This document shows, one piece after another, positions 1 through 64,000 of a DNA stretch of 64,000 nucleotides. A model generated the notes under the pieces. The model was not told the DNA's origin. It saw only the letters and a program-made list of their open reading frames with translations, and ran no database searches. Position 1 is the first letter of the stretch, and each line of letters begins with the position of its first letter. The translations under genes and the position numbers were made by a program. The stretch is from Candidatus Baltobacteraceae bacterium (GTDB lineage: Bacteria > Vulcanimicrobiota > Vulcanimicrobiia > Vulcanimicrobiales > Vulcanimicrobiaceae), in NCBI GenBank assembly GCA_036488875.1, contig DASXGW010000004.1:248001-312000 (forward strand), given 5' to 3'.

Positions 1-1280
1 AGACGCGGATCCAATCGCGCGTTGAAGACGGCGCTCAACAGCGCGCCGAGCACGGCGATTGCCAGTAACCCCGCGACGCGCGACGTCGCGTTGTTGATAC
101 CCGACGCGAGGCCGACGCGGCCCTCGGGAACCGATTCCAAGAGCGTCGCGGTCAGCGGTGCGACCGTCAGCCCCATTCCCAACCCGACGACGGCGATCGC
201 CGGAACGATGCCGCTCCAGAACTGCAGCTTCGGCAGCACGGCAAACAGGGCAAAACCCGCGGCGGTAATGAGTGGACCCGCGACGAGCAGCGTACGCGGC
301 CCCAAGCTATACGACAACGCTCCGGAGAAGCGTGAGAGCAGCACCATCAACACGATGAACGGCAGCATCGCCGCGCCGGCGAGCGTGGCCGGATAGCCGT
401 CGATCTGAATCATCACGAACGGCACGAAATAAAAGAGACCGCTCAGCGCGGCGTACAGCAGAAGCGTCAGCACGTTGACGCCGGTGAAATCGCGGCGCGC
501 AAAGAGCGAGAGCGGAAGGATCGGATTGAGCGTTTTGCTTTCGAACATCACGAACGCCGCCAACGCCACCGCTCCGGCGCCAAGACTCGCAAACGTCATG
601 GCATCCCAGCCGTCTTGGCCCGAAGCGACGAACGCGTAGACGATGCCGGCGAGTCCGGCCGTGACGAGCAGCGACCCGACGATGTCGGGCGTGCCGCGCT
701 CGCCTTCGTCACGGCTCTCCGGAACGTGCCGCAACGTCAGCAGCACGACGGCAAGTGCGATCGGAAGATTGATGAAAAAGACCCACCGCCATCCAAAGTG
801 ATCGACGATAGCGCCGCCGGCAACGGGACCAATCGCAGTCGCGACCGCCGTTAGACCCGACCAGCTTCCGATGGCCTTACCGCGATCCGCACCTTCGAAA
901 CAGGCGCCGATGAGGGCTAAACTGGCCGGCGCGAGCATCGTTCCGCCAAGACCTTGTAAAATGCGCGCGGCGATCAGCATCGTCATCGAGGTTGACAAGC
1001 CGCAAAGAAGCGAGCCGGCGGCAAACACGACGACGCCGGATATGAAAAGGAGTCGCCGTCCATAACGGTCGCCAAGGCCGCCGGCCAGCAACATTAACGC
1101 CCCGAGCACTAACGTGTAGGCTTCCACCACCCACTGCGCGGACGTGGCGGAGGCGTGAAACGTTTCTTGGAGCACCGGCAAGGCGATCGCCACGACGGTG
1201 CCGTCGATGAAGACGAGGCTGGAGCCCAGGATCGTCGCCGCGAGGATCCATGGCTGGGACGCGCGTCCGCGATCGGGCAT
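1..1280 (-). CDS. MFS multidrug-type exporter, DHA2-like (C-terminus beyond window)
   Basis: Reading the reverse strand from an ATG at 1280 gives an uninterrupted frame to the window edge, about 426 residues without a stop. The start is MPDRGRASQPWILAATILG, followed by hydrophobic segments. The MFS signature GDRYGRR lies in the loop after the second helix, and GWRWVFFINLPI, typical of the 14-helix EmrB/QacA (DHA2) class, follows at about residue 165. By family it would be a proton-coupled efflux pump in the inner membrane; the substrate cannot be told. It diverges from the GGDEF protein with about 70 bp between starts. The last helices are outside the window, so the truncation is an edge effect. 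Confidence 0.9.
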   Translation of the reverse strand, partial: MPDRGRASQPWILAATILGSSLVFIDGTVVAIALPVLQETFHASATSAQWVVEAYTLVLGALMLLAGGLGDRYGRRLLFISGVVVFAAGSLLCGLSTSMTMLIAARILQGLGGTMLAPASLALIGACFEGADRGKAIGSWSGLTAVATAIGPVAGGAIVDHFGWRWVFFINLPIALAVVLLTLRHVPESRDEGERGTPDIVGSLLVTAGLAGIVYAFVASGQDGWDAMTFASLGAGAVALAAFVMFESKTLNPILPLSLFARRDFTGVNVLTLLLYAALSGLFYFVPFVMIQIDGYPATLAGAAMLPFIVLMVLLSRFSGALSYSLGPRTLLVAGPLITAAGFALFAVLPKLQFWSGIVPAIAVVGLGMGLTVAPLTATLLESVPEGRVGLASGINNATSRVAGLLAIAVLGALLSAVFNARLDPR

Positions 1281-1353
1281 GGGGCGTACACATTCGGGGT
1301 GAGGGCAGGCCCTCCGCCGTGCCGAAAATACGGATAAGGTCTGGAGCCTTGTG

Positions 1354-4300
1354 ATGAACCGTAACGAACGGAATCTGGAGATCGTGCGGCAAACCGCCGA
1401 GATCCTCTCGACCGGCTCGGGTATATCCGAGACGTTCGAGCGCTTTTGTCTCATGCTCGCCAAGTTCATCGAGGCGTCGGTGGTGTTCATTGCCATCAAG
1501 CGTCGCGACGGCGTCTTCATCGACTTTGCCTACGACCACGGAAACGCCGTCCACAATCCGCAAAGCGGGCGCAAGATCAGCGCCGATTCGCAGACGCAGC
1601 GGGTGATCGATACCGGACAGCCGATCTTTCTTCGCACGCGCCTAGAGATTCGCGGTCCCATCATTCCGCTCAAAGAGGTCAAAGACGACGAGTCGCAGAG
1701 CGCAATCTTCGTTCCGCTGCGTTTCGGCAACGAGACGATCGGCGTGCTTTCGATTCAAACGACCGAACAGTGCGCGTACTCGCCCGACGATTTGCATCTG
1801 ATCGAAACGTGCGCGCTGTACGTCGCCGTCGCCGTGCAAGCTGAGACGATGCGCGGCGAAAAGGAGGCACTGCAATCGGTTGCCTCGCGCGATTCTTTGA
1901 CCGGCGTCGCGAGCCGGCGCGCCTTCGATCAACGTCTCCACGAAGATTGGACGCGCGCCCAGCGCGAGGACGGCGTGCTCTCAGTGCTCGTGATGGACGT
2001 CGACTGGTTCAAGCGCTTCAACGATACCTACGGGCACGTTGCCGGCGACGCGTGTCTCAATCAAGTGGCGCAGGCGGCGCAGTCGTGCATCGTTCGCGAG
2101 AGCGACTTGCTGGCGCGCTACGGCGGCGAAGAGTTCACGGCCATCCTCTGGCAGACCGACGCTACCGGTGCGGCCGTCGTCGCCGAACGCGTGCTCAACG
2201 CGGTGCGGGCGCTCGACGTTCCGCATGCAGAATCGCCGATCGGACGCGTGACCGCCAGCATCGGCGTCGCGGGCTGCAAAGCCCTGGCGATCGCCGATCC
2301 GCAAACGCTGCTCAAAGCCGCCGATCGCGCTCTCTATGCGGCGAAAACCGCCGGACGCGACCGCATCCACGTCGACTCGCTGGGCGGCGCCACGGCGACG
2401 CTCGCTCAACCGGCCGCGCGCACCAACATTCGATCGCAAGCCACCGCGCTCTTAGGGCGTGCGGCAGAAATTGCGGCGCTCAACGAGGCGATCAAGCGTT
2501 CGCGCATCGTCACGCTCGTGGGAAAGCGCGGAATCGGAAAGACGCGCGTTGCCGTAGCGGCCGCGCAACGCCGGCTCTACGCATATCCCGACGGTACCTG
2601 GCTCATCGACTGCAGCGTCGTTTCGGGAGCTGCGTTGGAAGAAGCCGTGCTGGCCGTGCTGCGCGTTGCCCAAACCGCCGATCTCTCCCCTCGGGAGACG
2701 CTTCTCGACGCGCTCAAGGACCGCAACGCCCTGCTCGTCTTCGACGATTGCGGGGACATTTCGTCACACGTCGCCGGTTTGTGCGGCGCGATCGCGCGCG
2801 GCGCGTCCGACGTCGTCATGCTCGCGACGAGCGACAAGCCGTTGGGTGCCGACGGCGAGGAGACCGTCGAATTGCAGGCGCCGAGCTTGGGCGATGCCGT
2901 CGCGCTGTTCGTCGACCGCGCCCAAATCGCAAACAAAGCTTTCGACGCGAGCGAGCAAGATCGCCATGCGATCGAGAGGATCTGCACGATTCTCGGAAAC
3001 GTTCCGTTGGCCATCGAGCTGACCGGACCGCGCGTGCGAGCGATGCCGGTGGATCACGTGCTCGGCATTCTGGAACGCGAGAACACCGATACGTCGATCG
3101 ACGGGCTGGTGCGTTCGAGTTACGAGCAGCTCGGCGACAACGCGCGCCGTCTGTTCGAGCGTCTATCGGTCTTTCCGGCACTCTTTACGTCGGGCGCGGC
3201 GCGCGATATTTGTTCGGGCGGCGACCTCGAACCGTGGGACGTTACCGACGCGCTCGACGAGCTTGTCGTGGCGAATCTCGTCAAGCGCTTCGACTCGGGT
3301 GAGGCGGCGCGCTATCTCGTCGTCGACAGCGCGCGAAGCTATGGTCGTGAAGTTTTGCGCGAACGTTTGGAACGAGCGGCGATTCAGTGGCGCTACATTA
3401 GATACTTTCGAGCCGTTGCGCGCCGCACTTCGGCCCGCATCCAGAGCGGTAACGTGGAGGGCGGTGTCGACGAGGCGCGCGCCGAGGTCGAAAATCTCGA
3501 CGGCGCGCTCGAGTACGCGCTCAACCGACGCGTCGACGTTTCCGCGGGCGCCGATATCGTTATCGCGCTGCACCGGTTCTGGGTCGAGACCGGACGCTTG
3601 GCCGAAGGGCGCCATTGGACGGACATCGCGCTTGCGGTCGGCTTGCCGATGGGTCCGCAAGTCGCAGAGGTGCTCAACGCCGCCGCGGCCGTCGCGCTTT
3701 TCGGCGGCGACATGATGCGGCTGTCCGAGCTTAGCGAACGTCTCGTCGCCTATCACGAGCGCGGCCACGACACCCTCGCGTTGGCGCGCGCGCTCAACGG
3801 GCTGGCCACCGCGAGCTTCCACCTGGGCCATGACGCGCGAGCGAAGTCCTTGTTTCAGCGCGCCCTCAAAGAGTATCGAAAGTCCGGCGATCGCCGCGGA
3901 GTCGCCGTCGTTCTCATGAATCTCGGAGCGCTCGCCACCGAGACGCTTTCGGACGTCGCCGGTGCTCGCGCGTTGTTCAACGAGAGTCTGACGCTCTTTC
4001 GCGAGTTGGGCATCTCGCCGCAGACCGGCATCGCGCTCTCGAATTTGGCCGCTATTTCCATCATCGAAGGCGATTACGAGCAAGCGCTGGTGTACGCCAA
4101 CGAGAGCCTCATCATCTTCGAGCGGTTGGGCAACGTCGCGCAAGCCACGGTCGGTTTGATCCACATCGCGCAAGCGCGTCTCGAACGGGGAGAGATCGAG
4201 CTCGCCCGCGCGACGCTGATCGCCGCTCGCGAACGCTTGCGGCGGGAGCCGACGATCCGTAACGCCATCGAACTCAACGAGATCTTGTTTTTGTTTGCGT

Positions 4301-4563
4301 GCGACTGCTGCGCGTTCGACCGGGCCGCCGAGCTGCTGGGAGTTACCGATGCGGTGCGGGAGAAGCACAAACTGCCGCGTACCGCCTTATCGCTGGCCGC
4401 ATCGAGCAATCGGGAGCGAGAAGTGCGGGCGCATCTCGGCGATCTTTTCGATCGCCATTTCGAAAAAGGCCGTAAGGCCTCGGCGCCGGAAATGGATCGC
4501 GTGCTCGACGCAGTGCTTTCCGGAGCGGCCGGGGCTCTGGCCGCCGGCGGCGCTTCACGATAG
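1354..4563 (+). CDS. GAF-GGDEF-STAND ATPase-TPR signalling protein
   Basis: A 1069-residue multidomain protein. An N-terminal GAF-like sensor domain (about 20-165) is followed by a GGDEF diguanylate cyclase domain (about 175-335) with active-site YGGEEF at 256-261. The inhibitory I-site RESD (248-251) sits exactly five residues upstream of GGEEF. Next is an NB-ARC/STAND-type ATPase: Walker A GKRGIGKT at 390-397, Walker B LLVFDD at 460-465, and a GLPLA-like GNVPLAIEL motif. The C-terminal 350 residues are TPR-like helical repeats. The second half resembles the ATPase-TPR part of AfsR/COG3903 proteins, but there is no DNA-binding domain. GGAG at 1343 is 7 nt from ATG 1354 and only 4 nt from GTG 1351, so ATG is preferred. 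It probably makes c-di-GMP under GAF and STAND control; that coupling is inferred. Confidence 0.88.
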   Translation: MNRNERNLEIVRQTAEILSTGSGISETFERFCLMLAKFIEASVVFIAIKRRDGVFIDFAYDHGNAVHNPQSGRKISADSQTQRVIDTGQPIFLRTRLEIRGPIIPLKEVKDDESQSAIFVPLRFGNETIGVLSIQTTEQCAYSPDDLHLIETCALYVAVAVQAETMRGEKEALQSVASRDSLTGVASRRAFDQRLHEDWTRAQREDGVLSVLVMDVDWFKRFNDTYGHVAGDACLNQVAQAAQSCIVRESDLLARYGGEEFTAILWQTDATGAAVVAERVLNAVRALDVPHAESPIGRVTASIGVAGCKALAIADPQTLLKAADRALYAAKTAGRDRIHVDSLGGATATLAQPAARTNIRSQATALLGRAAEIAALNEAIKRSRIVTLVGKRGIGKTRVAVAAAQRRLYAYPDGTWLIDCSVVSGAALEEAVLAVLRVAQTADLSPRETLLDALKDRNALLVFDDCGDISSHVAGLCGAIARGASDVVMLATSDKPLGADGEETVELQAPSLGDAVALFVDRAQIANKAFDASEQDRHAIERICTILGNVPLAIELTGPRVRAMPVDHVLGILERENTDTSIDGLVRSSYEQLGDNARRLFERLSVFPALFTSGAARDICSGGDLEPWDVTDALDELVVANLVKRFDSGEAARYLVVDSARSYGREVLRERLERAAIQWRYIRYFRAVARRTSARIQSGNVEGGVDEARAEVENLDGALEYALNRRVDVSAGADIVIALHRFWVETGRLAEGRHWTDIALAVGLPMGPQVAEVLNAAAAVALFGGDMMRLSELSERLVAYHERGHDTLALARALNGLATASFHLGHDARAKSLFQRALKEYRKSGDRRGVAVVLMNLGALATETLSDVAGARALFNESLTLFRELGISPQTGIALSNLAAISIIEGDYEQALVYANESLIIFERLGNVAQATVGLIHIAQARLERGEIELARATLIAARERLRREPTIRNAIELNEILFLFACDCCAFDRAAELLGVTDAVREKHKLPRTALSLAASSNREREVRAHLGDLFDRHFEKGRKASAPEMDRVLDAVLSGAAGALAAGGASR

Positions 4564-5096
4564 TGTCGCGCCTCACTCGCCGCGAGCTGATTCATACCGG
4601 ACTCGGCGGGTTGGCGCTGCTCGCGCTCGGCGGCTGTGCGCGTCCCGGCACGGCGTTGGGACCGTTCGACGATCCGGGATACTCGTATCGAGCGCTCTCG
4701 GGCGGCGATCGCGAACTCATCGCCGCCGTTAGTGCCGTCATCCTAGCCGGCGCCTTACCGCCGGATGCGGCCGCGCACGGCGTCGCGATGGTGCAGGTCG
4801 TGCGAGGTGTCGACGTTGCCGTCGCCGGTTTGCCTCCAGCCGTGCAAGATGAACTCGGACAACTGTTTGGGCTGCTGAAGTTTCCCGTGACGCGGGCTTT
4901 GACGGCCGGCGTCTGGAGCTCGTGGGAAAACGCGTCGTCGAACACGGTGGCGGATTTCCTCAACCGGTGGCGCTTCAGCGGCGTCGCGCTGTTTCGCAGC
5001 GGATATTTGGCCTTGCATCAGCTCGTGATGGCGTCGTGGTACGGTAACGGCGCGTCGTGGGAACGCATCGGCTATCCCGGGCCGCCGGCGGTATGA
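4563..5096 (+). CDS. Gluconate 2-dehydrogenase subunit 3-like small subunit, Tat/lipoprotein signal
   Basis: This 177-residue protein starts at a GTG overlapping the upstream stop (TAGTG). The N-terminus has a twin-arginine stretch (LTRRELIHTG), a hydrophobic segment and a lipobox-like LALGGC, suggesting Tat export and possible lipidation. The remaining soluble helical sequence fits the gluconate 2-dehydrogenase subunit 3 family: small partners of GMC-type FAD dehydrogenases that aid folding and export of the catalytic subunit. The next gene is such a flavoprotein and overlaps by 4 bp (ATGA), which strongly supports the pairing. No cytochrome c subunit follows, so the electron acceptor is unknown. 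The family call rests on length, signal and context rather than on a diagnostic motif. Confidence 0.75.
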   Translation: MSRLTRRELIHTGLGGLALLALGGCARPGTALGPFDDPGYSYRALSGGDRELIAAVSAVILAGALPPDAAAHGVAMVQVVRGVDVAVAGLPPAVQDELGQLFGLLKFPVTRALTAGVWSSWENASSNTVADFLNRWRFSGVALFRSGYLALHQLVMASWYGNGASWERIGYPGPPAV

Positions 5097-6715
5097 CGAC
5101 GTCCATTCCCGATCCGATCGCCGCCGGTTTGCGGCGCGGTTGGCACGTGATCGACGCGTCGACGATCGACCGCGACGTGCACTTGGAAGCCGACGCCGTC
5201 ATCGTTGGAACCGGAGCCGGCGGCGGAATGACTGCCGAGATTTTGAGCGAGGCCGGCCTGCGCGTCGTCATGATCGAAGAAGGGCCGCTGCGCAGCTCGA
5301 GCGATTTCCACATGCTCGAGCGTGAAGCGTATCCGTTGCTCTATCAATCCTCGGCCGCGCGCCAGACCAAAGATAAAGGCATCACGATTCTGCAAGGCCG
5401 CAACGTCGGCGGATCGACGACGGTCAACTGGACGAGCAGCTTTCGGACGCCCCCCGAGACGCTCGCGTATTGGCGCGATCGCTTTGGCTTGGCAACGTAC
5501 GCGCCGGAGTTTCTCGATCCGTGGTTCGAGCTGGTCGAGCGCCGGCTCTCGATCCACCCATGGGAAGTCCCGCCCAACGAAAACAACGCCGTCCTGGGGC
5601 GCGGGGCCAAAAAGCTCGGCATTCCAACTGCGGTCATTCCGCGCAACGTCAAAGGTTGCTGGAATCTCGGGTACTGCGGCATGGGTTGCCCGACCAACGC
5701 CAAACAATCGATGCTCGTCACGACGATCCCGTCTGCACTCGATCGCGGTGCGGTGCTCGTACACCACGCGCGCGCCGAACGTTTTACGCTCAGCGGCGAC
5801 GACGTGTCGGGGTTGACCTGCAGCGCGCTCGAACCGGGCGACGAAAAGAATCGGCCCTACCAGATCACGGTCACGGCGCGAGCATACGTGGCGGCCGCCG
5901 GCTCGATCGGCACGCCGGCGCTCCTTCTGCGAAGCCAGATCCCTAATCCGCATCGTCGCCTAGGCGTGCGTACGTTTCTGCATCCGGTCGTTCTCTCGGC
6001 GGCCGTTATGCCCGAGACCGTCAACGGTTTCTCGGGCGCTCCGCAATCGATTTACTCCGACCACTTCCTGCACACGCAGCCCATCGATGGGCCGATCGGA
6101 TATAAACTCGAGGTGCCGCCGATTCACCCGCTGCTCGCGGCGGTGACGATGCCCGGATTCGGCGACACCGGATCGAAACAAATGGCCGATTTTGCGAACA
6201 CGCAAGTCATCATTGCCCTGATGCGCGACGGCTTCAACGACGCCAGTCCCGGCGGTGACGTCCAGCTGCGGCACGACCACTCGCCGGTGCTCAATTACGA
6301 TATCACGCCCTACGTATGGGATGGAATGCGCCGCTCGCTGCTCACGATGGCCGAGATTCAGTTCGCGGCGGGTGCGAAGACCGTCATGCCGGTTCACGAA
6401 TCGGCACGTCCGTATCGCACGTGGAACGAAGCCAAAGGGGCCATCGCCGAGCTGCCGATGGAAATTCTGCGATGCCGCGTCGTGAGCGCGCACGTGATGG
6501 GCGGTTGCGCGATGGGCAACGACGAACACGACGCCGTCGTCTCCGGAGCGGGACGTCACCACTTTGCGGGAAATCTGTACGTCTTTGACGGATCGATATT
6601 TCCGACGAGCTTGGGCGTCAATCCGCAGCTCTCGATCTACGGAATCGTCGCGCGCAACGCCAACGAGCTGGCTGCGTCGCTGACGGGCAAGCCGCTGGGG
6701 AGACGAATCGTCTAG
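5093..6715 (+). CDS. GMC-family FAD-dependent dehydrogenase, catalytic subunit with 3Fe-4S-like Cys motif
   Basis: The ATG at 5093 overlaps the small-subunit stop by 4 bp; the frame is open further upstream but this coupled start gives a normal 540-residue protein. The FAD-binding Rossmann motif VGTGAGGG is at 38-45, and the C-terminal GMC block has HVMGGCAMG and GVNPQLSIYG. A C-x5-C-x3-C motif (Cys189, Cys195, Cys199, in GCWNLGYCGMGC) matches the spacing I recall for 3Fe-4S ligands in bacterial FAD-glucose dehydrogenases. With the preceding subunit it should form a periplasmic alcohol or sugar dehydrogenase delivering electrons to the respiratory chain. Long-chain alcohol oxidases share part of this Cys region, so the substrate is uncertain. 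Confidence 0.9.
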   Translation: MTTSIPDPIAAGLRRGWHVIDASTIDRDVHLEADAVIVGTGAGGGMTAEILSEAGLRVVMIEEGPLRSSSDFHMLEREAYPLLYQSSAARQTKDKGITILQGRNVGGSTTVNWTSSFRTPPETLAYWRDRFGLATYAPEFLDPWFELVERRLSIHPWEVPPNENNAVLGRGAKKLGIPTAVIPRNVKGCWNLGYCGMGCPTNAKQSMLVTTIPSALDRGAVLVHHARAERFTLSGDDVSGLTCSALEPGDEKNRPYQITVTARAYVAAAGSIGTPALLLRSQIPNPHRRLGVRTFLHPVVLSAAVMPETVNGFSGAPQSIYSDHFLHTQPIDGPIGYKLEVPPIHPLLAAVTMPGFGDTGSKQMADFANTQVIIALMRDGFNDASPGGDVQLRHDHSPVLNYDITPYVWDGMRRSLLTMAEIQFAAGAKTVMPVHESARPYRTWNEAKGAIAELPMEILRCRVVSAHVMGGCAMGNDEHDAVVSGAGRHHFAGNLYVFDGSIFPTSLGVNPQLSIYGIVARNANELAASLTGKPLGRRIV

Positions 6716-6732
6716 CCTTCGAGGAGAAAACT

Positions 6733-6903
6733 ATGGAACACACCTTCGTTCGAATCGCCGAGACCGCCGCGTGGTTCATGGTTATCGTGTTCGTCTTTGC
6801 GATCGTCGGCGTGTACGCGACCATTCACTGGATCGTGCAGATGGTCCGCCGCGGTGAGGAAGCCGTTGAAGAAGGCGTCCAAAACGTCGAACGAAAGCTC
6901 TAG
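6733..6903 (+). CDS. Small single-pass membrane protein (56 aa)
   Basis: ATG 6733 is preceded by a strong Shine-Dalgarno (GAGGAG at 6721-6726) six bases upstream. The product has one hydrophobic helix (about residues 12-38, WFMVIVFVFAIVGVYATIHW) followed by a charged amphipathic tail rich in Glu and Arg. It ends in TAG just before the convergent GNAT gene. I do not recognise a family. It lies 17 bp downstream of the GMC dehydrogenase and could be co-transcribed, perhaps as a membrane anchor or accessory subunit, but that is only positional inference. The codon usage and ribosome-binding site make it a credible small gene. Confidence 0.6.
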   Translation: MEHTFVRIAETAAWFMVIVFVFAIVGVYATIHWIVQMVRRGEEAVEEGVQNVERKL

Positions 6904-6906
6904 GTC

Positions 6907-7653
6907 CTAGAACAGGATCGTTTGAAAATCGGCGACGTGCCGGTATCCCACCCGTTCGTAGAGCGCGATCGCGTTGCGATTGAAATCGTTGACGTAGAGC
7001 GAGAGCGTCGGCGAGTGGTCGAGTAGCCGGTCGCAGATTGCCGAAAAACTCGCGGTAGCCAGACCGCGGCCGCGAAGATCCGGCGCCGTCCAAATGCCTT
7101 GAAGCTGCGCGGTTTTATGGCACCACGGACCGACGTTGCAGAGAAAGCACAGACGGCCGTCGCTCTCGCCGACCCACCACAAATCGCGCTCGATCATCTC
7201 GCGAACGTTGGCGTTGAAGTCGGCCGACGCGGCGCGCGGATCGTAATCGAGCTCTTGTTCGATCAACGCGGCCGACCCCTCGGCGATCTCTTTCCAATCG
7301 CTCGGGCGCGCTTTGCGCACTTCGACCCCGCTTTCGAAGCATCGCAACTCTGCTCGGTCGACTGCCATCACCAGTTGCCGGTCGCGGATGATCCGCGGCT
7401 TTTGATGCCAACCGCGTACGCGCTCCCAAAAGCCGAGTACGGTCGACCGCTCGCCGATGATCATGCGCTCGCCGCGATGGCGCCGAGCTTCCGCGGCGAC
7501 GGCATCCAGCGCGACGTCGTCGCACGCCAGCGCCAGCTGGCGGCCGAAGTAGACGGCCCCGCAGACGCGGTTGCCCTCGAACGCAACGCGCAAGCGCTGT
7601 CGCGTCGGGGACGAGAGGTCGAAGAGCATGAGATACGTGACGAAAACGTTCAC
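6907..7653 (-). CDS. GNAT-family N-acetyltransferase with DUF4081-like N-terminal domain
   Basis: At least 248 residues. The C-terminal half is a classical GNAT fold, with the acetyl-CoA loop region around IWTAPDLRGRGLATASF and the closing FNRNAIALYERVGYRHV. The N-terminal half resembles the DUF4081 domain often fused to GNATs in actinobacteria; the substrate is unknown. The only ATG/GTG/TTG start in this frame is GTG 7653, yet the frame stays open upstream to a stop at 7747-7749 and reads like family sequence (VRIEPLSPANERAALAYLG). The true N-terminus probably begins near the GTG at 7745, which overlaps the anti-sigma stop but lies in another frame; a one-base indel would join them. It is last in the sigma/anti-sigma operon. 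Confidence 0.82.
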   Translation of the reverse strand: MNVFVTYLMLFDLSSPTRQRLRVAFEGNRVCGAVYFGRQLALACDDVALDAVAAEARRHRGERMIIGERSTVLGFWERVRGWHQKPRIIRDRQLVMAVDRAELRCFESGVEVRKARPSDWKEIAEGSAALIEQELDYDPRAASADFNANVREMIERDLWWVGESDGRLCFLCNVGPWCHKTAQLQGIWTAPDLRGRGLATASFSAICDRLLDHSPTLSLYVNDFNRNAIALYERVGYRHVADFQTILF

Positions 7654-7741
7654 GTACGGTTCGCGTCCAAGGTACGCGAGTGCGGCGCGCTCGTTGGCCG
7701 GAGAGAGGGGCTCGATGCGTACGGTGCCGGTCAGCGTGCGC

Positions 7742-8512
7742 TCACGTCAGCGGAACGATGGCGATCGGTTTGCTGGTCGGCTGCTTGCTGCCGCCCTCGG
7801 GCTCGACGGAAATCGCTACGGCAGCCATCGTGCGCGCGTCGACGGGAAGGGTAACGACCGCAATGCCGTTGGGGTCCGGAACGAACGTGTACGACGGCGC
7901 AACCTTCTTGGCGCCTTTGGCGAGCGTCCAGGCCTGGTAGACTTTCCCGTGCGGCGGCTGCGGGAGCGATCGCATGGCGATGTACACGTGACTGCCGCGC
8001 GTAACGATCTGGCCGCCGTCGACGTCGTAATGCTTTGCGTCGCCGCTCAACAAGTCGGCAAGCGTCGTGCGCGTTTGATTGAGCGACTGCGCGAGCTTCT
8101 TGGTCCCGTCGGCGCTGCGCGATAGTTCGGCTTGCATCTGACGGTTTTGAGCGCTCAGCGAAATGTTCGCCATCGACGAGACGATCGCGATGACCAGACA
8201 CGCCGCAGCGACCAGATACGCGGGCCACATCTTCGGCCCTGGTGACGTCGCACGAGCGGGTGCCGGCTGCTGGGCGATGGCGCGCATGATGCGAGGTTTG
8301 AGCAGCGTGCTGGGACAGTTGCGTGCGTCGCCTTCCGTTTCGGCGGCCAATCCCACGAGAGAGGCCGTGGAGCGCAGGCGATGGTACTCGTCTTGGCACT
8401 GCGGGCACGAGGCGATGTGTGCGCGCACGCGCCGAGCCTCGGCCGCCGGCAGCGAGCCAAGCGCATAGACCGCGACTTCGTCGAGCATCGCGTGATCGGG
8501 GCGGTCGTTCAC
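7742..8512 (-). CDS. RskA-like anti-sigma factor
   Basis: A 256-residue type II membrane protein. The N-terminal zinc anti-sigma (ZAS-type) domain has HIASCPQC, the H-x3-C-x2-C core. A single transmembrane helix follows at about 95-117 (AYLVAAACLVIAIVSSM), then a coiled stretch, and a C-terminal extracytoplasmic RskA domain with GKVYQAWTLAKG and AVAISVEPEGG. Proteins of this family bind and silence a SigK/RpoE-type ECF sigma factor until proteolysed. Its start overlaps the sigma-factor stop by 4 bp, so the two are co-translated as a regulator pair. The inducing signal cannot be told. Confidence 0.9.
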   Translation of the reverse strand: MNDRPDHAMLDEVAVYALGSLPAAEARRVRAHIASCPQCQDEYHRLRSTASLVGLAAETEGDARNCPSTLLKPRIMRAIAQQPAPARATSPGPKMWPAYLVAAACLVIAIVSSMANISLSAQNRQMQAELSRSADGTKKLAQSLNQTRTTLADLLSGDAKHYDVDGGQIVTRGSHVYIAMRSLPQPPHGKVYQAWTLAKGAKKVAPSYTFVPDPNGIAVVTLPVDARTMAAVAISVEPEGGSKQPTSKPIAIVPLT

Positions 8513-9045
8513 GCTACCACCGCGTTCTCGAGCATCGCACGCAGCTTGCGAAGGCCCGACCGGATGCGCGTTTTGATCGTCCCGAGCGGAATGTTGCAGC
8601 GGCGCGCGATCTCGTCGTGCGTAATGCCGTCGAAGAAACCCATTTCAATCGCCTCGCGTTGTTCGGGAGGAAGGCCGGCAAGCGCGGCGCGCACGCGTGC
8701 GGCGTCGATGTGCGAGAACGCGACGTCCTCGATCGCTTCCTCTTCCGGGAGCGCTTCGGGCAGCTCCCCCTCGTTGCGAGCCGCCCGGCCGCGCAACACG
8801 TCGAGCGCGCGGTTACGCGTCACGCGCACGATCCACGCGCCGAAGTTGCCGCCGCGAAACAGCTCGGGCGAGTTCCAGATTTTCAAGAATACGGTTTGCA
8901 AAACGTCCTCGGCTCCGTGAGCGTCACCAAGGACGCGCAGCGCCACGCCGTAAACGATACGATGATGCGCGTCGTACAGCGCCTCGAAGGCTCGCATGTC
9001 GCGCCGCCTTACTCGCGCGACGAGCGCGGCAGCATCATCGATCAC
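8509..9045 (-). CDS. ECF RNA polymerase sigma factor (SigK-like)
   Basis: A 178-residue sigma-70 family protein with only regions 2 and 4. Region 2 includes AFEALYDAHHRIVYGVALRV and the AEDVLQTVFLKIW block; region 4 includes LPPEQREAIEMGFFDG and a helix-turn-helix with NIPLGTIKTRIRSGLRKLR. The LQTVF and GTIKTR forms are typical of the SigK/ECF19 type that pairs with RskA, and the next gene is that anti-sigma. The only in-frame start is GTG 9045, whose G is also the last base of a perfect GGAGG, so true initiation is unusually placed. It is divergent from the lipoprotein at 9154, a possible regulon member. Confidence 0.92.
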   Translation of the reverse strand: MIDDAAALVARVRRRDMRAFEALYDAHHRIVYGVALRVLGDAHGAEDVLQTVFLKIWNSPELFRGGNFGAWIVRVTRNRALDVLRGRAARNEGELPEALPEEEAIEDVAFSHIDAARVRAALAGLPPEQREAIEMGFFDGITHDEIARRCNIPLGTIKTRIRSGLRKLRAMLENAVVA

Positions 9046-9153
9046 CTCCGGGGGCTTCGCGTCGGCATGCTTCCATCTTCCTTTAACGGTGGCCCGGAGC
9101 CGCCGGATGTTAGAGGGCAGGCCTCCGGTCGGTCACCTGGCAAACTGCCGACG

Positions 9154-10539
9154 ATGCGAATTTCCTTAATAGCAGCCACGTTTGCCGGCCTTGCCCTAGC
9201 GGGTTGCGGGGCGAGCCGGCTGCTCCCGGGACAATCCCCGGTAGACTCCGTCGCGAAAGGCGCTGCCGCTTGTCCCACGGCGCCGCCGCCCGGCGTCGCG
9301 CATGTGGCTAAGCTAGGTATCGATACCGACGACCTCCTCTTCACTATTGGAACGCCGGCTAACGGGCCGCTGAAGGCGCTCGCCTTCAACGAAAAAGGCA
9401 AACCAGCCCAAGGCGTGTACGCGCACCCCGTCGTCGTGAGCGTAACGGACGACTCTCCGTCCAAACCGCACGCCGTGCTGAACTGTCGTTATCTATACTC
9501 TTCGTCTCAGAAGCTTCCGACGATTCGGTTTGACGGGCACGGCGATACCATCACCGTGACGATCGCGTCAATGCATTTGAACCCCATACACTACACGAGG
9601 CGCACGGCGCTGCCCGCCGGGAAACTGGCAAACGTCAGACTCGACGGTTCGATGACCCTAGGAGACGGCGACATCTGGAGTCCGATCCAACCGAAGCATT
9701 TTCCGCCGACGGACCGGCCGGTGTACGGCCGATTCTCAACCGGCGGAAAACTCGAAAACGTCTTTCGCGTGAAATCGGCGCAATTTGCGCCGGCCGATCC
9801 ACAGTGCATCATCGGTGCCGACCGATTGGTGTGGTGCCTCGGCCAGTCGACCCACGCGCATCAGGGAATCATCAATCGTCTCGCGGCGGACGGGTCGATT
9901 GCGGAAATGACGCTTCCGAACCTCGGCTTCGTGACGTCGATGGCAACCGATAAAAGCGGCATTACGTGGGCGGCCGTAAACTACTCTTATGACTTTCCGG
10001 CATACTTTCTGACGATATCTTCTTCTGGGATCGTGACGAACGTCGGAAGTTTCACCGAGCCTCCGTTAGGTTTGGTCGACGACCCGCTTGGCCGAGGAAT
10101 GTGGTTCGGGACCAAGAGCGCTTACGGCTTAGTGACGCCGAGCGGCCAGGTGACGGCCTATCATTTAATCGCCGGCCGCGGGCGAGGAGTACGGTTCTTC
10201 CTCGGCGCCGATGGAAATTTCTGGGTCCCCTGGGTGGGTGATCGTTGCCGGCTCGTGAAATTCGACACGAACGGGCGCGTCGTATATTCGGGCGCGATGA
10301 AAGTTGACCGCTATACACCGTGCCCGGCGTGGTTGGGGCAGTACACGTTTGATGACAACAAGAACCTGTACACCGTCGATAGCGTTCACGGAGCGGTGAT
10401 CAGAATCACTCCGGACGGTAAAGTGTCGAGTTACGGGATGTTTCACAATGGACCGCCCCAAGGCATTAGCTTCAAAAACGGTAAGCTATACGTGACCGCT
10501 CGGGCGACCGTCTTTTCGCTCGATCCGGCGCTTTGGTAG
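9154..10539 (+). CDS. Lipoprotein with SMP-30/Vgb-like beta-propeller repeats
   Basis: The frame is open far upstream, but the biological start is ATG 9154, giving a clean lipoprotein signal (MRISLIAATFAGLALAGCGA, lipobox LAGC). The 461-residue product is a secreted lipoprotein. Its C-terminal 250 residues contain repeated propeller-like strands such as DKSGITWAAV, DPLGRGMWFGT, GADGNFWVPWV and FDDNKNLYTVD, resembling virginiamycin B lyase/SMP-30 propellers. Those catalytic residues cannot be confirmed, so a binding or structural role is equally possible. Its codon use looks slightly more AT-rich than its neighbours. It is divergent from the ECF sigma gene. Confidence 0.75.
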   Translation: MRISLIAATFAGLALAGCGASRLLPGQSPVDSVAKGAAACPTAPPPGVAHVAKLGIDTDDLLFTIGTPANGPLKALAFNEKGKPAQGVYAHPVVVSVTDDSPSKPHAVLNCRYLYSSSQKLPTIRFDGHGDTITVTIASMHLNPIHYTRRTALPAGKLANVRLDGSMTLGDGDIWSPIQPKHFPPTDRPVYGRFSTGGKLENVFRVKSAQFAPADPQCIIGADRLVWCLGQSTHAHQGIINRLAADGSIAEMTLPNLGFVTSMATDKSGITWAAVNYSYDFPAYFLTISSSGIVTNVGSFTEPPLGLVDDPLGRGMWFGTKSAYGLVTPSGQVTAYHLIAGRGRGVRFFLGADGNFWVPWVGDRCRLVKFDTNGRVVYSGAMKVDRYTPCPAWLGQYTFDDNKNLYTVDSVHGAVIRITPDGKVSSYGMFHNGPPQGISFKNGKLYVTARATVFSLDPALW

Positions 10540-10540
10540 T

Positions 10541-11266
10541 GTGAAAGAGCTCGTCGACAGGCTGCGCGGCGCGAGGTCCATTTTCGCCCTGACGGGCTCG
10601 GGGATTTCTGCCGAAAGCGGCCTGCCGACGTTTCGCGGCGTCGGCGGCCTGTGGCGCTCGCATCGCGTGGAGGAGCTGGCGTCGCCCGAAGGGTTCGCGC
10701 GCGACCCGGTGTTGGTGTGGACCTGGTACAACGAACGCCTTGCCGCGCACCGTCGCGCCAGTCCGAACCGGGGGCACTACGCCCTGGCGCAACTGGAACA
10801 AATAACGCGCGGCTTCGCGCTGGCGACGCAAAACGTCGACTCGCTCCACTTGCGCGCCGGAACGCGCAACCTCATCGAACTGCATGGTAATCTGCGCGAA
10901 GCGCGCTGCGATCGCTGCGGCGAACGTCGGCCGCTCGATGCCGCCGGGCTGCCGCTCGATGAGATCGATCATGCCTGCGGCGGCCGCATGCGCCCCGATA
11001 TCGTGTGGTTTGGCGAAGCGCTCCCGCGTGCGGCCTGGGAACGCGCCCAAGCGGCTGCGGCAAAAGCGGACGTCATTCTCGTCATCGGCACCAGTGCCGT
11101 CGTGTATCCCGCAGCGGCGCTCGCTACGCACCACAACCGCTCTGCGTTTATCGCCGAAATCAATCCCGAGGAAACCGCGATCAGCGACAGCGTCGACTGC
11201 GTGCTGCGCGGCACCGCCGCCGAAACGCTGCCCAAAATCGTTGAGGTCATCGATGTTACGACGTGA
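10541..11266 (+). CDS. cobB: NAD-dependent protein deacylase, SIR2 family (CobB-like)
   Basis: A 241-residue sirtuin starting at GTG, one base after the upstream stop. Visible motifs are the NAD loop GSGISAESGLPTFRG at about 19-33, TQNVDSLH at 96-103 and the catalytic His115 in ELHGN. Tyr63 and Arg66 (WYNER) match the Y-x-x-R pair of class III sirtuins that prefer acidic acyl groups such as succinyl-lysine. The structural zinc site looks incomplete: Cys123, Cys126 and Cys146 are present, but the usual third Cys is Asp143/His144. It is expected to be cytosolic, removing acyl marks from lysines. Confidence 0.93.
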   Translation: MKELVDRLRGARSIFALTGSGISAESGLPTFRGVGGLWRSHRVEELASPEGFARDPVLVWTWYNERLAAHRRASPNRGHYALAQLEQITRGFALATQNVDSLHLRAGTRNLIELHGNLREARCDRCGERRPLDAAGLPLDEIDHACGGRMRPDIVWFGEALPRAAWERAQAAAAKADVILVIGTSAVVYPAAALATHHNRSAFIAEINPEETAISDSVDCVLRGTAAETLPKIVEVIDVTT

Positions 11267-11595
11267 AAACAGGTTTGGGCGAATATTCGCTCAAGCGGAA
11301 GCTCGACGTTAGGGACCAAATCGACGCGTTGCAGTTCGCCCCACCATACGGACCTGACCTCGCTCATATTCGAAGAGGCCACCGGATAGGGCGAGAGCGG
11401 ATCAAGGAGCTTGATCCGCTCTCGCTTGTAGCTCTTACGCAGAGCAATTTTCGCAGACGGGCAACCCCATATTAGCATACTCGCAACTCATGCTCAAGGT
11501 TGCCCAAACCCCTGCGACGCCGTTGAGCTACGGGCGCAACGGAAGGATTGTAACGTTGGTTTGTAGCTGATCTATTATCGGATGATGAGCAGTTA
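11267..11595. other. Non-coding gap with a cluster of hairpins and a tRNA-like fragment
   Basis: This 329-bp gap is the only long one in the window, and I find no convincing gene in it. From 11391 it holds three consecutive predicted stem-loops: a perfect 16-bp inverted repeat (11391-11425), a 5-bp stem followed by AATTTT (11431-11450), and a nested 8-bp plus 5-bp hairpin (11459-11505). Next, on the reverse strand, 11537-11519 reads GCGCCCGTAGCTCAACGGC, the sequence of a tRNA acceptor and D-arm 5' side, but no matching 3' half exists. It separates the SIR2 gene from the DUF2079 gene and may hold terminators, a small RNA or tRNA debris. Confidence 0.6.
11391..11425. repeat. Perfect 16-bp inverted repeat hairpin (possible terminator)
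   Basis: GCGAGAGCGGATCAAG (11391-11406) and its exact reverse complement (11410-11425) are separated by only GAG. It lies 125 bp downstream of the SIR2 gene. No T-tract follows on either strand, so an intrinsic terminator is possible but not canonical. A shorter hairpin with AATTTT follows directly at 11431-11450. Confidence 0.8.
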
Positions 11596-12861
11596 GTGTT
11601 GAAAGCCCCGGTTCGCGATATGCGTCCTGTATATTGGGCGATGGGAGTATTTGCCGTCGTCTACATCGCGTTGGATCTCAATAAGTTCTACGCGCTGCGT
11701 TACGGCGCCGACATGGGGACGTTTCTGCAAACGATCTCCAACATGCGCGACGGGTCGTCATGGAACTTCGGCGAGTGGCGTCCGCATCTGCAAGTTCACG
11801 ATTCGTGGATCTTGTTCGCGCTCGTGCCGCTCATTGCGCTGTTCCCGCGCGGCGAAACGCTAATTGTCGCGCAGGCCCTGATCGTCGCATCGGCCGCAAT
11901 ACCGCTGGCATTGTTCGCGCGCGAGATCGGCGTCTCGCCCAAGCTTGCAAATCTGCTGGCCATCGCATACCTGCTGTCCCCGTCGGCGCAGGGGTTCACG
12001 TACGATAACTTTTCGGAAAACGTGTTCGTGCCGGTGCTCGCCGTTAGCGCGGCGCTCTGCGCGCGGCGGCGTGCGCTGTGGCCCACGCTGCTCTGCGCCG
12101 AGCTGCTCATGGGCGTCAAAGAAGACGAGATTCTCTTTGTCGCATGGTTTGCCGCAGCGTGTTTTCTCTTTTGGGATCGTCGAATCGGCGCGGCGGCTTT
12201 CGGTTTGGCGACGCTCAACGCGGCGGCGTTTTGGGGAGTAGAACTTATGTTCGGAGGGCACTCGAACGCGCCGGGTTACGCACTTGCCGTCGAGGACGCG
12301 GGCGGCAAGCTGACGCTGATCGCGCTGCTGCTTGCGCCGTTTGCGTTTACACCGCTGTTCGTCGGCCGGTGGCTGGCATTGTCGATTCCGCTGTTGGCCG
12401 AGATCGTGTTCGCGCAGCACAACCCCTACGAACCCAGCCGCATCGGAACCCACTACACCGCGCCGTTGCTGGCGACTGCGGCGCTCGCCGCGGCGTTCGG
12501 TATTCGTCGCGCTCCGCGATGGGCGCCGTGGATGGTGCCGTGCGCGCTCGTCGTGATGTTGTTCGTCTTCAACGATACGGCGTTGCGGCCGGGACGTTGG
12601 CCGTTCATCGTGGACTGGAACGCGTACGCGCGCGCGGTTGCCGTTCGCGACGCGCAAACCGGCGTGCTGCTGCATCGGCGCGACGAAGGCGCGTGGGCGG
12701 TCGCTGCGGTCAATCCGCGCGTCCGGCTCGAACAACGGGCCGATCCGCAGTTCGTCGCGTGTCCGGGTTACAATACCAACGCTGCCGCATTCTTCTCGAG
12801 CATCGGCATCGGGCCGCATCGCGACGACGTGTTGTGCGGCGGGGTCCCGGTGAATCGCTAA
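11596..12861 (+). CDS. DUF2079 polytopic membrane protein
   Basis: A 421-residue protein with about nine or ten hydrophobic helices across its first 350 residues. It carries the DUF2079 hallmarks: an early GADMGTFLQTI segment, HDSWILF, and LLMGVKEDE in the middle. The family (COG3463) is predicted membrane protein of unknown function, sometimes compared with GT-C glycosyltransferases. It starts at GTG 11596; an in-frame ATG at 11620 is an alternative. Its stop overlaps the convergent cyclase-like gene. The soluble C-terminal 80 residues contain two cysteines (VACPGYN and VLCGG). Confidence 0.82.
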   Translation: MLKAPVRDMRPVYWAMGVFAVVYIALDLNKFYALRYGADMGTFLQTISNMRDGSSWNFGEWRPHLQVHDSWILFALVPLIALFPRGETLIVAQALIVASAAIPLALFAREIGVSPKLANLLAIAYLLSPSAQGFTYDNFSENVFVPVLAVSAALCARRRALWPTLLCAELLMGVKEDEILFVAWFAAACFLFWDRRIGAAAFGLATLNAAAFWGVELMFGGHSNAPGYALAVEDAGGKLTLIALLLAPFAFTPLFVGRWLALSIPLLAEIVFAQHNPYEPSRIGTHYTAPLLATAALAAAFGIRRAPRWAPWMVPCALVVMLFVFNDTALRPGRWPFIVDWNAYARAVAVRDAQTGVLLHRRDEGAWAVAAVNPRVRLEQRADPQFVACPGYNTNAAAFFSSIGIGPHRDDVLCGGVPVNR

Positions 12862-13946
12862 GGCGGAAGTTGAATCGGCGGCCCGTCGTCGTCTTCGTAC
12901 GTCTCGACGACGGGCGGCTCGGGCAGCGCCGGCTCGGCGTTGTCGAGACTGGAGAAACGCACCGGCGTGCGCTTCGGCTCGATACCCTTGAACGAGGGCC
13001 GCTCCACGATCACGGGATCTTTCACGCGCTTGTCGATCACGTTCGGCGGCTTGGGTGCGGCGTCGACCCGCGAGGGGTCGGGCGCGGGTTCCGGATCCGG
13101 AAGCGGACGCTCCAGGGGTTCTTCGGGCTGCACGACCGTCCGCTTGAACGCGCTTTGCGAGGGCAGCGTCAGACGATCGTCCTTGGCGCTCTTGCGCAGC
13201 CCGCGAATCACGTACGCGTTGTGCAGGCGCCGCAAACCGCGCAGCGGCAGCGACGACGTCGGAACGCCGACGAACGTCTCGCGGACGGGATCGTACGTTG
13301 CTTCCGACGCGACGATCGTCGCGTTGAGTTCTTCGGACGCAGCTTCAAGCCGCATCGCGACGTCGGCAGGGTTGCCGATGACCGCGAACTCCCGGCGATG
13401 TTGAAAGCCCGTATCGCCGGCGACGATCTTCCCGGAGTTCACGCCGATTCCCACGGTGAACGCGCGGCGGCCTTGTCCTTGCCAACGCGTTTCCATAGCC
13501 TTGACCATGCGCATGATATCCAGCGCGGCGCGCAGCGCGCGTTCTTCTTGAAACGTTTCGTCGAGCAGAACGCCGAAGACGGCGGTGACGGTGTCGCCGC
13601 GCAGCGACTCGATCATACCGTGGTTGCGCTGCGCCGCTTTACCGGCGATGGTGTAGAATTCGTTGAGATACGTGAGAGTCTCTTCGGGCGACAAGTCTTC
13701 GGCGAAGAGCGCGAAGTTGTGAATGCGGCAGGACAGGATCGTCGCGTAATATTCGCGCGCCGTGAAGAGCCGGGGGTCGTTGCGCGCGAGCAGCTCTTCG
13801 ACGACCGGCGGCGGAACGTAGCGCGAGAAGAGCGCGACGACACGCCCCCGCTCTTCACGTTCGGTCATATAGCGCCGAAAGAAAATCGACGCGTATACGG
13901 CTGCTCCGATGGCGATAACGATCGCAAGACCGAGAAGCACCGCCAT
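12858..13946 (-). CDS. Degenerate class III adenylate/guanylate cyclase-domain protein
   Basis: 362 residues: an N-terminal transmembrane helix (about 2-22), a class III cyclase homology domain (about 35-235), and a Pro/Glu-rich disordered tail. The fold is recognisable from YVPPPVVEELL, LRGDTVTAVFG (Asp118), VGIGVNSGKIVAGDTG and MRLEAAS. Key catalytic positions are changed: the first metal-binding Asp (FADIRGF in active enzymes) is Arg74 in ILSCRIHNF, and the transition-state Asn is Asp195 (NPADVAMRL), while the Arg is kept (Arg199). It is likely catalytically altered or a pseudo-cyclase binding a nucleotide or partner. It is 17 bp downstream of the FecR-domain gene. Confidence 0.85.
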   Translation of the reverse strand: MAVLLGLAIVIAIGAAVYASIFFRRYMTEREERGRVVALFSRYVPPPVVEELLARNDPRLFTAREYYATILSCRIHNFALFAEDLSPEETLTYLNEFYTIAGKAAQRNHGMIESLRGDTVTAVFGVLLDETFQEERALRAALDIMRMVKAMETRWQGQGRRAFTVGIGVNSGKIVAGDTGFQHRREFAVIGNPADVAMRLEAASEELNATIVASEATYDPVRETFVGVPTSSLPLRGLRRLHNAYVIRGLRKSAKDDRLTLPSQSAFKRTVVQPEEPLERPLPDPEPAPDPSRVDAAPKPPNVIDKRVKDPVIVERPSFKGIEPKRTPVRFSSLDNAEPALPEPPVVETYEDDDGPPIQLPP

Positions 13947-13963
13947 CGCCGGCTTCCTCTATC

Positions 13964-14797
13964 CTAGTGGCAGGTTGCCGGCGTCTGTTGCGGTGCCGGC
14001 GAGGGCGACGGCGTCGCCTTCTTGTGGCCGAACAGGCCGCCGACGTTTACTCCGCCCGGTATCAGATTGCTGCCCGGAACCTGGTTCACGACGCCGTTCA
14101 CTTGCGTCTGCGCGTAGGCGACCACTTTGCCTTGGGCCGCGTCCCAGCTCGTCGGTACGCCGAACTCGGGCGAGAACTGGTCGATGAGCTGCTGGGTAAG
14201 CTGCTGCACCTGCGCTCGAATGATGCCGTTGACCAGTTGCGCGGCCAGCGATTGGCCGGCGATGACGCTGAAGACTTGGCCGTTCTTGAACGTTACGCGA
14301 ACCGGCATGCTCTTGTCGCAGAGCTCGTAGACGTTCACACGCATGTTGCCCTTGTCGTCGTACGCGATGTCGCCTTGCGTGCCGCGCACTGCGACCGAAC
14401 CCGTCGCGGTTTGGAACGTGTAGTTGGCTTGTGCGCCTTTGGGATGCTGCACCGCAAACCGCACTTTGCCGTCGTACAAGACGAACTTCGCGTTGGCGAT
14501 GTTCGTCTGATTGAAGAAGGCAAGCTGCACTTTGGAATCCGAGCCCACCATCACTTGCGAGCTGTCCGGCAGAATCACTGCGCCGAGCGAATCCGCGCCG
14601 GTAATGGCGGTGTACTGGTCGTTGACGCCGACGATGGCGTTGACGCCCACCGGGACCGGCGTCTTGTTGGGCGCCTGATACGAGACGGCCCCCTTTTTGT
14701 TCTGTAACTGCTTGTCGTCGCCGGCGAGCGACGGCAAGGCACAGGCAAGGACCAGCGCATAAGCGCAGGCCGCCAAGACGATTCCTAAGCGCTTCAT
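13964..14797 (-). CDS. Secreted FecR-domain protein
   Basis: 277 residues with an N-terminal signal peptide (MKRLGIVLAACAYALVLACA). A FecR-like beta domain spans about 55-185, with GADSLGAVILPDSSQVMVG, the KVQLAFF block and GSVAVRGTQGDIAYD, as in FecR-fold periplasmic proteins. The C-terminus is Pro/Ser/Gln-rich. No TonB-dependent receptor or sigma factor lies beside it, so classical iron signalling is unlikely. It probably has an envelope structural or sensing role, possibly linked to the membrane-anchored cyclase-like protein encoded next. Confidence 0.75.
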   Translation of the reverse strand: MKRLGIVLAACAYALVLACALPSLAGDDKQLQNKKGAVSYQAPNKTPVPVGVNAIVGVNDQYTAITGADSLGAVILPDSSQVMVGSDSKVQLAFFNQTNIANAKFVLYDGKVRFAVQHPKGAQANYTFQTATGSVAVRGTQGDIAYDDKGNMRVNVYELCDKSMPVRVTFKNGQVFSVIAGQSLAAQLVNGIIRAQVQQLTQQLIDQFSPEFGVPTSWDAAQGKVVAYAQTQVNGVVNQVPGSNLIPGGVNVGGLFGHKKATPSPSPAPQQTPATCH

Positions 14798-14856
14798 GAC
14801 GACAGGTTAAGCAGGCGGGGCGAGGACTCCCGTCCGGATGCGACTAACGCGCGAGT

Positions 14857-16743
14857 GTGACGCTCGCAGCGCTCGTGCTTTTGCATCTGCTTCCACGGCC
14901 GGCCAGCGTCGAGCTCCTCCCGTGCCGTGTTTCCGCCGCCGCGTTGCGTACGGTCGCGCCGCGGTTTGACGGCGGCGCTCGCGACGAACTCGACGAGCGG
15001 TGGACGGCCCTGGGCCTGGGGCGGCTGCGGACGAGCGACGCACCGGCGATTCTCGTCCGGCGCGATCGCAGCCTCGGCGCGCAGGCGTATCGGCTCACCG
15101 TGCGAGATGGACGGGCCGTCATCGATAGCGGCGACGCCGACGGTGCCTTCTACGGCGCCATGACGCTCGCGCAGCTGCCTCAACGCGACGGCGCGTCGTG
15201 GACGGTCCCGTGCGTGCGCGTCGAAGACCGGCCGGCGCTTCGCTGGCGCGTGCTCTCCGACGACGTGTCGCGCGGACCGCTGCCCACGATGCGCTACTTC
15301 GAAGAACGGATTCGCACGATCGCCGCGTTTAAGATGAACGGTTACTCGCCGTACATGGAGCACGTCTTCCTCAGCCCAACCGATCCGCTGCCGGCGCCGC
15401 TCGACGGCATCACGCCGGCGCAGCTCCACGATCTCGCCGTCTACGCCAAGCGCTTTCACGTCGCGCTGATTCCGCAGCAGCAAACGCTCGCGCACATGCA
15501 CGGTACGCTGCGGGTCGAAGAGTACGCAGACGCAGCCGCCACGTCGCACGGTTTTCTCATCGCTCCCGGCTCCGCGCCCGGGCAAGCGTATCTCGCGCGC
15601 GTTATCGGTCAAGAGTTGGCCGCGGTGCCCCACCCGCCGTTCTTTCACATCGGCTCCGATGAAGCCGACGTCTCTGCGTCCGATTTCGTCGATCACGTGT
15701 CGGCGATGAACCGGTTGATCGCGCCGTCGGGCGCGCGCGTCATGTTCTGGGACGACGCGCTCGAGAACAACCCGTCGATGGCTCCCCGCTTACCGCGCAG
15801 CTCCGCGATCGTCAACTGGCATTATACGCTCGAGCCAAGCTTCCAGCATTATATCGACCTGATCGCGCGCAGCGGCTTCGCACAGATGGTCGATCCGGGC
15901 GACGCCAATTGGAATCAAATTTTTCCCGACGTCGACGGTGCGCTCGCGACTGAAAACCGTTTCATCGGCGAGGGAAAGCGTTCGCGCGTCCTCGGCCTCT
16001 ACGAATCGACTTGGCACGACGACGGCGAAACGCTCTACGAAGCGACGTGGTATCCGGTGCTTTACGCCGCCGCCTCGGCGTGGGAACGCGACGACGTCGA
16101 TCCCCAACGCTTCGAGCGCGACTTCGGGGCGGCATTTTTTGGAGCCGGCGACGCAACGTTCGGCAGCGACGCGGTGCGCTTGGGCGACGCGTTGCACCGT
16201 ATTGCACCCAACGCGTATGACAATCCGAGCGACGTGCTCTTCTGGACCGACCCCTTCGACGCGGCTGCGAACGCGCGCATGAGCTCGGCCGATCTGCGCG
16301 CGGTTCGTCTCGATGCCGAATCGGTCGAACGGCACCTCTACGATACGCGGCCGCCGCTGCACGCCAACGCTGCCTTCGTGATGTTCCTGGCAGCGCGCCG
16401 CTACGATGCGCTCGCGCGCAAGTTTCAAATCACGCGCGAAGTGCGCGATCTGTACGCCGACGCGGTCGCCCATGCGGGCGAAACCGGCGGACCTTCGGTG
16501 CGCGACCTGTTGTGGTGCAAATATTGGATGTGGGAGCTGCGCGACTCCTACGAAGAACTCGCGCCGCTGTACGCGCGAGCGTGGCGGTACGAAAGCCGCG
16601 AGAGCCACCTGGCCAGCAACCTCGAACGATACCATCTCGCCGCGCAGCGCGCGATATCGTTGAGCGACGCCTTCTACCGCGCACTCTACGACGACTACGT
16701 CCCGAAGAAGGCGCTGCCGCCGCTCGAGGATATCATCAGGTGA
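14857..16743 (+). CDS. Glycoside hydrolase family 20 (beta-N-acetylhexosaminidase-like)
   Basis: 628 residues from a GTG start with a short hydrophobic leader, so probably exported. An N-terminal GH20b-like domain (about 15-130) precedes a TIM barrel. The catalytic Asp-Glu pair sits in HIGSDE (Asp268-Glu269), matching the GH20 HxGxDE signature, and WDD/NW motifs follow. GH20 enzymes remove terminal GlcNAc/GalNAc by substrate-assisted catalysis. The C-terminal 200 residues are helical. It is first in a tightly coupled operon (4-bp GTGA overlap with the permease), suggesting it feeds amino sugars to import. Confidence 0.88.
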   Translation: MTLAALVLLHLLPRPASVELLPCRVSAAALRTVAPRFDGGARDELDERWTALGLGRLRTSDAPAILVRRDRSLGAQAYRLTVRDGRAVIDSGDADGAFYGAMTLAQLPQRDGASWTVPCVRVEDRPALRWRVLSDDVSRGPLPTMRYFEERIRTIAAFKMNGYSPYMEHVFLSPTDPLPAPLDGITPAQLHDLAVYAKRFHVALIPQQQTLAHMHGTLRVEEYADAAATSHGFLIAPGSAPGQAYLARVIGQELAAVPHPPFFHIGSDEADVSASDFVDHVSAMNRLIAPSGARVMFWDDALENNPSMAPRLPRSSAIVNWHYTLEPSFQHYIDLIARSGFAQMVDPGDANWNQIFPDVDGALATENRFIGEGKRSRVLGLYESTWHDDGETLYEATWYPVLYAAASAWERDDVDPQRFERDFGAAFFGAGDATFGSDAVRLGDALHRIAPNAYDNPSDVLFWTDPFDAAANARMSSADLRAVRLDAESVERHLYDTRPPLHANAAFVMFLAARRYDALARKFQITREVRDLYADAVAHAGETGGPSVRDLLWCKYWMWELRDSYEELAPLYARAWRYESRESHLASNLERYHLAAQRAISLSDAFYRALYDDYVPKKALPPLEDIIR

Positions 16744-18743
16744 GTGCCGCCCTCGTTCTGATCGTGTTTCTCTTTTTTGCGGTCGCGATGTACTTGCGGT
16801 GGCTTCCGGCCTTGATCGCGGTTCCCGCGATGGCCATCGTTATGTCGGTGGCGGCGGGCGTTCCGGCGTCGCAGTTGGGAGACGTCATCGTCGGCGGTTC
16901 GGCCGCGTTGGCGCCGGTGTACGTTGCGGTGGTTTTCGGCGCATTACTCGGGCGTGTGACGCTCGACACCGGGATCGCGCGCGCGATGATCAATCTCGCG
17001 GCCGAGTACGGCGGCGAGAGCCCGTTTCTCTTTGCGATCGTCGTATGTGCGGTGGTCGCCGTGCTCTTCACGTCGCTTTCGGGCTTGGGCGCGATCATCA
17101 TGGTCGGGTCGATCGTGCTGCCGATTCTCATGACGACGGGCGTACCGCGCACCGCTGCGGCGACGCTGTTCCTGATGTCGTTCGCGCTCGGCTTCATTTT
17201 TAACATTGCGAACTGGAAGTTCTACACGACGTACTTTCACGTGGCGCGCGAACAGATGGTGCTCTACGCCGTCGCTCTGGCGGCGATCGATGCGATCGCG
17301 CTGTTGATCTACGCAATCGTGGCGTTTCGCCGCGAGCGCGAGTACGCGACGTGGGCCGTCCGAGCGGAACGAGAAGACGACGAACCCGGCGTTCCCGCGG
17401 TGGCGCTCGTCATTCCGATCCTGCCGATCGCGCTCTACTATTCGCCGCTGCACGTCGATGCGGCACCGGCGTTTCTGATCTCAGCGGTTGCGGGCGTGTT
17501 GATCGCGCGGCCGCGCGATGCGGTGCAAACGCTGGTGGCCGCGGCCATTCGCGGGGTCGAAGACGTCGCCCCCGCGCTCCTGCTCTTTATGGGAATCGGG
17601 ATGCTGTTCGTCGCCACGCAGAAGCCGGAGTTTGCCGGCGCGCTGCACGCGCTGGTAGCCGGAGGGTGGGCGAGCAATCCGATCGCGTTCGTGCTGGTGT
17701 TCGGCGTTGCGAGTCCCCTCGCGCTCTATCGCGGGCCGCTCAATCCGTTCGGCGTGGGCATCGCGGTCTTTACCGTGCTGCTCGCCTCGCACGCACTGCC
17801 TGCGCCGGTTCTCGTGGCCGCAATCATGGCGGTCGTGCAGGTGCAGAACGTGTGCGATCCCACCAATACCGCCAACGTCTGGGTTGCCAATTTCACCGGC
17901 GTCGACATCGAAACGATCACCAAGCGGACGCTGCCGTTCCAAACCGCCGTGGCCATTGCGGCCACGATTCTGTGCGTCGTCGCCACGCCGGCCCTGTTTG
18001 GAACGCGCGCCTTTGCATCGGCGATCCCTCCGGCGCGCGCCGACGCGCTGCCTGCGGGTCTGTTCGCTTCCGCCCAGGCGCGCGATCGTATCGCCGTCGG
18101 CAACGACCGGTCGGCGCTGGCGGGTGCCGCGGATGCGTCGGTCGTCGACGCCCTGCGCGATGCGAAATGGGAGGCGTTTGCGGTATCGGGAGATCCAAAC
18201 ACCAGCGACTGTACGCGCAAGCCGTATGCCGCGTACGTCGACGTGTCGACGTCTCAGTTTTCGCTGATCGAAGGCACGGATCTCGACGTCGGGTTACGCC
18301 TGGAGGACTGCGGCGGGTGGATCGTCGACGAGTGGCACGATCACCGCGTTTTCGCGGGAACGCCAGGAAGCGGCGACGCTGCCGCGCTGGCGCGTGAAGG
18401 CGTGAATCGCCTGCGCGGCTGGATGACGGCCAATCCGCAGCGCGGCGAAACGCTGTTGCGCGACGGCGTCGCGTGGGTACCGGGCGACGCTCCCACGTAC
18501 TTCTATACCTTATTCAAGACCGTCGACGGAAACTTGCGTCTCTACGTACGCGGCGGCGGCCCGGCCTATGCCGCCGGGCTGCGCTCCGGGGACGTCGTGA
18601 ACAAGATAGACGGCAAGTGGTGGTGGGAGTACGGCACGTATCAAGCGCAGCAGCGCGCGTACGACGGGAAGCCGCACGACTTCGAGATCGTTCGTAACGG
18701 GATTACACAGAACGTCGCTTTGGGGGAACCGTTCCATGGCTAA
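16740..18743 (+). CDS. Ion-transporter-superfamily permease fused to a C-terminal PDZ domain
   Basis: GTG 16740 overlaps the GH20 stop; the open frame upstream is not used. The 667-residue product has about ten to twelve hydrophobic helices (1-420) resembling GntP/CitMHS-type carboxylate or gluconate permeases, including an NPFGVGIAVF re-entrant-like motif and a polar VCDPTNTANVW segment. After the last helix comes about 170 residues of soluble sequence, then a PDZ domain (about 598-663: LRLYVRGGGPAYAAGLRSGDVV). Permease-PDZ fusion is unusual; the PDZ may recruit a protease or peptide ligand. Transporter class is inferred from pattern only. The 3' end overlaps the peptidase start by 8 bp. Confidence 0.75.
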   Translation: MSAALVLIVFLFFAVAMYLRWLPALIAVPAMAIVMSVAAGVPASQLGDVIVGGSAALAPVYVAVVFGALLGRVTLDTGIARAMINLAAEYGGESPFLFAIVVCAVVAVLFTSLSGLGAIIMVGSIVLPILMTTGVPRTAAATLFLMSFALGFIFNIANWKFYTTYFHVAREQMVLYAVALAAIDAIALLIYAIVAFRREREYATWAVRAEREDDEPGVPAVALVIPILPIALYYSPLHVDAAPAFLISAVAGVLIARPRDAVQTLVAAAIRGVEDVAPALLLFMGIGMLFVATQKPEFAGALHALVAGGWASNPIAFVLVFGVASPLALYRGPLNPFGVGIAVFTVLLASHALPAPVLVAAIMAVVQVQNVCDPTNTANVWVANFTGVDIETITKRTLPFQTAVAIAATILCVVATPALFGTRAFASAIPPARADALPAGLFASAQARDRIAVGNDRSALAGAADASVVDALRDAKWEAFAVSGDPNTSDCTRKPYAAYVDVSTSQFSLIEGTDLDVGLRLEDCGGWIVDEWHDHRVFAGTPGSGDAAALAREGVNRLRGWMTANPQRGETLLRDGVAWVPGDAPTYFYTLFKTVDGNLRLYVRGGGPAYAAGLRSGDVVNKIDGKWWWEYGTYQAQQRAYDGKPHDFEIVRNGITQNVALGEPFHG

Positions 18744-20127
18744 GATCGATCCGGTGCTGGCGCGCTTTTGCGACGAACGCGAAAGCGCGCGTCTCGACGA
18801 ACTCAAGCGTTGGATCGCGATGCCCTCGATATCGGCCGATCCCGAACGCGCCGGCGACGTGCGGCTTTGCTGCACCCTCATCGTCGACCGCATGCGCGAG
18901 ATCGGCCTCGAGGCAAGCGTGTTGGAAACCGACGGCAACCCGATTGCGTACGGCGAGTGGCTCGGTGCTCCCGGCAAGCCGACGATTTTAATCTACGGGC
19001 ATTACGACGTGCAGCCCGTCGATCCGATCGAGTTGTGGACGAGCCCGCCGTTCGAAGGCACGGTGCGCGACGGAAAGATCTTTGGCCGCGGTGCCGTCGA
19101 CGATAAGGGCCAGGTGCTGATGCATCTGGCCGCGATCGAAACGCACCTGCAAACGCGTGGGCGCTTGCCGCTCAACGTCAAGGTCGTGGTCGAAGGTGAA
19201 GAAGAGATCGGATCGCCGAACTTCGACGCCGCGGTCGATCGTTATCGGCGTCAGTTTTCAGCCGATGCGGCGGTCATTTCCGACACGTCGGTATTCGCCG
19301 AAGACGTGCCGTCGCTCACCACGTCGGTGCGCGGTCTCGTTCATTGGGAAATCGAGGTGCGCGGTCCGGCCGAGGACGTGCACTCGGGGTACTTTGGCGG
19401 CGTCGTACGCAATCCGCTGGAGGCGTTGGCGTCGATTCTCGCCGGACTCAAGGACGCGCAAGGCCGCGTTACGGTAGCCGGGTTTTACGATGGCGTCGGC
19501 GAGCTCGATCCGGTGCTGGCCGGCGAGTTGCGCGCGCTGCCGTTCGACGAATCGCGCGAGGCCGAACAGTTGGGTGTCCCCACGCTTGCGGGAGAATCCG
19601 GCCGAATGCCGCTCGAGCGGATGTGGTACCGGCCGACGCTCGAGTGCAACGGCATGTGGGGCGGATACTCGGGCCCGGGTTATAAGACGATCGTGCCGAG
19701 CTGGGCCAAAGCCAAGTTGTCCGCGCGATTGGTCGGCGAACAAGATCCGCTACGGGTGCGGCGCGCCGTTGCCGAGCACGTTCTCGCGCACGCGCCGTCG
19801 GGTGTTCGCGTGAACGTGAGCGACGGCGGCGAGGTTCGGCCCATCGTTATCGCGCGCGATCACCCGATCGTTGCTGCGGCTGCGGCCGCTATGGAAGCCG
19901 GCTTTGGAAAAGCGCCGGTCTTCATCGGCACCGGCGGATCGATCGGGCCGGTCGCGACCTTCGACCGCATACTGCGGCTGCCCCAGGTGCTCGTCGGCGT
20001 GGGTCTTCCCGACGACCGCATTCACGCGCCCAACGAGAAGTTCAATCTCAAACAGTTTTTTGGAGGCATTAAAACCATGGCCGCCTTGTACGACGAAGTG
20101 GCCGCAAGCGGGCTCGGGTCGGCGTAA
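18736..20127 (+). CDS. M20-family metallopeptidase (carnosinase/dipeptidase-like)
   Basis: 463 residues. Zinc ligands of the M20 family are visible: His89 in YGHYDVQP, the bridging Asp in GAVDDKGQ (about 122-123), the catalytic/metal Glu pair in EGEEEIGS (153-160), and a C-terminal His in IHAPNE. The dimerisation lid lies between. WTSPPFEGTVRDGKIFGRG is typical of CNDP-like dipeptidases. No signal peptide, so cytoplasmic hydrolysis of imported dipeptides is likely. The start ATG lies inside the end of the permease gene, implying translational coupling and a joint uptake-and-cleavage role. Confidence 0.93.
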   Translation: MAKIDPVLARFCDERESARLDELKRWIAMPSISADPERAGDVRLCCTLIVDRMREIGLEASVLETDGNPIAYGEWLGAPGKPTILIYGHYDVQPVDPIELWTSPPFEGTVRDGKIFGRGAVDDKGQVLMHLAAIETHLQTRGRLPLNVKVVVEGEEEIGSPNFDAAVDRYRRQFSADAAVISDTSVFAEDVPSLTTSVRGLVHWEIEVRGPAEDVHSGYFGGVVRNPLEALASILAGLKDAQGRVTVAGFYDGVGELDPVLAGELRALPFDESREAEQLGVPTLAGESGRMPLERMWYRPTLECNGMWGGYSGPGYKTIVPSWAKAKLSARLVGEQDPLRVRRAVAEHVLAHAPSGVRVNVSDGGEVRPIVIARDHPIVAAAAAAMEAGFGKAPVFIGTGGSIGPVATFDRILRLPQVLVGVGLPDDRIHAPNEKFNLKQFFGGIKTMAALYDEVAASGLGSA

Positions 20128-20149
20128 GGCGAATCGAAGCAGCGTACAG

Positions 20150-20887
20150 GTGAGCGACCAGATGCAATCGACCGAGCGTTTCGGCGACCGAGCGCAAGCC
20201 TACGCAGCATATCGCCCGTCGTATCCAGACGAGGCGATTGATGCCGTGCTCGACGGTCTGGGTAACCCCAGCGGGTTGGAAATCGCCGACGTCGGAGCCG
20301 GCACGGGAATATCGTCGCGGCTGTTTGCCAGTCGCGGCGCGCACGTCATCGCCGTCGAGCCGAACGCCGACATGCGGCAAGCCTCGGTCGATCACCCGCG
20401 CGTCGATTGGCAAGCGGGTACTGCCGATCGTACCGGCTTGCTCGACCAAAGCGTCGACGTCGTCGTCGCGTGTCAAGCGTTTCATTGGTTTGCGACGCCG
20501 TTTGCGATGAGCGAAATGCGGCGCATCGCGCGACGGCGCGCCGCAATGCTGCAGTACGAACGCGACGAGCGCGATGAATTTACGAGGGCGTACGGTGACG
20601 TCGTGCGGACGTACGCGCGCGACGACACCGAAACGATGCGCATGCACGCGCTTGCGACCTTCGCGCACTTTCCGAAGGCCGCCGTCACGCGCAGCGCGTT
20701 CACCGCGCGTCAGCAGCTCGATCTCGACGGTCTGCTCGGCCGCGCAGCGTCGGCGTCGTACTTGCCTAACGTCGGCCCCGAAGCCGACGCGCTGCGCGCC
20801 GATTTGAAGGCGGTCTTCGAAAAATTCGAAAACGCCGGAAAGCTCGAGCTTGCGATGGTGACCTTCGTCCTCATCGCCGACTGGTGA
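20150..20887 (+). CDS. Class I SAM-dependent methyltransferase
   Basis: About 245 residues from GTG 20150 (ATG 20162 is an in-frame alternative; neither has a strong Shine-Dalgarno). It begins with the common FGDRAQAYAAYRPSYPDEAI lead-in, then the SAM-binding motif I VGAGTGISS, an acidic VEPNADM and the post-motif ACQAFHWF typical of UbiE/Methyltransf_11 proteins. Substrate unknown. It sits 22 bp after the M20 gene and overlaps the next gene by 4 bp, so it is part of the same operon. Confidence 0.88.
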   Translation: MSDQMQSTERFGDRAQAYAAYRPSYPDEAIDAVLDGLGNPSGLEIADVGAGTGISSRLFASRGAHVIAVEPNADMRQASVDHPRVDWQAGTADRTGLLDQSVDVVVACQAFHWFATPFAMSEMRRIARRRAAMLQYERDERDEFTRAYGDVVRTYARDDTETMRMHALATFAHFPKAAVTRSAFTARQQLDLDGLLGRAASASYLPNVGPEADALRADLKAVFEKFENAGKLELAMVTFVLIADW

Positions 20888-21753
20888 TTGTCGCGCTGCT
20901 TGCGGCGCTCGCAACCGCAACGCCATCCGCTTCTCCGGCGCCGCAAGAAATCTTCGATCGAGCGTTTACGCGGTTGGCTTCGTACCCGGTTGCGCCGTAC
21001 GCCGTCGAGATCGCTACGCGTGACGAGAACTTCACGAGCCCAGTGCTCGGACGCGGCGGAAAAGCCGAATTCGCGGAGCGCTATACCTATAGGAGCGTAG
21101 ACGGCGTCGAAAACGTTACGGAGTATCCGGTTGGGAGCGATCGGCTTCCGCCCGCGCTGATCGCGCTCAATCAGCTAGGCGCGTTTGCATGGTCTCCACG
21201 GCGCGAAAATCTCATGGCCCCGCAGGGAGCCGGCGAGCCCGCTTTGCCCGACATTCCCAAGCCTCTCAAAACGATCGCTCACGTCGTCGCGTACGGGCCG
21301 CCGAGTTACGCGTTTGCAGCCGCCGGTTCGACGGGCTCGGCGGCAGCGGTTAGCATGGAAACCGTGGACGGGCACCTCTGCTACCATCTTCGTCTGCGCC
21401 CGCTGTCCGATCCGCAGCGCCATAATCTGCGCGACCTGTGGATCGATACCACGACGTTCGACTTATGGAAGGCCACCTTCGACGGCAGCTACCGCCCTGT
21501 GCCGCTCGCGCCTTCGAGCCCATCGACGTTTACCTCGATCTTCGCACCGATCGGGCAGTACTGGATCGTTTCGCGGCAGCACTGGACCTGGACCGACGCT
21601 GCCGATGAGGTCTTCGACGACATCAACATGGAGGTGAACAAGATCGTCTTTCCGTCGGCGCTCCCGGACTATCTGTTCGATCAAGCCGAGTACGAAAAGC
21701 AGCAGCGCGCGGACATTACCGACCCTCTCGACGCGATTCTCAACGGACAATGA
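20884..21753 (+). CDS. Secreted protein of unknown function
   Basis: 289 residues starting at GTG in a GTGA overlap. The N-terminus MIVALLAALATATPSASPAPQ is a short signal peptide, so export is likely. The body is mixed beta sequence with Trp/Tyr-rich strands (RDLWIDTTTFDLWKATFDGS and GQYWIVSRQHWTWTD), resembling LolA-like or DUF outer-membrane-lipoprotein-sorting folds, but I cannot assign a family. It is sandwiched between and coupled to a methyltransferase and a HyuA gene. Confidence 0.7.
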   Translation: MIVALLAALATATPSASPAPQEIFDRAFTRLASYPVAPYAVEIATRDENFTSPVLGRGGKAEFAERYTYRSVDGVENVTEYPVGSDRLPPALIALNQLGAFAWSPRRENLMAPQGAGEPALPDIPKPLKTIAHVVAYGPPSYAFAAAGSTGSAAAVSMETVDGHLCYHLRLRPLSDPQRHNLRDLWIDTTTFDLWKATFDGSYRPVPLAPSSPSTFTSIFAPIGQYWIVSRQHWTWTDAADEVFDDINMEVNKIVFPSALPDYLFDQAEYEKQQRADITDPLDAILNGQ

Positions 21754-23855
21754 ACGCGCAGCGCAAACTCCGGATTGGCATCGACGTTGGGGGAACGTTT
21801 ACCGATGTCATTGCCATCGACGTAGCGACGCGCGAACTCGTAGCATCGGTAAAGATACCGACGACGCACCGCGCCACCGAAGGCGTTGCCGCCGGTATCG
21901 TTGACGGTATCGGGCGGCTGCTGGATCGCGCGGGCGTGCATCCCGGCGACGTGGCGTTCATCGCGCACTCGACCACGCAAGCAACGAACGCACTGCTCGA
22001 GGGCGACGTCGCGCGCGTCGGCGTCGTGGGATTATTGGGGCCCTCAGGATGGCTCGCGCGTCGCCAGATTCGCTTCGCGCCGGTGGAGCTCGCGCCGGGA
22101 CGATCGCTCGCTCCCACGTTCGTGTTTGCCGCATCGCGCGATGAAGCGGCGATACGCTGCGCGGTCGACCGCGCCATCGGCGATGGCGCCGAGGCGATCG
22201 TCGCGAGCCAGCCGTTCGGCGTCGACCGGCCGGCGGCCGAGGCGAGCGTCGTCGACTACGCGCGGACGCGCGGCGTCGACGCGACCAGCGGTCACGACGT
22301 CAGCGCGACGTACGGGTTGCGCGCGCGCACGCGTACCGCCGCACTCAACGCCGCGATTCTACCGCGGATGATCCGCACTTCAAAAATGACCGCGGCGGCG
22401 GTGAAGAACGCCTCGATTCCCGCGCCGCTGATGATCATGCGCAGCGACGGCGGCGTGATGGACGTGCGCGAAATCGAGCGGCGCCCGATTCTCACCTTGC
22501 TCTCGGGACCTGCGGCAGGCGTTGCGGGCGCGCTGCTCTACGAGAATCTCACCGACGGCATTTTCATCGAGGTCGGCGGAACGAGCTCCGATATTTCCGC
22601 GATTCGTCAAGGCCGTCCGCAAATGCGGCCGGCGCGCATCGGTGGCCACCGAACGATGCTGCGCACGGTCGACGTGCGCACGCTCGGCGTTGCCGGCGGC
22701 AGCATGATTCGGATCGCGGACGGCACCGTCGTCGACGTCGGTCCGCGCAGCGCGCACATCGCCGGCTGTGCGTATGCGTGCTTCTGCGACGAGGCGCTGC
22801 TCGACGGCGCGCTCGTCGAAACCGTCGCGCCGTGGCCGGGCGATCCGCAAGACTATGCCATTCTCCGCGCACGCGACGGCACGGCAATCGCGCTAACGAC
22901 GAGCTGCGCGGCAAACGCGCTCGGCTGCATCCCCGAAGGTGCGTTTGCCAACGGAAACGCCGCCGGTGCGAAACGCGCGTTCGAGATTCTCGCGGCGCAT
23001 GCCGGTGCGCGCGGCGACGCGCTGGCGCGCACCGTCCTCGACGTCGCGGCGGCCAAACTGCGTGCGACGATCGACGAGCTGATTGCCGATTATGGCCTCG
23101 AGCGCGCGCACGTGACGATCGTCGGCGGCGGCGGTGGTGCCGGCGCGATCGTCCCCTACGCCGCCGAGGCGATGGGGCTTCGTCATCGGATCGCGCGCGA
23201 CGCCGAAGTGATCGCTCCAGTCGGCGTGGCGCTGGCACTCGTGCGCGACGTCGTCGAACGAACCATCGTCGCGCCCACGCCCGAGGATATCGCGCGCTTG
23301 CGCAGGGAAGCGATCGATCGCGTCGTCGCTGCCGGAGCGTCGCCCGATCGCGTAGAGGTGACGGTCGAAATCGATTCGCAGCGCAACCGCGTGCGCGCGG
23401 CGGCTTCGGGGGCGACCGCGCTCGCCGAGCCCGTGCTTACACAGCGATGCGACGAGGACGCACGTCGCGCCGCGGCGTCGCAGAGTCTCGACGGCGATGC
23501 GGCGGCCTTACAGCGCGTCGAACTCACGGCCGAGCTCACCGGCTACACGCTCGACGGCGCGCTGGCGATCGTCGACGATCGCGGTATCGTGCGGCTGGTG
23601 TTGCGGGGCGCACGCGTGCTCGTCGCGACGGCCGGCACGGTGGAAGCGAGCGCGTATCGAGCCATCGAGCGGAGCACGCGATTCGGTGACGTCGGTCGCG
23701 CGCTGCCGGCGCTCTATCTTCTGCGCGGCGAGCGGATCGCGACCTACGACGGATTGGCGAGCGCGCAACAAGCGGTAGCGCTCGCGCTTGAAGAGCTCGA
23801 GGGATGCCGGGAATCGGAGCCGGTAGCGCTGCTGACGCTGCCGCGTCAGGCGTAG
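21750..23855 (+). CDS. hyuA: Hydantoinase/oxoprolinase subunit A (HyuA family)
   Basis: 701 residues. The actin-like ATPase start IGIDVGGTFTDVIAID and the HyuA block FIAHSTTQATNALLEGD are clear. Downstream are HDVSATYGLRARTRTAALNAAI, the metal/ATP region SGPAAGVAGALLY, and a second phosphate loop at IVGGGGGAGAIVPYAAEAMG. Family members use ATP to open cyclic amides such as 5-oxoproline or hydantoins. The usual partner HyuB is not adjacent; the gene is last in its operon. It overlaps the upstream gene by 4 bp and ends 4 bp before a convergent gene. Confidence 0.88.
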   Translation: MNAQRKLRIGIDVGGTFTDVIAIDVATRELVASVKIPTTHRATEGVAAGIVDGIGRLLDRAGVHPGDVAFIAHSTTQATNALLEGDVARVGVVGLLGPSGWLARRQIRFAPVELAPGRSLAPTFVFAASRDEAAIRCAVDRAIGDGAEAIVASQPFGVDRPAAEASVVDYARTRGVDATSGHDVSATYGLRARTRTAALNAAILPRMIRTSKMTAAAVKNASIPAPLMIMRSDGGVMDVREIERRPILTLLSGPAAGVAGALLYENLTDGIFIEVGGTSSDISAIRQGRPQMRPARIGGHRTMLRTVDVRTLGVAGGSMIRIADGTVVDVGPRSAHIAGCAYACFCDEALLDGALVETVAPWPGDPQDYAILRARDGTAIALTTSCAANALGCIPEGAFANGNAAGAKRAFEILAAHAGARGDALARTVLDVAAAKLRATIDELIADYGLERAHVTIVGGGGGAGAIVPYAAEAMGLRHRIARDAEVIAPVGVALALVRDVVERTIVAPTPEDIARLRREAIDRVVAAGASPDRVEVTVEIDSQRNRVRAAASGATALAEPVLTQRCDEDARRAAASQSLDGDAAALQRVELTAELTGYTLDGALAIVDDRGIVRLVLRGARVLVATAGTVEASAYRAIERSTRFGDVGRALPALYLLRGERIATYDGLASAQQAVALALEELEGCRESEPVALLTLPRQA

Positions 23856-23859
23856 CCCG

Positions 23860-24468
23860 TTACTGCATCGCTGCTACGTTGTCGAACTGATAGCCGGTAA
23901 AATCGGCGTTGGCCGAGAGCGGCATGTGCGGATAGTCGACCGAGATGTCCATCTTTTGCGGAAGCAAGTACGCTCCGGTCTGCCCGGGTTTGACCGTCAT
24001 GTGGATGTGCATGCCGTCGTTATAGGTTGCGTCGACCCAGTCGGCGCCTTGGTCGTTGAGCGCGACTTGCGCTTTCTGCAAGTTCGGATCGTGCAATGCC
24101 TGCAGATCGAAGATGGCGTCGTCGCCGTCGATGCCGTCCGCCTCATACGCATAGTTTTCCGGCCACAGCGTGGGGTCGAGCATCGAAAGGTCGATGTCGT
24201 GCACTTGCTTGGCGAAGAACGGCATCTGCGTGAAGTGCACCCAGTAACGGTGACCCTTCTTGTACGTGCCGTCGCCGGACAGATGAAAACCCATCCACGG
24301 GAAGTGGTGCATTTTCACGGCAACGTCGGCATGGAACGTGAAATTCGGCAGACTCGAGTTGCGTGCGTCGACCGCGGCAATGATCGCGCTGCAGTCATCG
24401 GCTCGGGGGACCGCGCCCGTGAGGAGGACCGAGAGAGCGACCAGGGTCGCGTAAGTTGGCACGCGCAT
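23860..24468 (-). CDS. Secreted protein, possibly LolA-like
   Basis: The frame is longer upstream, but ATG 24468 gives a signal peptide (MRVPTYATLVALSVLLTGAVPRA) and a mature domain of about 175 residues. The domain is beta-rich with histidine and aromatic residues (VKMHHFPWMGFHLSGDGTYKKG, DGMHIHMTVKPGQTGAYLLPQ). The overall pattern, a carrier-like incomplete barrel, resembles LolA-type or DUF outer-membrane lipoprotein-sorting proteins, but the assignment is weak. A palindromic GGGxAC-type element sits about 50-66 bp upstream. Confidence 0.65.
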   Translation of the reverse strand: MRVPTYATLVALSVLLTGAVPRADDCSAIIAAVDARNSSLPNFTFHADVAVKMHHFPWMGFHLSGDGTYKKGHRYWVHFTQMPFFAKQVHDIDLSMLDPTLWPENYAYEADGIDGDDAIFDLQALHDPNLQKAQVALNDQGADWVDATYNDGMHIHMTVKPGQTGAYLLPQKMDISVDYPHMPLSANADFTGYQFDNVAAMQ

Positions 24469-24517
24469 CGGGATACCTAGTATATTCCCGGTTATCGGCG
24501 ACGCACGCCGGGTGACC

Positions 24518-24534
24518 GGGGTACTAAAGGTCCC
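24518..24534. promoter_or_regulatory. Imperfect GGGAC/GTCCC-type inverted repeat (DosR/DevR-box-like)
   Basis: The reverse strand reads GGGACCTTTAGTACCCC about 50-66 bp upstream of ATG 24468. It resembles the DosR/DevR consensus (GGGACTWWAGTCCC) but has an inserted base in the second half-site. Position and symmetry fit an operator for the secreted-protein gene. No response regulator lies nearby, so this is a weak call. Confidence 0.22.
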
Positions 24535-24548
24535 GCGTTGCTTGTTCT

Positions 24549-24881
24549 TTACGCGTTGATTGCCATCGCGCGATCGGGAACGCGCTCGAACGCTTCTTCG
24601 AGCGAGTGCACGACCGGAAACACCTCGTCTAACCCCAGGAAGCGGAATAAGCGACCAAAGCGCTGTTCGTCTACTACGAAGCATGCCGGGCGCGCGCCGG
24701 CATCGGAACGCGAACGGCGCATGCGCATGAACTCGCACAAACACGACGAGTCGATATAGCTGACCTGACTCAAATCGACAATCAGGTAAGGCTTCTCGTA
24801 GAAGGGCCCGAGCGCTTCACGCAGCTCGTGCTGGCGGTCAATATCGAACTCGCCCGTGAGGGAGACGATGGCTGGTTCCAT
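24549..24881 (-). CDS. STAS-domain protein (anti-sigma-factor antagonist type)
   Basis: The start is ATG 24881, decided by AGGAG nine bases upstream; the TTG at 24890 abuts the same AGGAG and cannot use it. The 110-residue single STAS domain has the opening IVSLTGEFDI, LIVDLSQVSYIDSSCLCEF around the phospho-acceptor Ser and a C-terminal VFPVVHSLEEA. In SpoIIAA/RsbV-like proteins the Ser in the DSS motif is phosphorylated by an anti-sigma kinase. No RsbW-type kinase is in the window, so the partner is elsewhere. Confidence 0.87.
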   Translation of the reverse strand: MEPAIVSLTGEFDIDRQHELREALGPFYEKPYLIVDLSQVSYIDSSCLCEFMRMRRSRSDAGARPACFVVDEQRFGRLFRFLGLDEVFPVVHSLEEAFERVPDRAMAINA

Positions 24882-24941
24882 GACGTGCAACTCCTATGCC
24901 GACGAAAACAACCGCCCGTCGGCGTAGGCCCATTATGCTTG

Positions 24942-24970
24942 CTAGGCCCCTGTCATCGACAGAGGCCTAG
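24942..24970 (-). terminator. Hairpin downstream of the APC permease gene
   Basis: Two 13-nt arms (24942-24954 and 24958-24970) are complementary with one mismatch and a 3-nt loop. On the reverse strand the odd pair is a G-U wobble, giving a continuous RNA stem for leftward transcription. It lies 54 bp past the permease stop and before the STAS gene. No T-tract follows, so termination may be weak or factor-assisted. Confidence 0.5.
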
Positions 24971-25023
24971 GGCGAATCGGGACGTTCCCCAGATGGCCCT
25001 TGACAGGCCGGTTGGCTGGCGAG

Positions 25024-26520
25024 CTAGTTGACGCGAGGCTGCGTGATCGCCAGTCCTTCGACCTCCTCGAGCGCGACGGTGCTCTTATTGCGGCCGTAGC
25101 TGAAATAGAAGATCATTCCGGCGGCGAACCAGACCACAAACGCCAGCCACACCAGCGGGAAGAATCCCCACACGTATGGGTTGCCTTCCTTGAGGAAGTA
25201 GATCAGCCCTAACGCGGTAATCGCCGCTAGCGGCGGGATGATATACGGTCCTCCCGGCACTTCGAAAGAGCCCTTGAAGTCCGGATGACGCTTTCGCAGT
25301 ATCGGTACGGCTATCGCCACGAGAATGAACGCCACGAGCGTTCCCATGTTCGTGACCGATCCGAGAATGCTGATTGGGAAGAACGCACCCGCGGCTGCAA
25401 TGAGTATGCCGAACAGGATCTGCGAGATCCACGGCGTCCGGAAGGTCGGATGAAGTTTTACGAAGAGCGGCGGTATCAGTCCGTCGCGCGACATCGCGTA
25501 AAAGACGCGCGTCTGACCGTACATCATGACCAGCAGCACGGTCGTGAGGCCGGCAATCGCTCCAAACGAGATGATCAATCCCGCAGCGGTTAAACCGACG
25601 TGATTGAGCGCGAACGCCACCGGATTGGACACGTTGAGCTCGTTGAACGGCACGAGTCCGTTGAGGATCGCCACGACGACGATGTAGAGAACCGTGCAGA
25701 TCACTAAACTCATGATGATGCCGAAGGGTAAATCCTTACCGGGATTTTTTGCTTCCTCGGCAGCGGTCGAGACCGCGTCAAAGCCGATATAGGCGAAGAA
25801 GATGAACGCCGCGCCGCCAAGCATGCCGCCCCAACCGAACGGGAAGTACCCGCCGGCACCCGTCGCCGGTCCCGGCGGCAAGTGATAGTTTGCGCCGTTG
25901 ATGTGATCGATGCCGACCGCGATGAAAAAGAGCACGACGGCGACTTTGATGGCCACGATGATCGCGTTGACCGTACCGGATTCTTTTGTGCCTTTGACGA
26001 GCAATGCCGTGATCACAAAAATAATGCCGGCTGCCGGTAAATTGGCAAATCCCGGAGTTGCGTCCCAATGGCTGTGTTGCCACTGCTGCGGGATCGTGAG
26101 GTGAAATAAATTCTGCAGAATGTTGGTGAAGTAGCCCGACCACCCGACGCTCACGGTCGCAGCGCCGAGCGCGTATTCCAACACGAGTCCCCAGCCGACG
26201 ATCCACGCGAAAAACTCACCCATGGTTGCATAGGTATACGTGTAGGCGCTCCCGGAGATGGGAACTTTGCTCGCCACTTCGGCGTAACACAGCGCAGCGA
26301 GCGCGCTGACGATGCCGGCCACGACGAACGAGATGGTGAGTGCCGGGCCCGCCCGAGTCGCCGACGCCACGCCGGTCAACACAAAGATACCGGTGCCGAT
26401 AATGGCGCCGATACCCATCGCGGTGAGTTGCCACGGTCCCAGCGACCGTTTCAGGCCCTGATCATGGTTCGCGCCTTCCGCTAAGATGCGCGAAAGAGGC
26501 TTCACTCTCGATAGCAGCAT
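25024..26520 (-). CDS. APC-superfamily amino acid permease
   Basis: About 498 residues with twelve hydrophobic helices. The amino acid permease signature opens with LTAMGIGAIIGTGIFVLTGV, followed by SGSAYTYTYATMGEF in TM3 and IFFAYIGFDAVSTAAEEAKNP in TM6-7, as in cationic amino acid transporters (CAT/YfnA type). The C-terminal helices end with the cytosolic tail VALEEVEGLAITQ. ATG 26520 is chosen; TTG 26529 is an alternative. Substrate is unknown. A paralogue lies at 58205-59623. Confidence 0.92.
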   Translation of the reverse strand: MLLSRVKPLSRILAEGANHDQGLKRSLGPWQLTAMGIGAIIGTGIFVLTGVASATRAGPALTISFVVAGIVSALAALCYAEVASKVPISGSAYTYTYATMGEFFAWIVGWGLVLEYALGAATVSVGWSGYFTNILQNLFHLTIPQQWQHSHWDATPGFANLPAAGIIFVITALLVKGTKESGTVNAIIVAIKVAVVLFFIAVGIDHINGANYHLPPGPATGAGGYFPFGWGGMLGGAAFIFFAYIGFDAVSTAAEEAKNPGKDLPFGIIMSLVICTVLYIVVVAILNGLVPFNELNVSNPVAFALNHVGLTAAGLIISFGAIAGLTTVLLVMMYGQTRVFYAMSRDGLIPPLFVKLHPTFRTPWISQILFGILIAAAGAFFPISILGSVTNMGTLVAFILVAIAVPILRKRHPDFKGSFEVPGGPYIIPPLAAITALGLIYFLKEGNPYVWGFFPLVWLAFVVWFAAGMIFYFSYGRNKSTVALEEVEGLAITQPRVN

Positions 26521-26568
26521 GGGGGTCAATATCGCCCCGAGGCCTTTCCTCCCTGTAAAGCGGCGCGC

Positions 26569-27012
26569 TTACTTCACGAAGCGGATGGCAAAGGGGTAGC
26601 TGTACGGCCGTCCGGCGCCCGCCGCCAACGTTCCCATGATGATGAAGACGAGCGAGAGCAGCAAGAGCGCGACGACGATCGCGCCGACCAAGACCCAGGC
26701 TCCGACGAACCCGATTCCCATTGCCGCGGAGCCCGTCGAGTGTGCGGGCTGCGACGCTGCGGCGAAGATGAAGCCGAAGAAGCCAAAGACGCCGACCAGG
26801 ATTGCCACGAGTCCAAACAGCGATATCGTGAGCTGGTAGTTCAGCGACGCTCGCGCGTGCTCGGCGACGAACGGCGACTCGTGTCCTTTGATCAGGTAAA
26901 CGACCAGCGGTCCGATCACGTGGCCAAACGGCAAACCCGCCACTGCGATAAGGGCCGACAAGTGCGCCGCCATCGCCCAGTTGCGCTCTTCGGCGCTCTG
27001 TTCGGTTTGCAC
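26569..27012 (-). CDS. DUF4870-type small membrane protein
   Basis: About 147 residues from GTG 27012, chosen because an earlier start would run into the divergent oxidoreductase gene. It has ERNWAMAAHLSALI at the N-terminus, then GPLVVYLIKGHESPFVAEHARASLNYQLT, the hallmark of DUF4870/Tic20-like proteins, and three to four hydrophobic helices. Function is unknown; the family is common in bacterial inner membranes. A Gly/Ala-rich insert and an extra helix make it a little longer than usual. Confidence 0.8.
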   Translation of the reverse strand: MQTEQSAEERNWAMAAHLSALIAVAGLPFGHVIGPLVVYLIKGHESPFVAEHARASLNYQLTISLFGLVAILVGVFGFFGFIFAAASQPAHSTGSAAMGIGFVGAWVLVGAIVVALLLLSLVFIIMGTLAAGAGRPYSYPFAIRFVK

Positions 27013-27063
27013 GCCGGTCCACTTGGAGAGAAAGGCGGTGACCGCCTGCGGCGAAGGTCGACC

Positions 27064-28422
27064 GTGGTGGAATTCGACGTGCTGGTCGTCGGCGGCGGTA
27101 ACGCCGGGTGCGCGGCCGCGCTCGCGGCGGCGCGCCACGGCGCGCGCACGCTTTTGGTCGAGCGTTATGGTTTCTTAGGTGGAACGGCGACAGCCGCGAT
27201 GGTCGGGCCATGGATGACGTTCCACTCGGGCGACCAACGCATCGTCGGCGGCATCGCACAGGAGATCGTGGAGCGCTTGGTGCGTAAAGGCGCGTCGCCC
27301 GGCCATCTGCACGATTCGTCCGATTACGTCGCTACCATTACGCCTTTCGATCCCGAGATTCACAAAGCGCTGCTCTTCGAGATGATGCGCGAGGCGGGCG
27401 TGAGCCTGATGTTACACGCCTACGTGCTCGACGCCAAGCTCGACGGCGATATCGTCCGTGGCGCGACGTTCGCGACGGTCGGGGGAACGCGCGAGTACTT
27501 CGGGCGCGTTGTCATCGACTCGACCGCCGACGCGTTCGTGGCGGCGTCGGCGGGGGTGCCGACGCAGCAGGGCGACGAGCGCGGCCGCGTTCAGCCGGCG
27601 ACTTTGATGTTCCGTCTGAGTCACGTCGATCTTTCGAAGCTGTCGACCTACGTTCGCATGCATCCGGATCAAATGCGCACTTCGCTCAAGACGCACGAGC
27701 GCACTCCGGGCGCGTTGACGGCCATCGCCGGGCTGTATCAGTTGTGGGAAGAAGCGCGCCGCGACGGCGTCGTGGACCTTCCGCGCGAGCTCGTCTCGTT
27801 CTTCATCTCGCCCTATCCGGACGAAGTCACGGTAAACATGACGCGCGTGGTCAACATCGATCCGCTCGATCCCGGCGACTTGACGCGCGCGGAGATCGAA
27901 GCGCGTCTCCAAACGATGCAGCTGCTCGAGTTCTTTCGGTCGCGCGTTCCGGGTTTCGAAAACGCGCGCATCGCCGCCACGGGCACGCAGGTCGGCATTC
28001 GCGAATCGCGGCGCATCGTCGGGCGTTACACGCTGACGCGCGACGACGTGCTGCAAGGCCGGCACTTCGACGACGCGGTGGCGTGCAGCGCGTATCCGAT
28101 CGACATTCACAACCCGGCAGGTACTGGAACGACGACGCAGCGCCTCGCTCCCGGCCAAAGCTACGACATTCCGTATCGCTGCCTGGTGCCCGTCAATCGC
28201 GAGCAGCTGCTCGTCGCCGGACGCTGCATCTCCACCACGCACGAAGCGCTGGCGTCGACGCGTTTGACGCCGACCGTCATGACGTTGGGACAAGCCGCCG
28301 GCACGGCCGCCGCACTCGCGCGTAAACGGCGCGTTCGCGTCGGCGACGTCGACACTAAAGAGTTGCGCGCGCAGCTCATCGCCGACGGCGTCTATCTTCA
28401 ACGCGAAGGAACGGCGCCGTGA
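27064..28422 (+). CDS. FAD-dependent oxidoreductase (FAD_oxidored family, PF12831-like)
   Basis: The GTG at 27064 follows GAAGG by six bases; the frame is open further upstream but that part lies over the divergent gene. The 452-residue protein begins with the dinucleotide fold VLVVGGGNAGCAAALAAARHGA, then ERYGFLGGTATAAMVGPWM. It ends with the FAD-contacting ISTTHEALASTRLTPTVMTLGQAAGTAAAL, typical of FAD_oxidored proteins often found with sugar-catabolic genes. Substrate unknown. It heads a four-gene coupled operon ending in NanE, suggesting a role in amino-sugar use. Confidence 0.85.
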   Translation: MVEFDVLVVGGGNAGCAAALAAARHGARTLLVERYGFLGGTATAAMVGPWMTFHSGDQRIVGGIAQEIVERLVRKGASPGHLHDSSDYVATITPFDPEIHKALLFEMMREAGVSLMLHAYVLDAKLDGDIVRGATFATVGGTREYFGRVVIDSTADAFVAASAGVPTQQGDERGRVQPATLMFRLSHVDLSKLSTYVRMHPDQMRTSLKTHERTPGALTAIAGLYQLWEEARRDGVVDLPRELVSFFISPYPDEVTVNMTRVVNIDPLDPGDLTRAEIEARLQTMQLLEFFRSRVPGFENARIAATGTQVGIRESRRIVGRYTLTRDDVLQGRHFDDAVACSAYPIDIHNPAGTGTTTQRLAPGQSYDIPYRCLVPVNREQLLVAGRCISTTHEALASTRLTPTVMTLGQAAGTAAALARKRRVRVGDVDTKELRAQLIADGVYLQREGTAP

Positions 28423-28718
28423 ATAAGGCGATCGCGCTAGCGCGCACGTACGGCGTTTCCATGTGTTTTGCCGATTTAGGCGACTGGGGTCTCGACGAGC
28501 TGCGCTCGGAGTACGATCCCGGTGTTCCCGAGATCCGGCTCAACGTTCGCATCGCCGAGCAGCTGACGCCGCAAGAGCTGGGCGAGTTCGTGACCTTGGC
28601 GATCGGTCACGAGCTCTACCATCACCGCGAGCGTATCGGCGAAATCGTCGTCATCCCGGACCGCATCGCACGCGAGCACGCCGCCAACGACTACGCGCGA
28701 AAGTTTTTAGAGCCGTGA
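28419..28718 (+). CDS. Miniature ImmA/IrrE-like zinc metallopeptidase
   Basis: Only 99 residues, starting in a GTGA overlap. The core motif AIGHELYHH gives the HExxH zinc site (His64-Glu65-His68), and the following REHAANDYARKFL matches the E..AN.FA helix that supplies the third ligand in ImmA/IrrE peptidases. It appears to consist of the bare catalytic helices with no DNA-binding or sensor domain. IrrE/ImmA proteins usually cleave repressors; here it lies inside a sugar operon, so it may process a regulator or one of the neighbouring enzymes. Confidence 0.75.
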   Translation: MNKAIALARTYGVSMCFADLGDWGLDELRSEYDPGVPEIRLNVRIAEQLTPQELGEFVTLAIGHELYHHRERIGEIVVIPDRIAREHAANDYARKFLEP

Positions 28719-29602
28719 AATACGTTGCGGGCATCGACGGCGGACAAACGACGACGGCCGCAGCCGTCGGCGACGAGCGCGGACGCATTCTCGGTCGCGG
28801 CATCGCCGGTCCCGCCGATGAAGTGGGTCAAGATGCCGGGTCGACGCGCATGCGCGACGCGTTATCGAATGCCCTGCGCGCGGCGTGCAAAGACGCGGGC
28901 CTGGACGCCGATACGCACTTCGAGGCGATCGTTGCCGGCGTCAGCGGCTACGAAGGACGCGTGTACGGAAAAGTTCCGCAGCTTCGGGGAACGCGTTTCG
29001 TCCTGATGCACGACGCGCCGATCGCGCACGCCGGCGCGCTCGCCGGACGTCCGGGCATCGTCGTGATCGCCGGCACCGGTTCGGTCGTCTACGCAACCGA
29101 CGGCAAGCAGGGCTGGACGCTCGGCGGTTGGGGATATCTTTTCGGCGATGAGGGCAGCGCGTTCTGGTTCGCATCTAACGCGATTCGCGCAGCGATGTAT
29201 GGAGAGGATCATGGCGTCGATCCCAACCACGCGCGCGACAAGATCTGCACGTACTTCGGCGTTCCGTCGCTGCGCGCGCTGGCGCGTGCGTTTTATGCCG
29301 GCGAAATCTCGCGCGCTCGCATCGCGTCGTTTGCATCGGAACCCGATAAAGCCGACGTGCTGGGAGGGGCGAACGCCCTTGCGATGCTCGTCCGCGAATC
29401 GGTCGTTCGCGGCGCGCCTGCCCGCGTCGCCCTGGTCGGCGGAATGTTTTCCAGCGCGGAGTTTACGCAAGAGGTTCGAGCCCACGTGAAGCGATGGCTC
29501 CCCGCCGCCCAAATCGTGGACCCCAAGTACGATCCGGCTGCCGGGGCGCTGCTCTTGGCCTACCGAGAAGCCGGCATTTCCGGCATCGAGATCGCTTCGT
29601 GA
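28715..29602 (+). CDS. BadF/BadG/BcrA-type ATPase, N-acetylhexosamine kinase-like
   Basis: 295 residues from GTG 28715, overlapping the upstream stop by 4 bp. Sugar-kinase/actin-fold motifs are clear: phosphate-1 YVAGIDGGQTTTAAAVGDE, IVVIAGTGSVVYA with GGWGYLFGDEGSAFWFA (phosphate-2/connect region), and the adenosine motif VALVGGMFSSAEF. This matches eukaryotic NAGK-like GlcNAc kinases within the BadF family. With NanE directly downstream, phosphorylation of ManNAc or GlcNAc is the best guess. Confidence 0.87.
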   Translation: MKYVAGIDGGQTTTAAAVGDERGRILGRGIAGPADEVGQDAGSTRMRDALSNALRAACKDAGLDADTHFEAIVAGVSGYEGRVYGKVPQLRGTRFVLMHDAPIAHAGALAGRPGIVVIAGTGSVVYATDGKQGWTLGGWGYLFGDEGSAFWFASNAIRAAMYGEDHGVDPNHARDKICTYFGVPSLRALARAFYAGEISRARIASFASEPDKADVLGGANALAMLVRESVVRGAPARVALVGGMFSSAEFTQEVRAHVKRWLPAAQIVDPKYDPAAGALLLAYREAGISGIEIAS

Positions 29603-30306
29603 GCGAGCTGAGTCTGCTCGACGAGCTGCGGGGCGGATTGATCGTCTCGGTTCAGGCGTGGCCTGGCTCGGCGCTCGACGACCCGCACGTCATCGCCGCG
29701 ATGGCGCGCGCAGCTCAAGAAGGTGACGCCGTCGGCGTGCGCGTGCAAGGCGTAGCAAATCTCCGCGCGGTGCGAGGGCGGGTTCAAGTTCCGATCGTCG
29801 GATTGATCAAACGCGAGTATCCCGGCTACGAGCCGTACATTACGCCGACGCTGGAAGAAGTGACCGCGATCGCCGGTGCGGGCGCCGACCTCATCGCGTT
29901 CGACGCGACCGGCCGGAAGCGACCGGGCGATGCGCGGCTCGAAACGCTCGTCGCGGCGATTCACGCGGCCGGGCGACTCGCAGTAGCCGACTGCGCCACC
30001 CTAGAGGAAGGAAGGACCGCCGCGCGGCTGGGCGCCGACGTGGTAGCCACAACCCTCTGCGGCTACACTTCCGAGACGGCCGGAACCCCGTTACCGGCGC
30101 TGGAGTTGGTCGCCGCCCTTCGACAAGCTCTGGGCGACACCGGGTTCGTGGTCTGCGAAGGCGGCGTGCACTCGCCGGATCAGGTACGGGCTGCGCTCGA
30201 CGCCGGTGCCGATGCAGTCGTAGTCGGAACCGCCATTACTAACGTAGACTGGCTAGTAAGAGAGTTTGCAGGGTCTACCGATACGGCGCGAAACCGCTAC
30301 CGTTAG
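29599..30306 (+). CDS. nanE: N-acetylmannosamine-6-phosphate 2-epimerase
   Basis: 235 residues from GTG 29599 (GTGA overlap). The (beta/alpha)8 NanE family is recognised by GGLIVSVQAWPGSALDDP, RVQVPIVGLIKREYPGYEPYITPT, ADLIAFDATGRKRP, GADVVATTLCGYT and the C-terminal phosphate-binding AVVVGTAITN. It converts ManNAc-6-P to GlcNAc-6-P in the cytoplasm during sialic acid and amino-sugar breakdown. No sialidase or NanA is present in the window. Confidence 0.94.
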   Translation: MSELSLLDELRGGLIVSVQAWPGSALDDPHVIAAMARAAQEGDAVGVRVQGVANLRAVRGRVQVPIVGLIKREYPGYEPYITPTLEEVTAIAGAGADLIAFDATGRKRPGDARLETLVAAIHAAGRLAVADCATLEEGRTAARLGADVVATTLCGYTSETAGTPLPALELVAALRQALGDTGFVVCEGGVHSPDQVRAALDAGADAVVVGTAITNVDWLVREFAGSTDTARNRYR

Positions 30307-30333
30307 CGTCCTTTAAAGAGGAGAGAGCGATCC

Positions 30334-31470
30334 TTGGTTGAGCACAAATCGCCACCGATAAGTCTCGGGCGTAGCTTTTGGCTTGTCACGGCCGTCCTGG
30401 GCGTCGCGGCAATCGCGTCGATCATCTACTGGATTTACGCGCCGATCGAGAGCTGGGTTCCTTCGATCATCGTCACCGCGTACCAAGTCGACGTCTTCTT
30501 TCGGTTCTTGGCTGCCACGGGAAGCGCGCTGTACATCTTCGTCTGCGGCTACATCCTCTACTTTGCAATCGAGTTCCGTGCGCGGAAGGACGATCCGCCC
30601 GACGCCATCGGCGTGCAGATTCACGACAACCATAAGCTCGAGTTCTGGTGGACGGTTGGCCCCACTGTGTTTGTGGCCATCATTGCGATCGTCAGCTGGA
30701 TCATTTGGGCGCAGATCATCTTGCCAAGCAACAACGCGGGAGGCGCCCTCGTCATAGAGGCAATCGGGCATCAATTCGAGTTCACGTTCCGCTATCCCGA
30801 GATCAACGGCGAAGTCACCAGCGAGATGCATCTGCCGATCAACGTGCCGGTGACGCTGAACCTCACCTCGTCCGACGTTATTCACTCGTTCTGGATACCG
30901 GCGATGCGCCTCAAGCAGGACACCATTCCCGGAATGGTGACGGAAATCAAATTAACGCCGAATACGCTCGGCCGCTTCCCCATCGTTTGCGCGCAGTTCT
31001 GCGGGCCGCTCCACGCCAGGATGAACGCGCTCGTTTCCCAGCCGGGACCGGGTTCGGGTCAAGGACAGTGGGTCGTCGTCGAAGACATGGCGTCGTACCA
31101 AAAGTGGTATCACGATTGGCAAGAGAAGAACGCGCACGTGAGCAACGCGCTGCCGTCGACCAGCGGCACGATTGCGTTGACGGGCGGCGACGCCGCCGCG
31201 GGCAAGGCCTTGTTCTCGCAGAAATGCACGGCGTGTCACGCGCTCGCGCCGTTCGATCAGAAGCTCGTCGGACCGGGCCTCAAGGGCGTGCTGCACGATC
31301 CGTCGCATCCCAATCTCGTCAACGGCGATCCGGCGACACCGGACAACGTTGCGAAGATTTTGCAGCAAGGGTTTACGGGCAGCATGGGAACGATGCCCAA
31401 CGCTACCACCAACGGGCTCTCAGACAAAGATATCGCCAATCTCGTCGCATTCTTGGATTCATTGAAGTAA
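30334..31470 (+). CDS. coxB: Cytochrome c oxidase subunit II fused to cytochrome c
   Basis: 378 residues from TTG 30334, with GAGGAG about ten bases upstream. Two N-terminal transmembrane helices are followed by the CuA cupredoxin domain, where CAQFCGPLHARM gives Cys219, Cys223, His227 and Met230. After a linker, a cytochrome c domain carries the heme motif CTACH (298-302) and a probable axial Met in MGTMPNA. This is a caa3-type CoxB. Located in the membrane with its domains on the outer face, it accepts electrons for CoxA, encoded 21 bp downstream. Confidence 0.96.
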   Translation: MVEHKSPPISLGRSFWLVTAVLGVAAIASIIYWIYAPIESWVPSIIVTAYQVDVFFRFLAATGSALYIFVCGYILYFAIEFRARKDDPPDAIGVQIHDNHKLEFWWTVGPTVFVAIIAIVSWIIWAQIILPSNNAGGALVIEAIGHQFEFTFRYPEINGEVTSEMHLPINVPVTLNLTSSDVIHSFWIPAMRLKQDTIPGMVTEIKLTPNTLGRFPIVCAQFCGPLHARMNALVSQPGPGSGQGQWVVVEDMASYQKWYHDWQEKNAHVSNALPSTSGTIALTGGDAAAGKALFSQKCTACHALAPFDQKLVGPGLKGVLHDPSHPNLVNGDPATPDNVAKILQQGFTGSMGTMPNATTNGLSDKDIANLVAFLDSLK

Positions 31471-31491
31471 CCGGGGGACACACAAAGGGTT

Positions 31492-33171
31492 ATGTCAGTA
31501 GCAGCTGCACATCCAGGCGGAATCGCCGATCACATCCATCCCGAGCCGCAGGGATTCATCAAGCGATACGTCTTCTCGATCGATCACAAGATCATCGGCA
31601 TTCAGTACCTGATCACCGGCTTCGTCTTCATGATGCTGGCGGGTCTGCTGGCCGAGACGATTCGAACGCAGCTCCTCAATGCCAACGGCGGCTTCGTTTC
31701 GCCGGATACGTATAACGAAGTCTACAGCGTGCACGGCAGCGCAATGGTGTGGCTAGTCATCATTCCGCTGGCGACCGGCGGGTTCGGCAATCTGGTCTTT
31801 CCGATCCAGATCGGCGCTCGCGACGTGGCGTTCCCGTGGCTGAACATGCTCAGCTTCTGGATCTTCCCGGTTGCCGGCTTGATGTTGTTCTCGTCGTTCC
31901 TCATAGGCGCGCCCTCGGCAGGCTGGACGGAGTATCCGCCGGTGTCGCTGCAAGGCGCTCCAGGAACGACGATGTGGTGTGCGGCGATCTTTTTAGTCGG
32001 CGTCAGTTCGACCTTGACCGGTATCAACTTCGTCGTGACGATCCTCAAGATGCGTGCGCCCGGAATGACGTTTACGCGTATGCCGCTATTCTGCTGGGGA
32101 CAGTTCGCCACCGCGCCGCTGCTCATGATCGCGACGACGGCACTGGCGGCCGCGCTCGCGGCGCTCTTCATGGAGCGCGTCTTCGGCGTGCCCTTCTACG
32201 ACCCGACCAAAGGCGGCAGTCCGGTGCTCTGGCAGCACATGTTCTGGTTCTACTCGCACCCGGCCGTCTACATCATGATTCTGCCGCTCTTCGGCATCAT
32301 CTCCGAAGTGCTGCCGACGTTCTCGCGCAAACCGATCTTCGGCTACAAGCTCATCGCCTTCTCGTCGATGGCGATCGCACTGCTCGGCTTCATGGTCTGG
32401 GCGCACCACATGTTCACGTCGGGCCTGGCGCCGTTCTTGCAAGTGCTCTTCATGATCATGACGTTCACGATCGCCATTCCGACCGGCGTGAAGATCTTCT
32501 CCTGGATCGCGACCTTGTGGGGCGGCAAGATCCATTACACGACCGCGATGCTCTTTGCGATGGGTTTCCTCGCGCTGTTCACGTTCGGCGGTATCACCGG
32601 CGTCTTTCTCGCGGCGGTGCCGACGGATCTCGATCTGCACGGTACGTATTTCGTCGTGGGTCACTTTCACTACGTGCTCGTCGGCGGGAGCTTGATGGGC
32701 GTTTTCGCCGGTATGTACTACTGGTTCCCGAAGATGGCCGGACGTTTGCTCAACGAGACGTGGGGCAAGGTTCACTTCTGGCTGTTCTTCGTCGGTTTCA
32801 ACATGACGTTCTTGCCGATGCACTGGCTCGGCTTCGAGGGCATGCCGCGCTGGGTGGCGACCTACGATCCGCAGTTCCAGTTCTGGAACCGCTTCGAATC
32901 CGTCGGCTCGTACATCATGACCTTGGGAATCCTGTGCTTCTTCATCAACGTGATCTACAGCGCTCGCGCCGGCAAGAAGTCCGGGCCCAATCCCTGGGGT
33001 GCGCGCACCCTCGAGTGGCAGATCCCGTCGCCGCCCAACTACTACAACTTCAAGCGCGTGCCGACGGTCTACGGTCTGCCGTACGACTTCTCGCAGCCGC
33101 TGCCGTACACGGGACTTGAAGACGAGCTTACCGACGCGCCGCCGGCGCAACTCGCGGGAGCGCACCACTAA
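31492..33171 (+). CDS. coxA: Cytochrome c oxidase subunit I, heme-copper oxidase type A2
   Basis: 559 residues with twelve helices. The CuB/cross-linked Tyr motif is YSHPAVY (254-260): the A1-type glutamate of HPEVY is replaced by Ala, while the YS pair before His marks the A2 subclass of heme-copper oxidases. Heme ligands lie in VHGSAM and VGHFHYVLVGG, and the CuB His pair in WAHHMFTSG. It reduces O2 and pumps protons in the inner membrane. Order coxB-coxA-coxC with short gaps is typical. Confidence 0.97.
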   Translation: MSVAAAHPGGIADHIHPEPQGFIKRYVFSIDHKIIGIQYLITGFVFMMLAGLLAETIRTQLLNANGGFVSPDTYNEVYSVHGSAMVWLVIIPLATGGFGNLVFPIQIGARDVAFPWLNMLSFWIFPVAGLMLFSSFLIGAPSAGWTEYPPVSLQGAPGTTMWCAAIFLVGVSSTLTGINFVVTILKMRAPGMTFTRMPLFCWGQFATAPLLMIATTALAAALAALFMERVFGVPFYDPTKGGSPVLWQHMFWFYSHPAVYIMILPLFGIISEVLPTFSRKPIFGYKLIAFSSMAIALLGFMVWAHHMFTSGLAPFLQVLFMIMTFTIAIPTGVKIFSWIATLWGGKIHYTTAMLFAMGFLALFTFGGITGVFLAAVPTDLDLHGTYFVVGHFHYVLVGGSLMGVFAGMYYWFPKMAGRLLNETWGKVHFWLFFVGFNMTFLPMHWLGFEGMPRWVATYDPQFQFWNRFESVGSYIMTLGILCFFINVIYSARAGKKSGPNPWGARTLEWQIPSPPNYYNFKRVPTVYGLPYDFSQPLPYTGLEDELTDAPPAQLAGAHH

Positions 33172-33785
33172 TGGCAGTAGCGGCGATTCCCCACGACGGG
33201 CACGGCGAAGCCGATCAGCTCTACATCGAAACGCGCGAGCTGCGTCTGCAGGGGTTCTTGCTGTTCCTGATCAGCGACTGCGTGCTGTTCTCGTCGTTCA
33301 TCTTTGCGTATCTTTACTTGCGTAACAGCGGGCAAGGGTGGCCGCCGCCGGGGATACAGCGTCTCGACGTCGCCTTTGCGGCGTGGAACTCGGTGGTGCT
33401 GTTCGGATCCGGCGCGACGATGCACTACGCGCTCGAGAACTGGAAGCACGGCAACTTCATGAAGTACATGTGGTGCCTGATCGCGACCATCATTCTCGGC
33501 GCGATGTTCCTGGGCGGTCAGGGATACGAGTACAATCACTTGATCTTCAGCGAGCACGTGACGTGGGCGGGCAGCGGCATCTTCGGCGCATCGTTCTTTA
33601 CGCTGACCGGCATGCACGGTTTCCACGTCTTCATGGGCGTGTGCTATCTCACGGTCTTGCTGCTGCAGTCTGCCGGCGGCACCTACACGTACCAAAAGTA
33701 TTTCGGTATCACCGCCGGGACACTGTACTGGCATTTCGTCGACGTTATTTGGGTTGTACTCTTCTCGATCTTCTACTTGTTATAA
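33171..33785 (+). CDS. coxC: Cytochrome c oxidase subunit III
   Basis: 204 residues; the ATG overlaps the coxA stop by one base (TAATG). It has five helices, so it is the short bacterial form lacking the first two helices. FLISDCVLFSSFIFAYLYLR, FFTLTGMHGFHVFMGVCYL and the ending YWHFVDVIWVVLFSIFYL are diagnostic of subunit III. It stabilises CoxA and lipid binding. It is followed by two tiny membrane proteins in the same operon. Confidence 0.96.
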   Translation: MAVAAIPHDGHGEADQLYIETRELRLQGFLLFLISDCVLFSSFIFAYLYLRNSGQGWPPPGIQRLDVAFAAWNSVVLFGSGATMHYALENWKHGNFMKYMWCLIATIILGAMFLGGQGYEYNHLIFSEHVTWAGSGIFGASFFTLTGMHGFHVFMGVCYLTVLLLQSAGGTYTYQKYFGITAGTLYWHFVDVIWVVLFSIFYLL

Positions 33786-33795
33786 GGACCGCCGC

Positions 33796-34002
33796 ATGAA
33801 CATCGTGATCTTGGAAAAGGTCGGAGCCATCGCCGGCGGCGTCATCGTCGGCATCGTCGCGTTCTACGCGCTGTGGAAAGATTGGAAGACGCCTGGCGTT
33901 GAAAATCACGTTTTCAAGCTTATGCTGCTCCTGCTCGGCGTCGGTGCGATCGTCGCACTGTTGGCCGGTGCCGGCGTCATCGGCACGTTCGGAAAGGCGT
34001 AA
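33796..34002 (+). CDS. Small two-helix membrane protein in the oxidase operon
   Basis: 68 residues from ATG 33796, ten bases after coxC. Two hydrophobic helices (about 8-25 and 40-62) flank a charged loop DWKTPGVENHVFK. I do not recognise it from sequence. Its place directly after coxC suggests a subunit IV-like or assembly role in cytochrome oxidase, but it lacks a diagnostic CoxD motif. Confidence 0.6.
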   Translation: MNIVILEKVGAIAGGVIVGIVAFYALWKDWKTPGVENHVFKLMLLLLGVGAIVALLAGAGVIGTFGKA

Positions 34003-34007
34003 GGACG

Positions 34008-34208
34008 ATGATCGTTCGCGATGATGAGCGTCTCGACTTCAGTAAAGTTCCCGAAAGCCGCGGCGTTCCGACGATGGTATACTACGTGGCGATCGTGGGC
34101 ATCATCGGCATATTCTTCATCGGCGGTGCCTCGGTTATGAGCTCGGGTTGGGGCCACCACTGGCCGGCCAACACGACCTTGCGCGTCCCTCTAGGACAAC
34201 ATAAATAA
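34008..34208 (+). CDS. Small single-helix protein in the oxidase operon
   Basis: 66 residues from ATG 34008, five bases after the preceding gene, with AAGG just upstream. A charged N-terminal tail precedes one hydrophobic helix (about 23-45, MVYYVAIVGIIGIFFIGGAS) and a short polar, histidine-containing C-terminus. No family recognised. It is likely an accessory piece of the oxidase complex by position. Confidence 0.58.
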   Translation: MIVRDDERLDFSKVPESRGVPTMVYYVAIVGIIGIFFIGGASVMSSGWGHHWPANTTLRVPLGQHK

Positions 34209-34219
34209 TAGCGCGCCCC

Positions 34220-35656
34220 ATGAGCGCGCCCTCACGACTTCGCTTTCTCTCAACCGTCGCCGCGGCAACGCTGGCGCCATACGTCGAGTGGGCGCGCCCC
34301 GCGCTCGCGCAGACGCTGCCGTCGAAACTCACCGATATCGATCATATCGTGATTTTGATGCAAGAGAACCGTTCGTTCGATCACTACTTCGGTACGCTCT
34401 CGGGCGTGCGCGGTTTCGCCGATGCGAAAGCTGCGCTGCTTCCAAACGGGCGCCCCGTCTTCTACCAGCCCGACCCACACTCCACCGCGGGCTACGTTCT
34501 CCCTTTCCATCTCGACACGCTCACCACCAGTGCGCAGCGCCTGCACGATCTCAGCCACGCGTGGAACGCGCTGCACGCCTCGTGGAACGGCGGACGCATG
34601 GATGCCTGGGTTCCGGCACACCGCAAGACCGACGGCAGCAGCGCTCCGCTCACGATGGGCTACTATCGTCGTTCCGATCTGCCGTTCCACTACGCGCTAG
34701 CCGACGCGTTTACGATCTGCGACGGCTACCACAGCTCGGTGTTGGGGCCGACAAACCCAAATCGCTACATGTGGATGACCGGCACGATCGATCCCGACGG
34801 CGCCTACGGCGGCCCGGCGATGAATAATCGAGGCACGCGTTACTCGTGGGAAACCTACGCGCAGCGCTTGGAGCGCGCCGGCGTCTCGTGGAAGATCTAT
34901 CGCCCGGAGGTCAGCGTCGCATTCCCGGTCGGTCTCGACGTCATCATGAACTTCGCGGCGTTTCAAGACGCGCCGAAGACCTCGGGGCTTTACGAGAACG
35001 CCGTCAGGCAGCGCTCGGTGCAGACGCTGCTCTCCGACATCGCAACCGGCAATCTTCCGTCGGTCACTTGGATCGTTCCGCCCTACGACGCATGCGAACA
35101 CCCCGACATGCTTCCGGCGGCCGGCGAAAACTACGTACGTCAGATTCTCGAAGCGTTCTGGTCGAATCCGAGGCTGTGGTCGCGCACGGCGTTCGTCCTC
35201 GTCTACGATGAAAATGACGGGCTCTTCGATCACGTCGCGCCGCCCACGCCGCCGGCGGGCACTGCGGGCGAATATGTGGGCGGCGCACCGATTGGCTTGG
35301 GCTTTCGCGTTCCGTGTCTGGTCGTCTCGCCGTTTTCGCGCGGCGGTTACGTTTGCGGCACGACGTTCGACCATACCTCGACCTTGCGACTGATCGAAGC
35401 CCGCTTCGGCGTAGAAGTGGCCAACCTCACACAATGGCGGCGCGACACCTGCGGCGATCTCACCGCGGCCTTCGGCTTCGGCGAGCCCGGCGACGCGAGC
35501 ACTCCCTCCCTGCCGCCTACGGCCGATGCGCTGCGCATCGTCGAGCAGCGGGTCGTATCCTTGCCGCCGCCCGCGGTCCCGAGCATCCAAGCGATGCCCG
35601 ATCAGGAAGCCGGCACGTTCGTTCGGCGGCGGCGTCCGGCGCGAGCCGCGCCATGA
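34220..35656 (+). CDS. Secreted phosphoesterase, phospholipase C/acid phosphatase family
   Basis: 478 residues. An N-terminal export signal (to about residue 31, ALAQ) precedes [22 protein letters not shown], the hallmark of the phosphoesterase family (PF04185) that includes PlcC and AcpA. Further family blocks are GYHSSVLGPTNPNRYMWMTG, LVYDENDGLFDHVAPP and LVVSPFSRGGYV. It would hydrolyse phospholipids or phosphate monoesters in the periplasm or outside. It follows the oxidase operon by 11 bp. A divergent paralogue is at 53878-55257. Confidence 0.92.
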   Translation: MSAPSRLRFLSTVAAATLAPYVEWARPALAQTLPSKLTDIDHIVILMQENRSFDHYFGTLSGVRGFADAKAALLPNGRPVFYQPDPHSTAGYVLPFHLDTLTTSAQRLHDLSHAWNALHASWNGGRMDAWVPAHRKTDGSSAPLTMGYYRRSDLPFHYALADAFTICDGYHSSVLGPTNPNRYMWMTGTIDPDGAYGGPAMNNRGTRYSWETYAQRLERAGVSWKIYRPEVSVAFPVGLDVIMNFAAFQDAPKTSGLYENAVRQRSVQTLLSDIATGNLPSVTWIVPPYDACEHPDMLPAAGENYVRQILEAFWSNPRLWSRTAFVLVYDENDGLFDHVAPPTPPAGTAGEYVGGAPIGLGFRVPCLVVSPFSRGGYVCGTTFDHTSTLRLIEARFGVEVANLTQWRRDTCGDLTAAFGFGEPGDASTPSLPPTADALRIVEQRVVSLPPPAVPSIQAMPDQEAGTFVRRRRPARAAP

Positions 35657-35666
35657 ACTTCACGCG

Positions 35667-35942
35667 TTAATGGTGTAAGAAGATCGAGAGGATCGTCGTA
35701 AGCCAAGTGCCGGCAATGATGCCTACCGTCCACATAAAGCGTTGATCGATCTTGCCATTGAGATCGAGCCTGAGGGAATCGATCCGGTCATAGACGGCGG
35801 TACGTAAATCGTCGATCTTGCGGTCGACGGCGTCAAATCTGCGGTCGATGGCATCGAAACGCAGATCGATGGCGGCAAGGCGCTGACTCGTTTGTTCGTA
35901 GGCACCCTCTAGATGGGCCATACGAAGTTCTAATGGACTCAC
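35667..35942 (-). CDS. Small coiled-coil protein with C-terminal membrane anchor
   Basis: A perfect AGGAGG (35958-35953) lies ten bases before GTG 35942, favouring this start over ATG 35972/GTG 35975. The product is about 91 residues. Heptad-like repeats (LRFDAIDRRFDAVDRKIDDL) form a coiled coil, followed by one transmembrane helix near the end (WTVGIIAGTWLTTILSIF). Proteins of this layout (DUF1640/XhlA-like) are widespread and of unknown function, probably membrane-tethered oligomers. Confidence 0.72.
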   Translation of the reverse strand: MSPLELRMAHLEGAYEQTSQRLAAIDLRFDAIDRRFDAVDRKIDDLRTAVYDRIDSLRLDLNGKIDQRFMWTVGIIAGTWLTTILSIFLHH

Positions 35943-35993
35943 GGCTGCAGTTCCTCCTAGTCGCGCTTCCATCACGACGAGAAGTAGCGTGAG

Positions 35994-36590
35994 CTAGGGC
36001 AAATCCTGGCGGTAGCCGTGGCGGGTGGCGATGCCGATCGCCAGCGGCGGAAGATCGTCGTCGGGGACGAGTCCGGTGGGTTTGCCGTCGATCTTGTGCA
36101 CGCCGCCGTAGACCGAGAACTCGACCATTGCGGGAATCGTGAGATCGGGAAGCTTTTTCTTCCCGAGCCACTCCCACTCACACGCGACGGTTTGATCGGG
36201 GAAGAGTGCGGCGACGTAACCGCAGCCGTCGATTTCCGAACTTTCGTCGGGGTGCCGGTAACGCACGTAACCGTCGAGGGTATAGATCGGCCTGAACGTT
36301 TGAACGTACGCCGTGAACGGCGCGAACAGCACGGCGACGAAGTAACCAAAGAAGGCGATGAAGCCCAGCGCGAAGATCCACGCGATCTTGATGAGCGTCG
36401 CGTCGGCCGGCACGTGATGCGCGCGCCAGATAATTCCCAGCGTGATGAACGCCATGAAGAACATGCCGATGAGCGGCTCGATCGCAAGTGAAAATCGTCC
36501 GGTGAGGCCGCACCAAACGATGCGGCGCTCCTTTTCCGTCCACGGCCGGCTGGGGAGAAAGCGCGCCCGCGCGTCGAGCGTCGGTTTCAT
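35994..36590 (-). CDS. Predicted inner-membrane protein
   Basis: 198 residues from ATG 36590, overlapping the acyl-CoA dehydrogenase stop by 4 bp. Two hydrophobic helices (about 34-53 and 66-90) are followed by a soluble domain containing PIYTLDGYVRYRHPDE and TVACEWEWLGKKKLPDL. I do not recognise the family. The coupling to an AidB-like gene suggests they work together, perhaps at the membrane, but this is positional inference. Confidence 0.68.
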   Translation of the reverse strand: MKPTLDARARFLPSRPWTEKERRIVWCGLTGRFSLAIEPLIGMFFMAFITLGIIWRAHHVPADATLIKIAWIFALGFIAFFGYFVAVLFAPFTAYVQTFRPIYTLDGYVRYRHPDESSEIDGCGYVAALFPDQTVACEWEWLGKKKLPDLTIPAMVEFSVYGGVHKIDGKPTGLVPDDDLPPLAIGIATRHGYRQDLP

Positions 36591-38236
36591 ACGGGAATGG
36601 GTACTCCGTGCGGCGACGCGCGTTCCACGATCTCGCGGACCGCGGCCGTCGCGTTGAGCGTTCCCATGGTGCGGCCGCCGCGCCCCAGGCGGCTCTCGAC
36701 GAACGCGTCGGCAACGGCCTGTGGAGCGTGCTGCACCAACAGCGACGCCTGCCACAGCAGCGCCAGCCGCTCGGCCACCGACCGCGCGCGGACTTCCAGC
36801 GCGGAAACGTCGCTCACGTCGCGCTCGAGGGCGGACAACTCCGCCGCAACGCGCGGGTCGTCCGCGACGGGTTCGATTTCGGCGCGCAACGCCGCAAGTG
36901 ACTCGGGCTGTTTTCGAACGATGCGTAACACGTCCAGTGCATTGATGTTACCCGATCCCTCCCAGATCGAGTTCACGGGTGCCTCCCGGTACAAGCGCGG
37001 CATGATCGACTCTTCGACGTAACCGTTGCCGCCTAGACACTCGAGCGCCTCGCCGACGACGCCCGGCGCCCGCTTGCAGACGTAGTATTTTCCGACCGCG
37101 GTGCCGATGCGCTTGAGCGCAGCGGCGCGCTCGTCGTGTGGTGCGTCGTCGATTGCGCGTGCGACGCGCATAAAGAGTGCGATCGCCCCTTCGGACTCGA
37201 GCGCGACGTCGGCTAGAACGTTTTGCATCAGCGGACGATCGATCAGCGGCGCGCCGAACGTGCTGCGGTGGGTCGCATGGTGGATCGCTTGAACGAGCGC
37301 TTCGTGAATCAGTCCGGCGGAGCCGACGATGCAATCGAGCCGCGTATGGTTGACCATCTCGACGATCGTCCGTACGCCGCGTCCCTCTTCACCGATCATC
37401 CAGCCGTGGGTGCCGTCGAGTTCGATTTCGCTCGACGCGTTGCTGCGGTTGCCGAGCTTGTGCTTGAGACGCTGGATCGCAAACGGATTTCGGCTTCCAT
37501 CGGCGAGCACGCGCGGAACGAAAAAGCACGTCAGCCCCGCACCGGCCTGCGCGAGCACGAGAAACGCGTCGCACATCGGCGCAGAGCAGAACCACTTGTG
37601 GCCGGTGAGCAGATATTCGTTCCCGGGACCAGGCCGGGACGCCGGCACGGCGCGCGTCGTGTTGGCGCGAACGTCCGACCCGCCTTGTTTCTCGGTCATG
37701 CCCATGCCGCAGAGCGCGGCGTTTTTCTCGGCGAGCGGCACGAGTCGCGGATCGTAAGCGCGCCGCGCAAAGGCCGGAACCCAGGCCGACGCAATTTCCG
37801 GTTGCAGCCGTATTGCCGGCACGGCTGCATAGGTCATCGAGATCGGGCAGCCGTGGCCCGACTCGACGTGCGACCACACGAAAAACTTCGCGGCGCGCCG
37901 AACGTGTGGATACGGCTGCGCGTCCTCCCACGGCGTGCCGTGCAGTCCGTACGCAGTCGCGCTGTGCAGCAACTCGTGCCACGCGGGATGAAAGCGCACT
38001 TCGTCAATGCGACGGCCGAACCGGTCGTGCGTACGCAGCTCCGGCTCGTGCTCGTTGGCGTCGAACCCAAGCGCGATCGTTTCGGGTTTACCGGCAAGCG
38101 CGCCGAGCGTCGTCAGCTCGTTCGACGACGCACCGGGTGCCTCGCGCGCGAGCGCTTCGACCAGCGCGCGATCGCTTAGGAAGACGTTATAGTTTTCGAG
38201 CGGCGGCGGCTGGTTCTCGACCCGATGGGTGGCCAT
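36587..38236 (-). CDS. Acyl-CoA dehydrogenase, AidB-like
   Basis: 549 residues, the size of E. coli AidB. Acyl-CoA dehydrogenase motifs include GMGMTEKQGGSDVRANTT (FAD/substrate strand), YLLTGHKWFCSAPMCDAFLVL, IGEEGRGVRTIVEMV, and a C-terminal ECLGGNGYVEESIMPRLYRE with SIWEGSGNINALDVLR. The extended N-terminus with NQPPPLENYNVFLSD is typical of the AidB branch, which has isovaleryl-CoA dehydrogenase homology and a DNA-protective role in E. coli. It is a FAD enzyme; the native substrate is uncertain. Confidence 0.93.
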   Translation of the reverse strand: MATHRVENQPPPLENYNVFLSDRALVEALAREAPGASSNELTTLGALAGKPETIALGFDANEHEPELRTHDRFGRRIDEVRFHPAWHELLHSATAYGLHGTPWEDAQPYPHVRRAAKFFVWSHVESGHGCPISMTYAAVPAIRLQPEIASAWVPAFARRAYDPRLVPLAEKNAALCGMGMTEKQGGSDVRANTTRAVPASRPGPGNEYLLTGHKWFCSAPMCDAFLVLAQAGAGLTCFFVPRVLADGSRNPFAIQRLKHKLGNRSNASSEIELDGTHGWMIGEEGRGVRTIVEMVNHTRLDCIVGSAGLIHEALVQAIHHATHRSTFGAPLIDRPLMQNVLADVALESEGAIALFMRVARAIDDAPHDERAAALKRIGTAVGKYYVCKRAPGVVGEALECLGGNGYVEESIMPRLYREAPVNSIWEGSGNINALDVLRIVRKQPESLAALRAEIEPVADDPRVAAELSALERDVSDVSALEVRARSVAERLALLWQASLLVQHAPQAVADAFVESRLGRGGRTMGTLNATAAVREIVERASPHGVPIPV

Positions 38237-38275
38237 ACGAAAACATGATTGGTCGGCGTTTGAGCGGGTCCTGGC

Positions 38276-39604
38276 TCAAGCCGCGCCGGCGGCGGGCTCG
38301 CTACGCTCGCCCCGCCGCGGCTTGAGCATCGCGGTAAGGACGATCGCGATAAACGCGACGGCGCAAAACGCCAGATAGGCGTGACGGTAGCCCATTAACT
38401 CGCTCTTGCCCATGCCGATGAGACCGCCGGCAAGCGAGCTGCCGAAAATCTGACCGACGATGAGACATTGGCTGAGCAAGCCGATCGCGGTCGCGCGCGT
38501 TCGCTCGTGCGTTTCGTTCGTAACGATGTAGCGCGTCGGCGCTCCGAGCAGCGCGCCGAATCCGGCTCCGGCAACGATCATCGCCAACACCGCGAGTCCC
38601 ATGGATTCAAAGCCGAGCGCGAAGATCGCTAACCCGATTTCCGTTAATACGGTACCGACCAGCAGCACGTCGCGACTGCCGACACGATCGAGCGCGCGAC
38701 CCGACGCCGGAATGACGATGACGAACGTGAGCGCACCGAGCGCCGCTATCGCGCCTGCGGCGGCGGAAGAAAGATCCTGCGCGCCGACGAGCACGGTCGG
38801 AATGAAGAAGAGCGAGCCTTCGAGCACGCCGATCACGATCTCCAGGGCGTACGTTTTGGTAAGCTGCGGTGCGCGCAACAGTTCCAGCGGAACGATCGGA
38901 TGGGCCGACAGCCGTTCCCATAACCAAAAGGCAAAGAGTGCCCCCACTCCGAGGATACCGATGACCGGACGCGTCGCGATCAATCCGTCCATGACGCCGA
39001 GCAAACCGAGGCACAACAGCAGCAGACCGACGCCGTCGAGCGGTTCGCGCCGCCGCGGCGCGTCCACCGGAACGTCTAGCCGCGCAAACCAAAAAACGAC
39101 TGCCGCCAGCGGAAGATTCGGAACGAAGATCCACCGCCACGCGATGAAGTGCGCGATGAGTCCGCCCACGAGCGGACCGATAACCGCGGCAAGTCCCCAC
39201 GTCGCGGCAACCATCCCGAGTGCCGCTCCGCGCCGCTCGGCGGGAACGACGTCGCCGATCGCGGCGGTTGCGACGGGAAAGATGCCTCCGGCGCCCAGCG
39301 CCTGCAACGCGCGCGCGAAGAGAAGGATTCCGTACGTCGGCGCGACGATCGCCACGATGCTTCCGGCGGCAAAGAGGCCGATGCATCCGAGATAGACGAC
39401 GCGCCGCCCGTAGCGATCCGCGAGCGTGCTGGCGATGGCGATCGACACGACGGTGACGAGCAGATACAGCGTAAAGATCCACGCCAGATCGCTCGTTTGT
39501 ACGCTCAGGTCGCGTCCGATGGCGGGGAGTGCCGGGGAAAGCACGCTCAAATCGAGCGCGCCGGCGAACACCCCTAAACCCAGCGTGACGAGAAGCCGTG
39601 TCAC
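38276..39604 (-). CDS. MFS transporter, drug/proton antiporter type
   Basis: 442 residues from GTG 39604, a 4-bp overlap with the ctaB stop; upstream frame is not used. The first helices carry ALDLSVLSPALPAI, then ADRYGRRVVYLGCIGLF (motif A) and the DHA2-like WRWIFVPNLPLAAVVFW. About twelve to fourteen helices. Tight coupling to heme A genes raises the possibility of a heme- or precursor-related exporter, but most such proteins export drugs. The C-terminal tail is Arg-rich. Confidence 0.88.
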   Translation of the reverse strand: MTRLLVTLGLGVFAGALDLSVLSPALPAIGRDLSVQTSDLAWIFTLYLLVTVVSIAIASTLADRYGRRVVYLGCIGLFAAGSIVAIVAPTYGILLFARALQALGAGGIFPVATAAIGDVVPAERRGAALGMVAATWGLAAVIGPLVGGLIAHFIAWRWIFVPNLPLAAVVFWFARLDVPVDAPRRREPLDGVGLLLLCLGLLGVMDGLIATRPVIGILGVGALFAFWLWERLSAHPIVPLELLRAPQLTKTYALEIVIGVLEGSLFFIPTVLVGAQDLSSAAAGAIAALGALTFVIVIPASGRALDRVGSRDVLLVGTVLTEIGLAIFALGFESMGLAVLAMIVAGAGFGALLGAPTRYIVTNETHERTRATAIGLLSQCLIVGQIFGSSLAGGLIGMGKSELMGYRHAYLAFCAVAFIAIVLTAMLKPRRGERSEPAAGAA

Positions 39605-40470
39605 GAAATGATAATGCGGTCGATCACCATGACGGCGCACATGAGCGCGAGGTAAACGAGCGAATAGCGAAACAGTTGGCGTGCGTACACCTTGCCGTCG
39701 CGTTCCCGCCACGTGCGCCACGCTTCGAGCAGAAAGATTCCACCCAAAACGGCGGCGGCGCCGAAGTACAGCGCGCCCATGACGTGCAACGGATAGAGCG
39801 CGAGCGACGCCAACACGAGAATGATGCTGTAGTACACGATCTCGCGCTTAGTCCGGTCTTCGCCGTAGACGTTAGGGAACATCGGGATGCGCGCTTTTTC
39901 GTAGTCGAGCTCGGTCATCAGCGAGAGCGACCAGAAGTGCGGCGGCGTCCACAGAAAGATCAGCGCGAAGAGTCCGAGCGCCGGGCCGCCGATCGCGTGC
40001 GTTACGGCGGCCCATCCGACCAGTGGCGGCACCGATCCGGCCGCGCCCCCGATGACGATGTTGAGCGGCGTGATGCGCTTGAGCCACATCGTGTAGATGC
40101 CGACGTAGTACGCGTTGCCGGCCAGCGAAAGCCATGCCGCAAGCGGATTGACCAAGACGTAGAGCATCGCAAACCCGAGCGCGCCGGCGAGCAGTGCGTA
40201 GATCACGGCATCGCGGCGCGACACTCGTCCTTGCGGGATCGGGCGCAGACGCGTGCGCTGCATGATGGCGTCGATGTCGGCATCGTAGGCGCAGTTGAGA
40301 GCACCGGCCGAAGCGGCCGAAAGCGCGCCGCCGAGCAGGGTCCAAAGAATCAGCCACAACGAGGGCACGCCGCGCGCCGCCATGATCATCGCGGCCAGCG
40401 TCGTGACGAGCAGCAAGACGATGATACGGGGCTTGCTCAGCTCGTAGTAATCGGCGATCCGGGCGATCAC
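39601..40470 (-). CDS. ctaB: Protoheme IX farnesyltransferase
   Basis: 289 residues from GTG 40470 (GTGA overlap with ctaA). UbiA-superfamily prenyltransferase with LSKPRIIVLLLVTTLAAM, the diphosphate-binding NCAYDADIDAIMQRT (NxxxDxxxD) and the second Asp-rich loop ELDYEKARIPMFPNVYGED typical of CtaB/CyoE. It makes heme O from heme B for CtaA. Nine helices. It is part of a ctaA-ctaB-MFS group on the opposite strand from the oxidase. Confidence 0.96.
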   Translation of the reverse strand: MIARIADYYELSKPRIIVLLLVTTLAAMIMAARGVPSLWLILWTLLGGALSAASAGALNCAYDADIDAIMQRTRLRPIPQGRVSRRDAVIYALLAGALGFAMLYVLVNPLAAWLSLAGNAYYVGIYTMWLKRITPLNIVIGGAAGSVPPLVGWAAVTHAIGGPALGLFALIFLWTPPHFWSLSLMTELDYEKARIPMFPNVYGEDRTKREIVYYSIILVLASLALYPLHVMGALYFGAAAVLGGIFLLEAWRTWRERDGKVYARQLFRYSLVYLALMCAVMVIDRIIIS

Positions 40471-41387
40471 GCGCGCACCGCTTCGGTTTGCGGCGCGGAA
40501 AACGCTCGTGCGTCGAGCATCGCAAACGTGGTGGCGACGACGAACGATAAGAAGACCAGCGCGGCGTTGATCGCGTGCGCTTCGCGCAAATCCGTTGGTA
40601 ATCGCAAGGCGACGTTGAGCAATCCGAGCAGTACCTGCACGCAGACCAGCGCGACGCCCGCACAAACGGCCGCGCGTACGCGCGCGCTCGCGGGCCGCGC
40701 GAACGCAAATGCGAGCGATCCGGCGGCACAAACGAGCGTCCCTCCGGCTGCGATGCGATGCAGCATCTGCACGGCTTGTCCCTGGGTATACACGACGACG
40801 TTGCCGGCGCAGCCCGGAATCGAGAGACACGCGAGGCCAGCGCCGCTGGAGCTCACGTAAGCACCGACGCACATGGTAAGAAACGCAATGATCGAAGTCC
40901 CGGCCATCACACCCGCCATCGCTACCGCGTTTCGGGTGCCGCCGCAGCTCTCATGCGCGGAGTCGGTTGCTGCGGCAAAGATTCCCATGGCCGAGACCGC
41001 CGCTACGAACGCCATTGCCGTTCCCCAGTGCAGCACGACGGAAATCGGAGAGTTACCCAAGCGCACGGTCGCAGCGCCAAGCAACACCTGCACGAAGAAA
41101 AAGAGACCTATCGCAACCATCGTCGGCATGATGAACGGCGAGCGATCGCGCCGCCGCCACGCTGCAACCAGGAGGCCGGCCACCAGCGGTGCGATGCCGA
41201 CTGCAAACACGCGGTGCGTGAACTCGAAAACGGTGCCGTTGGCCATTGGGGGCATGACGCGACCCTGGCACAGCGGCCAATCCGGGCAGGTCAGGCCCGC
41301 GCCGTTGATGCGGGTCCAGCTTCCCAGCATGATGGTTCCCAAGGCGACGAGGTCCGTCGCCCAGGCGAGATATCGCAGGGTCTTCAC
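40467..41387 (-). CDS. ctaA: Heme A synthase
   Basis: About 306 residues from GTG 41387, chosen because GGAAG lies six bases upstream; TTG 41414 is a weaker alternative. Eight-helix CtaA: GAGLTCPDWPLCQG carries the first Cys pair (Cys34, Cys40), and a second pair (CLSIPGC) lies in the other half, with EFTHRVFA providing a heme-ligand His. Conserved Cys pairs place it in the class found in Gram-positives and many deep phyla. It oxidises heme O to heme A for CoxA. Confidence 0.95.
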   Translation of the reverse strand: MKTLRYLAWATDLVALGTIMLGSWTRINGAGLTCPDWPLCQGRVMPPMANGTVFEFTHRVFAVGIAPLVAGLLVAAWRRRDRSPFIMPTMVAIGLFFFVQVLLGAATVRLGNSPISVVLHWGTAMAFVAAVSAMGIFAAATDSAHESCGGTRNAVAMAGVMAGTSIIAFLTMCVGAYVSSSGAGLACLSIPGCAGNVVVYTQGQAVQMLHRIAAGGTLVCAAGSLAFAFARPASARVRAAVCAGVALVCVQVLLGLLNVALRLPTDLREAHAINAALVFLSFVVATTFAMLDARAFSAPQTEAVRA

Positions 41388-41473
41388 GGTTGACTTCCAG
41401 CGTAGCCGCCGCAAGTCCGTAGCACAATGACCTTTTCGGGCTGCGGCATTGAAGACATGGTGATTGGAGGCGT

Positions 41474-41533
41474 ATGAAATCTTGCCTTCGGGGGAGGCCG
41501 GCGCGGGAAGCAGGCGAAGGCGGTGGGCCGTGA
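41474..41533 (+). CDS. Candidate 19-codon leader ORF
   Basis: ATG 41474 follows GGAGG by three bases, runs 19 codons (MKSCLRGRPAREAGEGGGP), and its TGA overlaps the GTG start of the lipoprotein gene. The layout fits a coupled leader peptide. It could equally be chance, as an alternative reading places part of this region in a longer lipoprotein N-terminus. Confidence 0.28.
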   Translation: MKSCLRGRPAREAGEGGGP

Positions 41534-41961
41534 AGCGCTGGTGGGCCGTTTTGGGCCTATTGCTCCTGGTCGGATGCCGCGAAGTACGGGTGCAGACCCT
41601 TTCTCAGGGGACGACCACCGTGCTGGGCGGGGACCAAATCCTCATCGTCCGCAACCCCGAAGATTTGGCGAAGTTGGGTATACACGCGCCGGTACACTTC
41701 AAGGGGGAGTTTGGGGTCATATTACTTATGGGGCCTCACGACCGCAGTGGTTACAAACAGATCATCGAGTCGATCCGCGCCAACGACCAGCGGGTGCGCG
41801 TGGTCGCGTTCGAACAGGATCCCGCCGACGGCGGCGAACCTTCACCGAGTTATCGCACGTACACGCTGTGGATCGTTCCCAACAGCGTCTATCGGCGCGG
41901 AGTTCGGGTCGACGTCGTCACGCCGAGCGCCGCACCGATCGCGACGACCTTTCTCCCCTAA
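41530..41961 (+). CDS. Small lipoprotein, PrcB-like possible
   Basis: From GTG 41530 the product is 143 residues with a typical lipoprotein signal (KRWWAVLGLLLLVGC). The mature domain is beta-rich: GGDQILIVRNPEDLAKLGIHAPV, GEFGVILLMGPHDRSGYKQIIES, and a final TYTLWIVPNSVYRRGVRVDVVT. The arrangement recalls PrcB/protease-complex domains that begin with a residue-by-residue GRSGYxI pattern, but the match is loose. Exported and membrane-anchored; function unknown. Confidence 0.68.
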   Translation: MKRWWAVLGLLLLVGCREVRVQTLSQGTTTVLGGDQILIVRNPEDLAKLGIHAPVHFKGEFGVILLMGPHDRSGYKQIIESIRANDQRVRVVAFEQDPADGGEPSPSYRTYTLWIVPNSVYRRGVRVDVVTPSAAPIATTFLP

Positions 41962-41993
41962 GGCTGCGACCAGTTAGGACGATACCTTCACCA

Positions 41994-43073
41994 GTGCTTT
42001 CTCCACGGCCACTACGCCAACCCGAGCCGGTTCTCGAACTCGACGTCCGCGTCGAGCGCTTGGGCTTGGTCCTCGAACCCAACGGAGAACCCGCCGAGGC
42101 CGGCGGCATTCTCAATCCCGCGGCGGCTCGCGCGCCGGGCGGAGAACTGCTGCTCTATCCGCGCTGCGTGGAAACGGGCAATATTTCGCGCGTCGGTCTG
42201 GTGCGTACGCAGGCGCTCGACGTCGGTTTCGACGTCAAGCGAGAAGGCTACGCGCTCGAGCCGCAAGCCGACTACGAGCTGCGCCCGCATCCCGGCTACG
42301 GATGCGAGGATCCGCGCGTTACTTTCGTGCCGGCGCTCAAAGCCTACGTCATGTCGTACACGGCGTTCGGTCCGCTCGGTCCGCGCATTGCGATCGCGAT
42401 CTCGAGCGATGCGTATCGCTGGGAACGTCTGGGATTGGTGCGATTCGAGGGCGCGGGCGTTTCGATCGGCGACGATAAAGACGGGGCCTTCTTCCCCGAA
42501 CCGGTGCTCTCGCCGAGCGGCGTGCGTTCGCTGGCGTTCTACCACCGTCCAATGCTGCATCTGTCGGCGGTCGACGGACGCGCAGCCATACCGATGATCG
42601 AACGCATGCCGTTCGAGGATCGCGAATCGATTCGCATCGCGTACGTGCCGCTCGACGCGGTCATGCGCGATCGTTCGAACCTGCTCGAAGTCACCGAAAG
42701 CGTGCTGGTGCTTTCGCCCGACGCAAACTGGGGATCGATCAAGATCGGCGGCGGAACGCCGCCCGTGCGGATCGCGGAAGGCTGGATGTCGCTGTTCCAC
42801 GGCGTCGATGCCGTCAAGAGTCCGCGCGGCAAACCGTCGCTGCGCTACAGCAGCGGCATCGTCATCCACGACGTCGAGCGTCCCGATCGAATTCTCTATC
42901 GCTCGCCCGCGCCGATCTTCGAACCGCTCGACGAACGCGAGCGCGTCGGCGTCGTCAACAACGTCGTCTTCCCTACCGGCATCGATCCGCGCACGGATCT
43001 CGGCGAACGCGTTTTCGACGTGTACTACGGCATGGGCGACTATTGCATCGGCGCGGCGCGCATGTGGCTGTAG
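41994..43073 (+). CDS. Glycoside hydrolase family 130-like (mannoside phosphorylase family)
   Basis: 359 residues from GTG 41994. Five-bladed propeller motifs match GH130/DUF377: ILNPAAARAPGGELLLYPR, GYGCEDPRVTFV, DDKDGAFFPEPVL, IGGGTPPVRIAEGWMSLFHGVD and VVNNVVFPTG near the C-terminus. GH130 enzymes are phosphorylases or hydrolases acting on beta-mannosides; which activity applies depends on phosphate-binding residues I cannot verify. No signal peptide, so cytoplasmic. Confidence 0.88.
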   Translation: MLSPRPLRQPEPVLELDVRVERLGLVLEPNGEPAEAGGILNPAAARAPGGELLLYPRCVETGNISRVGLVRTQALDVGFDVKREGYALEPQADYELRPHPGYGCEDPRVTFVPALKAYVMSYTAFGPLGPRIAIAISSDAYRWERLGLVRFEGAGVSIGDDKDGAFFPEPVLSPSGVRSLAFYHRPMLHLSAVDGRAAIPMIERMPFEDRESIRIAYVPLDAVMRDRSNLLEVTESVLVLSPDANWGSIKIGGGTPPVRIAEGWMSLFHGVDAVKSPRGKPSLRYSSGIVIHDVERPDRILYRSPAPIFEPLDERERVGVVNNVVFPTGIDPRTDLGERVFDVYYGMGDYCIGAARMWL

Positions 43074-43087
43074 CGCACTCGTCCTGA

Positions 43088-43570
43088 GTGCTTCGTTACC
43101 TTTTCATCTCGACCATCATCGTTTTTGCCGTCGCGATCGCCGTTGCCGGGTGGATGAATCGCGATTTGATTCGGATCAAAATCGCGTCGGTGTACGCGTC
43201 GGCTCCGCCAAAACCGGTGGCGTCGACTCCCCTTGGGGGCGCCGGTTCCGTACCGCTGCAGGGTGACGCGCCGTGGGCCTTGTCGGCTCTCCCCGAGTGC
43301 TTGGTACAAGTGTCGGAGACGACCGGATCGGCGGACTACACGGTGGCGCATTTGCCGGCCGGTTCGGTGCCGGTGCAGCCTCCGGCGGCCTTGCGCTACG
43401 GGGATTGCACGATTTCGCTGACCGGCGACGAAGCATTCGTCTCGCGGGGCGCCGATCGGTTCCGCATTCCGCCGAAGGTTCGCTTCTACCGTACCGCGCA
43501 GACGTTGGCCCTGCTGCGCATCGAGGGCGGCGGCACGGAGCTTCGGGTGTACCAACCGGCACAACGGTAA
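43088..43570 (+). CDS. Hypothetical protein with N-terminal membrane anchor
   Basis: 160 residues from GTG 43088. One hydrophobic helix (about 5-22) is followed by a Pro-rich linker and a small beta-rich domain with two cysteines (PECLVQVSE and YGDCTISLTGDEAFV). The two Cys could pair as a disulfide outside the cytoplasm. I do not recognise the family. It lies between GH130 and prfC with 14 and 9 bp gaps. Confidence 0.62.
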   Translation: MLRYLFISTIIVFAVAIAVAGWMNRDLIRIKIASVYASAPPKPVASTPLGGAGSVPLQGDAPWALSALPECLVQVSETTGSADYTVAHLPAGSVPVQPPAALRYGDCTISLTGDEAFVSRGADRFRIPPKVRFYRTAQTLALLRIEGGGTELRVYQPAQR

Positions 43571-43579
43571 CGACCGACA

Positions 43580-45172
43580 ATGAGCATCGCAGAAGAAGTT
43601 CTCAAGCGGCGAACGTTCGCCATCATCTCGCATCCCGACGCCGGTAAGACGACCCTTACCGAAAAGCTCCTATTGTACGGCGGAGCGATTCACGTCGCCG
43701 GTCAAGTTTCGGCGCGGAAGCGGCAGCGTCAGGCGACCAGCGACTGGATGGCGCTCGAGCGCGAGCGCGGAATTTCGATCACGTCGACCGTTCTGCAGTT
43801 TCCGTATCGCGACCACGTCATCAACTTGCTCGATACGCCCGGCCACCAAGATTTCGGCGAGGATACGTACCGCACGCTGTTGGCGGCCGACAGCGCGGTC
43901 ATGCTCATCGACGCGGCCAAAGGCGTCGAGCCGCAGACGAAAAAACTGTTCGCGATCTGCCGCGAGCGCGGCATCCCGCTCTTCACGTTCATGAACAAAC
44001 TCGATCGTCCGAGCCGCGATCCGCTCGAGCTGCTCGACGAACTCGAGAGCGTGCTGGGCATCGGCGCCTATCCGATGAACTGGCCGCTGGGCAGCGGCGA
44101 GCAGTTCCGGGGTGTCTACGATCGCCGTACGCATGCCGTTCACTTGTTCGAACGATCCGCTCACGGTGCTGCGCGCGCGACGCTGTCGGTCACCGACGTC
44201 CGCGATCCGCAGCTCGCCGCGCTCGTCGACGAGCATACGCACGCGCAGTTTCTCGAGGGCATCGAGCTGCTCGAAGGCGCCGGCGAACGGTTCGATCGTG
44301 ACGCGATGCTGCGCGGAGCGAGTACGCCGGTGTTTTTCGGCAGCGCGGTGACGAACTTCGGCGTACAGCTCTTTCTCGACGAGTTCGTTGAAATGGCTCC
44401 CACGCCGGTGCCGCGATCGCAAGTGGCCGCCGACGACGAAGAGTTCACCGGTTTCGTCTTCAAGATTCAGGCGAACATGGATCCGCGGCACCGCGATCGC
44501 ATCGCTTTCGTGCGCGTCTGTTCGGGAAAGTTCGAGCGCGACATGACGGTCCGCAACGGGAGAACCGGCAACGCCGTCAGGCTCTCGCGCGCGATGCGCC
44601 TTTTCGCCGACGAGCGCGAGTCGCTCGACGTCGCCTTTGCCGGCGACGTGGTCGGCCTGGCCAACCCGGGAGTCTTTGCGATCGGCGACGCGCTCTTTGA
44701 CGGACCTCCGGTGGAGTTCGCCGCGATCCCGGCCTTTGCGCCGGAACATTTCGCGGCCGTCCGGAGTATCGATACATCGAGCTATAAATCGTTCGGCAAA
44801 GGAATCGCACAATTGCGCGAGGAGGGCGCCGTGCAAGTCTTCTATCCGTGGGGGTCGATGCGGACCGAACCGATCCTCGCCGTCGTCGGCGAGCTGCAGT
44901 TCGAGGTCGCCAAGTACCGCCTGGAGTCGGAATACAACGTCAAAACGGTCTTTACGACGCTGCCCTTCACCTTGGCGCGGCACGTCGAAGGCGAGCGCGA
45001 CTCGATTGCGCGCGCGCAGCTGCCCTCGAACGCGCGGTTAGTGGAAGACTGGGACGGGCGTCCGGTCGCGCTCTTCGAAAGCGAGTGGAGCCTGCGTCTC
45101 GCCCACGAATGGAACCCGGCGTTGAGTTTCGTGCGATTCTCGGCCGACACGTCCAAGGAGGCTGTAGCATGA
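43580..45172 (+). CDS. prfC: Peptide chain release factor 3
   Basis: 530 residues, a translational GTPase of the RF3 branch. G1 is SHPDAGKTT, G2/G3 regions are RERGISITS and LDTPGHQDFGEDTYRTL, and G4 is NKLDR. RF3-specific features include QVSARKRQRQATSDWM and the C-terminal FGKGIAQLREEGAVQVFYPWGSM. It recycles RF1/RF2 after termination. The downstream lipoprotein gene starts within its stop codon. Confidence 0.96.
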   Translation: MSIAEEVLKRRTFAIISHPDAGKTTLTEKLLLYGGAIHVAGQVSARKRQRQATSDWMALERERGISITSTVLQFPYRDHVINLLDTPGHQDFGEDTYRTLLAADSAVMLIDAAKGVEPQTKKLFAICRERGIPLFTFMNKLDRPSRDPLELLDELESVLGIGAYPMNWPLGSGEQFRGVYDRRTHAVHLFERSAHGAARATLSVTDVRDPQLAALVDEHTHAQFLEGIELLEGAGERFDRDAMLRGASTPVFFGSAVTNFGVQLFLDEFVEMAPTPVPRSQVAADDEEFTGFVFKIQANMDPRHRDRIAFVRVCSGKFERDMTVRNGRTGNAVRLSRAMRLFADERESLDVAFAGDVVGLANPGVFAIGDALFDGPPVEFAAIPAFAPEHFAAVRSIDTSSYKSFGKGIAQLREEGAVQVFYPWGSMRTEPILAVVGELQFEVAKYRLESEYNVKTVFTTLPFTLARHVEGERDSIARAQLPSNARLVEDWDGRPVALFESEWSLRLAHEWNPALSFVRFSADTSKEAVA

Positions 45173-45528
45173 AAAGAGCGTTTGCCCTGCTCGCCGTCGC
45201 GCTGTTGACGGCGTGTTCGTTCCAAAATCGGTACGAGCGCGAAGCCGAGAAGTTGACGCGCGCGGCGATGAACAACGACTTCGGACCGGTTCAGAACGAC
45301 CTTGCCAAGGGTACGCACATCACGCGCGTCCAGATCGCCGAGTGGTCCGACGAGCTTTCCGAGCAAGGGTCGCTGCGCTCGGTTAAGGAGACGACCGACG
45401 GCTGCTCGCCCGGGGAGCACTGCTTTACCGTCAAATTCGACAAGCACGACTACTTGGAAACGATGCGCTTGAACGAGGAAGGGAAAGTCGTCGATTGGCA
45501 CTTCCACATGGTGCAGGGACAGACCTAA
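45169..45528 (+). CDS. Small lipoprotein
   Basis: 119 residues from ATG 45169 (ATGA overlap with prfC). Lipoprotein signal MKRAFALLAVALLTACS. The mature part is short and charged with a helix (EREAEKLTRAAMNNDFGPVQNDL) and a beta C-terminus, DGCSPGEHCFTVKFDKHDYLETM, with two Cys. No family recognised; it may be a secreted binding protein (a DUF4878/NTF2-like fold would fit the pattern of a helix followed by strands). It overlaps the dehydratase start. Confidence 0.66.
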   Translation: MKRAFALLAVALLTACSFQNRYEREAEKLTRAAMNNDFGPVQNDLAKGTHITRVQIAEWSDELSEQGSLRSVKETTDGCSPGEHCFTVKFDKHDYLETMRLNEEGKVVDWHFHMVQGQT

Positions 45529-46490
45529 CGCCGCTTCCGGTCGGGTTCTCCGACGTTCAAGCCGCCGCGGAGCGTCTGCGCGGCGTTGCGCATCATACTC
45601 CGGCGGTCCGTTCGCGAACCCTCGACGAGCGCTGCGGCGCCAAGGTGTACCTCAAGTGCGAGAACGTGCAGCGCATGGGTGCGTTCAAGTTTCGCGGCGC
45701 GTACAATCTCTTGTCGTCGCTTTCGCCGGAGCAGCGGCGCGCCGGCGTCGTTGCATTCTCGAGCGGTAACCACGCACAGGGCGTCGCACTCGCGGCGCGG
45801 CTGCTCTCCATCCCGGCGACGATCGTCATGCCCACCGACGCTCCATCCGTCAAGCTCGACGCGACGCGCGGATATGGCGCCGAGGTGGTGCTGTACGAGC
45901 GCGAGCGATCGCATCGCGAAGAGATCGCAGCAGCAATCGCCGCCGAGCGCGGCGCCACCATCGTTCCGCCGTTCGACGATCCACGCATCGTCGCCGGCGC
46001 GGGAACGGCTGCGCTCGAGTTGCTTGCCGACGCAGGAGCGCTCGATGCAATCGTAACGCCGGTCGGCGGCGGGGGGTTAATGGGCGGCACCGCGCTGGCG
46101 GCGCACGGCATCGATCCGGCGATCGAGATCTACGGTGTCGAACCGGAGGCCGGCGACGACTTCGCGCAATCCCTCGCACGAAGCGAGCGCGTAACGATCG
46201 GCGTTCCTAAAACGATTGCCGACGGATTGCAGACGACGTCGCCGGGCGAGTTGACTTTCGAAATCGCGCGGCGCCACGCGTGCGCCATCGTCACGGTGAG
46301 TGACGACGAACTGCGCGAGGCGGTACGCTTTGCCTTTGCGAGGCTCAAACTCGTCGTCGAGCCGAGCGGTGCCGCAGCCATCGCCGCGCTGCTGCATCAC
46401 CGCATCGCCGGTCTCGACGGAAAACGCGTGGGAGCCGTCATTAGCGGCGGCAACGTCGACGGCAAACATTTCGCGGCCATCGTCGGTTAG
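45495..46490 (+). CDS. Threonine/serine dehydratase
   Basis: 331 residues, from TTG 45495, the only start in frame, which overlaps the lipoprotein gene by 34 bp. PLP fold type II: Schiff-base Lys in MGAFKFRGAYN, the Asn-containing SSGNHAQGVALAA, and the PLP phosphate loop VGGGGLMGG. The closing VEPSGAAAIAALL and AVISGGNVD are typical of catabolic threonine dehydratase or serine racemase. No ACT domain, so not feedback-regulated IlvA. Confidence 0.92.
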   Translation: MALPHGAGTDLTPLPVGFSDVQAAAERLRGVAHHTPAVRSRTLDERCGAKVYLKCENVQRMGAFKFRGAYNLLSSLSPEQRRAGVVAFSSGNHAQGVALAARLLSIPATIVMPTDAPSVKLDATRGYGAEVVLYERERSHREEIAAAIAAERGATIVPPFDDPRIVAGAGTAALELLADAGALDAIVTPVGGGGLMGGTALAAHGIDPAIEIYGVEPEAGDDFAQSLARSERVTIGVPKTIADGLQTTSPGELTFEIARRHACAIVTVSDDELREAVRFAFARLKLVVEPSGAAAIAALLHHRIAGLDGKRVGAVISGGNVDGKHFAAIVG

Positions 46491-46504
46491 CGTTCGTTTC
46501 GCGC

Positions 46505-47728
46505 ATGTTCGCTAGGCGACATTGGATACCGCCGGCGGGGCTGCTCTTCGGCCAACTTTGCCACGGCGCGTCGTGGCTGCTCGCCCTCTCGATTGCAATG
46601 TGGTTACACGCAGATCCGACGGTGCTGCCCGCGATCGCGTGGATCCATCTGGTTGCCTTAGGATGGATTACCGTGACCGCGTTCTCGATTCTGCTCCACG
46701 CGATCCCGGCGTTTCTCGACGTGACGTGGAAGCACGAATCGCTCGCACGCGTTTGCGTCGGCATCGCCGCCGCGGCGATCGCGGCGTTCGTCGTTACGCT
46801 GTGCGTCGCCGTGCCCGCGCTCGGTATCGCTGCGTCGGTCGTCGCGATCGCGCTCCTCACGTACCTGGTCACCGCGTGGGAGACGCTCGCCGGAGCGTTC
46901 CGCTCGGAGGATCGCATCGATCGCGCCGTTGCGCGCGCCTTCGCCATGACGCTTGCGATGTTGGCGCTGGCGATCGCGTTGGGACTGAGCTTGGCGTGGG
47001 CGCTGACCGGCGCTTTCGGTGTGTCGTGGATCTCGCGGCTTCCCGGCGCGCATGCGAACGTCGCGCTATTTGGTTGGCTGACGTTGCTGATCTACGGCGT
47101 GTCGGCATGCACGCTGCGGCCCATCACGGGTACGCGATCGCGCTGGACCGCAATGCATATCGTCGTCGGAACCGCGACGCTCGTCGGCGCACTCGTGCTG
47201 CCGGCCGGCCTGGCTCTAGGGTCGGAAACCATGACGTGGATCGGTGCGGCGCTGCTCGCGCTCGGCGCGGCCGCGTACGTGGTCGATACGAGCGACGTGC
47301 TCCTGCGATCGACGAATCCGCACGGTCCGCCGAAAGCGTTCGTCGCGGCGGCACTCGTGTGGCTCGCCGTCGCGATGGTGTTGGGAGCGGGCGTTCTTTT
47401 AGGGCATCCGTGGCAAGCTGCGTACGTCTTCGTCTTGCTGATGGGGTGGGTCGCGCAAATGGTCGACGCGCACGTCTTCCACATCGGCGTTCGTCTCGTA
47501 TCGACGATCTACCGCGGCGAGGATGACGAGACACGCCCGATCGAACTGCTCGACGCGCGGCTCGCGTGGCTTTCGTTCGTCCTGTTCCAACTTGCGGTCG
47601 CCGCATTGGCCGCGGGCTTACTCTTGCCTTCGAAGAATGCGTGCGCGCTCGGCGCGTTTCTGGGTTTGTGCGCTTGGGTCGTTACGATGACGGCGATGAT
47701 CGGGGCGCGTCGGGCTGCGCGAGCTTAG
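46505..47728 (+). CDS. Polytopic membrane protein with conserved His, heme-copper-oxidase-like
   Basis: 407 residues, about twelve helices. Histidines fall at helix ends in patterns recalling heme-copper oxidase subunit I/NorB-like or NnrS proteins: AIAWIHLVALGWITV (His48), SILLHAIPAF (His65), GAHANVALFGWLTLL (His183) and DAHVFHIGVRL. No cross-linked Tyr or canonical CuB triplet is visible, so this is an oxidase-like membrane protein, not a clear oxidase. Its 3' end overlaps the convergent DUF1003 gene by 47 bp. Confidence 0.6.
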   Translation: MFARRHWIPPAGLLFGQLCHGASWLLALSIAMWLHADPTVLPAIAWIHLVALGWITVTAFSILLHAIPAFLDVTWKHESLARVCVGIAAAAIAAFVVTLCVAVPALGIAASVVAIALLTYLVTAWETLAGAFRSEDRIDRAVARAFAMTLAMLALAIALGLSLAWALTGAFGVSWISRLPGAHANVALFGWLTLLIYGVSACTLRPITGTRSRWTAMHIVVGTATLVGALVLPAGLALGSETMTWIGAALLALGAAAYVVDTSDVLLRSTNPHGPPKAFVAAALVWLAVAMVLGAGVLLGHPWQAAYVFVLLMGWVAQMVDAHVFHIGVRLVSTIYRGEDDETRPIELLDARLAWLSFVLFQLAVAALAAGLLLPSKNACALGAFLGLCAWVVTMTAMIGARRAARA

Positions 47729-48131
47729 CGACGGTAGCACGCAGCTCCGTCGTGTCGATCCCCGCCTTTTCCGCGATCTGCAGGAGCAGCGCTTCCTGCG
47801 CTTGCTGGTGATAGAGCAGACGTGAGATCGTCGAGTGGTCCTCGTCGGCTCGAATAGTGTCGTGCAGCGATTGCTGGCGGCCGGCAACGGCGACCACCAC
47901 GATCAGGACCAGTTGAACGACGTTCGAGACCGTTAACATAAAGACGAACGGAAACGGATCCATCTTCGTGATCTGACCGACCACGATCCAGATGATTTGA
48001 AAGACAATCACTGCGACGAGCGTCAGCGGAGCGCCGGTCCCAGCTGCGATGCGCTGACACAGCTTCTCCGTAACCGACGTCTGTTGGGCCTGAATATCGT
48101 TGACGTTGCGAACTGCAGGATGATGAAACAT
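47682..48131 (-). CDS. DUF1003-family membrane protein
   Basis: 149 residues. Two helices (IVFQIIWIVVGQI and FMLTVSNVVQLVLIVVVAV) with the DUF1003-type DPFPFVFMLTVSNVVQL and a downstream soluble region ending in coiled charge. Function unknown. ATG 48131 overlaps the stop of the AhpD-like gene by one base, so the two are coupled. Confidence 0.88.
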   Translation of the reverse strand: MFHHPAVRNVNDIQAQQTSVTEKLCQRIAAGTGAPLTLVAVIVFQIIWIVVGQITKMDPFPFVFMLTVSNVVQLVLIVVVAVAGRQQSLHDTIRADEDHSTISRLLYHQQAQEALLLQIAEKAGIDTTELRATVAKLAQPDAPRSSPSS

Positions 48132-48706
48132 TATTGACGCCCCATCGAATAGAACTCCGGATTCGGGCGCATGTCCATGAGACCGGCCATGCGGTTCGAG
48201 AACCCGAAAAAGGCTGCAATCGCGGCGACGTCCCAGACGTCGTCGTCGCTCAAGCCGGCCGCGCGCAGCGCTTCGATCTCTTCATCGGACGCCGCGAAGG
48301 CCGGTTCGTTTACGCGCGACGCGAACGAAAGAATCGCTCGCAGGCGAGGAGAGAGATCGGCGGTGCGCCAGTTGTTGGCGATCTGCTCGGCCACAATGGG
48401 ATCCTTTCCGAGGATTCGCAGAGCGGCACCGTGAGCGGTCAGGCAGTATTGACAGCGGTTTTCCGACGATACCGCAACGACGATTGCCTCGCGCTCGGCC
48501 CGGCTCAAGCCGCCCTCGCCCTTCATGAGCACGTCGTGATAGCCCATGAAGGCACGAAAGTGCTCGGGCCGGCGCGCGTACGCGCGAAAGACGTTGGGGA
48601 CGAAGCCGATCTTGGCGCGATTGGCTTCGTAGATCGCACGGATATCGTCGGGAAGCCGGTCTTCGGGCGGCTCTCCGAATCGAGAAACAAAAGAAGGACG
48701 CTGCAT
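48131..48706 (-). CDS. AhpD-like peroxidase-related enzyme (carboxymuconolactone decarboxylase family)
   Basis: 191 residues from ATG 48706, with GGAGG eight bases upstream. The motif SENRCQYCLTAHG supplies Cys85, Cys88 and His92, the AhpD-type CxxC and proton-relay set. DRLPDDIRAIYEANRAKIGFVPNVF is typical of the uncharacterised peroxidase-related branch. Likely an alkylhydroperoxidase-like thiol enzyme in the cytoplasm. Coupled to DUF1003 and 37 bp after the CHRD gene. Confidence 0.9.
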   Translation of the reverse strand: MQRPSFVSRFGEPPEDRLPDDIRAIYEANRAKIGFVPNVFRAYARRPEHFRAFMGYHDVLMKGEGGLSRAEREAIVVAVSSENRCQYCLTAHGAALRILGKDPIVAEQIANNWRTADLSPRLRAILSFASRVNEPAFAASDEEIEALRAAGLSDDDVWDVAAIAAFFGFSNRMAGLMDMRPNPEFYSMGRQ

Positions 48707-48743
48707 AGCAACGTCCTCCGTTCGCCGAGTTATGCGATGGTCC

Positions 48744-49160
48744 TTATGAGGCTTTGATGTCTCCGCACGAAACGTAAGTGCCGAGGTCCGACGCGCTCTT
48801 GTGCACGTTGATCGCGTAGTGCCCTTTGAGCAGGTCGTCGAGCGAAACGCCCTTGACGACGGTGGTCGAGCTTCCGTTTTCGAGGCTGACCAGCGCGTAT
48901 TCGGGCGCCTTCGAGATGTTTGCGCACGTGCCGATATGGATGTGCGTTGGCTGCGCCTCGGCCGGCGCGTTCTTGAGCGAAACGACAACCTTGACGCCGT
49001 CGGGTCCTTGAGTCAAGGTCGCGGTGCCGGTTTCGCCGGATCCGTTGAGGGCTTTCATGTCGACGGTCACCGCAGTGGTCGCCGCGTGCGCTGCGACGAG
49101 CGTCGCACCACCGAGTGCCACCAGCGCTGCCGCCGTGAGGGTTAAACGAAGGCTCTTCAT
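48744..49160 (-). CDS. Secreted CHRD-domain protein
   Basis: 138 residues from ATG 49160, with an N-terminal signal peptide (MKSLRLTLTAAALVALGGATLVAAHA). The mature chain has the CHRD/SOD-like pattern LNGSGETGTATLTQGPDGVKVVVSL, the histidine-containing QPTHIHIGTC, and ending INVHKSASDLGTYVSCGDI. Two Cys probably pair. Found outside the cytoplasm; role unknown. Ten bases after the BNR propeller gene. Confidence 0.86.
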   Translation of the reverse strand: MKSLRLTLTAAALVALGGATLVAAHAATTAVTVDMKALNGSGETGTATLTQGPDGVKVVVSLKNAPAEAQPTHIHIGTCANISKAPEYALVSLENGSSTTVVKGVSLDDLLKGHYAINVHKSASDLGTYVSCGDIKAS

Positions 49161-49170
49161 AGGGAGCACC

Positions 49171-52122
49171 TTATCGTAACCGTTTCTCGGCATCCTTCAG
49201 GCGGCTCTCGAGTACCGTCGCGGCGGCCGTTGCCTGCGTCGTCGGAGGGGCGTCGGCGTCGTCGACTGCCGCGAGCAAGAAGCTCAGTCCGCCGTTGATC
49301 GTCTCGAACGCACCGGCGGCGTCGCGATGGCCTCCGCCTTTCGCGCGTTGCGCGTCCTCGTAGGAACGGTCGATGAGTTCCGCGATCTTGTGCGCGAGGT
49401 CGTACTGCTGCCGGAGCGCCGCCGAGGAAACCGTCACGCGCGGATCGAGCGCGACGGTTAAGCTGCGATCGACGCTCTTGCCGTCGACGGTCAGACGTAC
49501 GAGATAGCGGCCGGGAACGACCAGCACGCCTTGCGGCGTTCGCGGCGTGTCGTGCGGGACGGCGCCCATCGAGAGATCTTGCGCGACGGCCTTAGGATCG
49601 GGCTCGCGCAAGTTCCAGACGAACCGGTGCATGCCCGCGAGCGTGCTCGGACGCGTGAACGGACGCTCCCAGAACGACGGCTTGTCGAGATCGGGAATCG
49701 GCGCGGGGGGCGGGTCGTCGCTCGAGTAGCGGCGCACGAGCGTTCCGCGAGGATCGTAGATCGCGATCGAGACGTTCTGTACCGACGAGTCGAGCGCGTA
49801 ATCGACGATCGCACCGTCGGGCGGATTCTGTCCGGTCGGCTCTTCGGGTGGGAGCGGTGTGTCGGTGTTGGTGCTCCAGTGCACGCGATATGCGAGTTCG
49901 GGCGCGAAGAGATGGAAGGCGCCCAGGTGCGGGTTGCGCGCCAGCGCCCGCAGCGGCTCGACGTCGTCGAGGATCCAGAATCCGCGGCCGTGCGTCGCGA
50001 TCGCGAGATCGTTGTCGTGCACGACGAGATCGCGCACCGACGTGTGCGGCAGGTTCTGCTGCAGCGGCTGCCATTGTGCGCCGGCGTCGAACGAAACGTA
50101 CACACCGTTCTCAGTCGCAGCGTATAATAGCTGCGGTACGACGGGATCTTGGCGCACCGCGTTCACGGGCTGGTTGGGCAATCCGTCGACGCGCAGCTGC
50201 CAATGCGCGCCGCCGTCGTGCGTAACGTAGACGTACGGGCGGAGATCGTCGAGGCGGAAGCGGTTCACGGCGACGAAGGCCGTGTTGTCGTCGACGCGCG
50301 ACGCGTCGATTTGGGCGATCTTGCTCCATGGCGTCAGCGCGGCCGGAGTAACGTTCTTCCAGTGCGCTCCGTAGTCGCGCGTGATCCAAATGCACCCGTC
50401 GTCGGTTCCTGCCCAGATGGTTCCGGCGTGCCGGTACGACGGTGCGATCGCGTAGACGACGCCGCGAGCCTTCCCGTTTTGCGGATCGTCGGACTCAAAC
50501 GCCGTGATGACGCTCGGTACCGCCGGATTAGCGCGCGTGAGGTCGGGGCTGATTGCACGCCAGCTCTGGCCGCCGTTGTCGGTAGCGAAGATGACGTTGG
50601 CGCCCGAATACAGCCGGTGCTTGTTGAAGTGATCGAAGATCAGCGGCTCGGTGCGCACGTTGCGGTAGCGTTTAGAGCGAAGCGGCACCGGACCGACTTC
50701 TTGCGTTTGGCCGGTGCGTTCCGTAAACTTCTCGACTTTCGCGCCGTAGAACGTGCCTTGATGCAGCGGATCCTCGACGACGTATCCGTATTCGAACGCG
50801 CCGACCGGATGCCAATCTCGCTCCGTCGTCTCACCCCAGTTGCCGCGGCTGCTTACGCACGCCGAGCCGCTCTCCTGTTGTCCGCCGCAGACTAAGTACG
50901 GAAACCGGTCGTCGGCGAACACGTGGAACATCTGCGCGGTCGGCTGGTTGTACCACGAGCTCCACGTTTTCGCATCGTCCAGCGTGATCGTCGCGCCTTG
51001 ATCGCTCCCGAGAATGAAGACCTTGGGGTCGTTGGGGTTGACCCAGATCGCGTGGTAATCGTCACCGCCGGGCGCGCCTTTGATCGCGCGGAACGTCTTG
51101 CCCCCGTCGTTCGAACGATAGGTCGTCGTGTTCGTCAGGTACACCGTGTCGGGGTCGCGCGGATCGACGGCGATCGAAACGAGATCGTCGCCGCGCTCGG
51201 CGATGGGCGCGGCGTCATTGACCTTCACGAAATGCGCGCCGGCGTCGTCGCTGCGATAGAGCGCGCCGCCTTCGTCGCCGCGGACTTCGACGTCGGCGTA
51301 GGTATAGACGACTTTCGAATCGCTCGGCGCGATCGCGACCTCGGTGCGCCCGACACGTTTTGGCAGGCCGTCGGTGAGCTGCGCCCAGGTCGTGCCGCCG
51401 TCGATCGATTTGAAGAGGCCGCTGCCGTCGATTTCGAACGAGCTGCCGATCTCCCACGGTGCTTGGCGCGCGGCCCAGAGGGTCGCGTAAACGACGTTGG
51501 GGTCGTGCTGATCGATCGCCACCGCGTACGCACCGGCGTTCTCGTTCTTGTAAAGCACCTTTTGCCACGTTGCGCCGCCGTCGGTCGTGCGGTAGACGCC
51601 GCGTTCGGCGTTAGGACCGTACGGATGGCCGAGTACCGCAACCAACGCGCGATCGTAGTTGACGGGATCGACGGCGATGCCGGCGATCTGTTGACCGTCT
51701 TGCAGTCCCATGTTCTTCCACGTCGCGCCGCCGTCGGTCGACTTATAGACGCCGTCGCCGACCGCAAGATCGGGCCGCTGCAATCCCTCGCCGCTGCCCG
51801 CGTAGATAATGCGCTTGCGGCTGGGCGCCACGGCGAGCGCGCCGATCGATCCCGTCGGCTGCGAATCGAATATCGGTTCCCACGTGCGTCCGGCGTCGAC
51901 CGTTTTCCAGATGCCGCCGTTGACGACGCCGATGTAATAGAGGAACGGATCGCCGGCGACTCCGGCAACGGCAGCGGTTCGACCGCCGCGCATCGGGCCG
52001 ATGTAACGCCAATGCAGCCCTTCGTACGACGAAAGGCTAACGGTTTGCGCCTTAGCGACGCATGGGGCGGATCCAATTAGCAACGCTGAAATAAGTGCGA
52101 TGAAGACGAATCGAAACGGCAC
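49171..52122 (-). CDS. Secreted 983-aa BNR/sortilin-like beta-propeller protein
   Basis: GTG 52122 is preceded by GGGAGG seven bases upstream. A signal peptide (to about 25, VAKA) precedes a long double-propeller region of Asp-box repeats such as STDGGATWKNM, TTDGGATWQKV, SIDGGTTWAQL, SNDGGKTFRAI and THDGGAHWQL (about 40-720). A C-terminal fibronectin-like part contains VPGRYLVRLTVDGKSVDRSL, and the last 130 residues are helical. This is the VPS10/sortilin-like glycosyl hydrolase group found in many soil bacteria. Catalytic activity is unproven; adhesion or peptide binding are alternatives. Confidence 0.9.
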   Translation of the reverse strand: MPFRFVFIALISALLIGSAPCVAKAQTVSLSSYEGLHWRYIGPMRGGRTAAVAGVAGDPFLYYIGVVNGGIWKTVDAGRTWEPIFDSQPTGSIGALAVAPSRKRIIYAGSGEGLQRPDLAVGDGVYKSTDGGATWKNMGLQDGQQIAGIAVDPVNYDRALVAVLGHPYGPNAERGVYRTTDGGATWQKVLYKNENAGAYAVAIDQHDPNVVYATLWAARQAPWEIGSSFEIDGSGLFKSIDGGTTWAQLTDGLPKRVGRTEVAIAPSDSKVVYTYADVEVRGDEGGALYRSDDAGAHFVKVNDAAPIAERGDDLVSIAVDPRDPDTVYLTNTTTYRSNDGGKTFRAIKGAPGGDDYHAIWVNPNDPKVFILGSDQGATITLDDAKTWSSWYNQPTAQMFHVFADDRFPYLVCGGQQESGSACVSSRGNWGETTERDWHPVGAFEYGYVVEDPLHQGTFYGAKVEKFTERTGQTQEVGPVPLRSKRYRNVRTEPLIFDHFNKHRLYSGANVIFATDNGGQSWRAISPDLTRANPAVPSVITAFESDDPQNGKARGVVYAIAPSYRHAGTIWAGTDDGCIWITRDYGAHWKNVTPAALTPWSKIAQIDASRVDDNTAFVAVNRFRLDDLRPYVYVTHDGGAHWQLRVDGLPNQPVNAVRQDPVVPQLLYAATENGVYVSFDAGAQWQPLQQNLPHTSVRDLVVHDNDLAIATHGRGFWILDDVEPLRALARNPHLGAFHLFAPELAYRVHWSTNTDTPLPPEEPTGQNPPDGAIVDYALDSSVQNVSIAIYDPRGTLVRRYSSDDPPPAPIPDLDKPSFWERPFTRPSTLAGMHRFVWNLREPDPKAVAQDLSMGAVPHDTPRTPQGVLVVPGRYLVRLTVDGKSVDRSLTVALDPRVTVSSAALRQQYDLAHKIAELIDRSYEDAQRAKGGGHRDAAGAFETINGGLSFLLAAVDDADAPPTTQATAAATVLESRLKDAEKRLR

Positions 52123-52186
52123 CGCGAGACCTCCCTTGTGGAAGGTCTTGCGTACGACGAAACGTTAGGCCGTTACTGCCCAGACG

Positions 52187-52867
52187 CTACATGCGCTTGC
52201 CGTTGCGGCCGCGACGGTGCTTTGGCTGGAATGCGGCGCCGATTTTCCACGGGGTTTTGCGCGGCAGCTCGGTATCGACGTCGTCGCAGCCGATCGGCGT
52301 GAAGTCGGCGCAGTCGCTCGGGCGAGCCTCGTAAATGCCGCAGTAGTGCCGGCCGCTGCGCGATCCCATGAGGAACACGCACTTGTCGCCGATGTCGTCG
52401 GTGACTTTGCGTACCCATCCGACGGTAAAGCCGTCGGCCGACGGCCGCGGTACGATATATTCGCTCATCACGTCGTCGTAGGTCATGCCGAGGTGATCGG
52501 CGATACGTTTCACGTCGGCCTTGCTCACGAAGGGCTCGTAGCCGCTGCAGCACTCCGCGCATCCCGGCGGACACGCGACGTTGTACGGAAGATCTTTGAG
52601 GTGCTTGCGCGCGAGGTCGATAACCTTCGCGACCGCCTTTACGAACTCGGGATCGTCGTTATACTTGTACACCCACTCGCGATGAGTGACTTCGTTGACG
52701 TTGTAATACCGTTCGATCTTCTCGTCGAACTCGACGGTGACGTGTTCTTCGTCGATTTCAATCTTGGTTACGTGCTCCATCGGGCGAGGATCGAGGAGTT
52801 CCGGATGCGTGGGCTGTCCGGTGCGCCGCGTGAAGTTCCGCAGGTTGATGAGGTCAATAGTCTCCAT
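52187..52867 (-). CDS. YkgJ-family cysteine cluster protein
   Basis: 226 residues. The Cys pattern C-x3-C-x2-CC (ACPPGCAECCSGYEPF), followed by KCVFL, HYCGIYEARPSDC and IGCDD, matches the YkgJ/zinc- or iron-chelating domain. The N-terminal 60 residues form a beta-rich extension. Roles of the family are unclear, possibly Fe-S binding or metal storage. Divergent from the ROK kinase with 38 bp between starts. Confidence 0.88.
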   Translation of the reverse strand: METIDLINLRNFTRRTGQPTHPELLDPRPMEHVTKIEIDEEHVTVEFDEKIERYYNVNEVTHREWVYKYNDDPEFVKAVAKVIDLARKHLKDLPYNVACPPGCAECCSGYEPFVSKADVKRIADHLGMTYDDVMSEYIVPRPSADGFTVGWVRKVTDDIGDKCVFLMGSRSGRHYCGIYEARPSDCADFTPIGCDDVDTELPRKTPWKIGAAFQPKHRRGRNGKRM

Positions 52868-52905
52868 GAAGGCTTGTTTAACCAGAGGGACAAAGGGGTC
52901 CCACC

Positions 52906-53871
52906 ATGCGGACGGCTATTGGAGTCGACCTCGGTGGTTCACATGTGACCGCGGCGGTCGTTACCGACGACGGGGCGATTCATCAGCAGCACGAGCTGGA
53001 TCTCGAGGACCTGCGATACGACGCCGTCATCTCGGCGCTCAACGACACGATCGGTGCGGCCGTCAAGGACGCGGGCAGTTCAGTGGCCGGTATCGGCATC
53101 GGCTCCCCTGGAAACATCGACGCGCGGAGCGGTGCCGTTCTCTATAGCCCGAACTTCGGCTGGCACGACGTGCCGCTGGGCGAAGCGTTGCGCAAGAAGT
53201 TCAGCCTGCCGGTCTTCGTCGGCAACGACGCCCGCTGCGCGACCCTCGGCGAGTACACGTTCGGCAGCGGAAAAGGGACGAAGGACTTCGTTCTGCTCAC
53301 GCTGGGCACCGGAATCGGCGGCGGCATCGTCGTCGGAGGCGAGCTGGTGCTCGGTAACCGCTGGGGCGCCGGCGAGATCGGCCACCACCAAATTCGCCCG
53401 AGTGACGGCTTCGTCTGTTCTTGCGGCAAGATCGGCTGCTTTGAGGCACAGGCGTCCGGCACCGGGCTGATCCGCCACGCATTTGGAGTGGCGCCGTCGT
53501 TTCCGCGCAGCACGATGCTCGACGTCGATCGCGACAAGCTCAGCTCGAAGAAGATTCGCAAAGCGGCGCAGGCCGGTGACCGGCACGCTCTCGCGGCGTG
53601 GAACAACTTCATTACCGATCTGTCCATCGGTCTGGCCAATATTATCGCGTTCGTGAATCCCGAGATGATCGCGCTGGGCGGCGGCGTTTCCACCGCGGCC
53701 GATTTCATGCTCGATGCCGTGCGCGGTCCGGTCGATGCGCTAACGACGATGGTGCCGAAAGGCACAACCCAGATCGTCGTCGCGCAGCTGGGTAACGATG
53801 CCGGGCAGGTCGGAGCCGCCACGATGGCATTTCGCGGTGGGCTCGGCAGTGGAGATGAAGCCGGAGCGTAA
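52906..53871 (+). CDS. ROK-family sugar kinase (glucokinase-like)
   Basis: 321 residues. Phosphate-1 TAIGVDLGGSHVTAAVVTDDG, the ATP region LLTLGTGIGGGIVVGGELVLG, and the ROK zinc motif GEIGHHQIRPSDGFVCSCGKIGCFEAQAS (CxCGxxGCxE). The His/Asp catalytic set lies in VGNDARC. It phosphorylates glucose or a related hexose. The ROK zinc site argues against a simple hexokinase. No transcription-factor domain, so a kinase and not a repressor. Confidence 0.94.
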   Translation: MRTAIGVDLGGSHVTAAVVTDDGAIHQQHELDLEDLRYDAVISALNDTIGAAVKDAGSSVAGIGIGSPGNIDARSGAVLYSPNFGWHDVPLGEALRKKFSLPVFVGNDARCATLGEYTFGSGKGTKDFVLLTLGTGIGGGIVVGGELVLGNRWGAGEIGHHQIRPSDGFVCSCGKIGCFEAQASGTGLIRHAFGVAPSFPRSTMLDVDRDKLSSKKIRKAAQAGDRHALAAWNNFITDLSIGLANIIAFVNPEMIALGGGVSTAADFMLDAVRGPVDALTTMVPKGTTQIVVAQLGNDAGQVGAATMAFRGGLGSGDEAGA

Positions 53872-53877
53872 GGGACT

Positions 53878-55257
53878 ATGAAACTCGCGCTTATCGTGCT
53901 GGCGACGCTCGCGCTTGCGGGCGTCACTCCAACTCCCGACCCGATTCACAAAATCCAGCACGTCGTCATCATCATGCAGGAGAACCGCTCCTTCGATCAT
54001 TACTTCGGCACGTTTCCCGGCGCCGACGGCATCCCGATGAAAAACGGTCAACCTACGGTATGCGTGCCTCCACCCGACGGCTCGGCGTGCCAGCGCCCTT
54101 ATCACGATCCGCGCGATCGCAACCGGGGAGGCCCGCATAACTACGGAGCTTCCCGAAACGCCGTCGACGGCGGAAAGATGGACGGTTTCCTTCGCGTCTT
54201 GTCACACTCGCGCAAGAACTGCGCCAATACCGCCAACCCGAACTGCGGCGGCACGGTCCGCGCGAACGACGTGCTCGGTTATCACGACGAACGCGAGCTC
54301 CCGAACTATTGGCGGTACGCCCGCGACTTCGTCTTGCAAGACAAAATGTTCGAAAACATCGCGTCGTGGAGTCTGCCGCAGCACTTGTTCATGGTTTCGG
54401 AATGGTCGGCAAGCTGCTCGCGCCTGCACGACGCGTCGAGCTGCGTGAACGCTCCGGAGAGCCCCGATTTGCCGCCGGACTTTCGCGTGCAGGTCGCGCG
54501 CCTGCACCAGCCGGGACATCCCGACTACGCTTGGACCGATTTGACGTATCTGCTGCACCGCAAGCACGTGAGCTGGGCGTACTACGTGATGGCCGGCACC
54601 GAGCCGGACTGCGCGTACGACCAAGAGCAGTGCAAGGCCGTCCCGATGAACGCACGCACGCGCGGCATCTGGAACGTGCTGCCGTATTTCGACACCGTCA
54701 AACAAGACGGCGAGCTCAAGAACGTCATGGATCTGCGGCAGTTTTACGTTGCCGCCAAGAACGGGACGCTGCCGAACGTGGTGTGGATCGCGCCGGCGCA
54801 CGAATATAGCGAGCATCCGCCGGCGTTGGTGAGCAAAGGCCAGGCGTACGTCACGGGCCTGATCGACGCGATCATGCAGGGTCCCGACTGGAAGAGCACG
54901 GCGATTTTCTTGAGCTGGGACGACTGGGGCGGTTTCTACGATCACGTCGCGCCGCCCAGCGTCGACCAAAACGGTTACGGCATCCGCGTGCCCGCAATGG
55001 TCATCAGTCCCTACGCGCGCAAGGGCTTCATCGATCACCAAACGCTCAGTCACGACGCGTACGTGAAGTTCATCGAAGACGATTTTCTCGGCGGCGAACG
55101 CATCGATCCGCGCACCAACGGGCGCCCCGATCCGCGGCCGGACGTGCGCGAAGACGAAAAGATTCTCGGCGACTTACGCCACGATTTCGATTTCTCGCAA
55201 ACACCGCGCGCGCCGGAAATTCTTCCCGGCGGCTTTATTTGGAACGGCCAGCCTTAG
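53878..55257 (+). CDS. Secreted phosphoesterase, phospholipase C/acid phosphatase family
   Basis: 459 residues with a signal peptide ([20 protein letters not shown]). [24 protein letters not shown] gives the PF04185 hallmark; later blocks include [17 protein letters not shown] and [15 protein letters not shown]. Multiple Cys ([29 protein letters not shown]) suggest disulfides. Distinct from the 34220 paralogue in N-terminal region. Its stop overlaps the convergent glycosyltransferase stop by 4 bp. Confidence 0.93.
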
Positions 55258-56450
55258 ACGCCGGCGGCTTGGCGCAGCGGGCCGGCCGGCATGTCGTCCT
55301 GCGCCGGAACCGTTCCCGTGTTGGTAATCTGCGCGATCAGCGCGGCGATGCGGCGCGAGCTGCGGCGCGGCGCAACGCTTTCTTGATTTTCGCGAATCGA
55401 CTCCAGGCGTTCGGGCGTGCGAATCAGCGTACGCACCGCATTGACGACTTCGCCGGCACCGTGCAGCGCGACCAAGCCTAAACCGTTGTTGCGGACGAAG
55501 TCGACGTTGCCGCGTTCCTGGCCCGGAATGTAATCGTAGACGACGACGGGCAGCTGCGCCGCGTTCGCTTCGGCGAGAGATCCCGGTCCGGCTTTAGTGA
55601 CGAGCAGATCGACGGTGCGGAAATACTCCGGAATCTTGTTGGTGAATCCGAGCACCGTCATCGGCGTCGGAAGCGACCGGCTCATTTCGGTGAGCTTTTG
55701 CTGCAAATGTTCGTTGCGGCCGCAAACGACGACCATGTGAATCGGCAAACGCGCGCGAGCCAGCGCCAAGGTCGTGGAGAGCAGCTTTCCGCCGCCTTCT
55801 CCGCCGGCCATCAGCATGACGATAAGCTCGTCCTGCGGCAAGTCCAGCGACGCGCGCAGTTCTTGTTTGGATCCGGTGACGTCGTCGAACTGGGGATGAA
55901 TCGGGTGTCCGAGCAGGCGCAGGCGCGAGGGTGGAACCCCGCGCGAAAGCGCTCGCGAGTACACTTCGCGCGCCGGAACGACGACGGCGTCGGCTTCGGC
56001 CACCAGCCACGACTCGTGCACTTTGCCTAGGTCGGTAATGACCGTGATGACCGGTACGTGCTGCATGTGCGCGTCGGCCCGCGCCCGCAACGCGGCGTGG
56101 TTGAGCAGCGGATGCACCGAGATGATCACGTCGGGCTGATAGCTGATGAACAGGTCGCGCAGCCGCTCGCGATAGAGCGGCTCGCAAAAACGAATCAGCG
56201 CCTTGTAGCGGCGGCGTCCGTTGGTCGCGTAGTACAGCGCGCCGTAGACCGGCGGAGCGTAGCGCAGGGCCATGCTGTAGCCGAGCCCAAGCTGGGTCAG
56301 CGGGAAGGCGCAGTGGGCGGCGACGTCTTCGATTCGGTGTTCGAACGGATACGGGCTTTTGATCTCGTCGAGGGCGGCCGTAATGGCATTGGCGGCACTG
56401 CGATGGCCGCCACCCGTATCTGAAATCAGAAAGAGTGCCCGTTTGGTCAT
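55254..56450 (-). CDS. MGDG synthase-like GT28 glycosyltransferase
   Basis: 398 residues from ATG 56450, with GGGAG just upstream. The N-terminal motif [15 protein letters not shown] is the MGDG synthase/UgtP signature. It continues with [15 protein letters not shown] and [13 protein letters not shown]. The C-terminal nucleotide-sugar block has [63 protein letters not shown]. It likely glycosylates diacylglycerol to build membrane glycolipids. Encoded after a fatty acid hydroxylase, 11 bp apart. Confidence 0.92.
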
Positions 56451-56461
56451 TGGCTCTCCCG

Positions 56462-56992
56462 TTAGGCTTGCGCGGGCGCCCTCCTGGTCGGTCGGCGTCC
56501 GGCGGCGTTTCTCATGCGCCGGCTGGTCGGGGCTAGCTTGGCCAAAAGCGCCCTCGCCGGGGCGTCGTAGAAGCGGAAGATGTCGCCAAACTCGATATCG
56601 GGGTTTCGGTGGTGCCCGTCGTGGTCCTCGGGAAGGACGATCGCCAGCGGCCGCAGGACGGCCCGGAGCCACACCGGAGTGCGCCAGCCCAAATCGGTCG
56701 TATGGCGCCACCAGACGTGAAGCTGGCCGAGCAGCAATCCCAGAACCGCTCCCGGCCACGAAACGCGCCACAATACGGCCGCGACGAGCACGTAAGGCAC
56801 CGCGCCCAGCAGGCCGTCGAGCAGCACCGCGGGATCCATGGAGATAACGGCGTGATCCCAAAACGAGCGCCGGCGATCGTGATGCGTGCGCAGGTGAAGC
56901 GTGAACCAGACGTGTTGCGGAACGTGGTAGAAGAACGTCGATGCAAAATCGCCAACGACCAGGGTGACGATGGCTGCGACGGCTACAAACAT
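56462..56992 (-). CDS. Fatty acid hydroxylase/sterol desaturase-superfamily protein
   Basis: 176 residues from ATG 56992, four hydrophobic segments. Histidine boxes are seen at HVPQH and HLRTHHDRR (His23, His27, His33, His37, His38) and EDHDGHHRNPD, with a closing GDIFRFYDAP. This matches the di-iron FA hydroxylase superfamily, though it is short. It may modify the lipid tail of the glycolipid made by the neighbouring transferase. Start is six bases from the divergent transglycosylase start. Confidence 0.82.
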   Translation of the reverse strand: MFVAVAAIVTLVVGDFASTFFYHVPQHVWFTLHLRTHHDRRRSFWDHAVISMDPAVLLDGLLGAVPYVLVAAVLWRVSWPGAVLGLLLGQLHVWWRHTTDLGWRTPVWLRAVLRPLAIVLPEDHDGHHRNPDIEFGDIFRFYDAPARALLAKLAPTSRRMRNAAGRRPTRRAPAQA

Positions 56993-56998
56993 TTCTTG

Positions 56999-57703
56999 AT
57001 GATACCCACCCGTTGCATAGCAGCGTTTTTGGCACTCACCGCTTGTAGTTCTCCAGTCCACCATACACGCGAACGCTTCGTTGCGCCAGCACAATTGACG
57101 CGCGCTCTTAACATCGCGTTAAGCTGGCCCTCGCCATCTGGCGTCGATGCGCTCAAAGGCGCCGTACTCCTTCGCGACGGAGCGCCCGTAACGCAGCCGG
57201 GGCTGGCTATCGCGCGCGCGGTCTTGCATACCAACCCGCGCCTCACGCAAACCGAAGCGCTGCTGTTGGCGGCTGCGACTGCAAACGCCGCGCGCAAAAA
57301 CGATCTTCCTCCGGAGTTCTTAGCGGCAACGTTGCTGCAAGAGTCCGCTTACGACGTCGACGCACTCTCTTCGGCAGGGGCGATCGGCATCGCGCAGTTC
57401 ATGCCGGAAACGGCGGCGGACGTCGGAATCGACCCCCGCGATCCATTCGAAGCGATCGGCGGCGCAGCCGAGTTGCTCGGCGGCTACGTGACGGCCTATC
57501 GAGGCGTGTACGACGATCCTTATACGGCCGCGCTGGCGGCGTATAACGCCGGCCCGATGGCGGTTCGGCGGTACGGCGGCGTTCCGCCGTATCCGGAGAC
57601 TCGCGAGTACGTCGAGCTCATCTTCGATCGGTGGGCGCGCATCGCGTCGTACGAGACGCCGGGCAAGACAAAACTCGCCTCGGGACGAACGTCGCGCCTA
57701 TGA
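56999..57703 (+). CDS. Lytic transglycosylase, lipoprotein, SLT domain
   Basis: 234 residues from ATG 56999; the frame is open upstream but this start gives a lipoprotein signal (MIPTRCIAAFLALTACSS). SLT fold: catalytic Glu in ATLLQESAYDVDALSSAGAIG, followed by IAQFMPETAADVGIDPRDP and LAAYNAGPMAVRRYGG. It cleaves peptidoglycan glycosidic bonds, forming anhydro-muropeptides. Envelope location. The next gene starts inside its stop codon (ATGA). Confidence 0.93.
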   Translation: MIPTRCIAAFLALTACSSPVHHTRERFVAPAQLTRALNIALSWPSPSGVDALKGAVLLRDGAPVTQPGLAIARAVLHTNPRLTQTEALLLAAATANAARKNDLPPEFLAATLLQESAYDVDALSSAGAIGIAQFMPETAADVGIDPRDPFEAIGGAAELLGGYVTAYRGVYDDPYTAALAAYNAGPMAVRRYGGVPPYPETREYVELIFDRWARIASYETPGKTKLASGRTSRL

Positions 57704-58200
57704 AACGCTCCGTTGCGTTCGTTCTCAGCAGCGCCCTGTTTGCCGTTGCACTCTCGGGGTGCGGTCTCACGAGCAGCCCTGCGGACGGATTGACGTTCAC
57801 CGCTCCTTCCGGTTGGCAGTCCTCGCCGGGAATCATGGGTTTCATGCAGTTTTGGACGCCGTCCGCCAACTCCGACGAAGTGCTGATGCTCTTTCGCTCT
57901 CCGCGGCAAGTCGATCTTTCGAAGCCGATCGATACCAAGGAAATCATGGAAAGCGGCAAGCTCAAGGATACGAAAATCCAGGCCCAGCGGCAGGTGTCCA
58001 TCTGCGGCACTCAACCCGCGATGTTCTTTAAGGGTAGTGCGGAGTCGTCAACCGGCAACAACGCCGACAAGCCGCACAATCTCGAGATGATGATGTCCAA
58101 CGGCGGCGCGACGTATTTCGCGATGTACGTCTATCCGCTGGATCGTCATCCCAACGCGCAGGCCGAAGACGCGTTGCGCGAGCTCTGCGCCAAGCACTAA
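57700..58200 (+). CDS. Small lipoprotein of unknown function
   Basis: 166 residues from ATG 57700, coupled to the transglycosylase. Lipoprotein signal with lipobox ALSGCG. The mature domain is a beta sandwich-like sequence, TFTAPSGWQSSPGIMGFMQFW, with a C-terminal Cys pair (VSICGTQ, ELCAKH). Pattern recalls proteins reading out PsbP/Mog1-like folds, but no family is firmly recognised. Envelope location. Confidence 0.7.
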   Translation: MKRSVAFVLSSALFAVALSGCGLTSSPADGLTFTAPSGWQSSPGIMGFMQFWTPSANSDEVLMLFRSPRQVDLSKPIDTKEIMESGKLKDTKIQAQRQVSICGTQPAMFFKGSAESSTGNNADKPHNLEMMMSNGGATYFAMYVYPLDRHPNAQAEDALRELCAKH

Positions 58201-58204
58201 ACGC

Positions 58205-59623
58205 TTGAGCCCGCTTCGTCAGCTTTTCGCGCGTCAGCCGCTTGCGTGGACGACGCCGGAGCGCGAAGGACCGACGCTGCGGCGGGCGCTGGGCTGGCCG
58301 GCGCTCACGGCGATCGGCTTGGGAACCATGCTGGGCGGCATCTTTCCCACGATCGGAAGCGGTGCGCATCTCGCCGGCGCGGGCGTCATCTTCGGCTACG
58401 TACTCTCGGGACTCGTGAGCATCTGCGTTGCGCTGTGTTACGCCGAGTTCGCCGCGATGGTTCCCGTCGCGGGCAGCGCGTACACGTACGCGTACGCCAC
58501 GCTCGGCGAGCTCGTCGCGTGGGTCATCGGGTGGGATCTCATTTTGGAGTACGGCGTTTCGGTCGCGCCGACCGCGTCGTCGCTCTCGGACTACTTTCAA
58601 CACCTGCTCGCAAGCATCGGCATAACGTTCCCGGCGTGGGCGCAAACCGCGAACTTGGGCGCGGGCGGTCACTGGCAGTTCGACGTGCCGGCGGCGATCG
58701 TGACCCTGCTGATCACCGCGCTCGTCGCGATCGGCATTCGGGAATCCGCCGGCGTCAACGGTGCGCTGGTCGTCGTGCAGATCGTTTCGATGGTGGTCTT
58801 CATTGCGGTCGTCGCGCCGGCCGTTTCGCCGGCAAACCTGCATCCGATCGCGCCGTTCGGCGTGCACGGAATCTTCATGAGCACCGCGCTGGTGTTCTTC
58901 GCCTACATCGGATTCGACACGGTGACGGTCGCCTCGGAAGAGGCGAAGCGTCCCGAGCGCGACGTGCCGATCGGCATCATTTTGGCGCTGATCGTCGGCG
59001 GAATTCTCTACGTCGCACTGACGTTCTGCACCGTCGGCGCGATGCCGTTCGCGAAGCTTTCCGACGGCGCCGCGATGCTCGACGCGCTATCGGCGGTGAA
59101 CAAGAGCCAGGGGATCTATTGGATCGTGGCCATCGGCGGCATCGCGGGGAATACGACCGTTGCGATCACGTCGCTGCTCGGGCAAGTACGCATTTTTTAC
59201 GTGATGGCGCGCGATCGCATGCTGCCGCCGGCGGTCGCGGCGATTCATCCGTTGTTTCGTACGCCTGCTCGCATGACGATCGTCACGGGCGTTCTGGTGA
59301 CGATGCTCGCGGCCGTTTTCCCGCTGCCCGATCTGCTCGCACTGACCAACATCGGTACTTTGGTGGCGTTTGCGATCGTTTGTGCCGGAGTCTTGGCACT
59401 TCGCGCGATTCATCCGCACGCTGCGCGGCCGTTTAGGGCTCCTCTGCTTCCGTTTTTTGCATCGGCGGGTGCGCTGGCATGCTTGTTTTTGATCACGCAG
59501 CTGCAAGTCGGCACGTGGGTCCGCTACGCGGTGTGGTTCGTCATCGGCCTGGTCGTGTATCTGGCCTACGGGTTTAGACACTCGCGCCTACGCGGGCTCC
59601 CGGAAGCCTCTGCCGCCAGATAA
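58205..59623 (+). CDS. APC-superfamily amino acid permease
   Basis: 472 residues starting at TTG 58205. Twelve helices. GLGTMLGGIFPTIGSGAH in TM1, SAYTYAYATLGELVAWVIGW in TM3 and FFAYIGFDTVTVASEEAKRPERD in TM6-7 match cationic amino acid transporters. It is a paralogue of the 25024 gene with a shorter N-terminus. Substrate unknown. The gene follows the lipoprotein by 4 bp. Confidence 0.91.
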   Translation: MSPLRQLFARQPLAWTTPEREGPTLRRALGWPALTAIGLGTMLGGIFPTIGSGAHLAGAGVIFGYVLSGLVSICVALCYAEFAAMVPVAGSAYTYAYATLGELVAWVIGWDLILEYGVSVAPTASSLSDYFQHLLASIGITFPAWAQTANLGAGGHWQFDVPAAIVTLLITALVAIGIRESAGVNGALVVVQIVSMVVFIAVVAPAVSPANLHPIAPFGVHGIFMSTALVFFAYIGFDTVTVASEEAKRPERDVPIGIILALIVGGILYVALTFCTVGAMPFAKLSDGAAMLDALSAVNKSQGIYWIVAIGGIAGNTTVAITSLLGQVRIFYVMARDRMLPPAVAAIHPLFRTPARMTIVTGVLVTMLAAVFPLPDLLALTNIGTLVAFAIVCAGVLALRAIHPHAARPFRAPLLPFFASAGALACLFLITQLQVGTWVRYAVWFVIGLVVYLAYGFRHSRLRGLPEASAAR

Positions 59624-59678
59624 AAAAGCGATTGAGGGTTGAAACCGCACTGGGTTTTGGGGTATTAGGGAGAGGACC

Positions 59679-60680
59679 ATGCGCCGCGCCGTCACGTCGG
59701 TCTCGGACCGTTTTGAGCTCATCGAGGTACCGCATACCGCGGGCAGGCCGACGTTTGCCCAAGACGTTGCGGCCGGTTTAACCGCGAGCCCGAAGCGGCT
59801 CTCCTCGAAATACCTGTACGACGAAGTCGGCTCGGCGCTCTTCGACGCCATAACGGTATTGCCCGAGTACTACCTCTCGCGCGCCGAAACCGAAATTCTG
59901 CGGGAGTGTGGCTGGCAGATCGTTCGCGTGCTGGATGCCCCCATCGATTTCCTCGAGCTCGGAAGCGGCAGCGCGGTCAAGACGCGGCTGCTGATCGAAG
60001 AAGCGTTGCGCGTCCAAGGACGTCTGCGTTACAGCCCGATCGACATCTCCACCGAAGCGCTGCGCGCGTCGTCGCTCGCGCTCGTCGACGCGTATCCGGG
60101 ATTGACCGTTCGAGCGTATGCCGGCGACTACTTCGACGTGCTGGCTTCGCGCGCGCTCCGGTTCGATCGTCGCGCGCTAGCCATGTTCATGGGCTCTAAC
60201 ATCGGCAACTACGAGCCCGACCAAGCCGTCGCGATTCTTTCGCTGCTGCGCGATGCGCTGCGCCCCGGCGACGGATTGCTCGTCGGGACGGATCTGAAGA
60301 AAGATCCCGCCGTACTGGAACTCGCCTACGACGACCCTGCCGGCGTAACGGCTGCGTTCAATCGGAATCTGCTCGCGCGCATGAATCGGGAACTCGGCGC
60401 GAACTTCGACGCGAAGAACTTCGACTACCGCGCGCAGTACGATGAAGCGCACGGCGCCGTCAAGTCGTTTTTGGTCGCCAAGCGCGCCGCGAAGGTCCGC
60501 GTCGGCAAAATCAAGCTCGACGTCGAGTTTGCGGAGGGCGAGCGGATTCACACCGAGTCGGCGTACAAATTCGCGCAAAGCGACGTGACGAAGCTCGCTG
60601 CGGCAGCCGGATTCAAGGCCGCGCAGTCGTGGTCCGATCGCGCCGGTAAATTCAGCGTCAATCTATTGGTTCGAGGGTAA
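59679..60680 (+). CDS. egtD: L-histidine N-alpha-methyltransferase (EgtD)
   Basis: 333 residues; ATG 59679 follows GAGAGG closely. Family features: SPKRLSSKYLYDEVGSALFDAITVLPEYYLSRAE at the N-terminus, SAM motif LELGSGSAVKTRLL, and the histidine pocket FMGSNIGNYEP and a C-terminal ESAYKF. EgtD trimethylates histidine to hercynine, the first step to ergothioneine. No EgtB, EgtC or EgtE homologue is in the window, so the rest lies elsewhere or another hercynine use applies. Confidence 0.92.
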   Translation: MRRAVTSVSDRFELIEVPHTAGRPTFAQDVAAGLTASPKRLSSKYLYDEVGSALFDAITVLPEYYLSRAETEILRECGWQIVRVLDAPIDFLELGSGSAVKTRLLIEEALRVQGRLRYSPIDISTEALRASSLALVDAYPGLTVRAYAGDYFDVLASRALRFDRRALAMFMGSNIGNYEPDQAVAILSLLRDALRPGDGLLVGTDLKKDPAVLELAYDDPAGVTAAFNRNLLARMNRELGANFDAKNFDYRAQYDEAHGAVKSFLVAKRAAKVRVGKIKLDVEFAEGERIHTESAYKFAQSDVTKLAAAAGFKAAQSWSDRAGKFSVNLLVRG

Positions 60681-60813
60681 ACCGGCGGGCGCCGCCGCAT
60701 CGCTCGTTCCGAAGGGTCCCAATGACGCGACCGTTCGAGTTGGCGGACGCAACGTCGCGCTGACGAACCTCAACAAAATTTTTTTCCCCAAGCTCCAGCT
60801 GACCAAAGGCGAC

Positions 60814-61644
60814 TTGCTGCGCTACTACCTGCGCGTCGCGCCGGCGCTGCTGCCGCACATTGCGGGCAAGGCAATGGTCATGAAGCGCTATCCCAACGGC
60901 GCGACCGGCGATTTCTTCTTTATGAAGCGGGCGCCGTCGCCGCGTCCGGAGTGGATCGAAACGTGCGCGATCGAGCACGGCTCCGGAAACGTCATTAACT
61001 TTCCCATCATCGACGACGAAGCGGCGCTTCTTTGGGTCGTCAATCTCGGCTGCATCGATCTCAATCCGTGGTACGCACCGTGCTCGGACTACAATCATCC
61101 GGATTATCTGCACATCGACCTCGATCCGTTCGGTGCACCTTTCGAAGCGGTTCGCGAGGCGGCGCTCATCGTGCGCGACGTTTTTGCGTCTCTGGGCATG
61201 ACGCCGTACGTCAAGACGACCGGCAGCAAAGGCATGCACGTCTACGTCGCGATCAAACGCGGGCCGACGCAGCACGGCGTCTGGGCGGTCGCCAAAGCGC
61301 TCTCGCACGCGATTGCACAAGCGCATAAGGATTTGCTCATCGTCGAGTACCGCGTCGCCAAGCGGCCGAAAGGCCGGGTTCTGCTCGATTACAATCAGAA
61401 CTCGTTTGGCCGCACGCTCGCGTCGGTCTATTCGGTTCGCCCGAACGAAGAAGCGATGGTCTCGACTCCGCTGGAATGGGAGGAAGTCGAACGCGGCTGC
61501 GAGTCGTCGGATTTCACGATGTTCGACGTTCCCGAACGCGTGGAGCGGGTCGGCGACCTCTGGGCGCCGCTGGAGAATAAGCGCGGACGCTTCGACCTCA
61601 TCGCGCTGGCGAAGAAGCTCGGGGTGAGCGATGTCGAGGTTTAA
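60814..61644 (+). CDS. LigD-type DNA polymerase/primase domain protein (N-terminus displaced by a frame problem)
   Basis: At least 276 residues of the LigD PolDom (archaeo-eukaryotic primase) family. Conserved blocks include MVMKRYPNGATGDFFFMKRAP, HIDLDPFGAPF (catalytic DxD), YVKTTGSKGMHVYVAI, and LLDYNQNSFGRTLASVYSVR. Upstream, the same frame encodes the expected N-terminus (VGGRNVALTNLNKIFFP) but contains no ATG, GTG or TTG back to a stop at 60586. ATG 60722, with AAGGG five bases upstream, is one frame off. A one-base indel between 60725 and 60740 would repair it. TTG 60814 is the first in-frame start. It overlaps the ligase gene by 14 bp. Confidence 0.85.
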   Translation: MLRYYLRVAPALLPHIAGKAMVMKRYPNGATGDFFFMKRAPSPRPEWIETCAIEHGSGNVINFPIIDDEAALLWVVNLGCIDLNPWYAPCSDYNHPDYLHIDLDPFGAPFEAVREAALIVRDVFASLGMTPYVKTTGSKGMHVYVAIKRGPTQHGVWAVAKALSHAIAQAHKDLLIVEYRVAKRPKGRVLLDYNQNSFGRTLASVYSVRPNEEAMVSTPLEWEEVERGCESSDFTMFDVPERVERVGDLWAPLENKRGRFDLIALAKKLGVSDVEV

Positions 61645-62647
61645 AGAGCTGGCGCTGCGGCCGCCGATCGAGCCGATGGAGACGCGCCAAGTCGCGCGCC
61701 TTCCCGAAGGCGAGAGTTGGCAGTACGAACCGAAGTGGGACGGCTTCCGGTGCGTCGCGTTTCGAGACGGCGGCGACGTCGAGCTCGAGTCGAAGTCGGG
61801 GCAATCGCTGACGCGCTACTTTCCCGAACTCACCGCCGCATTGCTCGCACTCAAAGCGCAGCGATTCGTGCTCGACGGCGAGATCTTCGTGCAAAGCGAA
61901 GGCGGGTTCGACTTCGACCTGCTGCTGCAGCGCATTCATCCCGCCGAAAGCCGCGTGAAGATGCTCGCGCAGTCGACGCCGGTGACGTACACCGTCTTCG
62001 ATCTGCTCGTAGATGAGAAAAACGCCTCGATTTACGAGCGGCCGCTCGAAGAGCGGCGCGAGCGATTGGAGGCGTTCGCAGCGCGCTACCTTAAAGGCAA
62101 TCGCGCGATCGTGCCGTCACCGGCGACCGTCGACGCCGAAGTTGCCGCCGAGTGGCTGGCGGGCGATCTCGCGCGCCTCGACGGCGTTATTGCAAAGCGC
62201 ATCGATCTGGCCTACGCCTTTGGAAGCCGCGACGGCGCGGTCAAGATCAAGCGCGCGTATACCGCCGACTGCGTGATCGGCGGGTTTCGCGGCGGCAAGA
62301 CCGGCGCGATCGCGTCGCTGCTGCTCGGCTTGTACGACGGAAAGGAGCTCGATCACGTCGGTTTCATCGGCAGCATGGATGCCGCCGAGCGTAAACGCGC
62401 CGGCGAACTGCTGCGCCCGCTCGTCACGGAGCACAGCTTCACGCGCGCGATTCCGGGCGGTCCTAGCCGCTGGCGCAAAGGCGGTGAGGCCAGCGAATGG
62501 TTTGCCGTCGAACCGAAGATCGTCGTCGAAGTGTCGTTCGATCACGTGACCGGCCGCCGTTTTCGTCACGCCGCGCGATTCTTGCGCTGGCGCCCCGACA
62601 AGTCACCTCGTCAATGCACGATCGATCAGTTGCTCGATCCCGGCTAA
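61631..62647 (+). CDS. ATP-dependent DNA ligase, LigD/LigC type
   Basis: 338 residues. Nucleotidyltransferase motif I is EPKWDGFRC with the adenylated Lys; motif III is LDGEIFV, motif IV LDGVIAKRID and motif V GAVKIKRAYT. A C-terminal OB-fold holds VEVSFDHVTGRRFRHAARFLRWRPDK. It seals DNA nicks or ends, as in bacterial non-homologous end joining, with the polymerase encoded just upstream as a separate chain. No Ku gene is in the window. The 3' end overlaps the convergent aminotransferase by 45 bp. Confidence 0.94.
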   Translation: MSRFKELALRPPIEPMETRQVARLPEGESWQYEPKWDGFRCVAFRDGGDVELESKSGQSLTRYFPELTAALLALKAQRFVLDGEIFVQSEGGFDFDLLLQRIHPAESRVKMLAQSTPVTYTVFDLLVDEKNASIYERPLEERRERLEAFAARYLKGNRAIVPSPATVDAEVAAEWLAGDLARLDGVIAKRIDLAYAFGSRDGAVKIKRAYTADCVIGGFRGGKTGAIASLLLGLYDGKELDHVGFIGSMDAAERKRAGELLRPLVTEHSFTRAIPGGPSRWRKGGEASEWFAVEPKIVVEVSFDHVTGRRFRHAARFLRWRPDKSPRQCTIDQLLDPG

Positions 62648-63724
62648 TCGCTCGAGCGCATCAGCGAATCGGTCGCCGGCGGCGGCGAACCCGATGCGGA
62701 AGTGATCGGGCGCACCGAAGCAATCTCCCGGTGCGAGGAGCACGCCGCGATCGGCTGCCGTTCGGCAGAAACCTCGCGCGTCGTCGCCGGAGAGCAGCCA
62801 GGGAAATGCCGTCATCCCTCCGAGCGGCCGGATCCAGCCGAACGTATCGCGCCGCTGCGTCATGAACGCGTCGAGCGTCTCGAGATTGCGGCTTGCGACC
62901 TCTTGCGACTTGCGCCAAATGGTTTGACGCGCGCGTACCGCGATCTCCGCGAGAATCTCGCCCGCGGCGTTGTTCGACACCGAAAAATACCGGCGCGCGT
63001 TCAAGTACGCTTCACGCCGCTGCGGATCGCGTTCGACGATCCAGCCCGCTCGCGTTCCCGCAAGTGGAAACGCTTTCGAAAAATCGCTGATGACGGTGGC
63101 GTTCGGCAATCTCGCGGCGGATTGCGTTGCGCCTGCGTGATAGATGGGATGGTAAACCTCGTCGCTGACGAGCGTGATGCCGCGTACCGCGGCAAAATCG
63201 TTCAATGTCTGCATCTCGGCGTCGCCGACCGTCGCGCCGGTGGGATTGTGGGGATTGTTGACGAGAATCAGCTTGGTGCCGGCGTCGCTGAGGGCCTCGA
63301 TCTCATCGAGGTCGATGCGAAAGCCGTTCTCTCGCCGGATGCGATAGAAGCGCGTCTCGATGCCGAGCGACTCCGGTAATGCCGCGAACGTCGGGAAACC
63401 GGGCTGCGGCAAAACGACGTTCGCTCCAGGCGATGCGGCGAGCCAGAACAGGATGAGCAGCGCTTCAGACGCTCCCGTGACGACCTGCACGCACTCGCTG
63501 TCGACGCCGTGCATCTCGGCAATCGCCGCGCGCAGACCGTCGGATCCGGTACCGCGCCCGTACGTCAGCGGATGGTTGAGATAGCGTTCGCGCTCGGCAT
63601 TGCCGGCCAATTCGAGGATCTCGTTCGCGGTCCACGCCGGTCCGGTGCTGGCCGCGAGATTGAACGGGACGTCGTGCGCGTACGTGTCCAACCAGATGTC
63701 GAGTGCGAAAGGCTTGAGCTGCAT
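62603..63724 (-). CDS. Class I/II PLP aminotransferase
   Basis: 373 residues. Fold type I aminotransferase: YGRGTGSDGLRAAIAE near the N-terminus, NNPHNPTGATV (Asn/Pro loop), SDEVYHPIYH (Asp-x-x-Tyr), the PLP Lys in SDFSKAFPLAGTRAGW, and the Arg in HFRIGFAAAGDRF. Cytoplasmic amino acid or related transaminase; substrate unclear. The RidA gene lies immediately upstream and in the same direction, matching the common pairing of RidA with PLP enzymes. Confidence 0.93.
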   Translation of the reverse strand: MQLKPFALDIWLDTYAHDVPFNLAASTGPAWTANEILELAGNAERERYLNHPLTYGRGTGSDGLRAAIAEMHGVDSECVQVVTGASEALLILFWLAASPGANVVLPQPGFPTFAALPESLGIETRFYRIRRENGFRIDLDEIEALSDAGTKLILVNNPHNPTGATVGDAEMQTLNDFAAVRGITLVSDEVYHPIYHAGATQSAARLPNATVISDFSKAFPLAGTRAGWIVERDPQRREAYLNARRYFSVSNNAAGEILAEIAVRARQTIWRKSQEVASRNLETLDAFMTQRRDTFGWIRPLGGMTAFPWLLSGDDARGFCRTAADRGVLLAPGDCFGAPDHFRIGFAAAGDRFADALERLAGIEQLIDRALTR

Positions 63725-63745
63725 AGACGTTCTCCGGTGAAGAGT

Positions 63746-64000
63746 TCAGCGTGCTGCGATGACGGCGATTTCAACCAGGTACTGCGGGCCCGCGAGCTTC
63801 GCTTCGACGGTGGCGCGCGCCGGCGGGTTGCCGGGCGAGATCCAGGCATCCCAAACGGCGTTCATCTCATCGAAGGTTGCGACGTCGGCCAGCCAGATCG
63901 TCGCGGATAACAGCTTCGATTTATCGCTCCCCGCCTGTACCAGAACCGATTCGAGCTTCGCGAGGATGGCTCGCGTCTGGCCGGCGACGTCGGGCGCGGT
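63746..64000 (-). CDS. RidA/YjgF-family enamine/imine deaminase (5' end beyond window)
   Basis: The reverse strand gives the C-terminal 84 residues of a RidA protein, running off the window edge with no stop. Features are QTRAILAKLESVLVQAGSD, IWLADVATFDEMNAVWDAWI, and PPARATVEAKLAGPQYLVEI with the conserved substrate-binding Arg. RidA proteins clear reactive 2-aminoacrylate and similar enamines formed by PLP enzymes. It lies 21 bp upstream of the aminotransferase gene on the same strand and a threonine dehydratase is elsewhere in the window. Confidence 0.9.
   Translation of the reverse strand, partial: TAPDVAGQTRAILAKLESVLVQAGSDKSKLLSATIWLADVATFDEMNAVWDAWISPGNPPARATVEAKLAGPQYLVEIAVIAAR

Follow-up and report, generated by a model that had tools for sequence, protein, structure and literature searches.

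What does a 99-aa protein with an HExxH motif do when its gene lies between those of a flavin-dependent oxidoreductase and a sugar kinase? The characterized M78 (ImmA/IrrE-type) proteins that we encountered target repressors that govern stress genes, mobile elements or defense systems (PMC10904395, PMC7907104). In the window, as we call the whole 64,000-nucleotide stretch of DNA that was analyzed, a putative member of this family is instead surrounded by metabolic genes. The genome belongs with Candidatus Eremiobacterota; among named genomes, MAGs of this group are closest to it. A description of the cassette was not found in the titles and abstracts of the open-access literature searched.

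Layout and conservation of the cassette

The cassette consists of four overlapping genes on the + strand, encoding an FAD oxidoreductase, the 99-aa protein, a BadF-type kinase and NanE, and all frames are open (Table 1). An earlier note had claimed 4-bp overlaps throughout, and these were borne out at all three junctions, each a GTGA formed by a GTG start and a TGA stop: FAD/small protein (start 28419, stop 28420-28422), small protein/kinase (start 28715, stop 28716-28718) and kinase/NanE (start 29599, stop 29600-29602). Its numbering of His64 and Glu65 within the HELYH motif was likewise correct. Translational coupling with the three enzymes would produce the small protein from a vertically inherited cassette. 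Upstream, at window positions 21750-23855, lies a hydantoinase A-family gene, and many relatives likewise have one ahead of the cassette; a hydantoinase B partner was not recognized among the neighboring frames read.

Table 1. Features of the cassette and of the oxidase genes that follow it (positions in the window)
Feature	Position	Strand	Evidence
FAD-dependent oxidoreductase, 452 aa, first cassette gene	27064..28422	+	PF12831 427.4 bits, cut-off 27; model pLDDT 91.8
99-aa minimal M78 (ImmA/IrrE-type) zinc-peptidase domain protein, predicted	28419..28718	+	GTG start within the stop of the FAD gene
HELYH, residues 64-68, predicted metal-binding/catalytic motif	28608..28622	+	HExxH in 98/98 readable copies
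Glu86, predicted third metal ligand, within RExAAN.YA	28674..28676	+	invariant in 32-member alignment
BadF/NAGK-type sugar kinase, 295 aa	28715..29602	+	PF01869 108.2 bits, cut-off 31.5
NanE, putative N-acetylmannosamine-6-phosphate 2-epimerase, 235 aa	29599..30306	+	NF002231 269.7 bits, cut-off 189
Cytochrome c oxidase subunit II, C-terminal cytochrome c domain, first oxidase gene	30334..31470	+	COX2 and cytochrome c domains
Cytochrome c oxidase subunit I, 559 aa	31492..33171	+	open frame; named by reading the sequence
Cytochrome c oxidase subunit III-like, 204 aa	33171..33785	+	open frame, conserved position; named by reading the sequence

Conservation was surveyed in 149 genomes of the phylum, comprising 99 of the window's family, 4 of a sister family and 46 others. 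The small protein was present in 94 of the 99 window-family genomes and in all 4 sister-family genomes, and NanE was present in 97 and 4 of these, respectively, and in none of the 46 others. Gene order was scored at 135 loci, made up of 105 per-genome rows (3 of them rejected) and 30 named-contig loci, part of which come from genomes already represented. The order FAD, small protein, kinase, NanE was found at 119 of the 135. Ten of the remaining 16 loci were cut by contig or fetch ends, three were without the small protein and three were the rejected rows. This count scored order alone and allowed intervening genes, as in G012, where three apparently unrelated genes (gap 2877 bp) separate the FAD gene from the small gene. 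The exact 4-bp overlap was found between the FAD and small genes in 58 of 95 measured rows and between the small and kinase genes in 70 of 98, these denominators including some overlap values (19 to 1840 bp) that stem from an ambiguous choice of start. The earlier note had regarded an unconserved neighborhood as grounds for giving up its reading, and the neighborhood proved to be conserved. The small protein and the cassette enzymes are held together by overlapping genes across the whole bacterial family.

G022 and G015 have no small protein, no NanE and no orthologous FAD gene, although the absence from G015 cannot be called a loss, as coxA there starts at base 41 of its contig. The contig that carries NanE in G127 begins inside the kinase gene. 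In eight cassette-less genomes, seven from family f3 plus G022, coxA was located and nothing near it matched a cassette gene. Rejected hits aside, the small protein was not found outside the cassette in the phylum survey, and it was cassette-linked in 98 genomes. The rejected hits were a weak match in G049 (HDxxH, an internal stop and no cassette), a weak match in G141 (no cassette) and a second match in G084 that falls inside a 500-aa frame. A search of plasmids and viral contigs found no homologue of the small protein.

A predicted minimal M78 domain

From the 98 genomes, 99 true copies of the small protein were extracted, one of which is truncated at a contig end, leaving 98 readable. The HExxH motif, including the catalytic Glu65, is kept in every readable copy, and the proteins diverge to about 30% identity. 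A Glu within a recognizable motif follows HExxH in 97 of the 98 copies, at a spacing of 12 to 17 in 89 and with a shorter loop and E..AH in 8; the copy in G017 alone fits neither pattern. By eye, about ten copies, G017 and G021 included, form a divergent subtype (loci L101, L102, L103, L104, L105, L106, L155, L028, L031 and L108), mostly with the shortened loop and E..AH instead of E..AAN. Within one genus, median dN/dS of the small frame was 0.042 (36 pairs from 9 loci), and the two alternative frames of this DNA gave 2.6 (36 pairs) and 8.2 (30 computable pairs). In this genus, the small reading frame evolves under strong purifying selection. A spurious overlapping frame with a chance HExxH is excluded by dN/dS and conservation, and an assembly or annotation artefact by the independent genomes.

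Family membership was assessed by profile, fold and alignment. Neither Pfam nor NCBIfam gave a match at E<=1 for the window copy, and PF06114 was matched at this threshold by 16 of 32 aligned relatives (best 4.1e-8). The 32-member alignment has twelve invariant columns, including H64, E65, H68 and E86, the last of which is presumably the third metal ligand. Other zincin families (SprT, DUF5700, M91 and BSP) were each matched weakly by one of the 32 members and were set aside, as was the single chance match (E 0.096) from a sequence search of solved structures with the small family. The AlphaFold2 model has a mean pLDDT of 94. Its best solved-structure match is the peptidase domain of PprI/IrrE (8sln; Z 8.7, rmsd 2.6, 86 residues), where PprI region 42-137 is matched and all residues of the 99-aa protein are used. 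A transcriptional regulator of Mtb (3dti) followed at Z 8.1 and CapP at Z 6.5, with values below 8 open to being background by the tool's own warning. Foldseek returned most of the same names with weak E-values from 0.0036 upward, and the fold match is clear by ranking and not by E-value for this reason.

The genome encodes a second, bona fide M78 protein, and a profile comparison aligned the small protein with it over HE..H and E..AN.FA..LL (E 5.4e-6). In this alignment, REHAANDYARKFL of the small protein is paired with REVQANRFAAELL of the other protein, in the Glu-bearing helix after HEXXH. Such a helix downstream of HEXXH, with (A)AN.FA..L, is a hallmark of M78 (PF06114). The 99-aa protein is, as modeled, an M78 peptidase domain and nothing more. 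The relatives' PF06114 matches, the predicted fold and the profile alignment agree with the earlier proposal of an IrrE-type catalytic core. That proposal was to be given up if the protein lacked the fold, and the model takes the PprI/IrrE peptidase fold with the metal-site residues intact.

Comparison with known systems shows where the small protein departs from them. IrrE/PprI of Deinococcus, which cleaves the repressor DdrO, shares the zinc-peptidase domain fold and HExxH, but it has added HTH and GAF-like domains, making three in all (PMC10904395), whereas here the catalytic domain stands alone and with no recognized repressor partner. The earlier generalization that such proteases normally carry extra domains holds for PprI; it does not hold for the genome's other M78 protein, which at 167 aa has no other Pfam match, and short viral look-alikes also exist (predicted proteins of 83-122 aa with a similar fold). 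ImmA/ImmR and CapP/CapH have the M78 fold, as scored above for CapP, but adjoin an HTH repressor gene, whereas the neighbors here are enzymes. Minimal archaeal metallopeptidases of the selecase/jannalysin type are similar in size (about 100-110 aa) and in their zincin core, and they score lower in structural comparison (Z 5.3-5.7) than the M78 proteins.

Probable amino-sugar enzymes and the oxidase operon

The kinase missed the NagK equivalog cut-off (NF046058, 93.8 bits vs 370), and only the broad PF01869 matched above its cut-off. Its solved relatives are an archaeal hexokinase, an N-acetylmuramate/N-acetylglucosamine (MurNAc/GlcNAc) kinase and NAGK. Elsewhere in the genome, a wall-recycling cluster (L197; G000:C1:136000-150000) holds an AnmK gene, a MurQ gene over its cut-off, a beta-lactamase-family gene and, by eye, a NagZ-like gene. 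A NagA-like gene is also present (TIGR00221, 212.7 bits vs a cut-off of 225.65). TIGR00221 was matched in 30 of 31 genomes, in 5 of them over cut-off, and the NagB equivalog was over cut-off in none of the 31. A kinase that acts on free N-acetyl hexosamines would be in keeping with the AnmK, MurQ and NagA-like genes. The cassette enzymes are likely to convert ManNAc-6-P and GlcNAc-6-P into each other and to add a phosphate to a free N-acetyl hexosamine, next to AnmK/MurQ wall recycling. MurQ and NagA-like genes also occur in the genomes of family f3, which have no cassette, and therefore wall recycling as such does not depend on the cassette.

Catabolic operons for sialic acid and ManNAc carry NanA-NanK-NanE and NagA-NagB. 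The cassette resembles them in having NanE and a sugar kinase within one operon, but the kinase is of the BadF type, NanA is not among the operon genes, and an FAD enzyme and an M78 protein are added. The FAD enzyme had been suggested to belong to an oxidative amino-sugar route. This idea was not upheld: the protein matches only the broad family PF12831 and generic flavoprotein folds (TM < 0.5 normalized to the query), and no NanE or BadF kinase was named in three plasmid neighborhoods read around its 36-41% homologues. It was the slowest-evolving of five proteins compared, with a mean distance of 0.286 vs 0.747 for oxidase subunit II over 45 rows. Across the operon partners and subunit II the range was 0.60-0.90, and the low value is odd for a peripheral catabolic enzyme.

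Behind NanE lies a cytochrome c oxidase operon that the earlier note did not mention. In the window, the subunit II gene starts 27 bp after NanE, and a simple scan found no terminator-like site on the + strand between the two. In all 85 loci that showed both genes, subunit II lay downstream of NanE on the same strand, separated from it by a median of 67 bp and at most 988 bp. Relatives of subunit I at 63-70% were found in genomes both with and without the cassette. A second oxidase subunit I gene, 47% identical, lies outside the window at G000:C4:242272-243792.

Proposed role and alternative explanations

A probable natural loss bears on the role of the small protein. In genus g6 (G006 and G097), the small gene is gone, the FAD gene runs directly into the kinase gene and NanE is retained; the FAD/kinase junction of G006 has the same 4-bp overlap. 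In a tree of the FAD protein, G006 stands beside 11 genomes that bear the small gene; the sister family, which has the gene as well, falls outside. Support is weak at several inner nodes (0.0 at one), so the tree favors loss in g6 without proving it. Since g6 does without the small gene yet has the FAD, kinase and NanE genes, the small protein is more likely an accessory part than a pathway step.

The conserved metal and catalytic residues suggest an active peptidase. The small protein would be a complete but minimal M78 zinc-metallopeptidase domain, and we rate at about even the reading that it is an active peptidase adjusting one cassette-linked protein by limited proteolysis. As an accessory regulator, it would tune the amount or activity of that protein, which may be one of the cassette enzymes or a repressor encoded elsewhere. 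If true, a stable, family-wide pairing of metabolic enzymes and a terminal oxidase with a stand-alone M78 core would move M78 into housekeeping regulation. New here are the oxidase adjacency, the apparently clean loss of the small gene in one genus and the lack of a recognized HTH partner, unlike the genome's other M78 protein. It is quite unlikely, in our estimate, that the small protein is a dedicated post-translational metabolic switch that couples amino-sugar salvage to the expression or activity of the adjacent cytochrome c oxidase and replaces the repressor-cleaving stress role.

Tentatively, the protein may instead be a non-catalytic adaptor, in which the metal site stabilizes the fold only and a partner, such as the kinase or the FAD enzyme, is bound and controlled uncut. 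The overlapping genes suggest production matched to that of the enzymes, and there is a precedent for an M78-like HExxH protein that acts without cutting, as Rir blocks the repressor Crh despite its HEXXH (PMC7907104). Against an adaptor, all 98 readable copies keep the catalytic Glu65 beyond the His ligands, and distance correlations over the 45 rows with all five proteins, which are dominated by shared descent, single out no partner for the small protein.

A classic antirepressor that cleaves an HTH repressor encoded elsewhere, and so controls the cassette and possibly the oxidase genes behind it, is unlikely. IrrE/PprI and CapP are known to act in this way (PMC10904395), and an XRE gene shares one base with the genome's other M78 gene. 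No HTH or DNA-binding gene was recognized in the conserved neighborhood or among the scanned window genes, however, and the 99-aa protein is without the regulatory domains of PprI. Recruitment of the zincin core to a non-peptidase hydrolysis, such as amide cleavage or deacetylation within the sugar pathway, is very improbable: the small protein, its HExxH and Glu preserved, does have sugar enzymes on either side, but a NagA-like deacetylase gene is present elsewhere, one genus does without the small protein, and we know of no M78 protein with amidase/deacetylase-type activity.

The genome's other M78 gene and its XRE partner, at L199 (G000:C12:306000-314000) outside the window, have as neighbors a ThiF-family frame and, by eye, JAB-like and ubiquitin-like ones, and this locus looks like a ubiquitin-like conjugation or defense operon with its own repressor/protease pair.
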